Source of the DNA: Bacteroidota bacterium
GTDB taxonomy: Bacteria; Bacteroidota; Bacteroidia; Flavobacteriales; Flavobacteriaceae
DNA: 53,157 bases
Reading direction: 5' to 3'
Assembly: GCA_024280145.1 (NCBI GenBank)
Contig: JAJRQR010000090.1
Coordinates: 1 to 53,157 of the forward strand
The notes under the pieces were generated by a model, which was not told the DNA's origin, ran no database searches, and saw only the letters and a program-made list of their open reading frames with translations. Shown one piece after another: positions 1 to 53,157 of the stretch; the first letter of the stretch is position 1; every line of letters begins with the position of its first letter. The position numbers and the translations under genes were made by a program.

Positions 1-43
1 CTAAACACGGGATAATTAATTAATAAAATTTAAACGAAACGCT

Positions 44-703
44 ATGTTCGCAATTGTAGAAATAGCAGGGCAGCAATTTAAAGTTGCAAAAGATCAAAAA
101 GTCTTTGTTCACCGTTTGTCAACAGAAGAAGGAAAGAAAGTGTCTTTCGATAATGTTCTTATGTTAAGCGACGGAAACAAAGTTACTATTGGCGCCCCGG
201 CTATCGATGGAGCTCAAGTAGGAGCAAAAGTCATTAAGCACCTTAAAGGTGACAAAGTTATTGTATTCAAGAAGAAAAGAAGAAAAGGATACAGAGTAAA
301 AAATGGTCACAGACAAGCACTTACAGAAATTGTAATTGAAAGTATTGTAGGCTCTGGAGCTAAAAAAGCTGCTCCTAAGAAAGAAGCAAAACCTGCTGCT
401 CCTAAAGCTGAAAAACCTGCTCCAAAAAAAACAGCACCAAAGAAATCTGCAAAAGCAGATGATCTTAAAAAGATTGAGGGTGTTGGACCAAAAGCTGCTG
501 AAGCACTTGTAAACGCAGGATTAGATACTTTTGCTAAAGTTGCAAAAGCTGATTCAGCAAAAATGAAAGAAATTTTAGCGGAAGCAAGTTCAAGATTGGC
601 TCATTTAGATCCAGGAACTTGGTCTCAACAAGCAGATTTAGCTGCTAATGGAAAATGGGACGAGTTAAAAGAATTACAAGACAAATTAGACGGAGGGAAG
701 TAA
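44..703 (+). CDS. rplU: 50S ribosomal protein L21 with C-terminal Lys/Ala/Pro linker and helix-hairpin-helix-like extension
   Basis: MFAIVEIAGQQFKVAKDQKVFVHRL; L21 core then KKIEGVGPKAAEALVNAGLDTFAKVA extension. Confidence 0.96.
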   Translation: MFAIVEIAGQQFKVAKDQKVFVHRLSTEEGKKVSFDNVLMLSDGNKVTIGAPAIDGAQVGAKVIKHLKGDKVIVFKKKRRKGYRVKNGHRQALTEIVIESIVGSGAKKAAPKKEAKPAAPKAEKPAPKKTAPKKSAKADDLKKIEGVGPKAAEALVNAGLDTFAKVAKADSAKMKEILAEASSRLAHLDPGTWSQQADLAANGKWDELKELQDKLDGGK

Positions 704-744
704 GAAGTCTCATCCAAAGTTTAACAACATAAAACTAATACAAA

Positions 745-1005
745 ATGGCTCATAAAAAAGGAGTTGGTAGTTCGAAGAATGGTAGAGAATCAGAATCGAA
801 ACGTTTAGGCGTTAAGATATTTGGTGGACAAGCTGCTATTGCTGGAAATATTATCATAAGACAAAGAGGAAACACACATTTTCCAGGTGAAAATGTATAT
901 GGTGGAAAAGATCATACACTACACGCAAAAGTGGATGGTGTTGTAAAATTCACTAAAAAAAGAAATAATAAATCATACGTTTCTATCGTACCTTTCGAGG
1001 CTTAA
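745..1005 (+). CDS. rpmA: 50S ribosomal protein L27
   Basis: [29 protein letters not shown]; adjacent to rplU. Confidence 0.98.
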
Positions 1006-1030
1006 GAAACTAGATTTTATCATATTTATA

Positions 1031-1064
1031 AACCTTCAGCTGGAAACAGTTGAAGGTTTTTTTG
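1031..1064 (+). terminator. Intrinsic terminator after rpmA
   Basis: aaccttca...tgaaggtt stem followed by a T run. Confidence 0.8.
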
Positions 1065-1121
1065 TTTTATTTATTAAAACGAATTTTTAAATTGTAATTT
1101 TAATTTTTTAAATTATATTTT

Positions 1122-1454
1122 ATGAAAAATAGAGCCAAACTCGTACTAGTTATAGTTTTGTTATTAGTTTCAACCCTAGAAATAGCTGCTCAAGAAATTA
1201 CCAAATACGATTTTTTAGAAGTCATTGTTATTCAAAAAGCAAATAACAGCGGAAAGATAAAACGCATTAAAGTTGAAGACCAACAATCTTTAGTTGATAA
1301 AGTAATTACGATTAAAGAACTGGAATCTATAAAATCTACTTCCGGTTTACTGAATTATATGAATAAAAACAATTGGGAGTTTATTGATAGAAAAGCCATC
1401 ACGGAACTCAATGATCCTATTTGGATGAGTTATATTTTCAGAAAACAGAAATAA
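1122..1454 (+). CDS. Hypothetical secreted protein
   Basis: Intact ORF with signal peptide (MKNRAKLVLVIVLLLVSTLEIAAQ). Confidence 0.7.
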   Translation: MKNRAKLVLVIVLLLVSTLEIAAQEITKYDFLEVIVIQKANNSGKIKRIKVEDQQSLVDKVITIKELESIKSTSGLLNYMNKNNWEFIDRKAITELNDPIWMSYIFRKQK

Positions 1455-1465
1455 TTGTATTAAAA

Positions 1466-1529
1466 AGACCTGCTAGGTTAACTTGTCCGCCGTAGCTATT
1501 TTAGCGAAGGAGGAAAACCTAGCAGGTCT
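1466..1529. repeat. 14-bp perfect inverted repeat enclosing a second imperfect palindrome
   Basis: AGACCTGCTAGGTT (1466-1479) / AACCTAGCAGGTCT (1516-1529); insert contains TCCGCCGTAGCTATTTTAGCGAAGGAGGA. Confidence 0.85.
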
Positions 1530-1583
1530 GTATATTAAACCCTAAACTCTTTCAGAGTTTCAAAAGGGTTTGTGTAGGGGTAA

Positions 1584-2894
1584 TTAGTATCTGTAATACT
1601 CAGGCTTATAGGGCCCTGCTACTTCAACACCAATATATTTAGCTTGATCTTCACGAAGTTCTGTAAGCTCAATACCAATTTTTTCAAGATGTAATTTAGC
1701 TACCTTTTCATCTAAATGCTTCGGTAACATATACACTTTGTTTTCGTAGTTATCAAGATTAGTCCAAAGCTCAATTTGTGCTAATGTTTGATTGGTAAAT
1801 GAATTACTCATTACAAAACTAGGATGTCCAGTTGCACAACCTAAGTTTACCAAACGTCCTTCCGCTAATAATATAATGTCTTTTCCGTTAACTACATATT
1901 TATCAACTTGTGGTTTGATTTCAACTTTTTCATGATTGTCATTCAACCAAGCAACATCAATTTCATTATCAAAATGACCAATATTACAAACGATGGTTTT
2001 GTCTTTCATCGCTTCAAAATGACGTCCTTGAACAATATCTTTATTTCCAGTAGTGGTAATAACAATGTCTGCTTTTCCAACTACATTTTCTAATTTTTTA
2101 ACTTCAAAACCGTCCATTGCAGCTTGTAAAGCACAAATTGGATCAATTTCAGTAACAGTAACAATACTTCCAGCTCCTTTAAATGAAGCAGCAGTTCCTT
2201 TTCCAACATCACCATAACCACAAACAACAACGCGTTTTCCAGCTAACATTACATCGGTAGCACGTCTGATAGCATCTACAGCACTTTCACGACATCCGTA
2301 TTTATTATCAAATTTAGATTTAGTAACACTATCGTTTACGTTAATTGCAGGCATTGGCAAAGTTCCTTCTTTCATTCGGTCGTATAAACGGTGAACTCCA
2401 GTAGTTGTTTCTTCACTTAAACCATTAATTCCATCTACCAATTCAGGAAAACGATCTAAAACCATATTGGTTAAATCTCCACCATCATCTAAAATCATAT
2501 TTAAAGGTTTGCGATCTTCACCAAAGAAAAGTGTTTGCTCGATACACCAATCAAATTCTTCTTCGTTCATTCCTTTCCAAGCATACACAGCAATTCCTGC
2601 ATCTGCAATCGCAGCAGCAGCTTGATCTTGTGTTGAAAATATATTACAAGAACTCCAAGTAACTTCAGCTCCAAGAGCGATTAATGTTTCAATTAGTACT
2701 GCCGTTTGGATGGTCATATGAAGACATCCTGCAATACGAGCTCCTTTTAAAGGTTGTTCGTTTTTGTATTCTTCACGAAGCGACATTAAACCTGGCATTT
2801 CTGCTTCGGCAAGTTCGATTTCTTTTCTTCCCCAGCTAGCTAAAGATATATCTTTAACTTTATTGGCAATGTAAGGTGTTGTTTTTGTTGACAT
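1584..2894 (-). CDS. ahcY: Adenosylhomocysteinase
   Basis: [38 protein letters not shown]-terminal YKPEYYRY. Confidence 0.97.
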
Positions 2895-2908
2895 AAAAAT
2901 TTATTTTA

Positions 2909-2926
2909 TTCCCACGAAAGTGAGAA
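2909..2926. repeat. Hairpin-forming TTCCCACGAAAGTGAGAA in the ahcY leader
   Basis: Inverted repeat around GAAA; the CCCACGAAAG core recurs at 20438-20447. Confidence 0.5.
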
Positions 2927-3015
2927 ACTTGTTATTATATTTACATTTCCGAGAAAACGGAAATCTGATTCATTAATTTCAGTTTGCAAAAATACACATT
3001 ATACTTTAATAATAA

Positions 3016-3663
3016 ATGTCTCTTTACAAAACTATAACAGTAAATTCTACAACTAAAGTGCTCATTTGGAAGATTGAAGAGTCTTACGACGCGCTATTTA
3101 AGGAAATCACTCTAACGGATAGAAGTTTAGCTAGGGTTAATAAAATGAAAAGTGAGTTGCATCAAAGGGGTTTTTTAAGTGTTCGCCATTTGTTGGCTGC
3201 GGAAGGTTATACCGACCATGATTTGTATTATGATGAAAACGGAAAGCCACATCTTACCAATGGAAAACATATTTCGATTACCCATTCATTTATATTTTCG
3301 GCAATTATTATTAGCGATATTGAAGTGGGAATTGATGTGGAAAAGAAACGAGAGAAAATTATAAAAATCGCTCATAAATTTACAGAAATAGACGAATATC
3401 AGAAACTCAATTATAAAGATGTAATTATCCGAAAGCTAACCATAGTTTGGTGTGCAAAAGAATCTCTTTATAAAAGTTTTAATAGAGTAGGATTGACCTT
3501 TTTAAATCATATTTATGTAGAGGATTTTAGTTTGTATTACAACCAAACAACTGCCAATGTAAATTTTGAAGATAAGGAAGAAGAATACGATGTTTGGTTT
3601 TTAGAATTTGAAGGGTTTACTTGTGCATATGCACTGTTAAATGAAAGAAAGAAGAATGACTAA
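3016..3663 (+). CDS. 4'-phosphopantetheinyl transferase superfamily protein
   Basis: ISITHSFIFSAIIISDIEVGIDVEKKREK and WCAKESLYKSF motifs. Confidence 0.9.
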   Translation: MSLYKTITVNSTTKVLIWKIEESYDALFKEITLTDRSLARVNKMKSELHQRGFLSVRHLLAAEGYTDHDLYYDENGKPHLTNGKHISITHSFIFSAIIISDIEVGIDVEKKREKIIKIAHKFTEIDEYQKLNYKDVIIRKLTIVWCAKESLYKSFNRVGLTFLNHIYVEDFSLYYNQTTANVNFEDKEEEYDVWFLEFEGFTCAYALLNERKKND

Positions 3664-4387
3664 TTCAATTTATCAATCCATTCTTTCTGAAACATCTAAA
3701 GGTAAAAAGCTACTTGCCATATTAATTGATCCAGATGTTTTTCAACTTGCTAAAACGGTGGAATATTTAGATCAAATTCCTAAAGAAACCACACATATTT
3801 TTGTTGGAGGCAGTACTGTTGAAATTGGTAAAACGGAAACTACTGTTTCAGAAATTAAAAAGAACACATCGATTCCAATTCTATTATTTCCTGGAGATGT
3901 TTCTCAAATAACTAATAAAGCAGATGGCTTGTTGTTTTTGTCGCTATTTTCAGGTAGAAATCCAGAATATTTAATAGAGCAACAAGTAAAAGCAGTTTCA
4001 AAACTTAGAAAAAGTAATCTTGAAGTAATCTCAACCGGATATATTTTAATTGATGGAGGAACTATTTCTGCAGTGGAAAGAGTGAGCAAAACCAAACCGA
4101 TTTCTCAAAAAAACAGTCAAGAAATAGTTGATACTTCAGTAGCAGGAGAGTTATTAGGAAGTAATCTTATATATTTAGAAGCTGGAAGTGGTGCAAAAGT
4201 TCCTGTTCACCCAGAAATTATTTCAGCAGTAAAAAAAGAAATCAATATTCCATTAATAGTTGGAGGAGGAATTAAAACCGAAAAACAGAAACAAGAAGCT
4301 TATCAAGCAGGAGCCGATTTAGTGGTGATGGGAACAGCTTTTGAAAATAAAATAATAATGTCTGGTCGAGCGCAGTCGAGACCTTAA
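3653..4387 (+). CDS. Geranylgeranylglyceryl phosphate synthase family protein
   Basis: LLAILIDPDVF, HIFVGGSTVE, IPLIVGGGIKTEKQKQEAYQAGADLVVMGTAFE; exact start uncertain (track start 3641). Confidence 0.92.
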   Translation, partial: RMTNSIYQSILSETSKGKKLLAILIDPDVFQLAKTVEYLDQIPKETTHIFVGGSTVEIGKTETTVSEIKKNTSIPILLFPGDVSQITNKADGLLFLSLFSGRNPEYLIEQQVKAVSKLRKSNLEVISTGYILIDGGTISAVERVSKTKPISQKNSQEIVDTSVAGELLGSNLIYLEAGSGAKVPVHPEIISAVKKEINIPLIVGGGIKTEKQKQEAYQAGADLVVMGTAFENKIIMSGRAQSRP

Positions 4388-4438
4388 TAAGTTAAGTATA
4401 AGATTTAATTACTAAAAAAAATAAGAGTTAATAATAAA

Positions 4439-5146
4439 ATGAGCACAATTTTAGACTTCTTTCTAGAACCTTATTTAAACGCTTCTGCCTTAAATATTTC
4501 TTTGGAATTAATCGCAGCAGTTTTTGGGATTATTAGTGTTTTTTATGCCAAAAAAGAAAATATTTTAGTCTATCCAACAGGAATAATTAGTACAGGTCTT
4601 TACGTGTATTTATTATCGCAATGGGCATTATATGGTGATTTAATTATTAATATTTATTATACATTAATGAGTTTGTATGGTTGGTATATGTGGACTCGTA
4701 TTTCAGAAAAATCGCATACACATATAAAAATTACTCGAACAAATAATCAAGATAAACTCAAGGCTTTTGCTATTTTTGTCTTCACGGCAATTTTTGTGAT
4801 TGTGGTGTATCGATATTATAAAGTGATGCCCGATTTAGGCTTTTCAGAAAGTATTCAATATGCTTTTGAAAAAATAAATTCGGGTAATTTAATTGAATTT
4901 AGAAAAGCAACACCGTATTTAGATACTTTTACGACTGCAGCGGCGTTTGTTGCTATGTGGTTAATGGCAAATAAAAAAATTGAAAACTGGATATTTTGGA
5001 TAATTACCAATGTAGTTTCTATTCCGCTTTATTTTGTGAAGGGCTATGGTTTTACAGGAATTCAATACCTTATATTTTTAGTCTTAGCATTTTTAGGATA
5101 TAACGAATGGAAAAAAAGCTTAAACAAGAAAAATCAAATTGTATAA
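4439..5146 (+). CDS. PnuC-family nicotinamide riboside/thiamine transporter
   Basis: Multi-TM protein, LIINIYYTLMSLYGWYMW motif. Confidence 0.9.
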   Translation: MSTILDFFLEPYLNASALNISLELIAAVFGIISVFYAKKENILVYPTGIISTGLYVYLLSQWALYGDLIINIYYTLMSLYGWYMWTRISEKSHTHIKITRTNNQDKLKAFAIFVFTAIFVIVVYRYYKVMPDLGFSESIQYAFEKINSGNLIEFRKATPYLDTFTTAAAFVAMWLMANKKIENWIFWIITNVVSIPLYFVKGYGFTGIQYLIFLVLAFLGYNEWKKSLNKKNQIV

Positions 5147-5676
5147 AAGTCGTATTGTTTGGCCCAGAATCTACTGGAAAAACAACTTTGGCAAAACAAT
5201 TAGCTCGTCATTACAATTCAGTTTGGGTGCCAGAATACGCTCGCCAATATCTTCAGAAAAAATGGAATAACGAACGAAAAACCTGCGAGCAATCCGATTT
5301 GCTTCCTATTGCAATTGGACAAATGAAGTTAGAAAATACTTCGGCTCAAAAAACAGATTCTGTTTTAATTTGTGACACTGATTTATTAGAAACAAAAGTA
5401 TATTCCGAAGAGTATTATTCGGGTAAGTGTGATCCTTTATTGGATAAATATGCAGTTGAAAACACCTACGATTTGTATTTGCTAACCTATATTGATACTC
5501 CTTGGGAGGCAGACGATTTAAGGGATAAACCAGAAGAAAGAGAGGAGATGTTTGCCGCATTTGAAAAAGCTTTACAAAATAATAACAGGCCTTATATTAT
5601 TTTAAAAGGTGATAAAAAAGAACGATTAGAAAAAGCGGTAAATCATATTGATGAAATTTTAAATAAACGGAAGTGA
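5107..5676 (+). CDS. NadR-like P-loop ATPase/kinase
   Basis: VVLFGPESTGKTTLAKQLARHYNSVWVPEYARQYL; overlaps the PnuC gene. Confidence 0.9.
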   Translation: MEKKLKQEKSNCIKVVLFGPESTGKTTLAKQLARHYNSVWVPEYARQYLQKKWNNERKTCEQSDLLPIAIGQMKLENTSAQKTDSVLICDTDLLETKVYSEEYYSGKCDPLLDKYAVENTYDLYLLTYIDTPWEADDLRDKPEEREEMFAAFEKALQNNNRPYIILKGDKKERLEKAVNHIDEILNKRK

Positions 5677-7205
5677 ATCTTACAAAAGAAGACATAAAAT
5701 ACTTTAAAGAACACGGATTAACACTTGAAAAAGTATATAGACAACTAGAAGCATTCTCATTGGGAATCCCATTTGTAAATATTATAACTGCTGCTTCAAT
5801 TGGTAATGGTATTGAGCAAATTTCAGCCGAAAATCAGCAAAAATTAATCGATTTTTATGAAGACAAAAAAGACAAAAAAGAGATAGTGACCTTTGTTCCT
5901 GCTTCGGGAGCTGCACCAAGAATGTTTAAGTTTTTATATGAATTTTTAGAGGAATATACCCCAGACGAATTAAAATATAATACCTATATAAAAAGTGGTG
6001 ATCATGAAATGCTTACTACTTTTATTAATTCAGTTCGAGATTTTGCTTTTTTAAATACTGTAAGAAAAAAAATTAGAGATAATTATCCTGATTTTAAACA
6101 CGGTACAAAAGGGGTTAGAGCGTATTTATTTGTAAAAACAATGTTGGAAGAAAAGGGATTGAATTACGGCAATTTGCCAAAAGGATTAATACCGTTTCAT
6201 AGATATAAAAAATATTCGACTACAGCTTTTGAAGAACATTTATATGAATCTGCTTTTTATGCTTCAGTAAATAAAAACGCCTATTTACATTTTACATTTT
6301 CAAAAAAACATGTTTTATTTTTTAAAGAAGAATTTGAGGCCGTAAAAAAACGGGTTTCAAAGAAAACAAAAACAGAATTTCATATTTCTTATTCTTTTCA
6401 GAAAAAAGAAACCGACACTATTGCTGTAAATAGGGACAATACTCTTTTTCGTGATGCTAAAGAAAATGCAGCTCTTCGACCTTCTGGTCACGGCGCATTA
6501 ATAGAGAATTTAAATGAAATTGATGCCGATATTATTTTTATTAAAAACATTGACAATGTGGTCGCAGAAGAATATGTAGAGAAAATTGCGTTTTATAAAA
6601 AGGTGCTAGCGGGGAAATTACTTTGGTTACAAGAAAAAGTTTTTAGCTATTTAAAATTATTAAAAAACGAGGAAGTTTCCGTCGAAAAAATTAGTGAAAT
6701 AAAATCTTTTTTATGGAATGAATTAAATATAAAAGAATCTCCAAGTGACTCAAAACTTATTTTTGAAATTCTTAACAGACCACTTCGTGTTTGTGGGCTT
6801 GTGAAAAATACAGGTGCTCCCGGTGGAGGTCCATTTTGGGTTACAAATGATGAAGAAGTAACAAGTCTTCAAATTGTTGAAATGGCTCAAATAAATCCAA
6901 CCGATCAACGATGTCAGTCTATAATAAAAGAAGCAACCCATTTTAATCCTGTAGATATTGTTTGTGGAGTTCGGGACTATAAAGGGGAAAAGTTTGATTT
7001 GACTAACTATATAGATCCAAATTCGGGAATTATTTCTGAAAAATCACAAGATGGAAAACCATTAAAAGCTTTAGAATTACCCGGCTTATGGAATGGTGCA
7101 ATGGCATATTGGAATTCGGCTTTTGTTGAGGTACCTTTATTAACTTTTAATCCTGTAAAAACAGTTAATGATTTGTTGCAAAAGGAACATCGACCCAATG
7201 CTTAA
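5673..7205 (+). CDS. DUF4301 family protein
   Basis: FVPASGAAPRMFKFLYEFLEEY, RPSGHGALIENLNEIDADIIFIKNIDNV, VCGLVKNTGAPGGGPFWV. Confidence 0.88.
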   Translation: MNLTKEDIKYFKEHGLTLEKVYRQLEAFSLGIPFVNIITAASIGNGIEQISAENQQKLIDFYEDKKDKKEIVTFVPASGAAPRMFKFLYEFLEEYTPDELKYNTYIKSGDHEMLTTFINSVRDFAFLNTVRKKIRDNYPDFKHGTKGVRAYLFVKTMLEEKGLNYGNLPKGLIPFHRYKKYSTTAFEEHLYESAFYASVNKNAYLHFTFSKKHVLFFKEEFEAVKKRVSKKTKTEFHISYSFQKKETDTIAVNRDNTLFRDAKENAALRPSGHGALIENLNEIDADIIFIKNIDNVVAEEYVEKIAFYKKVLAGKLLWLQEKVFSYLKLLKNEEVSVEKISEIKSFLWNELNIKESPSDSKLIFEILNRPLRVCGLVKNTGAPGGGPFWVTNDEEVTSLQIVEMAQINPTDQRCQSIIKEATHFNPVDIVCGVRDYKGEKFDLTNYIDPNSGIISEKSQDGKPLKALELPGLWNGAMAYWNSAFVEVPLLTFNPVKTVNDLLQKEHRPNA

Positions 7206-7235
7206 ATTTTTAATATAGTAAAGAGAAATTGAAAA

Positions 7236-7640
7236 ATGAATACTGAAATTATTCTAAACGAATTGGAATTTAAAGCTGTTAGAAGTAGCGGTCCAGGAGG
7301 ACAACACGTTAATAAAACAGCTTCAAAAGTGGAGGTAAGCTTTCATGTTCAAAACTCTAAGGGTCTTTCAGAGGAAGAAAAAGAATTACTACTTCAAAAG
7401 CTTTCTGGGAAAATTTCTGCCGAAGGATTTTTAAAATTAACTTCAAGTGAAACAAGAAGTCAGCATAAGAATAAAGACTTAGTCATAGATAAACTTTTGG
7501 TTCTTTTAAAAGAAAATTCAAAAAAACAAAAGCCTAGAAAAAAGACAAAACCATCAAAATCTTCTATTGTAAAAAGACTCAAGTCTAAAAAAAACCAAGC
7601 ACTTAAAAAAGTAAATAGGAAGCCTCCTAAAATTGATTAA
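7236..7640 (+). CDS. arfB: ArfB-type peptidyl-tRNA hydrolase (release-factor GGQ domain)
   Basis: KAVRSSGPGGQHVNKTASKVEVSF and basic C-terminal tail. Confidence 0.93.
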   Translation: MNTEIILNELEFKAVRSSGPGGQHVNKTASKVEVSFHVQNSKGLSEEEKELLLQKLSGKISAEGFLKLTSSETRSQHKNKDLVIDKLLVLLKENSKKQKPRKKTKPSKSSIVKRLKSKKNQALKKVNRKPPKID

Positions 7641-7645
7641 TTAAC

Positions 7646-7653
7646 TATATTTG
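7646..7653 (+). promoter_or_regulatory. Bacteroidetes-type -7 element TATATTTG
   Basis: Matches TAnnTTTG just upstream of the TPP riboswitch. Confidence 0.55.
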
Positions 7654-7658
7654 CATTA

Positions 7659-7760
7659 TCTCAAAGGGGTGCTGAAAGTCTGATATTTATTCAGAATGAA
7701 GCTGAGATTATACCCATAGAACCTGGAACAGGTAATGCTGTTTAGGAAACGAAAGGAAAT
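7659..7760 (+). ncRNA. TPP riboswitch (THI element)
   Basis: ggggtgct ... gctgagattataccc atagaacctggaacaggtaatgctgtttaggaaa; precedes a TonB receptor gene. Confidence 0.93.
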
Positions 7761-7815
7761 CCTTTCCAAATAAAAAACAAAAAACAATTCCCCCTTTTGT
7801 TTGTAACGTTTACAA

Positions 7816-9993
7816 ATGAAAAAAATTGCAATATCATTAAGTTTAGGGCTGTTGTTTCTAAACCTATCTGCTCAAGAGAAAAAAGTAGACAGCATCAATG
7901 TTGAAACCTTAGATGAAGTATTAATTGAGTCGATAAGAGTTAAAGAAGATGCACCAATTTCTCACTCAAACATGAGTAAAGAAGAAATTTTAAAACGAAA
8001 TTTAGGGCAAGATATTCCTATTTTATTAAACTATTTGCCTTCTGTTGTAACCACAACCGATGCTGGTGCTGGCGTGGGATATACTTATATTCGAGTTCGT
8101 GGAAGCGACGCTTCAAGAGTAAATATTACCATTAACGGGATTCCTTATAATGATGCAGAAAGTCAGGGGACATTTTGGGTGAATATGCCCGATTTTGCTT
8201 CTTCGGTTGAGAGTTTGCAATTACAGCGTGGAGTAGGAACTTCCACCAATGGGTCAGGAGCTTTTGGAGCGAGTCTAAATATTTTAAGTGATGCTGTTTC
8301 AAAAGAAGCCTATGGAGATGTAAATGCTTCATTTGGGTCTTTTAATACACAGAAATACAATGTAAAATTTAGCACTGGATTGTTGAATGAGCATTTCGAA
8401 ATTTCGGGAAGATTATCAAAAATTACCTCCGATGGTTATATTGATAGAGCGACTTCCGATTTAAAATCTTACTTTTTACAAGGGGCTTATGTAAACGATA
8501 ATACTTTAATAAAAGCCTTAGTTTTCGGTGGAAAAGAAAAAACGTATCAAGCTTGGTATGGGGTTGATGCTGAAACTTTAGAAAGCGACCGAACTTTTAA
8601 TCCTGCAGGAGTGTACACAGATGATGAGGGAAATATTAAATTTTACGATAATGAAATTGATAATTACTCACAAGATCATTATCAATTGCATTGGAATCAA
8701 CGTTATAATAATAATTGGTCCACCAATTTAGGATTAAATTATACTTACGGAAGAGGCTATTTTGAGCAATATAAAGAAGACCAAGATTTTGAATTTTACA
8801 ATTTTACACTTATCAAAATTGGGGGAGAAATTATAAATGAAACAGATTTAATTCGTCGTCGATGGTTAGACAATGATTTTTATGTAGTAAATGCCAATAT
8901 AAATTACAAAAAAGAACAAATTGATTTTACGGCTGGTGCCTTTTACAGTTATTATAATGGCGATCATTATGGGGAAGTTATTTGGGCAGAATATGCGAGT
9001 GATTCAGAAATCAGGGATCGTTATTATGAAGGGAACGGAACTAAAAACGAATTCACTATTTTCTCAAAAACAACCTATTACCACAATGACAAATGGAGTG
9101 TTTATGGTGATTTTCAGGGAAGATTTATCAGATATAAAACTTTGGGTTTAACTTCAGACAAGGTGCCTTTAGCAGTAGATGAAAATTTTAATTTTTTCAA
9201 CCCTAAAGTAGGATTAACTTATAAGATAAATGCTAATAATCAACTTTATACTTCCTACGGTAGGGCCAATCGAGAACCTAGAAGAAGCGATTTTGAAAAC
9301 GGTGTTACAAAAGCTGAAAAATTAGATGATTTTGAATTGGGTTGGCGTTTTTCAACTAAAAAATCGAAGATAAATACCAACATCTATTATATGAATTATA
9401 ATGATCAATTGGTATTGACTGGTGCAATTGATGATGTTGGAGCTCCCATCCGAACCACTAGTGGTAAAAGTTTCCGATTAGGTATAGAGATTGATGCAAA
9501 TATTTTTATTTTAGATAATTTAAGGATTTTCCCAAATATCGATTTCAGTAGTAATAAAAACAAAGATTTTGTAACTTCAAAAGATGGTGAGTTGGTAAAT
9601 TTAGGAACTACAAACATTTCATTTTCACCAAGTATTGTTGCAGGAAATAGATTGGAATACGAACCTTTAAAAAACCTTCAGTTGGCATTATTAACCAAAT
9701 ATGTAGGTGAGCAATATATGGGTAATATTGATGGTAAAACTTCAAAATTAGATGCTTACTTTATCAATGATTTTAACGTGGTTTATTCTTTGAAAAACAT
9801 TCCTTTTGTAAAAGAAATAATAATAACGGGATTAGTAAATAATATTTTTAATGTAGGTTATGTTTCCAACGGATATTATTACACTTATGAGGATACTTGG
9901 ACAAATCCGAATACGATTACTACCGTTGAAGGAGCAGGGTATTACCCACAAGCAACTATTAATTTTTTGCTGGGATTTACTATAAAATTTTAA
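7816..9993 (+). CDS. TonB-dependent receptor, likely thiamine-related uptake
   Basis: Plug domain (VVTTTDAGAGVGYTYIRVRGSDASRVNITINGIPYNDAESQGTFWVNMPD), C-terminal barrel; TPP riboswitch upstream. Confidence 0.93.
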   Translation: MKKIAISLSLGLLFLNLSAQEKKVDSINVETLDEVLIESIRVKEDAPISHSNMSKEEILKRNLGQDIPILLNYLPSVVTTTDAGAGVGYTYIRVRGSDASRVNITINGIPYNDAESQGTFWVNMPDFASSVESLQLQRGVGTSTNGSGAFGASLNILSDAVSKEAYGDVNASFGSFNTQKYNVKFSTGLLNEHFEISGRLSKITSDGYIDRATSDLKSYFLQGAYVNDNTLIKALVFGGKEKTYQAWYGVDAETLESDRTFNPAGVYTDDEGNIKFYDNEIDNYSQDHYQLHWNQRYNNNWSTNLGLNYTYGRGYFEQYKEDQDFEFYNFTLIKIGGEIINETDLIRRRWLDNDFYVVNANINYKKEQIDFTAGAFYSYYNGDHYGEVIWAEYASDSEIRDRYYEGNGTKNEFTIFSKTTYYHNDKWSVYGDFQGRFIRYKTLGLTSDKVPLAVDENFNFFNPKVGLTYKINANNQLYTSYGRANREPRRSDFENGVTKAEKLDDFELGWRFSTKKSKINTNIYYMNYNDQLVLTGAIDDVGAPIRTTSGKSFRLGIEIDANIFILDNLRIFPNIDFSSNKNKDFVTSKDGELVNLGTTNISFSPSIVAGNRLEYEPLKNLQLALLTKYVGEQYMGNIDGKTSKLDAYFINDFNVVYSLKNIPFVKEIIITGLVNNIFNVGYVSNGYYYTYEDTWTNPNTITTVEGAGYYPQATINFLLGFTIKF

Positions 9994-10448
9994 TTAAAAA
10001 CATTTATTACATCACCTTCTCTAATCGCACGATATTGTAACATCGGGTATTTTGTGTTGTTTGTTGGTGTAAATTTTCCAGTAACAATATCATATTTGTT
10101 ATTATCATTACATTGACAATTTGCTAGAATTCCTTCCACTTCCATTTTAGAGCAAGAATTAGGAATATGGTTAGGATCACTTAATTCAAATGCGGTATAA
10201 AGATCATTATTAACATTATAAACTACTACTCCTTTTATTCCTTGATTGGATATAATTACACTATTTCCAGGAAATTTTAATGGATCATATTCAGGTAAGT
10301 TAAGACTTAAACTAAAATTCACCGAAGGAGCTGCTAGAAATGGATTGACATTAGTGTTGTTGTCATCGTTATTGCTACAAGATAATAGAGTAATAAAAAG
10401 AATAGAAACTAATAATATATTTTTCATTTTCATTTTTTTGAAGCTCAA
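9990..10448 (-). CDS. Lipoprotein with a degenerate Rieske-like C-terminus
   Basis: Lipobox LLSC; CSKMEVEGILANCQCNDNNKYDIVTGKF resembles Rieske folds but lacks the ligand histidines; start may be at an internal Met. Confidence 0.65.
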   Translation of the reverse strand: MSFKKMKMKNILLVSILFITLLSCSNNDDNNTNVNPFLAAPSVNFSLSLNLPEYDPLKFPGNSVIISNQGIKGVVVYNVNNDLYTAFELSDPNHIPNSCSKMEVEGILANCQCNDNNKYDIVTGKFTPTNNTKYPMLQYRAIREGDVINVFN

Positions 10449-10476
10449 AAATACGATTAATAATTATTATTTTTAG

Positions 10477-10484
10477 TATATTTG
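10477..10484 (+). promoter_or_regulatory. Putative greA promoter -7 element TATATTTG
   Basis: TAnnTTTG match in the divergent intergenic region. Confidence 0.5.
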
Positions 10485-10492
10485 TATGAAGT

Positions 10493-10518
10493 AATCCCGT
10501 CGTGTATGGGATTTTTTT
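10493..10518 (+). terminator. Hairpin plus U-tract in the greA leader (possible attenuator)
   Basis: AATCCCGT-CGTGT-ATGGGATT then a run of 7 T. Confidence 0.7.
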
Positions 10519-10579
10519 ATTTCTGTTTGGATAGATCGCAACCTAAATAACAGAATGAATTATTATAAAATGAAGAGTT

Positions 10580-11056
10580 ATGAGTAAAGTATCATATTAT
10601 ACTGCAGAAGGATTAAAAAAATTAAGAGCCGAATTAAGTCAATTAAAAGATATAGAACGTCCAGCAGCTTCACAAGCAATTGCTGAAGCTAGAGATAAAG
10701 GAGATTTAAGTGAAAATGCAGAATACGATGCTGCAAAAGAAGCGCAAGGAATGTTAGAAATGCGAATTTCAAAATTAGAAACGACACTTTCTACTGCTAG
10801 AATTATTGATGAATCTCAGTTAGATACTTCAAAAGCATTGATACATTCTACAGTAAAAATTAAAAATCAAATGAATGGTATGGAAATGACTTATAAGCTA
10901 GTTGCGCAAAGTGAAGCAGATTTGGCTACAGGTAAAATTTCGGTAGATTCACCCATCGGGAAAGGATTATTAGGAAAAGAAGTTGGAGATGTTGCTGAGG
11001 TTATCGTACCTAATGGAACTATGAAATTTGACGTACTTGAAATATCAAGAGATTAA
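10580..11056 (+). CDS. greA: Transcription elongation factor GreA
   Basis: YYTAEGLKKLRAELSQLKDIERP, EARDKGDLSENAEYDAAKEAQ, SPIGKGLLGKEVGD. Confidence 0.97.
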   Translation: MSKVSYYTAEGLKKLRAELSQLKDIERPAASQAIAEARDKGDLSENAEYDAAKEAQGMLEMRISKLETTLSTARIIDESQLDTSKALIHSTVKIKNQMNGMEMTYKLVAQSEADLATGKISVDSPIGKGLLGKEVGDVAEVIVPNGTMKFDVLEISRD

Positions 11057-11058
11057 AA

Positions 11059-11448
11059 TTGGCTTCTATATTTACAAGAATAATTGATGGAGAAATTCCC
11101 TGTTATAAAGTAGCAGAGGATGATAATTATTTTGCCTTTTTAGACATTAATCCAAACACAAAAGGACATACACTTTGTATCCCCAAAAAGGAAGTAGATA
11201 GACTTTTAGATTTAGACAAAGAAACCTATTTAGGTTTAATGCAATTTGCTAGAAAAGTAGGCATAGCAATAGAAAAAACAGTTCCTTGTAACCGAGTAGC
11301 AATGACAGTAATTGGGTTGGAAGTACCACATGTTCATGTGCATTTAATACCTATAAAGGAAATGAAGGATATGTCATTTCAACATAAGGTGTCATTAAGC
11401 CAAGACGAATTTATTTCTTTGGCAAATCAAATTCAGAATAACTACTAA
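11059..11448 (+). CDS. HIT family hydrolase (TTG start)
   Basis: FTRIIDGEIPCYKVAEDD and HVHVHLIPI histidine triad. Confidence 0.95.
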   Translation: MASIFTRIIDGEIPCYKVAEDDNYFAFLDINPNTKGHTLCIPKKEVDRLLDLDKETYLGLMQFARKVGIAIEKTVPCNRVAMTVIGLEVPHVHVHLIPIKEMKDMSFQHKVSLSQDEFISLANQIQNNY

Positions 11449-12599
11449 TCAATTATTAGCTTTAGTACTATCTCCATAGTAGTTCCTTCTCCTGGATTAC
11501 TTTTTAATACCCGAATTCTACCTTTGTGATAACCTTCAATTATACGTTTTGCCAATGAGAGTCCTAATCCCCAGCCTCTTTTTTTAGTTGTAAAACCAGG
11601 GCTAAATATTTTAGTAATATCCTTTTTATTAATTCCTTTTCCGCTGTCTGAAATATGAATAAACGCCGATTTTAAATTGGTAGTAATTTTAATATGAATA
11701 TCTCCTTTTCCTTTCATAGCATCAATCCCGTTTTTCACTAAATTCTCGATTGTCCAACTAAATAATTGAGGATTTAATAGTACAATTAAAGGAGTGTCAG
11801 GAACATCTATTGAAAAATTTATCAATTTTGAAGTACGAGTTTTAAGATAATCGTAGGAGCTTTTTGTTTCAGCAACCACATCAGTACTTTCCATAGTGGG
11901 AACAGAACCAACTTTTGAAAACCGTTCAGTAATAGTTCTAAGTCGATCAATATCCTTTTCTATTTCAAGAATATACTCGGGGTTTACATTTTCGGTTTTT
12001 AATATTTCTGCCCAACCCACTAAAGAGGATAAAGGAGTTCCGATTTGGTGAGCTGTTTCCTTTGCCATTCCTGCCCAAAGTTTATTTTGCTCTCCTGCTT
12101 TAGCAGTTTTAAAAAAGAAATAAATAGCCGTAAAAAACAACAACATTATTAAAATTAAAAAGGCAGGATAGAATTTAATTTTATTGATAATTGGAGAATT
12201 TCCGAAGTAAATAATCTGAATAACCTCTCCTTCATAAGTGACTTCAATGGGTTGGTATTCTTCCGTAAATTGATTAATTAAACGATCTCTTTTTTTAGGT
12301 GTGTCAATTTTATTATCAGGAATATTTCTATGAATATAAGTACCTTCCTTTGGGCTAAAAGATATCATAGGAGTTGTTGTATTGCCTTGAATTACTTCCA
12401 AGGAAGTCTGACTAAAACTCAATTCTAATTGCTCGCTTTTATTAAAATCTTCTTGTGCGGTTGCCCAAATCTCCATTTTGGTTCGTTCGTTTTCTTTCAA
12501 TCGTTTAAAAAACGAAAATGTATTCCACATAATTAATGAAATAATTCCCAGTGAGGTAATAAAGAAAAACCAACGTGTAAGTGCTGTATTTTTAAGCAT
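11445..12599 (-). CDS. Membrane sensor histidine kinase
   Basis: MAKETAHQIGTPLSSLVGWAEIL H-box; NLVKNGIDAM N-box; GWGLGLSLAKRIIEGYHKGRI. Confidence 0.93.
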   Translation of the reverse strand: MLKNTALTRWFFFITSLGIISLIMWNTFSFFKRLKENERTKMEIWATAQEDFNKSEQLELSFSQTSLEVIQGNTTTPMISFSPKEGTYIHRNIPDNKIDTPKKRDRLINQFTEEYQPIEVTYEGEVIQIIYFGNSPIINKIKFYPAFLILIMLLFFTAIYFFFKTAKAGEQNKLWAGMAKETAHQIGTPLSSLVGWAEILKTENVNPEYILEIEKDIDRLRTITERFSKVGSVPTMESTDVVAETKSSYDYLKTRTSKLINFSIDVPDTPLIVLLNPQLFSWTIENLVKNGIDAMKGKGDIHIKITTNLKSAFIHISDSGKGINKKDITKIFSPGFTTKKRGWGLGLSLAKRIIEGYHKGRIRVLKSNPGEGTTMEIVLKLIID

Positions 12600-12713
12600 A
12601 ATAATGATTGTATTTTTGTTGAGATGCTTCGGGATAAATATAATGGAAATATGTTGATATTATTGTATAAACATATTTTTACAAACGTGAGGGTTTCAAT
12701 ATATTTGTGAACT

Positions 12714-13604
12714 ATGATTTCAATAAACCCAAAAGATATTCCAACGGTAAAACTTCACGGTTATTTATTAAGTGCTATTTCGCCTCGACCTATTGCTTTG
12801 GCAAGTACAGTAGATGAAGATGGGAACGTAAATTTAGCACCGTTTAGTTTTTTTAATGTTTTTAGTGCCAATCCACCAATATTAATTTTTTCTCCTGCTC
12901 GAAGAGTTCGAGGAAACACTACAAAACACACTTTGGAGAATGCTATAAAAACCAAAGAGGTAGTAATTAATATTGTAAATCATGATATGGTGCAACAAAT
13001 GTCATTATCTTCCACGGAATATGCCGAAGGAGTTAACGAATTTGTAAAAGCTGGTTTTACGGAAGTAGCTTCAGACCTTATAAGACCTCCAAGAGTTAAA
13101 GAAGCTCCTGTTCAATTTGAATGTAAAGTAAACGAAGTTATTGCTTTAGGAACCGAAGGAGGAGCTGGAAATTTAATCATTGCCGAAGTTGTAAAATTAC
13201 ATATAGATGAATCGATTTTAGATTCTGAAGAAAAAATAGATCCCTTAAAAATTGATACCGTAGCTCGAATGGGAGGAAATTGGTACAGCAGGGCAAAAGA
13301 AGGAATATTTGAAGTACAAAAACCAATAAGAACTATGGGAATAGGTGTAGATGCATTACCAGAATCAATTAGAAACAGTACCATTTTAACAGGAAACGAT
13401 TTGGGAATATTAGGAAATTTCGAAAGAATTCCTTCAGAAGAAGAAGTGCGAGAGTTTATAAAAATGGGGATTGAAAGATGTCCTCATATTAATACTGCCA
13501 ATAAAGAAAACACTCAAAAACAAGCGCAAGATATGTTGCGAAAAGGTGTGATTTTTGATGCCTTTAGGTTGTTGTTGGCGATAGATTTGATGAATATAAA
13601 ATAA
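12714..13604 (+). CDS. Flavin reductase family (FMN-binding split-barrel) protein
   Basis: SPRPIALASTVDEDGNVNLAPFSFFNVFSANPPILIFSP. Confidence 0.93.
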   Translation: MISINPKDIPTVKLHGYLLSAISPRPIALASTVDEDGNVNLAPFSFFNVFSANPPILIFSPARRVRGNTTKHTLENAIKTKEVVINIVNHDMVQQMSLSSTEYAEGVNEFVKAGFTEVASDLIRPPRVKEAPVQFECKVNEVIALGTEGGAGNLIIAEVVKLHIDESILDSEEKIDPLKIDTVARMGGNWYSRAKEGIFEVQKPIRTMGIGVDALPESIRNSTILTGNDLGILGNFERIPSEEEVREFIKMGIERCPHINTANKENTQKQAQDMLRKGVIFDAFRLLLAIDLMNIK

Positions 13605-13724
13605 TCTTTATATAAGATTATTTAACTAAAAATAAATAAAAACCCCTTCGGTACGATTTCTAAAAAATGAAATCATGCTGGGTATTTAAAAAAGAAAATT
13701 AAAATAGCAATAAATAATAATAAG

Positions 13725-14111
13725 ATGGAAGTACAAGGAAAAATTAAAGCAATAGGTGAAACGCAAACTTTTGGAAGTAACGGTTTCAGAAAAAGAGAAG
13801 TAGTAGTGACAACTACAGAGCAATATCCACAATCTATTATGGTGGAATTTGTACAAGATAAAACAGATTTGTTAAACAACTTTGGAGTTGGACAGGATGT
13901 AAAAATTAGTATTAATTTACGAGGTAGAGAGTGGACAAATCCTCAAGGAGAAGTGAAATATTTTAATTCAATACAAGGTTGGAGAATAGAAAATTTAGCA
14001 ACAGCTCCAGTAGGAGGAGATATGCCACCAATGCCTCCAGTAGCTTCAGAAGATGCTTTTGAGCCAGTAAAGGAAGTTAAAACCGAAGATGCTGATGATT
14101 TGCCGTTTTAA
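13725..14111 (+). CDS. DUF3127 domain protein
   Basis: MEVQGKIKAIGETQTFGSNGFRKREVVVTT; acidic DDLPF tail resembling SSB. Confidence 0.9.
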   Translation: MEVQGKIKAIGETQTFGSNGFRKREVVVTTTEQYPQSIMVEFVQDKTDLLNNFGVGQDVKISINLRGREWTNPQGEVKYFNSIQGWRIENLATAPVGGDMPPMPPVASEDAFEPVKEVKTEDADDLPF

Positions 14112-14154
14112 TAAATTGTCTATTCAAAACGGAAGTGATGAATAACAATAATTA

Positions 14155-14196
14155 TAAAAGCCTAAAAATTACTATGATGTAATCTTTAGGCTTTTT
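14155..14196 (+). terminator. Intrinsic terminator after the DUF3127 gene
   Basis: aaaagcctaaaaattac / gtaatctttaggcttttt stem plus T run. Confidence 0.7.
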
Positions 14197-14209
14197 GTAT
14201 TTTTATAAC

Positions 14210-15586
14210 ATGAATATTACTAAAATCGTTGAAACCCTTTTTAAAAAATTTATGCCATCGCCTTTTGCGATTGCAGTTATTTTAACAATATTAACCATAT
14301 TATTAGCATTTTTATTTACAGAAGCACCCACAGATCAATCTCATATTTTAGCAATTTTAGGTTATTGGGAAAAAGGTATTTGGAATAATTCATTGTTAGT
14401 TTTTGCTTATCAAATGATGCTGATTTTAGTATTAGGTCATATTTTAGTTTTAAGCAAACCTATGAATTCACTTATCGAGAAGCTAACAAACTTGGTGAGT
14501 AATACTTCCAATGCCGTCTTATTGGTAAGTGCTTGTACGATGATCGTTTCCTTTTTTAATTGGGGACTGGGTTTAATTTTTGGTGCAATAATGGCTCGAA
14601 AAGTAGCCGAAGCTTCTCAACTACGAGGCTTTAAAATTAACTATCCTTTAGTTGGAGCATCAGGTTATGTGGGTTTAATGATTTGGCACGGTGGGATTAG
14701 TGGTTCAGCGCCTTTAAAAGTTGCTGAAAGCGGACACTTGGCAAGTTTAATGGGAGGTGTAGGTGATGCTAGTTTACTAAGTCAATTGCCAGATTTAATT
14801 CCTTTTAGCGAAACTGTTTTTAGTGGATTCAATTTAATTTTATTTGGAATATTAATAGTTGTACTACCATTATTTCTATATAAATTAGGTAAAAAAGCAC
14901 CGATTACTCCTGTTAATCTTCCAATTTATAAAGGTATTGAAACAGAGGAAACGTCTTTGATGGGAGCCGAAAAAATTGATCACTCTAAATTCTTAGGAAT
15001 TGGATTTGGACTGTTAATTATAGGAACATTTTTTTATCAATATTCAGATTCATTGGTAAAAATGGTCATCACTCCCAATATGTTAAACTTTTTTATGTTG
15101 GGATTGGCATTATTGCTTCATCAAAATTTTAAAAGCTTTTTAAGTGCCGTTGAAGAAGCTATAAAAGGAGCTACAGGAATATTAATTCAGTTTCCGTTAT
15201 ATTTTGGTATTATGGGAATTATGCGAGATAGCGGAATGGTAGTGCAAATCGCTGATTTCTTTGTCTCAATAGCAACACCTACAACATTACCTTTATTTAC
15301 TTTTTTTAGTGGAGGTTTGGTAAATATTTTTGTGCCAAGTGGTGGTGGACAATGGGCAATACAAGGTCCAATTGTGGTAGAATCTGCTTTAAAATTAGGA
15401 GTTCCATTACCAAAAGCGATTATGGCATTGGCGTATGGTGACCAAATCACCAATATGCTACAGCCATTTTGGGCTTTGCCTTTATTGGGGATTACTAAAT
15501 TAAAAGCTAAAGAAATACTTCCTTACACCTTACTTTTAATGGTAATTGTAACAGTGATTTTTTTACTTGGATTATTGTTTTTATAA
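14210..15586 (+). CDS. Short-chain fatty acid transporter (AtoE family)
   Basis: GLMIWHGGISGSAPLKVAESGH, FVPSGGGQWAIQGPIV; start MNITK preferred over 14195. Confidence 0.92.
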   Translation: MNITKIVETLFKKFMPSPFAIAVILTILTILLAFLFTEAPTDQSHILAILGYWEKGIWNNSLLVFAYQMMLILVLGHILVLSKPMNSLIEKLTNLVSNTSNAVLLVSACTMIVSFFNWGLGLIFGAIMARKVAEASQLRGFKINYPLVGASGYVGLMIWHGGISGSAPLKVAESGHLASLMGGVGDASLLSQLPDLIPFSETVFSGFNLILFGILIVVLPLFLYKLGKKAPITPVNLPIYKGIETEETSLMGAEKIDHSKFLGIGFGLLIIGTFFYQYSDSLVKMVITPNMLNFFMLGLALLLHQNFKSFLSAVEEAIKGATGILIQFPLYFGIMGIMRDSGMVVQIADFFVSIATPTTLPLFTFFSGGLVNIFVPSGGGQWAIQGPIVVESALKLGVPLPKAIMALAYGDQITNMLQPFWALPLLGITKLKAKEILPYTLLLMVIVTVIFLLGLLFL

Positions 15587-15596
15587 TTATATTAAA

Positions 15597-16241
15597 ATGC
15601 AGATTTTATCTAAATCTATTTGGTTCCCAAATCCCAATGAAGCAGATGATGATGGTTTGTTAGCCATTGGAGGCGACCTTTCAGTTAAACGATTAATGAA
15701 CGCCTATCGATCGGGGATTTTTCCATGGTATGAAAAAGGACAGCCTTTATTATGGTGGAGTCCCAATCCTAGAATGGTCTTGTTTCCTGAAAATTTTAAA
15801 GTTTCAAAAAGCCTTCGAAAAACAATTAAATCAAACAAATTTAAAGTGAAATTTAATACTTGTTTTTCCGAGGTAATTATAAATTGTTCTCAAATAAACA
15901 GAAATGGACAGCAAGGAACTTGGATTACATCAGAAATGGTGGAAGCCTATATCAAATTAAATAATTTAGGTTATGCTTTGTCCGTTGAAGTTTGGTTTGA
16001 GGATGAATTAGTTGGTGGGTTATACGGAATAGATTTACCCGACAAAAAAATATTTTGCGGAGAAAGTATGTTTAGTTTGATGAGTGATGCTTCAAAGGTT
16101 GGATTTTATTATTTGATTGAAATGTTAAAACAAAAAGAATATCAACTTATTGATTGTCAAATGTACACAGTTCATTTAGAGAGTTTGGGAGCTGAAGAAA
16201 TTTCAAGAACGAAGTTTCTGAATTATCTAAATAACAAGTAG
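15597..16241 (+). CDS. aat: Leucyl/phenylalanyl-tRNA-protein transferase
   Basis: GLLAIGGDLSVKRLMNAYRSGIFPWYEKGQPLLWWSPNPRMVL. Confidence 0.96.
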   Translation: MQILSKSIWFPNPNEADDDGLLAIGGDLSVKRLMNAYRSGIFPWYEKGQPLLWWSPNPRMVLFPENFKVSKSLRKTIKSNKFKVKFNTCFSEVIINCSQINRNGQQGTWITSEMVEAYIKLNNLGYALSVEVWFEDELVGGLYGIDLPDKKIFCGESMFSLMSDASKVGFYYLIEMLKQKEYQLIDCQMYTVHLESLGAEEISRTKFLNYLNNK

Positions 16242-16331
16242 AGTATCATAAAAAACACTACTCTTTATCGAAAATATTTGTTTAAATAAGTATTAATCAG
16301 CATATTTACTTCCTGCTTTTTATCCCCGTTT

Positions 16332-16670
16332 ATGTACAAGAATATATTATTGCTATTTTTCATTTGTTTTTCATTTGTTTCCTTTTCACAAACCCAAAAG
16401 AAAGAAAATTCAATATCCGAAATTGATATTATTCAAGTTTATACCCAAGTTGTAAAAGAAGGCTACGGAACTCCACAAGTTTATTTGGATTTAGCAAATG
16501 CCTGTTACTTTAAAAGTGATTATAAAGCTTCTAAAAAATGGTTTGAAAAGCTTTTTAATGAAGATAAAATAACTGATGAGACTTTGTTGTATCGTTATAA
16601 ACAGTCATTGAAAGCTCTTGGTTTGTATAATGAAAACAATGTGTATTTAGCTGTTAAGGTTACAAATTAA
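16332..16670 (+). CDS. Secreted TPR-like hypothetical protein
   Basis: Signal peptide; YLDLANACYFKSDYKASKKWFEKLF. Confidence 0.75.
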   Translation: MYKNILLLFFICFSFVSFSQTQKKENSISEIDIIQVYTQVVKEGYGTPQVYLDLANACYFKSDYKASKKWFEKLFNEDKITDETLLYRYKQSLKALGLYNENNVYLAVKVTN

Positions 16671-17234
16671 TTAGACTTCATTATACCTAAAACAACTAGT
16701 TAGATGATCGTTCACCATTCCAGTGGCTTGCATGTAGGCGTAAATTACAGTAGAGCCCACAAACTTAAATCCTCTTTTTTTTAAATCTTTACTAATTTCA
16801 TCGCTCAATGGAGTATTGGCAGGACACTCTGCTAATGTTTTTAGCTTATTTTTTATTGATTTTCCATCAACGAAACCCCAAATGTATTTACTGAAACTTC
16901 CGAATTCTTTCTGGATTTCAATAAAATATTGAGCGTTTGTTACAGCCGATTTCACCTTTAATTTGTTTCGAATAATTCCAGCATCTTGTAATAAAGAAGC
17001 GATTTTATCATCGGAATAATTCGCGATTTTCTGATAATTAAAATCATCAAAGGCTTTTCTGAAATTTTCCCTTTTCCGAAGAATAGTAATCCAACTTAAT
17101 CCAGCTTGAAAGGTTTCTAAAAGTAAAAATTCAAATAAAGTTTTGTCATTATAAACAGGTTTCCCCCATTCATTATCATGGTAAGCTACATATAACGGAT
17201 CATCTCCACACCAAGAGCATCGTTGTTTTGTCAT
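16671..17234 (-). CDS. tag: DNA-3-methyladenine glycosylase I
   Basis: RCSWCGDDPLYVAYHDNEWGKPVYNDKTLFEFLLLETFQAGLSWITIL. Confidence 0.96.
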   Translation of the reverse strand: MTKQRCSWCGDDPLYVAYHDNEWGKPVYNDKTLFEFLLLETFQAGLSWITILRKRENFRKAFDDFNYQKIANYSDDKIASLLQDAGIIRNKLKVKSAVTNAQYFIEIQKEFGSFSKYIWGFVDGKSIKNKLKTLAECPANTPLSDEISKDLKKRGFKFVGSTVIYAYMQATGMVNDHLTSCFRYNEV

Positions 17235-17294
17235 AAGGTATTAGTTAAAAATCTAAGATAGTAAGTTTTTTGTAAATTCAGCGTCTTAAGCTCT

Positions 17295-17918
17295 ATGGAA
17301 ATGATAAAAAACACAAATACCAAAGTGAATACCTTAGTAAAGGAAAGTATAAATAAAGCAATAAGCTATAAAGAATTTAGAGCTCAAGTTGCCAAACATG
17401 TGGAAAACGGAACCAGTTCTGGACCCTATCAATCCGAATCATTGACACATTATACTTTATTGAATAATTCAAGAATGAAACGCTTGGATAAAACCATAAA
17501 AATTGATGATTCGATAGCAGAAAAATTTAAAAACTTTAAAGGGAGCCAAACATGGATTGTACTTACGGAAAGTTGGTGTGGCGATGCAGCACATTCGATG
17601 CCTGTTATGGATAAAGTTACTGAAATGACAGAAAATATAGATTTTAAAGTATTGCATCGTGATGAAAATGTAGAATTGATGAACGAGTTTTTAACCAATG
17701 GATCTATGTCCATTCCCAAGTTAATTATTTTTGATAATAACACACAAGAAGTGATAAATGATTGGGGGCCTTCACCATCAACAATACAACAAATGACAAA
17801 AGATTTTAAAGCTGAACATAAAACATTAACTCTAGAATTTAAAAAAGAAATTCAGGTTTGGTACAACCAAAATAAAGGAAAATGTATTGCTGGCGATATG
17901 GCGAATTTGATTGAGTAA
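17295..17918 (+). CDS. Thioredoxin family protein
   Basis: WIVLTESWCGDAAHSMPVMDKV. Confidence 0.9.
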   Translation: MEMIKNTNTKVNTLVKESINKAISYKEFRAQVAKHVENGTSSGPYQSESLTHYTLLNNSRMKRLDKTIKIDDSIAEKFKNFKGSQTWIVLTESWCGDAAHSMPVMDKVTEMTENIDFKVLHRDENVELMNEFLTNGSMSIPKLIIFDNNTQEVINDWGPSPSTIQQMTKDFKAEHKTLTLEFKKEIQVWYNQNKGKCIAGDMANLIE

Positions 17919-18623
17919 TTACTCCTGACCAGGAAAAATATAAGTAATACTTCCTAATTGTAAAGGCATGTTTTCATCTGTATTGAAGCGAGCCTTTTTT
18001 GCATATTCTATGGCAGTTTCAATTAAGCAAACATTTGAAGTTGTGGAAGAATTAGTATTGTTTTTTGCAGAAACCACCTTTCCTGAAGCATTTACTTCAA
18101 TATGTAAAACCACTTTTCCGAAAGCATCACAAACATAAACAGGATTTGGAAAATACGTTGCTTTTCGGTTGATAAGGCGGTAACTATTGGTGGTGTTTCT
18201 GTTTTGAGAGGAATTTAACACAGCTTCAGATTTTCTTTTTTCTTTTGTGTTTTTAGTTTTGGAAGTTGCAGTTTCTTTAGGAATAATCCCTTCCTTTTTG
18301 TTAGAAGATTCATCTATTGCTTTGTCAATTTCAGATAGCTTTTCATCTAAAGATTTTGGATTTTCAGATCGAGAGTTTTCTAGTTCTTTTATGAAATTTT
18401 CATCTTCATTAAAAGCGTTATGAGTTTCAATTTTTACTTTTTCTGAAGTGTTGGCAGCTAAATCTTCTTCAGGAATTTCTTCTATTATATATTCAATTTC
18501 ATAATCTGTTTCTTGATTACTGATTCCAGATTTAGGAAGAATAGAAAAATATAAAATCAAATACAAGCCTCCCACCAACAAGGAAGTTATTAGAAAAGCT
18601 TTGTATGAGTAATTAAAATTCAT
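17919..18623 (-). CDS. TonB-like C-terminal domain protein
   Basis: One N-terminal TM, charged linker, FGKVVLHIEVNASGKVVSAK. Confidence 0.65.
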   Translation of the reverse strand: MNFNYSYKAFLITSLLVGGLYLILYFSILPKSGISNQETDYEIEYIIEEIPEEDLAANTSEKVKIETHNAFNEDENFIKELENSRSENPKSLDEKLSEIDKAIDESSNKKEGIIPKETATSKTKNTKEKRKSEAVLNSSQNRNTTNSYRLINRKATYFPNPVYVCDAFGKVVLHIEVNASGKVVSAKNNTNSSTTSNVCLIETAIEYAKKARFNTDENMPLQLGSITYIFPGQE

Positions 18624-18664
18624 AATTCAAAAATACCGAAAATAAAACAGAACGAAAATTAAGA

Positions 18665-19354
18665 TTATTTTTTAAACTGCTCCTCAAACTCCAAAACACC
18701 AACAGCATCCGCTACAGAAAAGTCACCAATCTTAGTTCTACGCAGAGCGGAAAGATGAGCACCGTTATTCAAAGCTTTTCCAAAATCGTGAGCCAAAGAA
18801 CGAATGTAAGTCCCTTTGCTACAAACCACTCTAAATTCAACATTCGGCATTTCAATATTGGTGATTTCAAATTCTGAAATATGAATAGTTCTAGTCGGAA
18901 TTTCTACTTCTTCACCAGCTCGAGCATATTCATATAATCGTTTTCCATCTTTTTTTAAAGCTGAAAAAATGGGTGGTTGTTGTTGTATTTCACCAATAAA
19001 TTGTTGGGTTGCACCTTTAATTTCTTCCGAAGTAATTTCAGTAATATCAAAAATTTGATCTATTTCAGATTCTAAATCATAACTCGGTGTAGTTCCTCCT
19101 AGAGTGATAGTTCCGGTGTATTCTTTAATTTGTGCTTGGTAAGTTTCAATTTTTTTAGTAAACTTTCCAGTACATAAAATTAACAATCCTGTTGCTAAAG
19201 GATCTAATGTTCCTGCGTGACCAACCTTTATTTTTTTTATCCCGAATTGCTGTTTTATCAACCAACGGATTTTGTTCACTACTTGAAAGGAAGTCCATTT
19301 AAGAGGTTTGTCAATGAGTAAAACCTGTCCTGAAAGATAATCTTCTAAATCCAA
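18665..19354 (-). CDS. truB: tRNA pseudouridine(55) synthase
   Basis: LLIDKPLKWTSFQVVNKIRW, KVGHAGTLDPLATGLLILCTGKFTKK. Confidence 0.97.
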   Translation of the reverse strand: MDLEDYLSGQVLLIDKPLKWTSFQVVNKIRWLIKQQFGIKKIKVGHAGTLDPLATGLLILCTGKFTKKIETYQAQIKEYTGTITLGGTTPSYDLESEIDQIFDITEITSEEIKGATQQFIGEIQQQPPIFSALKKDGKRLYEYARAGEEVEIPTRTIHISEFEITNIEMPNVEFRVVCSKGTYIRSLAHDFGKALNNGAHLSALRRTKIGDFSVADAVGVLEFEEQFKK

Positions 19355-19355
19355 C

Positions 19356-20165
19356 TTAGATACTTAGCTTATAAATGAAAAAATGAATAATCAAAAGTGC
19401 TATTCCTAAAATAATTCGGTAGTAGCCAAATATTTTAAATCCTTTTTTGCTCAAATAGTCAATAAAAGATTTAATGGCGATAATTGCGACTACAAAAGCA
19501 ATAACATTTCCAATAATTAAAAAATTTATTTGATCTGTGTTCAATTCAAATCCTGCTTTATAATAATCGTATGTTTTTTTAACGGTAGCTCCAAGCATTG
19601 TGGGTACAGCAAGAAAAAAAGAAAATTCTGCTGCAGTTTTTCTATTTATTTTTTGGGCCATACCACCAACAATAGTTGCTCCACTTCGGGAGGTTCCGGG
19701 AATCATTGCAAGGCACTGAAAAAATCCAATTTTTAGAGCAGTTGCATAACTTATGTGTGTGTGTTCGGTGGGGTTATTTTTATCAAATTCTTCATTTTGT
19801 TTAAACCAATCATCTACTTTTAATAGAATAATTCCTCCTAAAATTAATGTTATTGCAACTGTTACGGGACTTTCTAAAAGAGAATCGATAAGATCATTAA
19901 AAAGCAAACATAAAACAACAGCAGGTATAAAAGCAACCAATAGTTTTAAATAAAAATCTATGCTTTGAAAAAATCGCTTCCAGTAATATACAACCACAGC
20001 CAAAATAGCTCCAAGTTGAATGACAATAGTAAAAAGTTTGGTGAAATCATCGCTAGCAATTTTCATAAAAGAGGAAGCGATAATCATGTGTCCTGTTGAG
20101 GAAACAGGTAAGTATTCGGTTATTCCCTCAATAATTGCAAGAATAATAGCGTAAAAATAGCTCAT
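19356..20165 (-). CDS. uppP: Undecaprenyl-diphosphate phosphatase
   Basis: [36 protein letters not shown]. Confidence 0.97.
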
Positions 20166-20428
20166 TTACTATTCCTTGTGGGATTTAATAAAATAGCATA
20201 CATCTCTATAGCAAACCCAATTAAGATAAAAGTTGGCGCTAAACGAATGCGTCTCCAACTGTAAATTTCAGGATTAAAAATAGTGGGATCGTCACTGCCA
20301 CCACCAGCCATAAGTATAAAACCTAAAGCGATAAAAATGACACCAATAACCATAAATTTATAATTTTTCCGACGAAAAACAAACTGATTTTCACCTTTTT
20401 TAACTTCTTTTCTTTTCTGTTCTCCCAT
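20162..20428 (-). CDS. DUF3098 membrane protein
   Basis: [51 protein letters not shown]. Confidence 0.9.
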
Positions 20429-20434
20429 AATAAT

Positions 20435-20452
20435 CACCCACGAAAGAGGGTG
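20435..20452. repeat. Hairpin CACCCACGAAAGAGGGTG upstream of the DUF3098 gene
   Basis: Inverted repeat CACCC/GGGTG; shares the CCCACGAAAG core with 2911-2920. Confidence 0.5.
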
Positions 20453-20468
20453 TCTTTTTTATTAACCT

Positions 20469-20798
20469 TTATTCAAATTCAGTATAAATAACCTCTTCAT
20501 TCACAGCTAACTGCGCTATATGTTCAGAAGTGCCAATCCAATATTTTGGAAGGTGCAAGGTAACTTTTTTATTTAATAATTTATTAGTTAAATCTTCCAC
20601 ACTTAATCCGTTTTCGAGCCCGCGATTTATATAAAAATAATCAGTTCCATTATCTTTTATCACAATATCATTAGAGGTTCCTTTAGAGACACTTGTCACC
20701 ATTATTTCTAGAACTTCACATTCTTCAGGCGTTGGATTATTAATCATACAACTACTTAAAAGAAAGATGATACTTAGCAAAAGGAATAGTTTCTTCAT
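20469..20798 (-). CDS. Hypothetical lipoprotein
   Basis: MKKLFLLLSIIFLLSSC lipobox. Confidence 0.7.
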   Translation of the reverse strand: MKKLFLLLSIIFLLSSCMINNPTPEECEVLEIMVTSVSKGTSNDIVIKDNGTDYFYINRGLENGLSVEDLTNKLLNKKVTLHLPKYWIGTSEHIAQLAVNEEVIYTEFE

Positions 20799-20799
20799 C

Positions 20800-21678
20800 T
20801 TAATAATACAATTCGTCGGTTCGTAAATTCAAGAAGCGTTGGGTTGCAAAATAGGTGCTAATCCAAGTGATAAATATTCCGATTAAAAATATAAATACAA
20901 ATAATGCGACTATCATTGCCCTGCTTTCAATGAGTTTTAGTTCTTCAAAGGTTTGGTTTAAATAATACAAAACAACGCCCATTCCTATCATTGCTAGGAC
21001 GGAACCTAAAATCCCCAATCGAACGCTTCTCCATATAAAAGGACGTCGAATAAAAGTTTTGGTAGCGCCTACCATTTGCATTGTTTTTATAGTAAATCGT
21101 TTTGCATATACTGAAAGACGAATAGAACTGTTTATTAAAAGCACCGCGATAAATAGAAAAACACTACTAATGACCAAAATCCAAAAGCTTATTTCTTGAA
21201 CATTTTCGGTTAGTTTTGCGATTAATGGTTTGTCGTAAACTACATCATCAACAAAATCTTTGCTTTTTATTTCGGTGGTAATTTCGTCAATCAATTCAGG
21301 GGTTACAAAATCGGCAACCATATGAACGTCAATACTATTTTGAAGCGGATTGTAGCCTAAATAATCTATAAAATTTTCCCCAATTGTTTCACTGTGTTCT
21401 TCTGCGGCTTGTTCTTTCGAAATATAAACAGCTTCTTTCGTGTATTCCGCCAAAGCCAAACTTTGTTTTAATTGAGTAACTTCTACTTCTTTAGCGTCAT
21501 TTTTTAGAAATATGGTTACTGAAATTTGTTCTTTAAAATAATCGGCAACTCTTTTAGAATTTAGTACTAATAAACCCAATAACCCCAATAAAAACAACAC
21601 TAACGAAATGCTAATTACTACTGAAAAATAGGAAGAAATCAATCTACGTTTTTGGTATTTATCAAATGAAGATGCCAT
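20800..21678 (-). CDS. ftsX: Cell division protein FtsX
   Basis: N-terminal TM, FKEQISVTIFLKNDAKE, IRLSVYAKRFTIKTMQMVGATKTFIRRPF. Confidence 0.95.
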   Translation of the reverse strand: MASSFDKYQKRRLISSYFSVVISISLVLFLLGLLGLLVLNSKRVADYFKEQISVTIFLKNDAKEVEVTQLKQSLALAEYTKEAVYISKEQAAEEHSETIGENFIDYLGYNPLQNSIDVHMVADFVTPELIDEITTEIKSKDFVDDVVYDKPLIAKLTENVQEISFWILVISSVFLFIAVLLINSSIRLSVYAKRFTIKTMQMVGATKTFIRRPFIWRSVRLGILGSVLAMIGMGVVLYYLNQTFEELKLIESRAMIVALFVFIFLIGIFITWISTYFATQRFLNLRTDELYY

Positions 21679-21895
21679 AAATTTTTGTTAGTTCTGAAAA
21701 GTAAAAATACAATTTTTTTAAACTTAGTTTTTGGATTTTGGTATTTAACTTTTGGAATTTGATTTATAACGTATAAACTTTTGTCTTTCGTACAATACCC
21801 TTAAATTTGTAGCCAAATAATTCGATTATTTATCACATTTAGAGATGTATTAATGGGTTTTTATAAATCCTATTAACTTTCGAACAATCAAAACT

Positions 21896-24800
21896 ATGAG
21901 CAAATATCACTTCAACGAGATTGAAGCCAAATGGCAAAAATATTGGGCAGAAAATCAAACTTTCAAAGCAGAAAACAACAGCGAAAAACCCAAATATTAT
22001 GTATTGGATATGTTTCCTTATCCTTCAGGAGCGGGGCTTCACGTTGGGCATCCATTGGGATACATTGCAAGTGATATTTATGCGCGTTATAAAAGACATC
22101 AGGGTTTTAATGTATTGCATCCTCAAGGGTATGACTCTTTTGGTTTGCCTGCAGAACAATATGCCATTCAAACTGGACAACATCCTGCAAAGACTACCAA
22201 GGAAAATATTGCAAGGTATCGAGAACAGCTAGACAGAATAGGGTTTTCGTTCGATTGGAGCCGCGAAGTCCGCACTTCAGATCCCGAATATTATAAATGG
22301 ACGCAATGGATTTTTATTCAGTTATTTGAATCTTGGTATTGCAATGCTTTAGAACAATCTTTTCCAATTTCTGAATTGATCGATATTTTTGAAGAAGAAG
22401 GAAATATGGGTTTAAACGCCAAGTGCGGAAACAATCAACCCGAATTTTCTGCTGAAATGTGGAACAGCTTTTCCGAAGAGAAAAAACAAAAAGTTTTACT
22501 TAATTATAGACTTACCTATTTAGCCGAAACGGAAGTGAATTGGTGTCCGCAATTAGGAACCGTTTTAGCCAATGATGAAATTGTAAATGGTGTTTCAGAA
22601 CGTGGTAGTTTCCCAGTAATTAGAAAGAAAATGACCCAATGGAGTATGCGAATTTCTGTTTTTGCAGAGCGCTTATTACAAGGTTTAGAAAAATTAGATT
22701 GGACAGAATCTCTTAAAGAAACACAACGAAATTGGATTGGAAAATCGGTAGGAGCTTCTGTAGAATTTAGGGTTGTAAATGAAAAAGAAGAATTTCAAGG
22801 AATCGCTATAAAAACATTTACTACTCGTCCAGATACCATATATGGAGTGACTTTTTTAACAATAGCTCCAGAAAATGATTTGGTTGATAAAATTACCACC
22901 ATTGAGCAACGTATTGAAGTTGCAAATTATATTACTGAAACTGCAAAACAGAGCGAAAGAGAACGTTTGGCAGATGTAAAAAATATCACCGGAGTATTTA
23001 CGGGTGCTTATGCAAAACATCCATTAACAAAGGAGTTGGTGCCAATTTGGATTGGCGATTATGTGTTGGCAGGGTACGGAACAGGAGCTGTTATGGCGGT
23101 ACCTTGTGGGGATCAACGTGATTACGATTTTGCAAAACATTTTGATATTCCTATTAAAAATATTTTTGAAGGAATTGATATTTCTGAAGCAGCACATTCC
23201 GATAAAGAAGGTACTATAATTGCCAATAGTGATTTTATTAGCGGTTATTCTTATAAAGACGCTTCGGATAAGGTAATTGAAGCTTTAGAAAAAAATCATA
23301 GAGGTGAAAAAGAAATCAATTACCGTTTGCGAGACGCTGTTTTTTCAAGACAACGTTATTGGGGAGAACCTTTTCCAGTATATTATAAAAACGGATTGCC
23401 TCAGATGATTGATGCAAAACATTTACCAATACGTCTACCTGAAATAGAAAAATACTTACCTACCGAAACTGGAGAACCGCCTTTAGGTCGTGCAGATGTT
23501 TGGGCATGGGATACCAATACGAATACTATAGTTAGTAATAATTTGGTTTCAAAAAGTGAAATTGAAGGTTATGAAGACAATGGAATTTACCCTTTAGAAC
23601 TCAATACCATGCCAGGTTGGGCAGGTAGCTCTTGGTATATGTTTCGATATATGGATGCTTTAAATAATAATGATTTTGCTTCAAAAGAAGCCATGGATTA
23701 TTGGGAAAATGTCGATTTGTATATTGGAGGTAGTGAACACGCAACAGGTCATTTATTATATTCTCGTTTTTGGGTGAAGTTCTTGCACGATAGAGGATTT
23801 TTAAGTGTGGACGAACCTTTTAAAAAGTTGATTAACCAAGGAATGATTTTAGGCGAAAGTGCTTTTATTCATAGACTTCGAGATTTTGATTGCAAATCTA
23901 TAAATGACAATAGTTTTCTAAGATTAAAATTCCCAAGTAAGTTAATTGTATTGTCAAATTCTATTTTAAATGATCAAGAAAAAATCAAAAAATTATTTAT
24001 TTCACAAGTAAATAACATTTCTGCAAATAAGAAAACTCAGGATGTTGTTGATAATATTAATGCCTTTGAAATTTTAATGAATATTGACCCTTTTCACGCA
24101 GACGTTTCATTGGTAAATGCCTCAAACGAATTAGACATCGAAGCTTTTAAAAACTGGCGACCAGAGTATAAGGATGCTGAATTTATTGCAGAAGAAGACG
24201 GAACATTTAAAGTTTCTCGTGAAGTGGAGAAAATGTCGAAATCCAAATACAATGTGGTAAATCCAGATGATATTTGTGAGCAATACGGAGCAGATACCTT
24301 GCGTATGTACGAAATGTTTTTAGGACCATTAGAACAAGCAAAACCTTGGAGTACTGCTGGAATAACTGGAGTGCATTCTTTCTTGAAGAAAATGTGGCGA
24401 TTGTTTCATAGTGGGAATGAAGAATCATTTAATGTTTCAGAAGATGCTGCTTCAAAAGACAGTTTAAAAACCCTTCATAAAACCATCAAAAAAGTACAAG
24501 AGGATATTGAGAATTTTAGTTTTAATACTTCGGTTTCAACATTTATGATTGCCGTAAATGAGTTGACTGCTCAAAAGTGTAATTCAAGAGAAGTGTTAGA
24601 GCCTTTATTGGTGTTATTATCACCTTATGCGCCTCATATTTCGGAAGAGCTTTGGAGTAAATTAGAACATTCAGAAAGTATATCGACTGCAGCTTTTCCG
24701 AAATTTGAAGAGAAATTCTTGGTGGAAAGCATGAAGAAATACCCAATTTCATTCAACGGAAAAATGCGTTGTACCATGGAATTACCTTTAGATTTATCTA

Positions 24801-24916
24801 AAGATGAAATAGAATCTGCCGTAATGACACACGAAAAAACAATTCATTATTTAGATGGGCGAACCCCTAAAAAGGTGATTGTAGTTCCTGGAAAAATCGT
24901 GAATATTGTTGGGTAG
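21896..24916 (+). CDS. leuS: Leucyl-tRNA synthetase with inserted segment
   Basis: FPYPSGAGLHVGHPLGYIASDIYARYKR; EKMSKSKYNVVNPDD (KMSKS). Confidence 0.98.
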   Translation: MSKYHFNEIEAKWQKYWAENQTFKAENNSEKPKYYVLDMFPYPSGAGLHVGHPLGYIASDIYARYKRHQGFNVLHPQGYDSFGLPAEQYAIQTGQHPAKTTKENIARYREQLDRIGFSFDWSREVRTSDPEYYKWTQWIFIQLFESWYCNALEQSFPISELIDIFEEEGNMGLNAKCGNNQPEFSAEMWNSFSEEKKQKVLLNYRLTYLAETEVNWCPQLGTVLANDEIVNGVSERGSFPVIRKKMTQWSMRISVFAERLLQGLEKLDWTESLKETQRNWIGKSVGASVEFRVVNEKEEFQGIAIKTFTTRPDTIYGVTFLTIAPENDLVDKITTIEQRIEVANYITETAKQSERERLADVKNITGVFTGAYAKHPLTKELVPIWIGDYVLAGYGTGAVMAVPCGDQRDYDFAKHFDIPIKNIFEGIDISEAAHSDKEGTIIANSDFISGYSYKDASDKVIEALEKNHRGEKEINYRLRDAVFSRQRYWGEPFPVYYKNGLPQMIDAKHLPIRLPEIEKYLPTETGEPPLGRADVWAWDTNTNTIVSNNLVSKSEIEGYEDNGIYPLELNTMPGWAGSSWYMFRYMDALNNNDFASKEAMDYWENVDLYIGGSEHATGHLLYSRFWVKFLHDRGFLSVDEPFKKLINQGMILGESAFIHRLRDFDCKSINDNSFLRLKFPSKLIVLSNSILNDQEKIKKLFISQVNNISANKKTQDVVDNINAFEILMNIDPFHADVSLVNASNELDIEAFKNWRPEYKDAEFIAEEDGTFKVSREVEKMSKSKYNVVNPDDICEQYGADTLRMYEMFLGPLEQAKPWSTAGITGVHSFLKKMWRLFHSGNEESFNVSEDAASKDSLKTLHKTIKKVQEDIENFSFNTSVSTFMIAVNELTAQKCNSREVLEPLLVLLSPYAPHISEELWSKLEHSESISTAAFPKFEEKFLVESMKKYPISFNGKMRCTMELPLDLSKDEIESAVMTHEKTIHYLDGRTPKKVIVVPGKIVNIVG

Positions 24917-24919
24917 CTA

Positions 24920-24939
24920 ACACCTGCAAAAGCAGGTGT
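24920..24939. repeat. Inverted repeat ACACCTGC-AAAA-GCAGGTGT
   Basis: 8-bp perfect arms just after leuS. Confidence 0.7.
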
Positions 24940-24980
24940 CGCATAGAACGAAGGAATAAACTTGATGTTTTAATTACGTT

Positions 24981-25021
24981 AAGCAATCCTCGAAGGATTC
25001 AAAACCCTTCGAGGATTGCTT
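24981..25021. repeat. 16-bp perfect inverted repeat
   Basis: AAGCAATCCTCGAAGG / CCTTCGAGGATTGCTT. Confidence 0.85.
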
Positions 25022-25121
25022 TTAGCATAATATTTGCTATATTTATATTTCAATTAAGTATTAATAAAAAAGATCCCTGCTGAAGTTTATATTGAGCGGA
25101 GTCGAAACACAAAGAATTATT

Positions 25122-25811
25122 ATGGGAGGATATTATTTATTAGCCGGAATTATATTTTTAGTAAGCATGTTCGTAAGCAACAGACTTAAAAGTAAATTTA
25201 AAAAATATTCAAAAATTCAGTTGAAAAATGGAATGAGCGGTAAGGAAATTGCCGAAAAAATGCTCAACGATAACGGGATTTACGATGTGAAAGTAGTTTC
25301 GGTAAGAGGTCAGTTAACAGATCATTACAATCCAGCAAATAAAACTGTAAATTTAAGTGAAGCAGTTTATGAACAACGTAATGCAGCAGCAGCAGCAGTT
25401 GCAGCTCACGAATGTGGTCATGCGGTACAACACGCTCAGGCATATTCTTGGTTAACATTACGATCTGCAATTGTGCCAGCAGTAGGGTTTTCAAGTAAAA
25501 TATCCAATTTTGTGATTATGGCTGGACTGGTTTTAATGTACTTAGGAAGTGCTTTTGGTGATATGTTATTTTTAGCAGGAATCGCATTATTTGGAGTTAC
25601 CACCTTATTCACATTTATAACTTTACCCGTTGAATTTGATGCAAGTAATAGAGCTTTGGCTTGGTTAGAAAGCAGCAATATGGTAACTCAAGAAGAACAT
25701 GCAGGAGCAAAAGACGCATTGAAATGGGCAGCAAGAACTTATGTGGTTGCCGCTTTAGGATCTTTAGCAACCTTGCTTTATTTTATTAGTATGTTTATGG
25801 GAAGACGCTAA
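25122..25811 (+). CDS. Zinc metallopeptidase (YugP family)
   Basis: AAAVAAHECGHAVQHAQAYSWL; start MGGYYLL preferred over TTG at 25092. Confidence 0.93.
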   Translation: MGGYYLLAGIIFLVSMFVSNRLKSKFKKYSKIQLKNGMSGKEIAEKMLNDNGIYDVKVVSVRGQLTDHYNPANKTVNLSEAVYEQRNAAAAAVAAHECGHAVQHAQAYSWLTLRSAIVPAVGFSSKISNFVIMAGLVLMYLGSAFGDMLFLAGIALFGVTTLFTFITLPVEFDASNRALAWLESSNMVTQEEHAGAKDALKWAARTYVVAALGSLATLLYFISMFMGRR

Positions 25812-25838
25812 ATTTCTGCAAAGGAAGGAATCTCATAA

Positions 25839-25879
25839 TAATAGCCTCTATCATAGTTTAATTTTGATAGAGGCTATTA
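25839..25879. terminator. Bidirectional terminator-like hairpin
   Basis: TAATAGCCTCTATCA / TGATAGAGGCTATTA between convergent genes. Confidence 0.6.
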
Positions 25880-25886
25880 GTTTGGG

Positions 25887-27254
25887 TTACCCTAAATTAT
25901 CAGGGTTATACCCTAAATATGTTTTCTTTTCTTCCGTAAAATAAACTCCGTAAGTTTCCAATTCTTTTAAAATAGGTTCGTACACTTCTCTAGCAATTGG
26001 TCGTAAAACTCCTGGTGTTGTAATTTCTTTATTCAGTATTTTTAAAGAAGCAATCGCAACAGGTAGTCCAACGGTTTTAGACATGGCTGTATAGGTTTGG
26101 TCTTCGCCAATAGTGACCATACTGCTGTCAATTTGGTAGGTTTTTCCATCCAATTCATAACCAAATTTATGATACATTACGATCATATCTTTGTCTTCTT
26201 CTTTTAATGTCCATTTGTCCATTAATATTTTCTGAAGAGCTTGTGCTGGAGTAGCATTTTTAATCCCTAATGTTTTTGTTTTATTGAAGATATCAAGCTC
26301 TTCTAATTTCTCCCAGATTAAATCGTCTTGATCTATTTTTAAACTATGTCTAAATTTTAGCTTAACTGAATCGTTTGGAGAATAAGGCAAAAATAAATTT
26401 ACATAATCACGATAACTTAAATTTTCTGAATCTGGAATGGTGTATCCATCTTCGGTCATTCCTAATTGCACAAAAACATTCCAAGCACGACTAAATCCTA
26501 CACGTCTTATAGTTCCGCGATATAAAGTTAGAATATCTTGAAATCCGTAAACATCGTGGTATTTTAAAGAGTTTCGGTTGGCATACACTTCAAACTTTCC
26601 GTAGCCTTCAATTTTAATAAATTCGGTGCGTCTAAAAAGTCTATTATAAGGTATGTATTTGTATTTTCCTTCTTGTAAAAATTCGGCAGCTCCACCTTGT
26701 CCAGCTAAAACTACATTTCTTGGGTTCCAAGTAAATTTGTAATTCCAAAGATTATCGTCGCTTTCAGGAGCAATTAATCCGCCCGTAAACGATTCAAATA
26801 ACAATAGTTTTCCACCTTTATCACGAATGCTATCAATTACCTTCATGGCACTCATATGATCGATTCCTGGATCTACTCCAATCTCGTTCATAAAGACCAA
26901 TCCTTTTGCTTTTGCTTCAGCATCTAAAGCTTGCATTTCATCACTAATATAAGAGGCAGTTACCAGATTTTTACTGAAAGTAATACAGTCTTTAGCAACT
27001 TCTATATGAAAACGCGCTGGTAACATTGAGATTACCATATCACAGTTTTTTACTGCTTCTTCGCGTTGTTCTTTATTAAATACATCTAATAAAATCCCTT
27101 TTGCATTGGGGTGGTTTTTAGTGAATTTTTGAGCAGATTCTATCGAAATATCTCCAATAGTAATAAATAGATTCTCTTTAGAAGAATTGTCTAATAAATA
27201 ACGAATTAAACAGGTTGCAGATCTTCCAGCTCCAATAATTAATATCTTTCTCAT
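25887..27254 (-). CDS. Saccharopine dehydrogenase family protein
   Basis: MRKILIIGAGRSATCLIRYLLDNS; NEIGVDPGIDHMSAMKVID. Confidence 0.95.
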   Translation of the reverse strand: MRKILIIGAGRSATCLIRYLLDNSSKENLFITIGDISIESAQKFTKNHPNAKGILLDVFNKEQREEAVKNCDMVISMLPARFHIEVAKDCITFSKNLVTASYISDEMQALDAEAKAKGLVFMNEIGVDPGIDHMSAMKVIDSIRDKGGKLLLFESFTGGLIAPESDDNLWNYKFTWNPRNVVLAGQGGAAEFLQEGKYKYIPYNRLFRRTEFIKIEGYGKFEVYANRNSLKYHDVYGFQDILTLYRGTIRRVGFSRAWNVFVQLGMTEDGYTIPDSENLSYRDYVNLFLPYSPNDSVKLKFRHSLKIDQDDLIWEKLEELDIFNKTKTLGIKNATPAQALQKILMDKWTLKEEDKDMIVMYHKFGYELDGKTYQIDSSMVTIGEDQTYTAMSKTVGLPVAIASLKILNKEITTPGVLRPIAREVYEPILKELETYGVYFTEEKKTYLGYNPDNLG

Positions 27255-27322
27255 TCGTTGTGTTTTCGTAGATTTGTATTTGAATTAAAACTCAGCGAAT
27301 TTACTAAATAATAAACTTTTTA

Positions 27323-27715
27323 ATGATGAATTATAATAAAAAAATTGTTGCAACCGCATCCATTTTAGGAGCCATAACGATAGCAATTGGAGCCTTTGGA
27401 GCACACGGATTAAAAGAACTGGTTGATGTAAAATCTTTAGCAACTTTTGAAACGGGCGTCCGCTATCAAATGTACCATGTTTTTGCTTTGCTAATACTTG
27501 GATTTGCTACTGCAGTTTCTTCAGCCACGCAAAAATGGGTCACTCGTTTTTTTATTATTGGAATTATCTTTTTTTCAGGATCTATCTACCTATTATCTCT
27601 AAACAGTTTGTTTTCATTTGATGCAAAATCAATAGGTTTTATCACTCCAATAGGAGGGCTGTTTTTAATAATTGGATGGTTACGATTGGCTTATGGTGTG
27701 ATTGTGAATAAATAA
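27323..27715 (+). CDS. DUF423 membrane protein
   Basis: IAIGAFGAHGLKELVDVKSLATFETGVRYQMYHVFALL. Confidence 0.93.
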   Translation: MMNYNKKIVATASILGAITIAIGAFGAHGLKELVDVKSLATFETGVRYQMYHVFALLILGFATAVSSATQKWVTRFFIIGIIFFSGSIYLLSLNSLFSFDAKSIGFITPIGGLFLIIGWLRLAYGVIVNK

Positions 27716-27792
27716 ATGCAAAAGTTTCAATAATAAATGGTCAGTATAAATAGAATTATTAATTTTGTAATCCACAACAACAAAAAATAGTT

Positions 27793-29394
27793 ATGGTAAA
27801 CAAAAACCAAACTGCAAATATGATTTCATTAGAAAGTTATGGAATTAAAAATGCGAAAGTTAACTATCAACTTACTTCAAAAGAATTACACAACGAAACA
27901 ATATCAAAAGGACTAGGTAAAGTAGCCAATAGCGGTGCACTTGCTGTTGATACCGGAGAATTTACGGGTAGATCTCCAAAGGATCGTTTTATTGTAAAAG
28001 ATGAAGTTACTAAAGATAAAGTCTGGTGGGGCGATATTAATATCCCTTTTTCACCAGAAAAATTTGATGCTTTATATAATAAGGTAGTCAATTTTCTTTC
28101 AGAAAGAGAATTGTATGTAAGAGACAGCTTTGCTTGTGCAGATGAAAATTATAAGTTAAACATCCGCGTTATAAACGAGCAGCCTTGGATGAATATGTTT
28201 TCTTATAATATGTTTTTACGTCCATCGGAAGCGGAGTTGGAGAATTTTGATCCTGAATGGATCATCGTAAATGCGCCAAGTTTTATGGCAAATCCTGAAG
28301 AAGATGGAACACGTCAACACAATTTTGCGATTTTAAATTTTGAAAGAAAAATTGCCTTAATTGGTGGAACTGGTTATACCGGTGAAATTAAAAAAGGAAT
28401 TTTTTCAGCTTTAAATTTTATTCTTCCAGTTTTCAAGAACACGATGCCAATGCACTGTTCGGCTAATGTTGGAGAGAATGGAGAAACTGCAATATTCTTT
28501 GGTTTATCTGGAACAGGAAAAACAACACTTTCTGCAGATCCAAAAAGAAAACTAATTGGAGACGATGAGCATGGTTGGACATCTGAAAATTCCATTTTTA
28601 ATTTTGAAGGTGGATGTTATGCAAAAGTAATTGACCTTTCAGCTGAAAAAGAACCCGACATTTATAAAGCCATTAAACCAGGAGCAATTTTGGAAAATGT
28701 TATTATGGATGAAAATGGGGAAGTAGATTTTGAAGATGTTTCTATCACTCAAAACACAAGAGTTAGTTACCCTATTTATCATATTGATAATATTCAAGTG
28801 CCTTCTATTGGAAAAAACCCTAAAAATATTTTCTTTCTAACAGCTGATGCTTTTGGAGTTTTACCTCCAATTTCTAAGTTAACACCTGGGCAAGCTGCGT
28901 ATCATTTTATTAGTGGTTACACAGCAAAAGTTGCAGGAACAGAAGCAGGAATTAACGAGCCTTTACCAAGTTTTTCAGCTTGTTTTGGTGCACCGTTTAT
29001 GCCGCTTCATCCTACAAAATATGCAGAGATGTTAAGCAAGAAAATGAAAGATGCCAATGTAAATGTATGGTTGATAAACACAGGTTGGACAGGAGGTCCT
29101 TATGGAGTAGGAAGTAGAATGAAATTAAAGTACACTAGAGCTATGATTACAGCAGCTTTGGAAGGAAAATTAAATGATGTTGAGTACAAACAACATGTGA
29201 TTTTCGGACTTAATATTCCTCAAACTTGTGAAGATGTTCCTTCGGAAGTATTGAATCCTAGAAGCACATGGGACAATAAAGAAGCCTATGATAAAAAAGC
29301 ATTAGAGTTGGCAACCTCTTTTAAAAAGAACTTTAAGAAATTCGAAGATAATGCAAATGAAGAAATTTTAGCAGGAGCTCCAATAGCGGGTTAA
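27793..29394 (+). CDS. pckA: Phosphoenolpyruvate carboxykinase (ATP)
   Basis: DTGEFTGRSPKDRFIV, GLSGTGKTTLSADPKRKLIGDDEHGW. Confidence 0.98.
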   Translation: MVNKNQTANMISLESYGIKNAKVNYQLTSKELHNETISKGLGKVANSGALAVDTGEFTGRSPKDRFIVKDEVTKDKVWWGDINIPFSPEKFDALYNKVVNFLSERELYVRDSFACADENYKLNIRVINEQPWMNMFSYNMFLRPSEAELENFDPEWIIVNAPSFMANPEEDGTRQHNFAILNFERKIALIGGTGYTGEIKKGIFSALNFILPVFKNTMPMHCSANVGENGETAIFFGLSGTGKTTLSADPKRKLIGDDEHGWTSENSIFNFEGGCYAKVIDLSAEKEPDIYKAIKPGAILENVIMDENGEVDFEDVSITQNTRVSYPIYHIDNIQVPSIGKNPKNIFFLTADAFGVLPPISKLTPGQAAYHFISGYTAKVAGTEAGINEPLPSFSACFGAPFMPLHPTKYAEMLSKKMKDANVNVWLINTGWTGGPYGVGSRMKLKYTRAMITAALEGKLNDVEYKQHVIFGLNIPQTCEDVPSEVLNPRSTWDNKEAYDKKALELATSFKKNFKKFEDNANEEILAGAPIAG

Positions 29395-29412
29395 TTGTTA
29401 AAAAAATATATT

Positions 29413-29453
29413 TAAAAAGCGTCTGTTTTAATTTTAAAACAAACGCTTTTTTA
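29413..29453 (+). terminator. Intrinsic terminator after pckA
   Basis: aaaaagcgtctgttttaa / ttaaaacaaacgctttttt. Confidence 0.75.
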
Positions 29454-29526
29454 TTTACTTGAAACCAAAAAAAGCCCTAACCGAAATAATTTTGGTAAGG
29501 ACTTTTTTAATTTATATAATCAGAAA

Positions 29527-30276
29527 TTATTTCTTTTTATTTGCTTCTTTAATATATTTTTCCAAAGCCATTGTCATTGAAGGAGTTTCGGGTGTTGGTG
29601 CTTGAATATCAACACGTAATCCTTGTTCGGCAGCAGCTTTTACAGTAGTATTTCCAAAAACTGCAATCCGAGTATCATTCTGCTCGAAATTTGGAAAGTT
29701 TTCAAACAATGATTTAATTCCACTAGGACTAAAGAACACTAAAATGTCATAATAAACATCTCTTAAGTCAGAAAGGTCACTTACTACTGTTGTAAAAAAT
29801 GTTGCTTCTTTCCAAGAAACACCTAACTCATTCATTAATTTTGGAACTTCAGGTTTTAGTTTATCCGAAGATGGTAATAAAAAAGTTTCTGTTTTGTACT
29901 TTTTAATAGTAGGAGTTAGCTCATAAAAAGTTCTTTTGCCCACATAAATCTTACGTTTTCTGTACACTACATATTTTTGTAAATAGTAAGCAACTGCTTC
30001 ACTCTGGCAAAAATATTTCATTGAATCAGGCACTTTAAAACGCATTTCTTCAGCAATTCTAAAGTAATGATCTACGGCATTTCTACTGGTTAATATAACA
30101 GCTGTAAATTTGGATAAATCTACTCTTTGAGCACGAACTTCTTTACTTGATACTCCTTCAACATGAATAAAACATCTGAAATCAATTTTAACTTTTTGTC
30201 TATCAATCAAATCGAAGTAAGGAGAATTTTCCACCGTAGGCTCTGGCTGAGACACCAAAATAGTTTTCACTTTCAT
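29527..30276 (-). CDS. hemD: Uroporphyrinogen-III synthase family protein
   Basis: MKVKTILVSQPEPTVENSPYFDLIDRQKVKIDF; LVFFSPSGIKSLFENF; track start 30357 extends into the neighbour. Confidence 0.85.
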   Translation of the reverse strand: MKVKTILVSQPEPTVENSPYFDLIDRQKVKIDFRCFIHVEGVSSKEVRAQRVDLSKFTAVILTSRNAVDHYFRIAEEMRFKVPDSMKYFCQSEAVAYYLQKYVVYRKRKIYVGKRTFYELTPTIKKYKTETFLLPSSDKLKPEVPKLMNELGVSWKEATFFTTVVSDLSDLRDVYYDILVFFSPSGIKSLFENFPNFEQNDTRIAVFGNTTVKAAAEQGLRVDIQAPTPETPSMTMALEKYIKEANKKK

Positions 30277-30308
30277 ACAAGACAGTTTTTTAAATTTATT
30301 AGCCTTAT

Positions 30309-30947
30309 TTACAAAGCTTTGTAAAGCAATAAATAGGGCGAAATTTCGAGTGTGCAAAGATACAATAAAAAATAGAAGAAATTACCATTAATAATACTTC
30401 TGTAATTTTTGTAACTGAAAAACAGAAGAGTAACATTAAACAATACAATAAAGCCAGTAAAAACAAGTAATGTTGTTAGGTTTGGTTTTATTGAAAAATA
30501 AAAAACCATGTTTGAAATTAATAATATAATTGCTAAAAAATTTCTATAGGTGAGCTTTTCATAAACATATTTGTTAATAATACCTTCAACAGAAAATATA
30601 CTACCAATAATTTTTTCTAGGCTCGCTTTTATAATTATAAACATAAACACTCCTAAGAGAATTCTGATAAAAAACATCGAATCTTCTTCTGCTTCTAAAG
30701 AAAAAAAAAGATTAATAAATAATGAAATTGATAAAACCTGTATTACAAAAAGAAATAAACTAAAAGGATGTGTAATTTCTTCTAACTTTCCTTTTGCTAA
30801 AAAATAATTTTTGGAAAATAAAATTCGAATAAAATCTTCAAACCGTTTAGCGTATCTTACTTTTGTAAAAGCCAGTAATACAATACATCCCACGATAATG
30901 AGTGTTATCCAATCCAATGATTCTGTTGACCTTTCAACGTATTGCAT
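30309..30947 (-). CDS. DUF4271 membrane protein
   Basis: Multi-TM protein next to hemD; LLYLCTLEISPYLLLYK. Confidence 0.85.
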   Translation of the reverse strand: MQYVERSTESLDWITLIIVGCIVLLAFTKVRYAKRFEDFIRILFSKNYFLAKGKLEEITHPFSLFLFVIQVLSISLFINLFFSLEAEEDSMFFIRILLGVFMFIIIKASLEKIIGSIFSVEGIINKYVYEKLTYRNFLAIILLISNMVFYFSIKPNLTTLLVFTGFIVLFNVTLLFFSYKNYRSIINGNFFYFLLYLCTLEISPYLLLYKAL

Positions 30948-31128
30948 TTGTTTGTTTTAATGGGTTAAAGGTAGGGTAAATATGGATTAAAAATCAAATC
31001 ATTTACAATTTCATTCACATATTATTAAAAAAGGAATTCAGACCTTTGGCTTTTAAATTAAGTTAGATTGTCCTTCTTGTTTATAAAAGAATAAATCGAA
31101 AAAAAGTACATTTGTAAAAAACCAAAAT

Positions 31129-31860
31129 ATGTCTAATGCCTTAGTGGTTATTCCTACTTATAATGAAATTGAAAATATTGAACAAGTTCTTCGTCATGTG
31201 TTTTCTCTTTCAAAAAAAATGGATGTATTGGTGGTAGATGATAACTCACCTGACGGGATATCAAGAGAAGTTGAGGATTTAATGAAAGAGTTTGATGGTC
31301 AGTTGTTTTTAGAAAAAAGAAAAGGGAAATTAGGATTAGGAACCGCTTATATTCACGGGTTTAAATGGGCTTTACAAAGAGATTATAAATTTATTTTTGA
31401 AATGGATGCCGATTTTTCTCATAATCCAAATGATTTACTAAAATTACTAGAAGTTTGTGAATCTGAAGGAGCTGATGTATCAATTGGTTCTCGCTATAAA
31501 ACAGGAGTAAATGTTGTAAATTGGCCAATGAGTAGGGTATTGCTTTCTTGGTTAGCATCAAAATATGTACAGTTTATTACCAGCATGAATATCAGTGATA
31601 CTACAGCGGGTTTTGTGTGTTATAAACGAGAAGTTTTAGAAAAAATTAATCTTGATAAGATTCAATTTGTGGGTTATGCATTTCAGATTGAAATGAAATT
31701 TAAAGCACATTTACATAAATTTAATATCGTTGAAATCCCTGTTATTTTTACAGATAGAACCAAAGGAGAATCAAAAATGAGCGGTGGAATTATTTCGGAA
31801 GCAATTTTTGGAGTAATTTCCATGAAGTTTAAAAGTATGTTTACTAAATATGAAATTTGA
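31129..31860 (+). CDS. Polyprenol monophosphomannose synthase-like glycosyltransferase
   Basis: ALVVIPTYNEIENIEQVL, VVDDNSPDGISREVEDL, FEMDADFSHNPNDL. Confidence 0.95.
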   Translation: MSNALVVIPTYNEIENIEQVLRHVFSLSKKMDVLVVDDNSPDGISREVEDLMKEFDGQLFLEKRKGKLGLGTAYIHGFKWALQRDYKFIFEMDADFSHNPNDLLKLLEVCESEGADVSIGSRYKTGVNVVNWPMSRVLLSWLASKYVQFITSMNISDTTAGFVCYKREVLEKINLDKIQFVGYAFQIEMKFKAHLHKFNIVEIPVIFTDRTKGESKMSGGIISEAIFGVISMKFKSMFTKYEI

Positions 31861-33203
31861 TGAATAAAATTTTAATAAAAAATGTTCAAATTGTAAATGA
31901 AAACAAGATTATAAAAGGAGATGTTTTTATTGAAGGCGACCGAATTATTGAAATTGGAGAAAGTATTAGTGCGAAATCTTCTGATACTAAAATAATTGAA
32001 GCCAATGGGAAATATTTATTGCCTGGATTAATAGACGATCAAGTGCATTTTAGAGAACCAGGACTTACACATAAAGCAACTATCGAAACCGAATCTAAAG
32101 CAGCAGTTGCAGGTGGAATTACTTCGTTTATCGAAATGCCAAATACTGTTCCGCAGGCAACTACTATTGAAAAGCTGGAGGATAAATTCACTATTGCTTC
32201 AGAAACCTCTTGGGCAAATTATAGTTTTATGTTTGGCGGAACCAACGATAATTTAGAAGAGATTTTAAAAGTAGATGCAAATAAAGTTGCAGGATTAAAA
32301 TTGTTTTTAGGGTCATCAACCGGAAATATGTTGGTGGATAACCCAGATGTTTTAGAAGAAATATTCAGTAAAACCGACTTGTTAATTTCGGTGCATTGTG
32401 AAGATGAAAAAACCATCCAAGATAATTTATCCAAATATTTAGAAGAGTACGGAGACGACATTCCTATAGAGATGCATCCAAAAATTAGAAGTGCGGAGGC
32501 TTGTTATTTATCTTCTTCAAAAGCAATTGAATTGGGTAAAAAAACAGGAGCAAGATTGCATGTTTTCCATTTGTCGACCGAAATTGAAACACATTTATTC
32601 AACAATAAAATTCCGCTTTCAGAAAAGAGAATAACTGCAGAAGTTTGTGTTCATCACCTTTGGTTTACTGAAGAAGATTATAAAACAAAAGGCACAAAAA
32701 TTAAATGGAATCCAGCCGTAAAGAGTCAAAAAGACAAAGACGGATTATGGAAAGCTTTGTTAAATGATAAAATTGATGTTCTTGCTACAGACCATGCGCC
32801 CCATACTTTAGACGAAAAAAACAATGTGTACACCAAAGCTCCTTCCGGAGGACCCTTGGTACAACACGCTTTGGTTGCTTTGTTAGAAATGTATCATAAA
32901 GGAGTGATTTCTTTAGAGAAAATTGTAGAGAAATCGGCTCATAATCCAGCAATATTATTTCAAATAAAAGACAGAGGTTATATAAAAGAAGGGTATAAAG
33001 CAGATTTAGTATTGGTAGATTTAATGAATCCTTGGACAGTAAATAAAGAAAATATTTTATACAAATGTGGGTGGTCTCCATTTGAAGGAACTACCTTTAA
33101 ATCTAGAATTACTCATACGTTTGTCAATGGAATTTTAACTTATGAAAATTTCAAATTTCCAAAGAGAAGTAAAGGAGAACGATTAACTTTTAATAGAGGA
33201 TAA
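31860..33203 (+). CDS. Dihydroorotase
   Basis: GLIDDQVHFREPGLTHKATIETESKAAVAGGITSFIEMPNTVP; DVLATDHAPHTLDEK. Confidence 0.95.
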   Translation: MNKILIKNVQIVNENKIIKGDVFIEGDRIIEIGESISAKSSDTKIIEANGKYLLPGLIDDQVHFREPGLTHKATIETESKAAVAGGITSFIEMPNTVPQATTIEKLEDKFTIASETSWANYSFMFGGTNDNLEEILKVDANKVAGLKLFLGSSTGNMLVDNPDVLEEIFSKTDLLISVHCEDEKTIQDNLSKYLEEYGDDIPIEMHPKIRSAEACYLSSSKAIELGKKTGARLHVFHLSTEIETHLFNNKIPLSEKRITAEVCVHHLWFTEEDYKTKGTKIKWNPAVKSQKDKDGLWKALLNDKIDVLATDHAPHTLDEKNNVYTKAPSGGPLVQHALVALLEMYHKGVISLEKIVEKSAHNPAILFQIKDRGYIKEGYKADLVLVDLMNPWTVNKENILYKCGWSPFEGTTFKSRITHTFVNGILTYENFKFPKRSKGERLTFNRG

Positions 33204-33703
33204 TGATAGAAGGCAGAAAGTTAAAGATGAAAGAAGTAAGACTAAAGACTAAAGACTATAAACTAAAGCCTGTAGTAAATATCTTAAGTTTAGCTTTAGT
33301 GCTATTTTTATCTTCTTGCCAAGATGTAAAAAAACCAGAACGACCAGAAAACTTGATTTCAAAAGAAAAAATGGTTGATATCTTAACCGATGTTTACATT
33401 ACTAATGCTGCCCGAAATATAAATAATAAATTGATTAAAAAAACGGGTGTAAAACTTGACTCTTTAGTGTATTCTAAATTTGAAATAGATAGTCTTCAAT
33501 TTGTAGAAAGCAATGCGTTTTATTGTTCAGATTTAGAAACTTATAGAAGTTTGTTAAGTCAAGTCCAAGACCGAATGTTGGAAATGCAAACCGAAAAGGA
33601 TAGTATTTATGCAATTGCAAAAAAGAAAGATTCTATTGCTAAAAAAGCAAAAAAAATCCCGAAGGTAAATACTACTATAATAATACCAACAGAAAATGAT
33701 TAA
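33203..33703 (+). CDS. DUF4296 lipoprotein
   Basis: Lipobox LFLSSC; MVDILTDVYITNAAR; start may be 33227. Confidence 0.85.
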   Translation: MIEGRKLKMKEVRLKTKDYKLKPVVNILSLALVLFLSSCQDVKKPERPENLISKEKMVDILTDVYITNAARNINNKLIKKTGVKLDSLVYSKFEIDSLQFVESNAFYCSDLETYRSLLSQVQDRMLEMQTEKDSIYAIAKKKDSIAKKAKKIPKVNTTIIIPTEND

Positions 33704-34713
33704 TGTTTGTAATCTCTTTGAAAATTTCGAGCTATTCTCAAAATTGAATTTTGAGAAGAAGTGTATTTAAAATCAATAGCTTTTTCAATTTTTGAAGCAT
33801 CGTAAAACGATTCGTTATACAATGATCTAACAGTTGCCTTTAATAATTTTCGCTTGGTTCTAAATAGCTTGTTTGAAAACCAATCTACGCTTGCAAATGC
33901 CATCATCATTCCTTTTGATATTGATTTTTTAGGTGCTTGTTTACCTAAACCATCAGCGATTTCAGTTAAAAACTCTCGGTAGCTAATGTTTTCTCCAACC
34001 AGAATAAAATTCTTGTTTTTAATATTGCTTTTTAATAATAAAATCATTGCTTTGGTAACATCTTGTACATCTACAATTCCTACTCCACCTGTGGTATAAT
34101 ATTTTACTCCTTTATTTACAGTTCTAAAAATACCACCACTTGCAGAACTCCAAATACCTTCGCCAATAATAACACCAGGATGTACAATTACCGCATCCAA
34201 TCCTTCTTGGGTACCTCGCCAAACTTCCATTTCGGCTTCGTGTTTGGTAATGGAATACACACTGTTTTTATCTTCGGGATTAAATTCAACTTCCTCATTA
34301 ATTAATGCTCCTTTATTTGATTTTCCTAAAGTAGCTATCGAACTGATGTAACATAGTTTTGTTACTCCTTCCGCTAAGCTAAAATTTACAATATTGGCAG
34401 TGCCTTCCACATTTACCTTTTTTAAAATGGGCAAATGTCTTGGATTAAAACTGATGTAGGAAGCACAGTGATAAATATAATCGACATCTTTAAAAGCATT
34501 GGTTAAGGAAGGAACATCGGTGATATCTGCTTCCATCCATTCAATTAAATTAAAGAGTTTTTCTGGCTCGTTGGTATAATAAGAAAAGACATTCTTTACG
34601 GCATCTAAATCACTAGATTTTCGATGTATGGCACGAACTTTATCGCCGCCATTTACTAAGGCATATAATAAATGTGCTCCTACTAATCCAGTTCCTCCTG
34701 TTACTAATATCAT
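33700..34713 (-). CDS. NAD-dependent epimerase/dehydratase
   Basis: MILVTGGTGLVGAHLLYALVNGG; YSITKHEAE. Confidence 0.95.
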   Translation of the reverse strand: MILVTGGTGLVGAHLLYALVNGGDKVRAIHRKSSDLDAVKNVFSYYTNEPEKLFNLIEWMEADITDVPSLTNAFKDVDYIYHCASYISFNPRHLPILKKVNVEGTANIVNFSLAEGVTKLCYISSIATLGKSNKGALINEEVEFNPEDKNSVYSITKHEAEMEVWRGTQEGLDAVIVHPGVIIGEGIWSSASGGIFRTVNKGVKYYTTGGVGIVDVQDVTKAMILLLKSNIKNKNFILVGENISYREFLTEIADGLGKQAPKKSISKGMMMAFASVDWFSNKLFRTKRKLLKATVRSLYNESFYDASKIEKAIDFKYTSSQNSILRIARNFQRDYKH

Positions 34714-34789
34714 AATAGCAATGTAATGTTTTTTACATTAATGTTTTATCTTAAATTATAGAAATATATCTTTGCCAAAAACTAATAAA

Positions 34790-36085
34790 ATGGTACTAAA
34801 GAATTTTGTCGAAGAGTTACAATGGCGAGGAATGATTCACGATGTAATGCCCGACACCGAGCAGCATTTAATGGAGCAAATGCGAGCTGCTTATGTGGGT
34901 TTTGATCCAACGGCAGATTCACTGCATATTGGAAATTTAGTCCCCATTATGTTATTGGCACATTATCAGCGTAGCGGTCATAAACCTATCGCTTTGGTGG
35001 GTGGAGCTACAGGAATGATTGGTGATCCTTCAGGGAAGTCTAACGAACGTAATTTGTTAGATGAAAAAACCTTACGTCATAACCAAGAATGTGTAAAAAA
35101 TCAATTAGCACAATTTTTAGATTTTACTTCTAGTGCTACAAATGAAGCAGTGATGGTGAATAATTACGATTGGATGAAGGAATTTAGTTTTCTGGAATTT
35201 ATTCGTGATATAGGAAAACACATTACCGTAAATTATATGATGGCGAAAGATTCGGTAAAGTCAAGATTAACAGGTGATGGGGAAGGGATGTCTTTTACAG
35301 AATTTACCTACCAAATGGTACAAGGCTACGATTTTCTTCATTTATACAGAGAATATAATTGCACCTTAGAAATGGGCGGAAGCGACCAGTGGGGAAACAT
35401 TACTACTGGTACAGAACTAGTACGTCGTATAGGAAAAGGGAAAGGTTATGCACTTACTTGCCCATTAATTACTAAAAGTGATGGAAGTAAATTTGGAAAG
35501 AGTGAAGGAGGAAATATTTGGTTAAGTGCAGAAAGAACTTCTCCCTACAAATTCTACCAATATTGGATGAACACTAGCGATGAAGATGCCGAAAAATATA
35601 TTAAAATATTTACTTTTTTAGATAAAGAAACTATTGAAGCTTTGGTTGAAACACATAAAGAAGCACCACACCAACGATTATTACAAAAGCGTTTAGCGGA
35701 AGAAGTTACGGTAACCGTTCACGATAAAGATGCGTTGGAAAAAGCGATAAAAGCATCGAATATGTTGTTTGGGAAATCGACTTCTGAAGATTTAAAAAGT
35801 TTGGATTCTGAAACTTTTTTAGCAGTTTTTGAAGGTGTTCCGCAAGCAGAAGTTGCCATGTCTGAAATAGAAAACGGATTGGACATCATAGGTGCTATGG
35901 CAGAAAAAACAGGCTTTTTAAAGTCGAATGGAGAGGCGAGAAGAGCTTTAAAAGAAAACGCTATTTCGGTAAACAAAGAAAAGGTAAAAGAAGGGTATTC
36001 GGTTTCCAAATCTGATTTAATTAACAACCAGTTTGTGTTATTACAAAGAGGCAAGAAGAGTTACTTTATTTTAAAAGTAGTTTAA
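34790..36085 (+). CDS. tyrS: Tyrosyl-tRNA synthetase
   Basis: [35 protein letters not shown] at 34790 preferred over TTG at 34772. Confidence 0.97.
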
Positions 36086-36675
36086 TTAAACTTCTTAGCA
36101 ATTTCTCCAATTGTATAAAAAATGGTTTCATAAAACAAAGACATTGCTTTTGGAACAAATGAGTTAAACTCAGATGTTTTGGTTGGCGAAGGTTTGCAAT
36201 CCATTTTGTAATAATTGGCAAAAGTCATGGCTCGTGTCATATGAAAAGGATCGGAAACTATCAAGGCAGATTTTAAGCTTAAGGAATCCATTATTTGTTT
36301 CGCTTCCTTGAAATTTCCGTACGTAGATTTAGATTTTTCTTCTATAATAATTACAGAATCTGGAATACCTTTAGAAATAGCGTACTCTTTAGCTACGGAG
36401 CTTTCCGTTTGATTTTGCCCCTTTCCCAAACCTCCAGTAAACAAAAGTTTTTTTGCGACCCCTTTGTTGTATAGGTAAATGCCGTGATTGATACGCTCTT
36501 TGAAAACTGAGGAAGGTTTCCCGTTTTCAATAGCGGTTCCAAGGACAATAATTACATCGCTTTGTTCTTCGGAATATTCAGAAGAGAAACTATAAATTTT
36601 ATAAGCATTAATCGCAAAATAACTCCAAAAAAGAATTCCGATTATTATTAAAACTCTTTCAAAAGAAACTTTCAT
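36082..36675 (-). CDS. YdcF/SanA-family (DUF218) protein
   Basis: [43 protein letters not shown]. Confidence 0.92.
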
Positions 36676-36697
36676 ACTATTAATTGGGAGCTATCTT

Positions 36698-37417
36698 TTA
36701 GTTGTTGTTTTTAATAAACCTTTTTGTAAGTATTCGGTTTTGTTCATCCATCATATTAATAAAATAGATTCCTTCATTTAAGTTTTGAATATTAATAGTT
36801 GATACTTCAGAAGTAATAGATTTATCTGAATAAACCAATCTTCCACTTATATCGTAAATAGAAATATCAGTAATAATAACATCATCATTTTCTATGTTTA
36901 AAATAGTGGTTGCCGGATTGGGATAAATTGCGAATGTATTTTCATTAAAGTTTTCAGAAGATAACAATTCATTACCATAAATTGCTGTATCACCTAATTG
37001 ATTTGTTATAATTAATGTAATGCTAGAACCATCTTCGGTAATCGTATATGTAAAATCTCCTGGTGTGTTATTAGTCCAATAATCCTCAATATATAAGGTG
37101 TTAAAAATTTCATTTTCAGGATCTCCATAACAACCGCCAGTTAAATACACAAAAACAGGAATGTTAAAATTAGTTGTTCCGTTAAAAATAACATCGCCGC
37201 CACCAGCAGATTCTGTGCAAGCTACTGTTTCAATTGAAGGATTGACTTCAATAAAATCCAAAGCTACAAAGGGTATTTCATTATTTATAGGTGGGATATT
37301 ATCGTTGCCGTCAATAATTAAATTATGTAAAAACCATGTGTTGTTAAAAAGGCGAGTGTCTTGAGCAATACTATTAAAACTAGTTACTAATATTATAATG
37401 ATTAAAAGTTTTTTCAT
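36698..37417 (-). CDS. T9SS type A sorting domain protein
   Basis: Signal peptide; C-terminal FAIYPNPATTILNIEND...GIYFINM...RFIKNNN. Confidence 0.9.
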   Translation of the reverse strand: MKKLLIIIILVTSFNSIAQDTRLFNNTWFLHNLIIDGNDNIPPINNEIPFVALDFIEVNPSIETVACTESAGGGDVIFNGTTNFNIPVFVYLTGGCYGDPENEIFNTLYIEDYWTNNTPGDFTYTITEDGSSITLIITNQLGDTAIYGNELLSSENFNENTFAIYPNPATTILNIENDDVIITDISIYDISGRLVYSDKSITSEVSTINIQNLNEGIYFINMMDEQNRILTKRFIKNNN

Positions 37418-37549
37418 GTCAAATAAAATTTATAGGATTCTTAAATGTAAGAAAAAATCCTCAAATAAAAACAATGAATTGAGAAGTTTCATCATCTGAT
37501 TGATGTCAAAGATTTATTAACTCATTGTTTTGAAGCCTTATTTATTTAA

Positions 37550-37583
37550 AAAACCCCCAAATCAAAATATATGATTTGGGGAC
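37550..37583 (-). terminator. Intrinsic terminator, minus strand
   Basis: CCCCAAATCA / TGATTTGGGG with a T run on the minus strand. Confidence 0.7.
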
Positions 37584-37626
37584 AACTTCAAACTAACTAA
37601 CCAACTTAAATTGAAGATAATTTTTT

Positions 37627-38067
37627 CTAATTCGTAATATTTTTCCAGTTTGTATCTGCTTGTTTTTGTAATTTTTCTCCTCCTTCTTCATTCCATTTTT
37701 CTAAGGTATCTACTCCCCAATTATCATAAAACAAATATAGTTTGTTATCTATTATCTGAAATGACTTAGGATTAATGCCAATCTTCTCTCCCTTTACAGC
37801 AACAGCATAAGCGCAATAACCTCCATACTGTGGTATAAACATCTCAGGGTTTTCATTGAACGTTTTTAAGTTTTCAGCAGTTGAAAATTTGTATTTAGCT
37901 CCTTCAAATTCTGTGGTAAATTGGTCACTTCCTTTTAAAGCTACATTACTAAAATAAGCAACGACATCATACCCTTCAGCTATATAACCTTTTTTTAGGT
38001 TATAGTTTTCTTGGGAATGAAGGGAGTTAATTAATAGCAAAAAAACTAGGGCAAAAAATGGTTTCAT
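37627..38067 (-). CDS. YHS domain secreted protein
   Basis: GYIAEGYDVVAYFSNVALKGSDQFTTEFEGAKYKFSTAENLKTF. Confidence 0.9.
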   Translation of the reverse strand: MKPFFALVFLLLINSLHSQENYNLKKGYIAEGYDVVAYFSNVALKGSDQFTTEFEGAKYKFSTAENLKTFNENPEMFIPQYGGYCAYAVAVKGEKIGINPKSFQIIDNKLYLFYDNWGVDTLEKWNEEGGEKLQKQADTNWKNITN

Positions 38068-38127
38068 ATGTTTTTCTAAAATTACTAAATAATGAGTCGT
38101 TTAATTAATAGTTACTTACAATGTGTT

Positions 38128-38643
38128 TTATAAAAAATTAGTCACATCAGGATAAGGAATTAAAGAGCTAATTAAAAGAGCGATACTATCTTTTGAAATA
38201 ATAGTGATGCTAATAAGGATTGCAACCACCAATATCGCAACCGATACATTGTTGTTTTGTATTTCTTTAAATTCGTGAACTCCTGGAGTGAGGATTGAAA
38301 AAACAATAAAAACTGAAGCATTTATTATTACAGAAATTAAAAAACCTATAAGCAGATAAATTCCTGAATATTTGATAATATTTATGGTATCAACGGATTC
38401 TGTTTGCATTGTTGAAAGCCTTATGATATTGGTGATGGAAGGTAATATTTCACTTAATATAATCCCTATGGAAAGAATAATTCCAGAAGTAAAAATAGTG
38501 AATGCTAAATTGTTTCCACGTAAATCATGATCTCTAAAAAACAACCATTTCAGTATCTTATATGTAAATAAAATAATTAGAATTGAAATAATAATTGATA
38601 AGGTAATTTCAATAAGTGATAATGTAAAAAGTTTTGAATTCAT
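38128..38643 (-). CDS. DUF350-like membrane protein
   Basis: Four predicted TM segments with paired-helix organisation. Confidence 0.6.
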   Translation of the reverse strand: MNSKLFTLSLIEITLSIIISILIILFTYKILKWLFFRDHDLRGNNLAFTIFTSGIILSIGIILSEILPSITNIIRLSTMQTESVDTINIIKYSGIYLLIGFLISVIINASVFIVFSILTPGVHEFKEIQNNNVSVAILVVAILISITIISKDSIALLISSLIPYPDVTNFL

Positions 38644-38649
38644 ATTAGA

Positions 38650-39684
38650 TTATTTACTGGTTAGTACGATGTCCCAATGGGCAACATTATTAAAATTTAC
38701 AGGCAATTCTCCTGCTTTATAATATTTTGCTGTAGTTTCCCAAAGAGCATATTTTTTTCCTTTATAAATTTTTGAGTCACCATTGGTTGGTAAATTTATT
38801 CCAATGATAGAATGACGGTAAAAATCGCTGTTTACAATAGCTACATCGTAGTTAAAATATTTTAAAATACTATAAACAATTACGGTACGAGTATCGCAAT
38901 CACCCTTTAAATTTTTAATAAACGAAACAGGGTTTTGTATTCCAAATTTAATATTTCCAATACAACATTCAGGACAATTTTCTAGAATAGCTCTATTACT
39001 ATCGTCATAATTTTCTTCATTTGGGCAATCACCTTGAAGTACAAAAGAGTAGGGAATATCCTGAATACAAGTCACAACCATTTCTGCAAATTCCATTTGA
39101 TTTAATTTTTTCTCTTTATTTATTTTAATAAAAGTTTCCATTATTAAATCTAAACTTGGTGTATCTTTTTGCTCTAAATAATTATAAAGACTTCCCCAGA
39201 AATACTTTTTACTGGAGGGGTTAAATTGCTCTGTGTTGTTTTTTAATCGGTTATAATCTGTTTCTCGAACACTAAGGTCTCCTTTAAAACTGTTTCCATA
39301 ATTATCTATCCAACTACGATGGCTTGTGTATAAAACAGTTGTGTCATTTTCGGTTATTGTAACGGTTTTTGTAGTTTCTTCTTCCTCGTTAAAAGAGATT
39401 TTTTCTTCAGTAGTTGGGCTCAATTCACCTAAAAGCATTTTTATAATAAAAATAAAACCATAGGAGATTACATAAACAACAAGACCAGATTTTAAAAGAC
39501 TTTTAAGTGTGGTGTTTCCTAAAACTAATTTTAAAAACAAGATGGATACTGCAATTGCAAATAACATTACAGTTTTTGCAGAAAAAGAAAATGTTATATA
39601 AATAATTATAAATGCTAAACCGGATAATATACTCAGAATAAAAAACTGAAGGCATCCACTATTTTCTTTTTTAGATTTTGACAT
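38650..39684 (-). CDS. Membrane protein with transglutaminase-like domain
   Basis: Two TM segments; KGDCDTRTVIVYSILKYFNYDVAIVNSDFYRHSIIGINL resembles a Cys-His protease/transglutaminase core; ATG at 39684 overlaps the upstream stop. Confidence 0.6.
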   Translation of the reverse strand: MSKSKKENSGCLQFFILSILSGLAFIIIYITFSFSAKTVMLFAIAVSILFLKLVLGNTTLKSLLKSGLVVYVISYGFIFIIKMLLGELSPTTEEKISFNEEEETTKTVTITENDTTVLYTSHRSWIDNYGNSFKGDLSVRETDYNRLKNNTEQFNPSSKKYFWGSLYNYLEQKDTPSLDLIMETFIKINKEKKLNQMEFAEMVVTCIQDIPYSFVLQGDCPNEENYDDSNRAILENCPECCIGNIKFGIQNPVSFIKNLKGDCDTRTVIVYSILKYFNYDVAIVNSDFYRHSIIGINLPTNGDSKIYKGKKYALWETTAKYYKAGELPVNFNNVAHWDIVLTSK

Positions 39685-40661
39685 TATAGAACCATTAAAT
39701 TGCAACCTCTTATATCGCTATCGTCAAATCTACCAATAATTTCGAAACTTTCATCAGTATATACTTTTCCTAAATCTTGTGTGGCGATAAAGGAGCAAGA
39801 GTTAATATTGGCAAGATCTATGACGTTAATTCCTCCCGTTTTATTTGTGATGATGGTTCTGGCATCTTCGGTGTCACGAGTTAAAATTTTCATCCAGGGA
39901 GGGCATCTAAAAATTCCGTTTCCTTTGGAGTAGGCTTGAGAGAGAAGCTCAGTCATTCCGTATTCACTATAAATTTCTGAAACACCAAAACCTTTTTTTA
40001 AAATGTTGTGAAGTTCTTCTTTTATCAATTCTTTTCGACGACCTTTCATTCCTCCTGTTTCCATAATAATGGTGTTTTTTAACAGAAATTGCTTCATTTC
40101 AATTAAATCTAACAGCGCATACGAAACTCCTAAAAGTATTGTTTGTTGATTGGTCTTCTCTAAATATTCTAACTTCTTAATTAATTCTGAAGTATTATTT
40201 AAATAAAATCCGCTATTTGGATTTTTGGTTTGTTTAATTAAATCATCAACCATATAAACCAAGGAAGAGCCTTCGCGTTCTAAATAAGAAGGTAATAAAG
40301 CAAGAATCGTTATGTTTGCTAGGCTTCCGAAAAACTGATTGAAGCCTTCGGTAAAGCTCTTTTTATAAAGTTGTAAGTCTGAAACATAATGATTACTGGT
40401 AATGTTTCCGGTTGTACCACTGCTGGTAAAAATGGTTTCAGATGAAAGTTTTTCAGCTAAAACTTTATGACTTTTAAAAAATTGAATGGGCAAAAAAGGA
40501 ATGTCTTCAATTTTAGTTATTTTAGAAGGGCTTACTTTTAATAAATCACAGAATTCACGATATACGTTTACATTTTTATATTGAAAATGAAATATTTCTA
40601 AAGCAATTGTTTGAAAAGCTTTAGAAGAGGAAATTGTAAAAATTTTGTTTTTTAATTTCAC
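39684..40661 (-). CDS. LuxE-like acyl-protein synthetase/acyltransferase
   Basis: SSETIFTSSGTTGNITSNHYVSDLQLY; GFGVSEIYSEYGMTELLSQAYSKGNGIFRCPPWMKI; GTG start because the track start 40709 lies beyond a terminator. Confidence 0.82.
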   Translation of the reverse strand: MKLKNKIFTISSSKAFQTIALEIFHFQYKNVNVYREFCDLLKVSPSKITKIEDIPFLPIQFFKSHKVLAEKLSSETIFTSSGTTGNITSNHYVSDLQLYKKSFTEGFNQFFGSLANITILALLPSYLEREGSSLVYMVDDLIKQTKNPNSGFYLNNTSELIKKLEYLEKTNQQTILLGVSYALLDLIEMKQFLLKNTIIMETGGMKGRRKELIKEELHNILKKGFGVSEIYSEYGMTELLSQAYSKGNGIFRCPPWMKILTRDTEDARTIITNKTGGINVIDLANINSCSFIATQDLGKVYTDESFEIIGRFDDSDIRGCNLMVL

Positions 40662-40679
40662 CAGATAAAAGTAAATAAA

Positions 40680-40706
40680 AAAAGCTTCTGCGTTAACAGA
40701 AGCTTT
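40680..40706 (-). terminator. Terminator for the T9SS protein gene
   Basis: AAAGCTTCTG / CAGAAGCTTT followed by a T run on the minus strand. Confidence 0.75.
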
Positions 40707-40727
40707 CAATAAACTTAAAAAATAAGA

Positions 40728-41662
40728 CTATCTAACTACTAATTTCTTAGTGCTAGAAACTCCATTTTGAGAAATTTTCATGATATAAACACCGTTATTT
40801 AAATTAGAAATATCTAATCTTTCAGTGTTAATAGTTGTATTGATAACTTGTTTCCCTAAAACATTATAAACGGCAACATTTTTTTCTCCTACAGTTTGAG
40901 AAGAAATGTTAACATAACCATTTGCTGGATTAGGATAAACAGAAAATTGGTTTTGGTTGTTATCACCTAATCCTAAAATTCCATCAATAACAATATGGTC
41001 AAGATATAAAACTTCAGATCCAGAATTTGTTCTTACCTCAACTACCAATTGAATGGTAACACCGTTAGGAATACTAACAGATCCATTTTGCCAAACACCT
41101 TGTATAGCAAGATCGTTAATATCAGAACCAGTTGTGTTTAAAATATCAATTTCAGTTGCATTGGTTAAATCTTTAACATAAATACGCATGCGATCAGAAG
41201 CCTCTTCATTTACAGTTCCGTCACCTTCGTAACCAGTATCGTTTAAAAAGTAATCAATACCTAATGATATACCAGTATAACCAGTTAAATCTACGGTATC
41301 AAATTCAAGAATGTAGTTTCCATCAATATCACCAATACCATAACCTTGAGCTCCATCGGTAAATGCAGTAACATCTCCTGTAAAATCAGTAGTTCCAACC
41401 CAGTCCCCATCTGTTAAACCGTTAGAAGGAACATCATACGGTTCGTAACGTGCATTATAACCCATTTCACCACCAGTAGATGTGAAATCTACTTCTGGTT
41501 CGCCAACATTATTGGTTAAATCATGAGCTACAGCTGGATCCCCAGTATCTGTATATTGAACTCCCGGTACAACGGTTGGCTCTTCAAAGCTTGTAAACCC
41601 TGCAATTTGAGCAAAAGAAGCAGCACTAATTAATAAAGCTGCTAAAAAAGTAATTTTTTCAT
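40728..41662 (-). pseudogene. T9SS type A sorting domain protein, frameshifted in its signal peptide
   Basis: ATG at 41662 hits TAG after MKKLLF; one extra base restores MKKITFLAALLISAASFAQIAGF... in frame with ORF 41465-40728; C-terminal FSVYPNPANGYVNIS...KLVVR. Confidence 0.75.
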
Positions 41663-41823
41663 AAAATTTGGTTTTAATTTAATTAACTACAAATATAAAA
41701 ATAAGAAAGATTATTTTGAACTTAAATACCAATAAAATGTTACCTAATTGTTAACAATTGAGTTAGATAGAATTTCGATGAACATTATACTGTATCTTTA
41801 ACGCTTGAAAATATTAATGTTTT

Positions 41824-42507
41824 ATGAAAAAAAAAGATACCAAGATATTATTAGTAGATGATGAGCCAGATATTTTGGAGATTGTTGGATATAACCTTTC
41901 CAATGAAGGATATCAAGTTTTTACTGCAAAAAACGGAAAAGAAGCGATTTTAAAAGCAGAAAAACATCTTCCTCATTTAATAATTTTAGATGTAATGATG
42001 CCTGTTATGGATGGCGTGGAAGCTTGCGAAAAATTACGTGAAATTCCAACCCTTTCTGAAACAGTTATTACTTTTTTAACAGCACGAGGCGAAGATTATT
42101 CGCAAGTAGCCGGTTTTGAAGCGGGAGCAGACGATTATATTACCAAACCAATAAAGCCAAAATTATTGGTTAGTAAAGTAAAAGCGCTGTTGAGAAGATT
42201 TAAAGCTTCTGAAGGTACTTCCGAATTATTAACCTTAGGAAATTTAACCATTAACAGAGAAGAGTATAAAATTATTAAAGATGATAAAGTAATTAATTTA
42301 CCTCGGAAAGAATTTGAATTATTAGCATTATTAGCTTCTAAGCCCGGAAAAGTTTTTAAACGTGAAGATATCCTGAATCATGTTGGGGGAAACGATGTGG
42401 TTGGGGGCGGAAGAACCATTGATGTTCATATTCGGAAATTACGAGAAAAAATTGGAGATGAAAGTTTTCAAACCGTAAAAGGAGTTGGATATAAGTTTGT
42501 GGTCTAA
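41824..42507 (+). CDS. Response regulator, OmpR/PhoB family
   Basis: KILLVDDEPDILEIVGYNL, LIILDVMMPVMDG, winged-helix C-terminus. Confidence 0.96.
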   Translation: MKKKDTKILLVDDEPDILEIVGYNLSNEGYQVFTAKNGKEAILKAEKHLPHLIILDVMMPVMDGVEACEKLREIPTLSETVITFLTARGEDYSQVAGFEAGADDYITKPIKPKLLVSKVKALLRRFKASEGTSELLTLGNLTINREEYKIIKDDKVINLPRKEFELLALLASKPGKVFKREDILNHVGGNDVVGGGRTIDVHIRKLREKIGDESFQTVKGVGYKFVV

Positions 42508-43550
42508 TGGGAAGAATATTTACACGTACCTATAAATTTGCATTGATTACCTCTGTTTCAATCACCGTTTTACTTTCATTGGTAACGGGCTTGTTTTTTT
42601 ATATTCAACAAATTTTTTATGTCTGGTATTTTGTAATTGAAGTATTAGTGACATTTTTAGTTTCGTTTTTTATTATTCAATATCGGGTAGAAAATTTTAT
42701 TTATAATAGGATTAAAAAAATATACGACGATGTGAGTTTGTTGGACACTTCCACTTTAGGGCAGCAAAAAATCACCACCAATATGGAAACACTTACCAAA
42801 GAAGTGGAACAATTTGCACGTCATAAAAAATTAGAAATTGAAGTGTTAAAAATTCGTGAAAATTACCGAAGAGAATTTATTGGTAATGTATCCCACGAAC
42901 TTAAAACACCGCTTTTTACTGTACAAGGCTATTTAGAAACCCTTTTAGATGGGGCTTTGGAAGATGAAAATGTTAGAGAAAAATATTTAAAGAGAGCCTC
43001 AAAAGGATTGGAACGTCTTATTTTTATTGTAAAAGATTTAGACATGATTACCAAATTAGAAGTAGGTGATTTGAATCTTGAAAAAGAAGAATTTGATATT
43101 ATAGAACTCATCAATAATGTTTTTGAATTACTTGAAATTAAAGCTTCCAAACAAAATATCTCCTTAACATTCGACCGAGTTTATTCTGAAAAAATTATGG
43201 TTCTGGCAGATAAAGATCGCATACAACAAGTACTTTCTAATCTGATTGTAAATTCTATTAAGTACGGAAGAAACCAAGGAACCACTGAAGTGAGTATCGA
43301 GAATTTAATTATGAATAAAATATTAATTCGAGTAACCGATAATGGTGAAGGAATTAAAGAAAATAAAATTCCTCGTTTGTTTGAACGTTTTTATAGAGTC
43401 GATAAAAGTGGCTCTAGAGAACAGGGCGGAAGCGGTCTTGGACTTTCAATTGTAAAACATATCGTAGAAGCGCATAACGAAAAAATTTATGTAGAAAGCC
43501 AATTTGGGATAGGTTCAGAGTTTTCATTTACTCTTGAAAAGGTGGAATAA
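42507..43550 (+). CDS. Sensor histidine kinase, PhoR-like
   Basis: FIGNVSHELKTPLFTVQGYLETLL; FYRVDKSGSREQGGSGLGLSIVKHIVEAH. Confidence 0.96.
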   Translation: MGRIFTRTYKFALITSVSITVLLSLVTGLFFYIQQIFYVWYFVIEVLVTFLVSFFIIQYRVENFIYNRIKKIYDDVSLLDTSTLGQQKITTNMETLTKEVEQFARHKKLEIEVLKIRENYRREFIGNVSHELKTPLFTVQGYLETLLDGALEDENVREKYLKRASKGLERLIFIVKDLDMITKLEVGDLNLEKEEFDIIELINNVFELLEIKASKQNISLTFDRVYSEKIMVLADKDRIQQVLSNLIVNSIKYGRNQGTTEVSIENLIMNKILIRVTDNGEGIKENKIPRLFERFYRVDKSGSREQGGSGLGLSIVKHIVEAHNEKIYVESQFGIGSEFSFTLEKVE

Positions 43551-44585
43551 TTCTGAAAAATCAGTAGTGTTTTCTTCTGTTTTTAATCCTGAAAAATTAA
43601 CCACTTCTTTTATCTTATCAATAATAAAATCTTTTTGACTACAATAAGGTGCCATTCTTAATTCACACATTCTTTGAGCTAAATAAATTTGTTCGTATTG
43701 CCCTGGAGTGGGAATAAAAAATGCTTTTTTTTCTAAAACAGCCAAATCCATTATCGTAGTATATCCCGAACGAGAAACAATCAATTCGCTTTCATTGATG
43801 GTTTTTTCAAGTTCAGAAGTAGTCATATAATTATAAATTGTAATATTTTCTTGTTGTACTATTTTTTGATTTTTTTCAACAACTCCTCTAACTAAAACTA
43901 CTTTATAATTGCTATGTTTAAATTCTTTTAGCATTAATTCTTCAAACAAAGTTCGTTGTGTTTCGGGTCCCGAAATTAAAACCAACACATCGTATTTTAT
44001 GGGGAGTTTTTCCTTTTTCATTCTACTTAAAACTCCTGTGTATTTTAAATTAAGATTAGTGGTTTTAAGGTGCCCCAATCGTCCGCTTAAATTTGTATAT
44101 CCTTCTGAATCTGGCACCCAACAAACATCAAATTTCCTGATAATATGATAGTGTAGTTTTTTGCTAATAAATGAGGATCTTCCGGCCATGATATTTACTT
44201 GATGCGTGATATAAACCGAAGGGATTTTTTCATTCCGAACCCCAAAACGATTGTCACTGATAATACCGTCTATTCTTCCTTGAACAACCAGTTTTCGGGT
44301 TTCTAATTTTTCTCGTGCAACAATTCGTTTAAGTGAAGGAACATTTGACAATAAATTCCAAATTAATTTGCTACTGTTTTTAGGGTATTTGATGTTATAA
44401 GAAGGCAATTGGAGGGTTTCTAATGTTGGGAATTCCTTCCGAAGTAATTTCAAAGCAGTACCATCTGAAGCGATTATTACCTTAAAGCCATCTTTTAATA
44501 GTGCAATAACAATAGGAATACAGCGAGTTGCGTGACCCAAACCCCAATTAAGTGGAGCGACTAAAATGGTTTTACCTTTTCCCAT
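43524..44585 (-). CDS. Glycosyltransferase of MurG/GT28-like fold
   Basis: ILVAPLNWGLGHATRCIPIVIALLKDGFKVIIASDG; SRSGYTTIMDLAVLEKKAFFIPTPGQYEQ. Confidence 0.88.
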   Translation of the reverse strand: MGKGKTILVAPLNWGLGHATRCIPIVIALLKDGFKVIIASDGTALKLLRKEFPTLETLQLPSYNIKYPKNSSKLIWNLLSNVPSLKRIVAREKLETRKLVVQGRIDGIISDNRFGVRNEKIPSVYITHQVNIMAGRSSFISKKLHYHIIRKFDVCWVPDSEGYTNLSGRLGHLKTTNLNLKYTGVLSRMKKEKLPIKYDVLVLISGPETQRTLFEELMLKEFKHSNYKVVLVRGVVEKNQKIVQQENITIYNYMTTSELEKTINESELIVSRSGYTTIMDLAVLEKKAFFIPTPGQYEQIYLAQRMCELRMAPYCSQKDFIIDKIKEVVNFSGLKTEENTTDFSELFHLFKSK

Positions 44586-44654
44586 AAAACAAAGGTAGGA
44601 TAATATTCCCTGAATAATAATTACTTAATTTCGCAAAAATAAAATAAGACGATT

Positions 44655-45329
44655 TTGGGAAGTAAAAACAAGTTAAAACGCTTTAAGGAAAACGAAACTT
44701 TTTCGAATGTAATTCAGCCGACTAGAGAAGATGTTTTAAATAATTCTTTAGATTTAAAAGGAAATTGGAAACAAAATTTCTTTAAAAATGACAACCCGAT
44801 TGTGTTGGAGTTAGGTTGCGGAAAAGGGGAGTACTCGGTAAATCTTGCAAAAATGTTTCCCGATAAAAACTTTTTAGGAATCGATATAAAAGGAGCTCGT
44901 TTTTGGAGAGGAGCAAAAACTGCTTTAGAAGAAAATATACCCAACGTTGGATTTATGCGAACTCAAATAGAATTAGTTGATTACTTATTTGATGAAAACG
45001 AAATAGATGAAATCTGGATCACTTTTCCAGATCCACAAATAAAATACAAGCGCACCAAACATCGAATGACCAATCCAGATTTTCTGGAAAAATACAAGAA
45101 AATACTAAAACCAGACGGAGTAGTACATTTAAAAACCGATAGCGAATATATGCACGGTTATACCTTGGGGTTATTACAAGGTATGGGCTTAGAGATAGAA
45201 TACGCACACCACGATGTGTATGGAACAACCAATGCTCCCAAGGAAGTAACCGATATTCAAACCTATTATGAAAGTCAGTATTTAGCGGTTAATAAAAAAA
45301 TTACTTATTTGAGATTCCATTTTTCTTAA
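44655..45329 (+). CDS. trmB: tRNA (guanine-N7-)-methyltransferase
   Basis: PIVLELGCGKGEYSVNLAKMFPDKNFLGIDIKGARFWRGA; WITFPDPQIKYKRTKHRMTNPDFL. Confidence 0.95.
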   Translation: MGSKNKLKRFKENETFSNVIQPTREDVLNNSLDLKGNWKQNFFKNDNPIVLELGCGKGEYSVNLAKMFPDKNFLGIDIKGARFWRGAKTALEENIPNVGFMRTQIELVDYLFDENEIDEIWITFPDPQIKYKRTKHRMTNPDFLEKYKKILKPDGVVHLKTDSEYMHGYTLGLLQGMGLEIEYAHHDVYGTTNAPKEVTDIQTYYESQYLAVNKKITYLRFHFS

Positions 45330-45367
45330 TTTGAAAATTGGTATATTACCACGTTAAATAATCCTTT

Positions 45368-45997
45368 ATGGCTTTTGTTTATTATTTATTTTTCGGAATA
45401 ATTGGCGCTATTACCGCCACATTTTTACCAGGATTATTAAATATGTATTCTGCAAAAATAAGCATGACCGAAGGTAAAAAAAGAGCCTTTCTTTTTGCTG
45501 CGGGAGTTTCTTTTGCAGTGTTGATTGAAACCTTAGTCGCTTTATTTTTCGCAAGGTTTTTAGATAAAAATCCAGACGTAATTGCGATACTTCAAAAAGT
45601 AGTTTTAGGAGTTTTTATTAGTATGACTATTTATTTCTTTTTTATTGCAAAAGACGTTCGGAAACAGCCTACTAAAGAAGTGAAAATCTCAAAGTCAAAC
45701 TTGTTTTTAAGAGGTTTTTTATTAAGCATTATCAACCTTTTGCCCATTCCATTTTGGGTTTATATTAGTATTACATTTAGATCTCTTAAATGGTTTTCTT
45801 TTTCGCATTTAAGTATTGTCGCTACAGGAATAGGTTCTTCTATAGGAACTTTTATAATTATGGTAGCCTACATTTGGTTTTTTAGACCTAAAGAAGAAAA
45901 TCAAAAATCGATGAATGTAAATATGAATTATTTAATAGGAATTGTCACCGCAATTATTTCTGTATTTACTTTATTGAAAATCATTAAAACTATGTAA
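45368..45997 (+). CDS. LysE family translocator
   Basis: GAITATFLPGLLNMYSAKISMTEGKKRAFLFAAGVSFAVLIETLVALFFA. Confidence 0.85.
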   Translation: MAFVYYLFFGIIGAITATFLPGLLNMYSAKISMTEGKKRAFLFAAGVSFAVLIETLVALFFARFLDKNPDVIAILQKVVLGVFISMTIYFFFIAKDVRKQPTKEVKISKSNLFLRGFLLSIINLLPIPFWVYISITFRSLKWFSFSHLSIVATGIGSSIGTFIIMVAYIWFFRPKEENQKSMNVNMNYLIGIVTAIISVFTLLKIIKTM

Positions 45998-46332
45998 TGC
46001 CAAAAGAAACTGGTTTTTTTGAAAAAGTATATGAAGTAGCAACAAAAATCCCCTACGGAAGGGTAACATCTTACGGAGCAATTGCCAGTTATTTAGGAAG
46101 CCCAAAAAGCGCCAGAATGGTAGGGTGGGCAATGAATGCTTCTCATTTAAATCCAGATGTTCCTGCACATCGTGTAGTAAATCGAAAAGGATTATTAACA
46201 GGGAAACATCATTTTGAAGGCACCAATTTAATGCAGCAATTACTGGAAAGTGAAGGTGTTGAGGTAATTGAAAATCAGATTCAGAATTTTGAAAAACTAT
46301 TTTGGGATCCTTCAAAAGAAATTAATTCGTAA
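45997..46332 (+). CDS. Alkyltransferase-like (Atl/MGMT-family) protein
   Basis: VATKIPYGRVTSYGAIASYLGSPKSARMVGWAM; PAHRVVNRKGLLTG has Ala in place of the catalytic Cys. Confidence 0.93.
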   Translation: MPKETGFFEKVYEVATKIPYGRVTSYGAIASYLGSPKSARMVGWAMNASHLNPDVPAHRVVNRKGLLTGKHHFEGTNLMQQLLESEGVEVIENQIQNFEKLFWDPSKEINS

Positions 46333-46366
46333 TAAATTTTATATATTTATCCAAAGTTATCCCCTA

Positions 46367-49218
46367 ATGAAAAACAAAATACTTCTTCTTTATTTTCTTC
46401 TTTGTTTTTCTATTTCTGCATTTTCACAACAATATTTTTTTAAGAATTATGGCGTTGATGAAGGAATTTCGAGTAGTGAAATATTCGACATCATTCAAGC
46501 AAAAGACCGAACATTATGGCTTGCCACCTATTTTGGAGTTAGCAACTTTAACGGTACAGAATTCACTAATTATAATAAAGAAAATGGACTAAGTGGTAAT
46601 ATAGTAAGAACAGTTTTTGAAGATTCAAAAAATAGAATTTGGGTTGGCTTTTGGGGCGACGGAATTAATTATATCGAAAATGGGAAAGTACATCAAATAT
46701 CAGACCCTATATTAGAGGAATATCCTTCAGCAATCCAGTTTTTTGAAACCCCAGACGGTACTATTTGGATTTTTGGTTCTAAAGCAATTATGCAATATAT
46801 TAATGGTGAAATAAAGTTAGTTTACACTACCAAAGGGCCTAAAGATTATGCTATACCTAATGATGTTATTCAGACCAAAGATGGTACTATTTGGGTAGCA
46901 ACTTTAGGTAGGGGTATTGCTAAAATTACTCCTTCACCTTTCAAAATAGAAATGATTAACGCCCATAATTCTACCATTAATAATATTTGCTATTCACTTT
47001 TTGAAGATGCTGATGGTTCTATTTGGATTGGGTCTTATGGTAGTATTTTTAATTATAAAAACGAAAAATTAAAAGTATATGCACTACAAGGTAAAAGGCA
47101 TAGGAATAGAGTTGGGAGTATTGATGAAGATGAAAAAGGGCAACTTTGGCTAGGACTTTATGGAAACGGAATGGCGATTTATGATAAAAAAGAATCGTTT
47201 AAAATTATTAATTCTTCCAATGGATTATCAGATGACTATACCTATAAACTTTTGATTGATTCAGAAAAAATAAATGGATTATTTCACAGAATAACGGACT
47301 TTCAAAATTTAGAGATTTTGCATTTGTTTACTATTCAGAAAAAGAAGGATTGCCTAACAAACAGGTGAACGATTTTGCTATTAGTAAAGGAGATACTCTT
47401 GTATTAGCCACAAAAAGAGGAATTGTTAGTTTTTCTAATGGTGAGTTTTTTAATCAGAAATTAAATGATGAATATGTACATGCAGTTGCTTTTGATGCAA
47501 ATAATGAATTATGGTGTACAACTACCAAGAAATATGGAAAAGTAGCTGAAAAATTAAAAGATCATATACCAGAAGAAACCTTTTATGACATCGTATTAAA
47601 AAAGGATAGCACGCTTTTATTTGCTGGAGAGTTTAACATTCAAGAAATTAAAAAAGACAAAGTTAAAACCACTAGAGTTTTCGATTTAAAAGCAAGGGAT
47701 TTAATGAACTTAGGTAATAAAACGATTATCGCGACTTCCTATGTTTTAAAAGAATATGATAAAGGAAAGGTAAAAGCTATTACTGAATTACCAGAAACTA
47801 TTAATACTTTTTTAGAAATTTCTGAGCTTTCAGATACCGAATTTTTTGCAGGTACTTTAGATGAATTAGTGTATATTAAATTAATTGATACAAGCTACAC
47901 ATATAAATTATATTCAAGAAATAAATTTCCTTCCATTCGCGATTTTAATTCCTTATTGGTAGATGAAAATAACTTATGGGTTGGATCATCATCGTCTCTT
48001 TCTAAAATAAATATTGATTATCTAATAAATAAAGATTCTATAGTTGTAGAAACCTATGGAAGAGACATTGGTTTTATTAAAGGTGAACCCGGAAAAGCAA
48101 TTGCAAAAATTAACAACACTATATATTTAGGAACATCTAATGGATTATTAGAATTTTCTCCATTAAAATTCAATAAAAGCACCATTGCGCCAGATTTAAA
48201 ATTAAAAGAAATTGCTTTGTTTTCAGAAAAACTGAACGATAGTCTGTATTTAAATAATAATAAAATTACACTGCCCTATAATAAAAATCACTTAACATTT
48301 AAGCTCACCGCAGTTTCTTTAACCTACCCTGAAAACATTCAATATAAGTACCGTTTAAAAGGATTGAGGAATAGTGAATGGTCAAGTCCAATACATAATC
48401 GGGAGGTGGTTTATTCCTATTTGCCACCTGGGAGTTACACTTTTGAGTTTACTGCTGACAATGGTTTTGGAGTTTGGCAAGAAACGCCAAAAACATATAG
48501 TTTCGTAATTGAATTACCCTTTTGGAAAACCGATTGGTTTAAGTTTTTATTATCAGGATCAGTTTTAATATTGGGATTGTCTTTTGTTTATTTTACTCAA
48601 AGAAGAAAGAAAAATGATCAAAAAAAGTACACCATGGCATTATTAGAAGCCCAAGAAAAAGAACGTAAAAGAGTGTCAAAAGAACTTCATGATGGTGTTG
48701 GACAAAAACTACTTTTAATTAAAAATTCGCTTACTCTAAATCCTACAAAAACTTCAGATATTGTAGATTCAACGATTGAAGATATTAGGTCTATCTCAAG
48801 AAATCTTCATCCCGTGCAATTAGAAAAATTTGGACTTACAAAGGCAATCGAAAATATTGTAGAAGATCTAAATGATTTAACTACTATTTTCTTTTCAGAC
48901 GAAATAGATAATATTGATAACTTTTTTCCAAAGGAAAAAGAAATATATTTGTATAGAATAATTCAGGAATGCATCAATAATATTATAAAACATTCCAATG
49001 CGACAGCGGCCCGAATTGTCGCAAAAAAAGAAGGGAATAAAGTCACAATCACCATTCAAGACAATGGAAAAGGTTTTAATTTAGACGAAAGTTTAAACAA
49101 ACAAAAAAGCTTTGGACTTAAATCTTTACAAGAAAGAGTAGATTTCTTAAAAGGAAAAATTAGTTTTAATACCGAAGAAAATAAAGGAACCATCGTAACA
49201 ATAACATCCTACAAATGA
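46367..49218 (+). pseudogene. Beta-propeller sensor histidine kinase (HisKA_3 type), frameshifted
   Basis: ORFs 46268-47368 and 47350-49218 join if one A is added at 47265-47270, giving DSEKNKWIISQNNGLSKFRDFAFVYYSEKEGLPNKQ; ELHDGVGQKLLLIKNSL. Confidence 0.85.
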
Positions 49219-49843
49219 TTTCTGAAAACTTAAAAATTGTAATAGCAGATGACCACCCATTATTATTAGAAGGGATTATTTCTGTGATTATAAAAGAAAT
49301 TCCTAACGTCGAACTATTCAAGGCAAACAATGGAGCTGAAGCATTACAATTAGTTTCAGAAATTAAACCGACCATCACCATTTTAGATATTGAAATGCCA
49401 TTTTTAAACGGTATTGAAGTCGCAAAAAAATATTAGAAGCAAAAATAGATACCAAAATTATTTTTCTAACCCTTCATAAAGAACGTAGTCTTTTTAATGA
49501 AATTAATCAAATGAACATTGATGGTTATGTGTTGAAAGAATTTTCAATTAAAGAAATAAGTCAATGTATTAAAACAGTTTTAAAAGGAGAAAAATATTTT
49601 AGTAAAGAAATTGAACAATTTATTGAAGAACCCATCATAGATTTTTCAATTTTTACAAAATCTGAAGTCAACGTACTAAAACTAATTTCTCAAGAAAAAA
49701 CCTCCAAAGAAATTGCAGAAATGTTATTTGTATCCATAAAAACTATTGATTCTCATCGATATAACATTTGTAAAAAACTAAATTTAAAGCCCGAAAAAAA
49801 CAGCCTTCTTAAATGGGTTTTCCAAAATTCACCTATCCTCTAA
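49215..49843 (+). pseudogene. NarL/LuxR-type response regulator, frameshifted
   Basis: Adding one A at 49424-49430 gives GIEVAKKILEAKIDTKIIFLTLHKERSLFNEINQMNIDGYVLKEFS joining receiver and HTH halves. Confidence 0.85.
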
Positions 49844-49889
49844 GGGTTACCTCTTAGATATTTCAGGGTAACTCCCTATTGTTTCATAA

Positions 49890-49949
49890 GTAGGAATTCT
49901 CTCTATTTGGAGTAATATTCCTACAATGGTTGTAGGTCTCAAAATAGAG
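49890..49949 (+). promoter_or_regulatory. Leader with three overlapping alternative stem-loops
   Basis: GTAGGAAT(49890-49897)/ATTCCTAC(49917-49924); CCTACAA(49920-49926)/TTGTAGG(49930-49936); CTCTATTT(49901-49908)/AAATAGAG(49942-49949). Confidence 0.4.
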
Positions 49950-49964
49950 TCTAATTCTAATCAA

Positions 49965-50459
49965 ATGAAGCAATTTTATTATTTCCTTTTTATAGGGTTA
50001 TTGAGTGTTACTGTAAGTGCTCAAAACCTCCAAAGATCATCACTGGGATCAAGTGGTGCTTCTTCCAAAATTTCTAGTTCTGACAACATCTATTATGTTA
50101 GCCAAAGTGTGGGGCAAAAAAGTGTCATTGGTACATTAATTAATGGAGAAAATGCCATTCGTCAAGGATTTCAACAACCGCCTATTCAAGTGGAAGTTTA
50201 TTCAGAAACAAACACAGATATTCAAGCCGTAGTATTTCCAAACCCCGTAGATGCTTTTATTACTATTCAGTTTAATGAAGAACTTAAAAACCCTATTCAG
50301 GTAGAAATATTTGATGTTTTAGGGAAATTGATGATTAATACTTCAAAGAATCCTACCGATTCTTTTAAAATAAACATGACACATTTAGCAACAGGCACCT
50401 ATTTTTTAAACCTTAGTTCAGGAAATAGAAAATTTACTGCACGATTAATCAAAAAATAA
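49965..50459 (+). CDS. Small T9SS type A sorting domain protein
   Basis: MKQFYYFLFIGLLSVTVSAQ signal peptide; SQSVGQKSVIGTLINGENAIRQGFQQP; AVVFPNPVDAFITIQFNEE...RLIKK. Confidence 0.9.
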   Translation: MKQFYYFLFIGLLSVTVSAQNLQRSSLGSSGASSKISSSDNIYYVSQSVGQKSVIGTLINGENAIRQGFQQPPIQVEVYSETNTDIQAVVFPNPVDAFITIQFNEELKNPIQVEIFDVLGKLMINTSKNPTDSFKINMTHLATGTYFLNLSSGNRKFTARLIKK

Positions 50460-50465
50460 CCAATT

Positions 50466-51137
50466 ATGAAAAAAACATACATTATTATTTTAATGAGCAC
50501 TATTTTTAGTTTTCAGGCAATAAGTCAAGAAATATTTACTGAAACAGGGTTCTCTTTTACTTCGTTCGATTTTAAAAACTCTCAAGGAGTAGAATTGGAT
50601 AATTTACAACCTACAACAAACAATTTTATAACAATTGGCTATCGTCAAAATGTATTAAAAGATGTACTTCATGTTATCGGAGGAATTAGTTTCAATAAAT
50701 ATGGGGCTATAGGAAGTGATAATAACCTTAACCTTTTTTATGAATGGGAAACTTCTTATATGGGAATTAATATAGGTTTGGATATAAAAATTTTTAAAAC
50801 TGAAAAAATGTCTTTTTATCTAAGAGGAACTACTTCTTCAGAATTTTTGCTGCAAGGAACACAAACTCTTAACAACCAAGTTTTCGACTTAAAAGGAATT
50901 GAAGAGTTTGATAATGCCAATTTCTTCTTTAGAGGAGGAGCAATTATAGAATATAATATTTCAGAAACACTTTCAATTTTTACACAATATAAGTACGGAC
51001 AAAGTACAGAGAATGGTGATACCGAAAAGTTAAAATATAAATCGAGCGATATTGGAATAGGGCTTGTCATAAAGCTAAAGCCAAAAAAACAACCTAATAC
51101 AATAAAGGAAGAACAAGAATCAACAAATATTAAATAG
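50466..51137 (+). CDS. Outer-membrane beta-barrel-like protein
   Basis: Signal peptide; alternating amphipathic strands; SIFTQYKYGQSTENGDTEKLKYKSSDIGIGLVIKLK. Confidence 0.65.
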   Translation: MKKTYIIILMSTIFSFQAISQEIFTETGFSFTSFDFKNSQGVELDNLQPTTNNFITIGYRQNVLKDVLHVIGGISFNKYGAIGSDNNLNLFYEWETSYMGINIGLDIKIFKTEKMSFYLRGTTSSEFLLQGTQTLNNQVFDLKGIEEFDNANFFFRGGAIIEYNISETLSIFTQYKYGQSTENGDTEKLKYKSSDIGIGLVIKLKPKKQPNTIKEEQESTNIK

Positions 51138-51144
51138 ATAAATC

Positions 51145-53157
51145 ATGAAAAATTTATACACAATAATAGCAATTCTACTTATTTCAGCTGCCTCTTTTGC
51201 ACAAACAGACGGTATAAGTTATCAAGCAGTAATTTTAAATCCAGATTCCATAGAATTGCCAGGAGTTGATGCAACAGGTACTATATTACCAAATAAGACC
51301 ATTGGTATTAGCTTTACAATTATCAATGAAAATGGAAGCGTAGAATATCAAGAAACACAAAATACGATAACTGACTCTTTTGGGATGATAAACCTTTTTA
51401 TTGGTGAGGGCAATCAAACCGGCGGGAATAGTTTTACTGAAATTAACTGGGATGGAACTCCTAAAAACCTTGAAGTAGATATCGATTTTGAAGGAGGCAC
51501 AAACTTTGTAACACTCGGAAGTCAAAAATTAACTTTCACTCCTTATGCTTTTCATAGAAATATTAATGCCACAGGAAATTTAAATGTTGATGGAAATACG
51601 GTTTTTAATGGAGATTTTTTAGTTGAAGGAATCACAACTTTTAATAACGATCTAATTATTGAAGGACTATTAACAGTTAATAATGATTTAACGGTAACAG
51701 GAAACACAACTTTTGATGGAGATACAATGATTACAGGTGCTCTAGGTGTTCAAGGAGTTACCACATTGGAAGATTCGTTTTTTGTTGAAGGTGCTTCAAA
51801 CTTAAATAATGAATTAAATGTAACTAATGCAAGTGCAACAAATCTTACAGGAAGCCTTACTGTAGATGGTATTGCAGATTTAAACAATCAGGTTAATATT
51901 GCAGGAAATACTAACCTTGAAGGAGATCTGACAGTTCAAGGAATATCAAATTTAAATAACGAATTAAATGTAAACAATGCAAGTCCAACAACATTAACAG
52001 GAACTTTATCCGTTTCAGAAACAACATTATTAAATAATAACCTGGATGTTCAAGGAGCTTCTAATTTAATGGGAACACTTCAAGTTGAAGAGGAATCATT
52101 ATTTAATAATAATGTTTCAATTTCTGGAATAACTAATCTGGAAAATGACCTTAATGTTGATGGGAACACAAACCTTAATAATAATTTTAATGTAAATAAC
52201 CAAAGTCCATCAAAATTAACAGGAACTTTAGAGGTTGATGGAGTTTCTACTTTTAATGACGACCTTATAATAGAAGGAACTACCTATATGAACAATGGCT
52301 TGTCCGTTACAGGAAACACAACATTAAATGGGGATTTAAGTGTTAATGGTAAAGCTAGAATAGATGAAGAATTAGATGTAAACGGGGAAACTACACTAAA
52401 CAATATTTTAAATGTAACTAATGGAAGTAATACAAATCTATCTGGAGATTTGGTAGTAGGCGGAGGAACTTTATTAAATGACAGATTAATTGTTGAAGGA
52501 AGAACAAATATTAACAATCAACTAAATGTTCTGCAAAACACCACAGTAGGAGGGTCGTTAGATATAGCAGGTGCTACAAGATTAGCAGATAGTTTAACCG
52601 TTGGTGGAATTACAAATATTAATAACTCCTTAACTATTAATAATGCAAGTCCAACAAGTTTAACAGGAACTTTAGTTGTAGATGGTCAAACTACTTTTAA
52701 TGACGACCTGATTATTGAAGGAACAACTTTTATTAATAGTGATTTAGAAGTAGCAGGTAATACAAGTGTTGGAGGAGGCATTACTGTTGATGGAAAAGGT
52801 TTTATTGGAGGAAATTTTACAGTAGACGGAAGAACACATTTAAAAGATGAGGTATCTATTGAAGGGGTAACATCTGTTAATAATACTTTAAATGTAACCC
52901 ATCAAAGCGATACTAATTTATCAGGAATGCTTAATGTAACAGGGGTTTCTAATTTAAACAACGATTTAAATGTTCAAGGAAAGACCAATTTAGAAGATGA
53001 ATTTAATGTTAATAATGCGAGTGTTTCTAATCTTTCAGGAGTATTAAACGTAACAGGGGTTTCCAATTTAAACAACGATTTAAACGTTCAAGGAAAGACC
53101 AATTTAGAAGATGAGTTTAATGTTAATAACGCGAGTGTTTCTAATCTTTCAGGAGTA
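51145..53157 (+). CDS. Giant repeat surface protein, truncated by the window end
   Basis: ATG at 51145, open for 671 codons to the window end; MKNLYTIIAILLISAASFAQTDGISYQAVILNP... then 42 repeat units. Confidence 0.92.
   Translation, partial: MKNLYTIIAILLISAASFAQTDGISYQAVILNPDSIELPGVDATGTILPNKTIGISFTIINENGSVEYQETQNTITDSFGMINLFIGEGNQTGGNSFTEINWDGTPKNLEVDIDFEGGTNFVTLGSQKLTFTPYAFHRNINATGNLNVDGNTVFNGDFLVEGITTFNNDLIIEGLLTVNNDLTVTGNTTFDGDTMITGALGVQGVTTLEDSFFVEGASNLNNELNVTNASATNLTGSLTVDGIADLNNQVNIAGNTNLEGDLTVQGISNLNNELNVNNASPTTLTGTLSVSETTLLNNNLDVQGASNLMGTLQVEEESLFNNNVSISGITNLENDLNVDGNTNLNNNFNVNNQSPSKLTGTLEVDGVSTFNDDLIIEGTTYMNNGLSVTGNTTLNGDLSVNGKARIDEELDVNGETTLNNILNVTNGSNTNLSGDLVVGGGTLLNDRLIVEGRTNINNQLNVLQNTTVGGSLDIAGATRLADSLTVGGITNINNSLTINNASPTSLTGTLVVDGQTTFNDDLIIEGTTFINSDLEVAGNTSVGGGITVDGKGFIGGNFTVDGRTHLKDEVSIEGVTSVNNTLNVTHQSDTNLSGMLNVTGVSNLNNDLNVQGKTNLEDEFNVNNASVSNLSGVLNVTGVSNLNNDLNVQGKTNLEDEFNVNNASVSNLSGV
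51583..53157 (+). repeat. Coding tandem array of 36-nt (12-aa) units with interspersed 42-nt (14-aa) units
   Basis: 34 units of about xVxGxTxLNNDL, 8 of about NVNNASPTxLTGTL, one 6-aa half unit; summed lengths match the coordinates exactly. Confidence 0.93.

Follow-up and report, generated by a model that had tools for sequence, protein, structure and literature searches.

The window, by which we mean the whole stretch of 53,157 nucleotides analysed, ends inside a large gene, here called the fibre gene. From an ATG at position 51145 on the forward strand the frame is stop-free for 671 codons up to position 53157, which is the end of both the window and its contig (C89); re-reading of the frame agreed with the earlier note, which had reported these 671 open codons. 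Four genes on the same strand precede it. A sensor histidine kinase gene (46268–49218, +) and a LuxR-type response regulator gene (49215–49843, +) lie beside the cassette, and both frames are broken relative to intact orthologues, the kinase and regulator of a related locus (L048) each aligning in two frames. This could stem from errors of the assembly at A runs or from decay that set in recently. The third gene (49965–50459, +) encodes a small secreted protein with a mature part of about 70 aa and a T9SS type A C-terminal sorting domain (PF18962, 8e-16; TIGR04183, 7e-16). The fourth (50466–51137, +), 7 bp upstream of the fibre gene, encodes a small outer-membrane beta-barrel protein of 223 aa (PF13505, 28.4 bits for a cut-off of 28.7).

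Contig C89 ends in a near-identical 114-bp (38-aa) tandem repeat (52936–53157, +; last 222 bp 96% matching), and it is because of this terminal repeat that the assembly halted. A search of the same genome found contig C35, the end of which overlaps the last 55 bp of C89 exactly and in frame. Shared ends of this length are what a k = 55 assembly graph would leave at an unresolved tandem repeat. The continuation of the gene on C35 lies outside the window (L005:6338-7999, minus strand). It encodes more 38-aa units and a linker of LP-x-x-x-F-x-x-G repeats, after which come a globular domain, a coiled coil and a stop. An early stop just past the window, against which the earlier note had cautioned, is ruled out, since C35 carries the frame about 535 residues further. 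The join is supported by synteny in three relatives (L048, L049 and L050) that matches both contigs: each has one intact fibre gene, of 879–985 aa, between the kinase, regulator, T9SS-signal protein and barrel genes upstream, as in the window, and an Mrp-type ATPase gene (named from its sequence) downstream, as on C35. The fibre is at least 1,168 aa long if the two contigs overlap maximally; if they overlap by just the 55 bp, its length comes to about 1,206 aa, and both values are lower bounds.

Domain composition of the fibre protein

From its sequence and structure models, the protein is predicted to consist of a signal peptide, a beta-sandwich head of about 120 aa, a repeat stalk, an LP-repeat linker, a Peptidase_G2-type intramolecular chaperone and a coiled coil. 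A signal peptide and an N-terminal domain ahead of the repeats had been proposed earlier and were seen both in the sequence and in the structure model. The signal peptide (51145–51201, +; about aa 1–19, MKNLYTIIAILLISAASFA^Q) was read from the sequence, is modelled as a helix at residues 2–17 and is without a lipobox cysteine; export of the fibre by Sec is supported at the level of sequence or model.

The head (51202–51570, +; about aa 20–142) is a predicted beta-sandwich of the long 'YQAVI..ELPG' subtype, modelled with strands between residues 24 and 129 at a pLDDT of about 90 over most of the domain, and no Pfam family matched it. A head match is encoded by 26 of 59 relatives. When 24 other head-bearing proteins were scanned, they were found to carry S74 (13), YadA head (6), collagen (4) and phage fibre repeats (2), together with a single Lcl_C and a single CBM5/12 domain. 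Fibres of the collagen, YadA-head and S74 kinds are trimeric, and the simplest reading of the head is therefore that it caps trimeric fibres. One of the relatives, a complete genome from the same order (G047 contig C1; L160, L161), encodes 27 head matches, many of them in proteins of 1,000–1,700 aa.

The contig ends within the stalk (51571–53157, +). Over residues 143–671, the identity of residues at lag 12 reaches 26.5%, compared to 10.2% in shuffled sequences (z = 12.6), and hydrophobic autocorrelation peaks at lags 12 (0.58), 24 and 38. The signal at lag 38 is at least as strong as that at lag 12, so that the 12-residue unit described in the earlier note is confirmed as a period but proves to be nested in a 38-residue super-repeat (12+12+14). 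The stalk matches PHROG tail-fibre and structural-protein families, and baseplate families of phages as well. Modelled as a monomer, the repeats gave patchy short strands of moderate confidence and no continuous coil, a result that is compatible with a trimer and is not proof of one. A PDB fold search with the head and repeats returned no convincing homologue, the best matches being acyl-CoA thioesterase beta domains with a query TM below 0.2. Across relatives, stalk and linker together span 197 to 1,621 residues, and sequence or model evidence supports changes of stalk length by tandem duplication. Identity of the protein as a bactofilin was considered, on a Pfam score of 29.7 bits that lies above the cut-off, and was rejected in view of the signal peptide, head and G2 chaperone of the fibre.

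The linker, modelled with short strands every 10–11 residues, is also found in planctomycete and verrucomicrobial proteins (L075, L077, L078, L079, L085 and L114), where a long G-x-LP-x-x-x-F-x-x run stands right before the DYAEW chaperone.

The C-terminal domain was compared to Pfam, to the PDB and to its own relatives. PF11962 (Peptidase_G2, IMC autoproteolytic cleavage domain) scores 24.1–24.7 bits on the protein, against a curated cut-off of 25, and matches 47 of 48 relatives at E<=0.01 (best 1e-9). An AlphaFold2 model built from 48 sequences has a pLDDT of about 80–96 over the domain. The top two Foldseek matches of the modelled C-terminus are phi29 gp12 in its pre-mature form (3suc) and as a C-terminal fragment (3gqh), both with a probability of 1.00; the TM over the fragment is 0.58, and the E values are only 3e-3 to 4e-3. 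In the alignment, GADYAEWLE falls on WSDFAEYFE of phi29 gp12 (residues 690–698; A-D-Y-A-E on S691-D-F-A-E695). The D, Y/F, A and E of the motif are kept across the 48 bacterial members, and D278 and E281, which are invariant, align with phi29 D692 and E695, which we take to be the cleavage residues of gp12. The best sequence match of the family profile in the PDB is the chaperone domain D4 of the Dpo31 tailspike (28nb, 28lx; E 0.02–0.04). We group the domain with phi29 gp12 and G2 by predicted fold and motif, and its self-cleavage is putative.

This C-terminus can be set against what the earlier note had expected beyond the window. A phage-tail-fibre-like end is supported by the recovered 3' half and the phi29 gp12 fold match, and the coiled coil that was to be looked for ends the protein. 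The suggested S74 chaperone is absent, PF13884 giving no match at E<=1 in the fibre C-terminus, where the sequence points instead to a G2 chaperone of the self-cleaving type. Neither a T9SS sorting domain, of type A or B, nor a YadA anchor barrel was matched in the same region.

Relatives of the chaperone are encoded in 295 candidate stretches of the genome collection. The best 80 of these 295 are mostly from Bacteroidota, and also from Planctomycetota, Verrucomicrobiota, Gemmatimonadota, Ignavibacteria, Shewanella and Zetaproteobacteria. Pseudomonas jumbo phages of the PA5oct group carry a relative in a baseplate/tail-pin gene (L141, 2450–2926), with the motif KYADLAE and its acidic pair out of register. 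The fish pathogen Flavobacterium psychrophilum DSM 3660 (L100) encodes a relative in which both the repeats and the chaperone recur, and whose 5' end is likewise cut at a contig edge.

Gene neighbourhood and head subtypes

In a set chosen for a close same-strand upstream gene, Pfam placed a T9SS sorting-domain protein directly upstream of the fibre in 23 of 48 loci and one gene further in 21 of 32. When every fibre that has an intact start and another gene before it was counted by head subtype, such a protein was found at most two genes upstream of nearly all long-head fibres, of 11 of the 16 short-head fibres and of few others (mostly outside Bacteroidota). Most loci of Bacteroidota have it there, as part of a conserved cassette with the fibre and the barrel; the background in the same loci is 15 of 391 other ORFs. 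Of the 32 loci with the long head (YQAVI..PG), 31 encode the small barrel at most two genes upstream, and of the 16 with the short one (YQAVA), 0 do so. Fisher's test gives 7.5e-12 for this difference, a value that overstates the case, given that the loci lack phylogenetic independence. Lineage also partly confounds both head subtype and barrel. The order of the genes varies (T9SS-barrel-fibre or barrel-T9SS-fibre), which argues that the link between barrel and head is not the simple inheritance of one fixed block. Two loci with long-type heads and other C-termini (L148, L151) have both the barrel and the T9SS neighbour; a third long-head locus (L149) is an exception and has neither. Another genome of the window's genus (G019) encodes two fibres with the short head, which have a small T9SS-like neighbour but no barrel. 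Domain co-variation by distance gave no discrimination among the head, the chaperone, the barrel and the T9SS protein, head and chaperone being hardly separated (partial r 0.42 vs 0.34 for the barrel).

The genome from which the window comes encodes SprA and has 84 T9SS sorting-domain matches. It also has seven S74 matches (C142, C171, C3, C86, C192 and C183 of G000) on proteins with another type of head (QVGIGTTNP), and hence encodes two kinds of chaperone-ended fibre. No barrel or small T9SS-signal neighbour was found at these S74 fibres in the stretches fetched, several of which are cut by contig ends or repeats. In Winogradskyella-type and related loci (L098, L106, L109, L110, L112, L117, L119, L123 and L126), a second T9SS-signal-like gene lies directly 3' of the fibre gene.

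A probable trimeric surface fibre and its alternatives

The reading that we favour is that of a homotrimeric, phage-tail-fibre-like adhesive surface fibre with a self-cutting G2 chaperone and a head docked on the barrel. Taken as a whole this explanation is somewhat more probable than its negation, and its central part, that the gene product is a trimeric fibre with a G2 chaperone, is very probable. The coiled coil and the chaperone would gather three chains and start the folding of an intertwined stalk. The chaperone may then cut itself off between the A and the D of GADYAEW, after which the tip of the mature fibre would be formed by the LP-repeat linker. The head would stay at the cell and dock on the neighbouring small barrel with the tip pointing outward, and the small T9SS-exported neighbour might help to export the fibre or to anchor it outside. 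The fibre could act as an adhesive spacer or as a recognition fibre, and the two-component system encoded beside the cassette may control it. Since the barrel tracks the head subtype, it is the prime candidate for the docking partner of the head, an assignment that we make tentatively and at slightly less than even chances.

The earlier note had left the choice between a long beta-solenoid and a trimeric fibre on the cell surface. The fibre is supported by the 3' end found on C35, the match to the fold of phi29 gp12 and the modules of the head relatives, and the solenoid is weakened by the patchy monomer model and by the obligately trimeric stalks on relatives of the head. In a solenoid, the stalk would be a monomeric LbH- or bactofilin-like coil in which each strand or turn takes up 6 or 12 residues, with the C-terminal domain serving just as a cap. 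The bactofilin score (29.7 bits for a cut-off of 27.9), weak LpxA/LpxD matches, the hexad sub-period of the repeats and the short strands every six residues at 182–214 of the model speak for it. However, bactofilins are cytoplasmic and have neither signal peptide nor head, unlike the fibre; the monomer model is irregular across most repeats; neither a G2 chaperone nor a coiled coil would have a task on a monomer; and related heads cap trimeric stalks. We regard the solenoid as quite improbable, and a trimeric fibre of the MAT type (see below), with adhesive function, as far more likely, because collagen, YadA-head, phage-fibre and S74 modules occur in proteins with related heads. That the gene belongs to a phage or prophage tail rather than to the cell is suggested by the PHROG matches and the phi29-like chaperone, and is nevertheless extremely improbable: the protein has a Sec signal peptide, its nearest phage relatives are just 33% identical over 141 aa, and its neighbours (kinase, regulator, T9SS-signal protein, barrel and Mrp ATPase) are conserved in the chromosomes of many genera.

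A further alternative concerns the route to the surface: the fibre would cross the T9SS translocon in trans, carried by the small T9SS-signal protein, and the barrel would be an accessory or assembly factor and not the dock. The fibre indeed has no sorting domain of its own, and the T9SS-signal protein is its most constant neighbour and occurs with both head subtypes. On the other hand, we know of no trans-transport of this piggyback kind, and S74-ended fibres with related heads are mostly without a T9SS neighbour, so that these reach the surface, if at all, without it. We consider such carriage unlikely. Equally doubtful is a dedicated three-part system of Bacteroidota in which a self-cleaving, phage-type trimeric fibre and a barrel dock would be joined by a T9SS-exported helper that delivers the fibre in trans. 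For the trimeric fibre that we prefer, the association of head subtype and barrel (31/32 vs 0/16) names a concrete candidate anchor in Bacteroidota that is genetically testable. Our searches also document that many secreted fibres encoded in chromosomes carry chaperones of the phi29 type, in Bacteroidota and as far afield as Planctomycetota, Verrucomicrobiota and Shewanella, a subject on which we found no paper in the literature that we searched.

Comparison with known systems

The MAT fibres of Bdellovibrio bacteriovorus are surface adhesins of about 1,000 aa with a signal peptide, a conserved beta-rich head of about 130 aa, a long beta stalk and exchangeable C-termini, among them a self-cleaving chaperone; the surface element that holds the head was left unidentified in that study (PMC10769870). 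The window fibre likewise has, by sequence and model, a signal peptide and a conserved beta-rich head ahead of a long stalk, and its head relatives bear C-termini of several kinds, whereas its own C-terminus is G2 and not S74, and the Bacteroidota loci add a T9SS-signal protein and a barrel. We liken it to MAT by layout only and do not claim membership of that superfamily. The idea of an outer-membrane barrel holding a surface protein has a counterpart in the PorP-like proteins, which anchor type B CTD proteins (PMC9143113); the barrel of the window differs in being a small OMP_b-brl protein, and the fibre in being without a CTD.

The C-terminal domain is closest to two phage proteins. With phi29 gp12 it shares the PF11962 profile match, the predicted fold, the D..E motif and a C-terminal place after a beta stalk. 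It differs in belonging to a cellular secreted protein, in ending in an extra coiled coil, in having W after the motif where phi29 has Y, and in having A or G at P1 where phi29 has S. Domain D4 of Dpo31 resembles it at a marginal score through the motif (GSDYAEYFE in Dpo31, GADYAEWLE in the window fibre), Dpo31 itself being, unlike the window fibre, a phage depolymerase.
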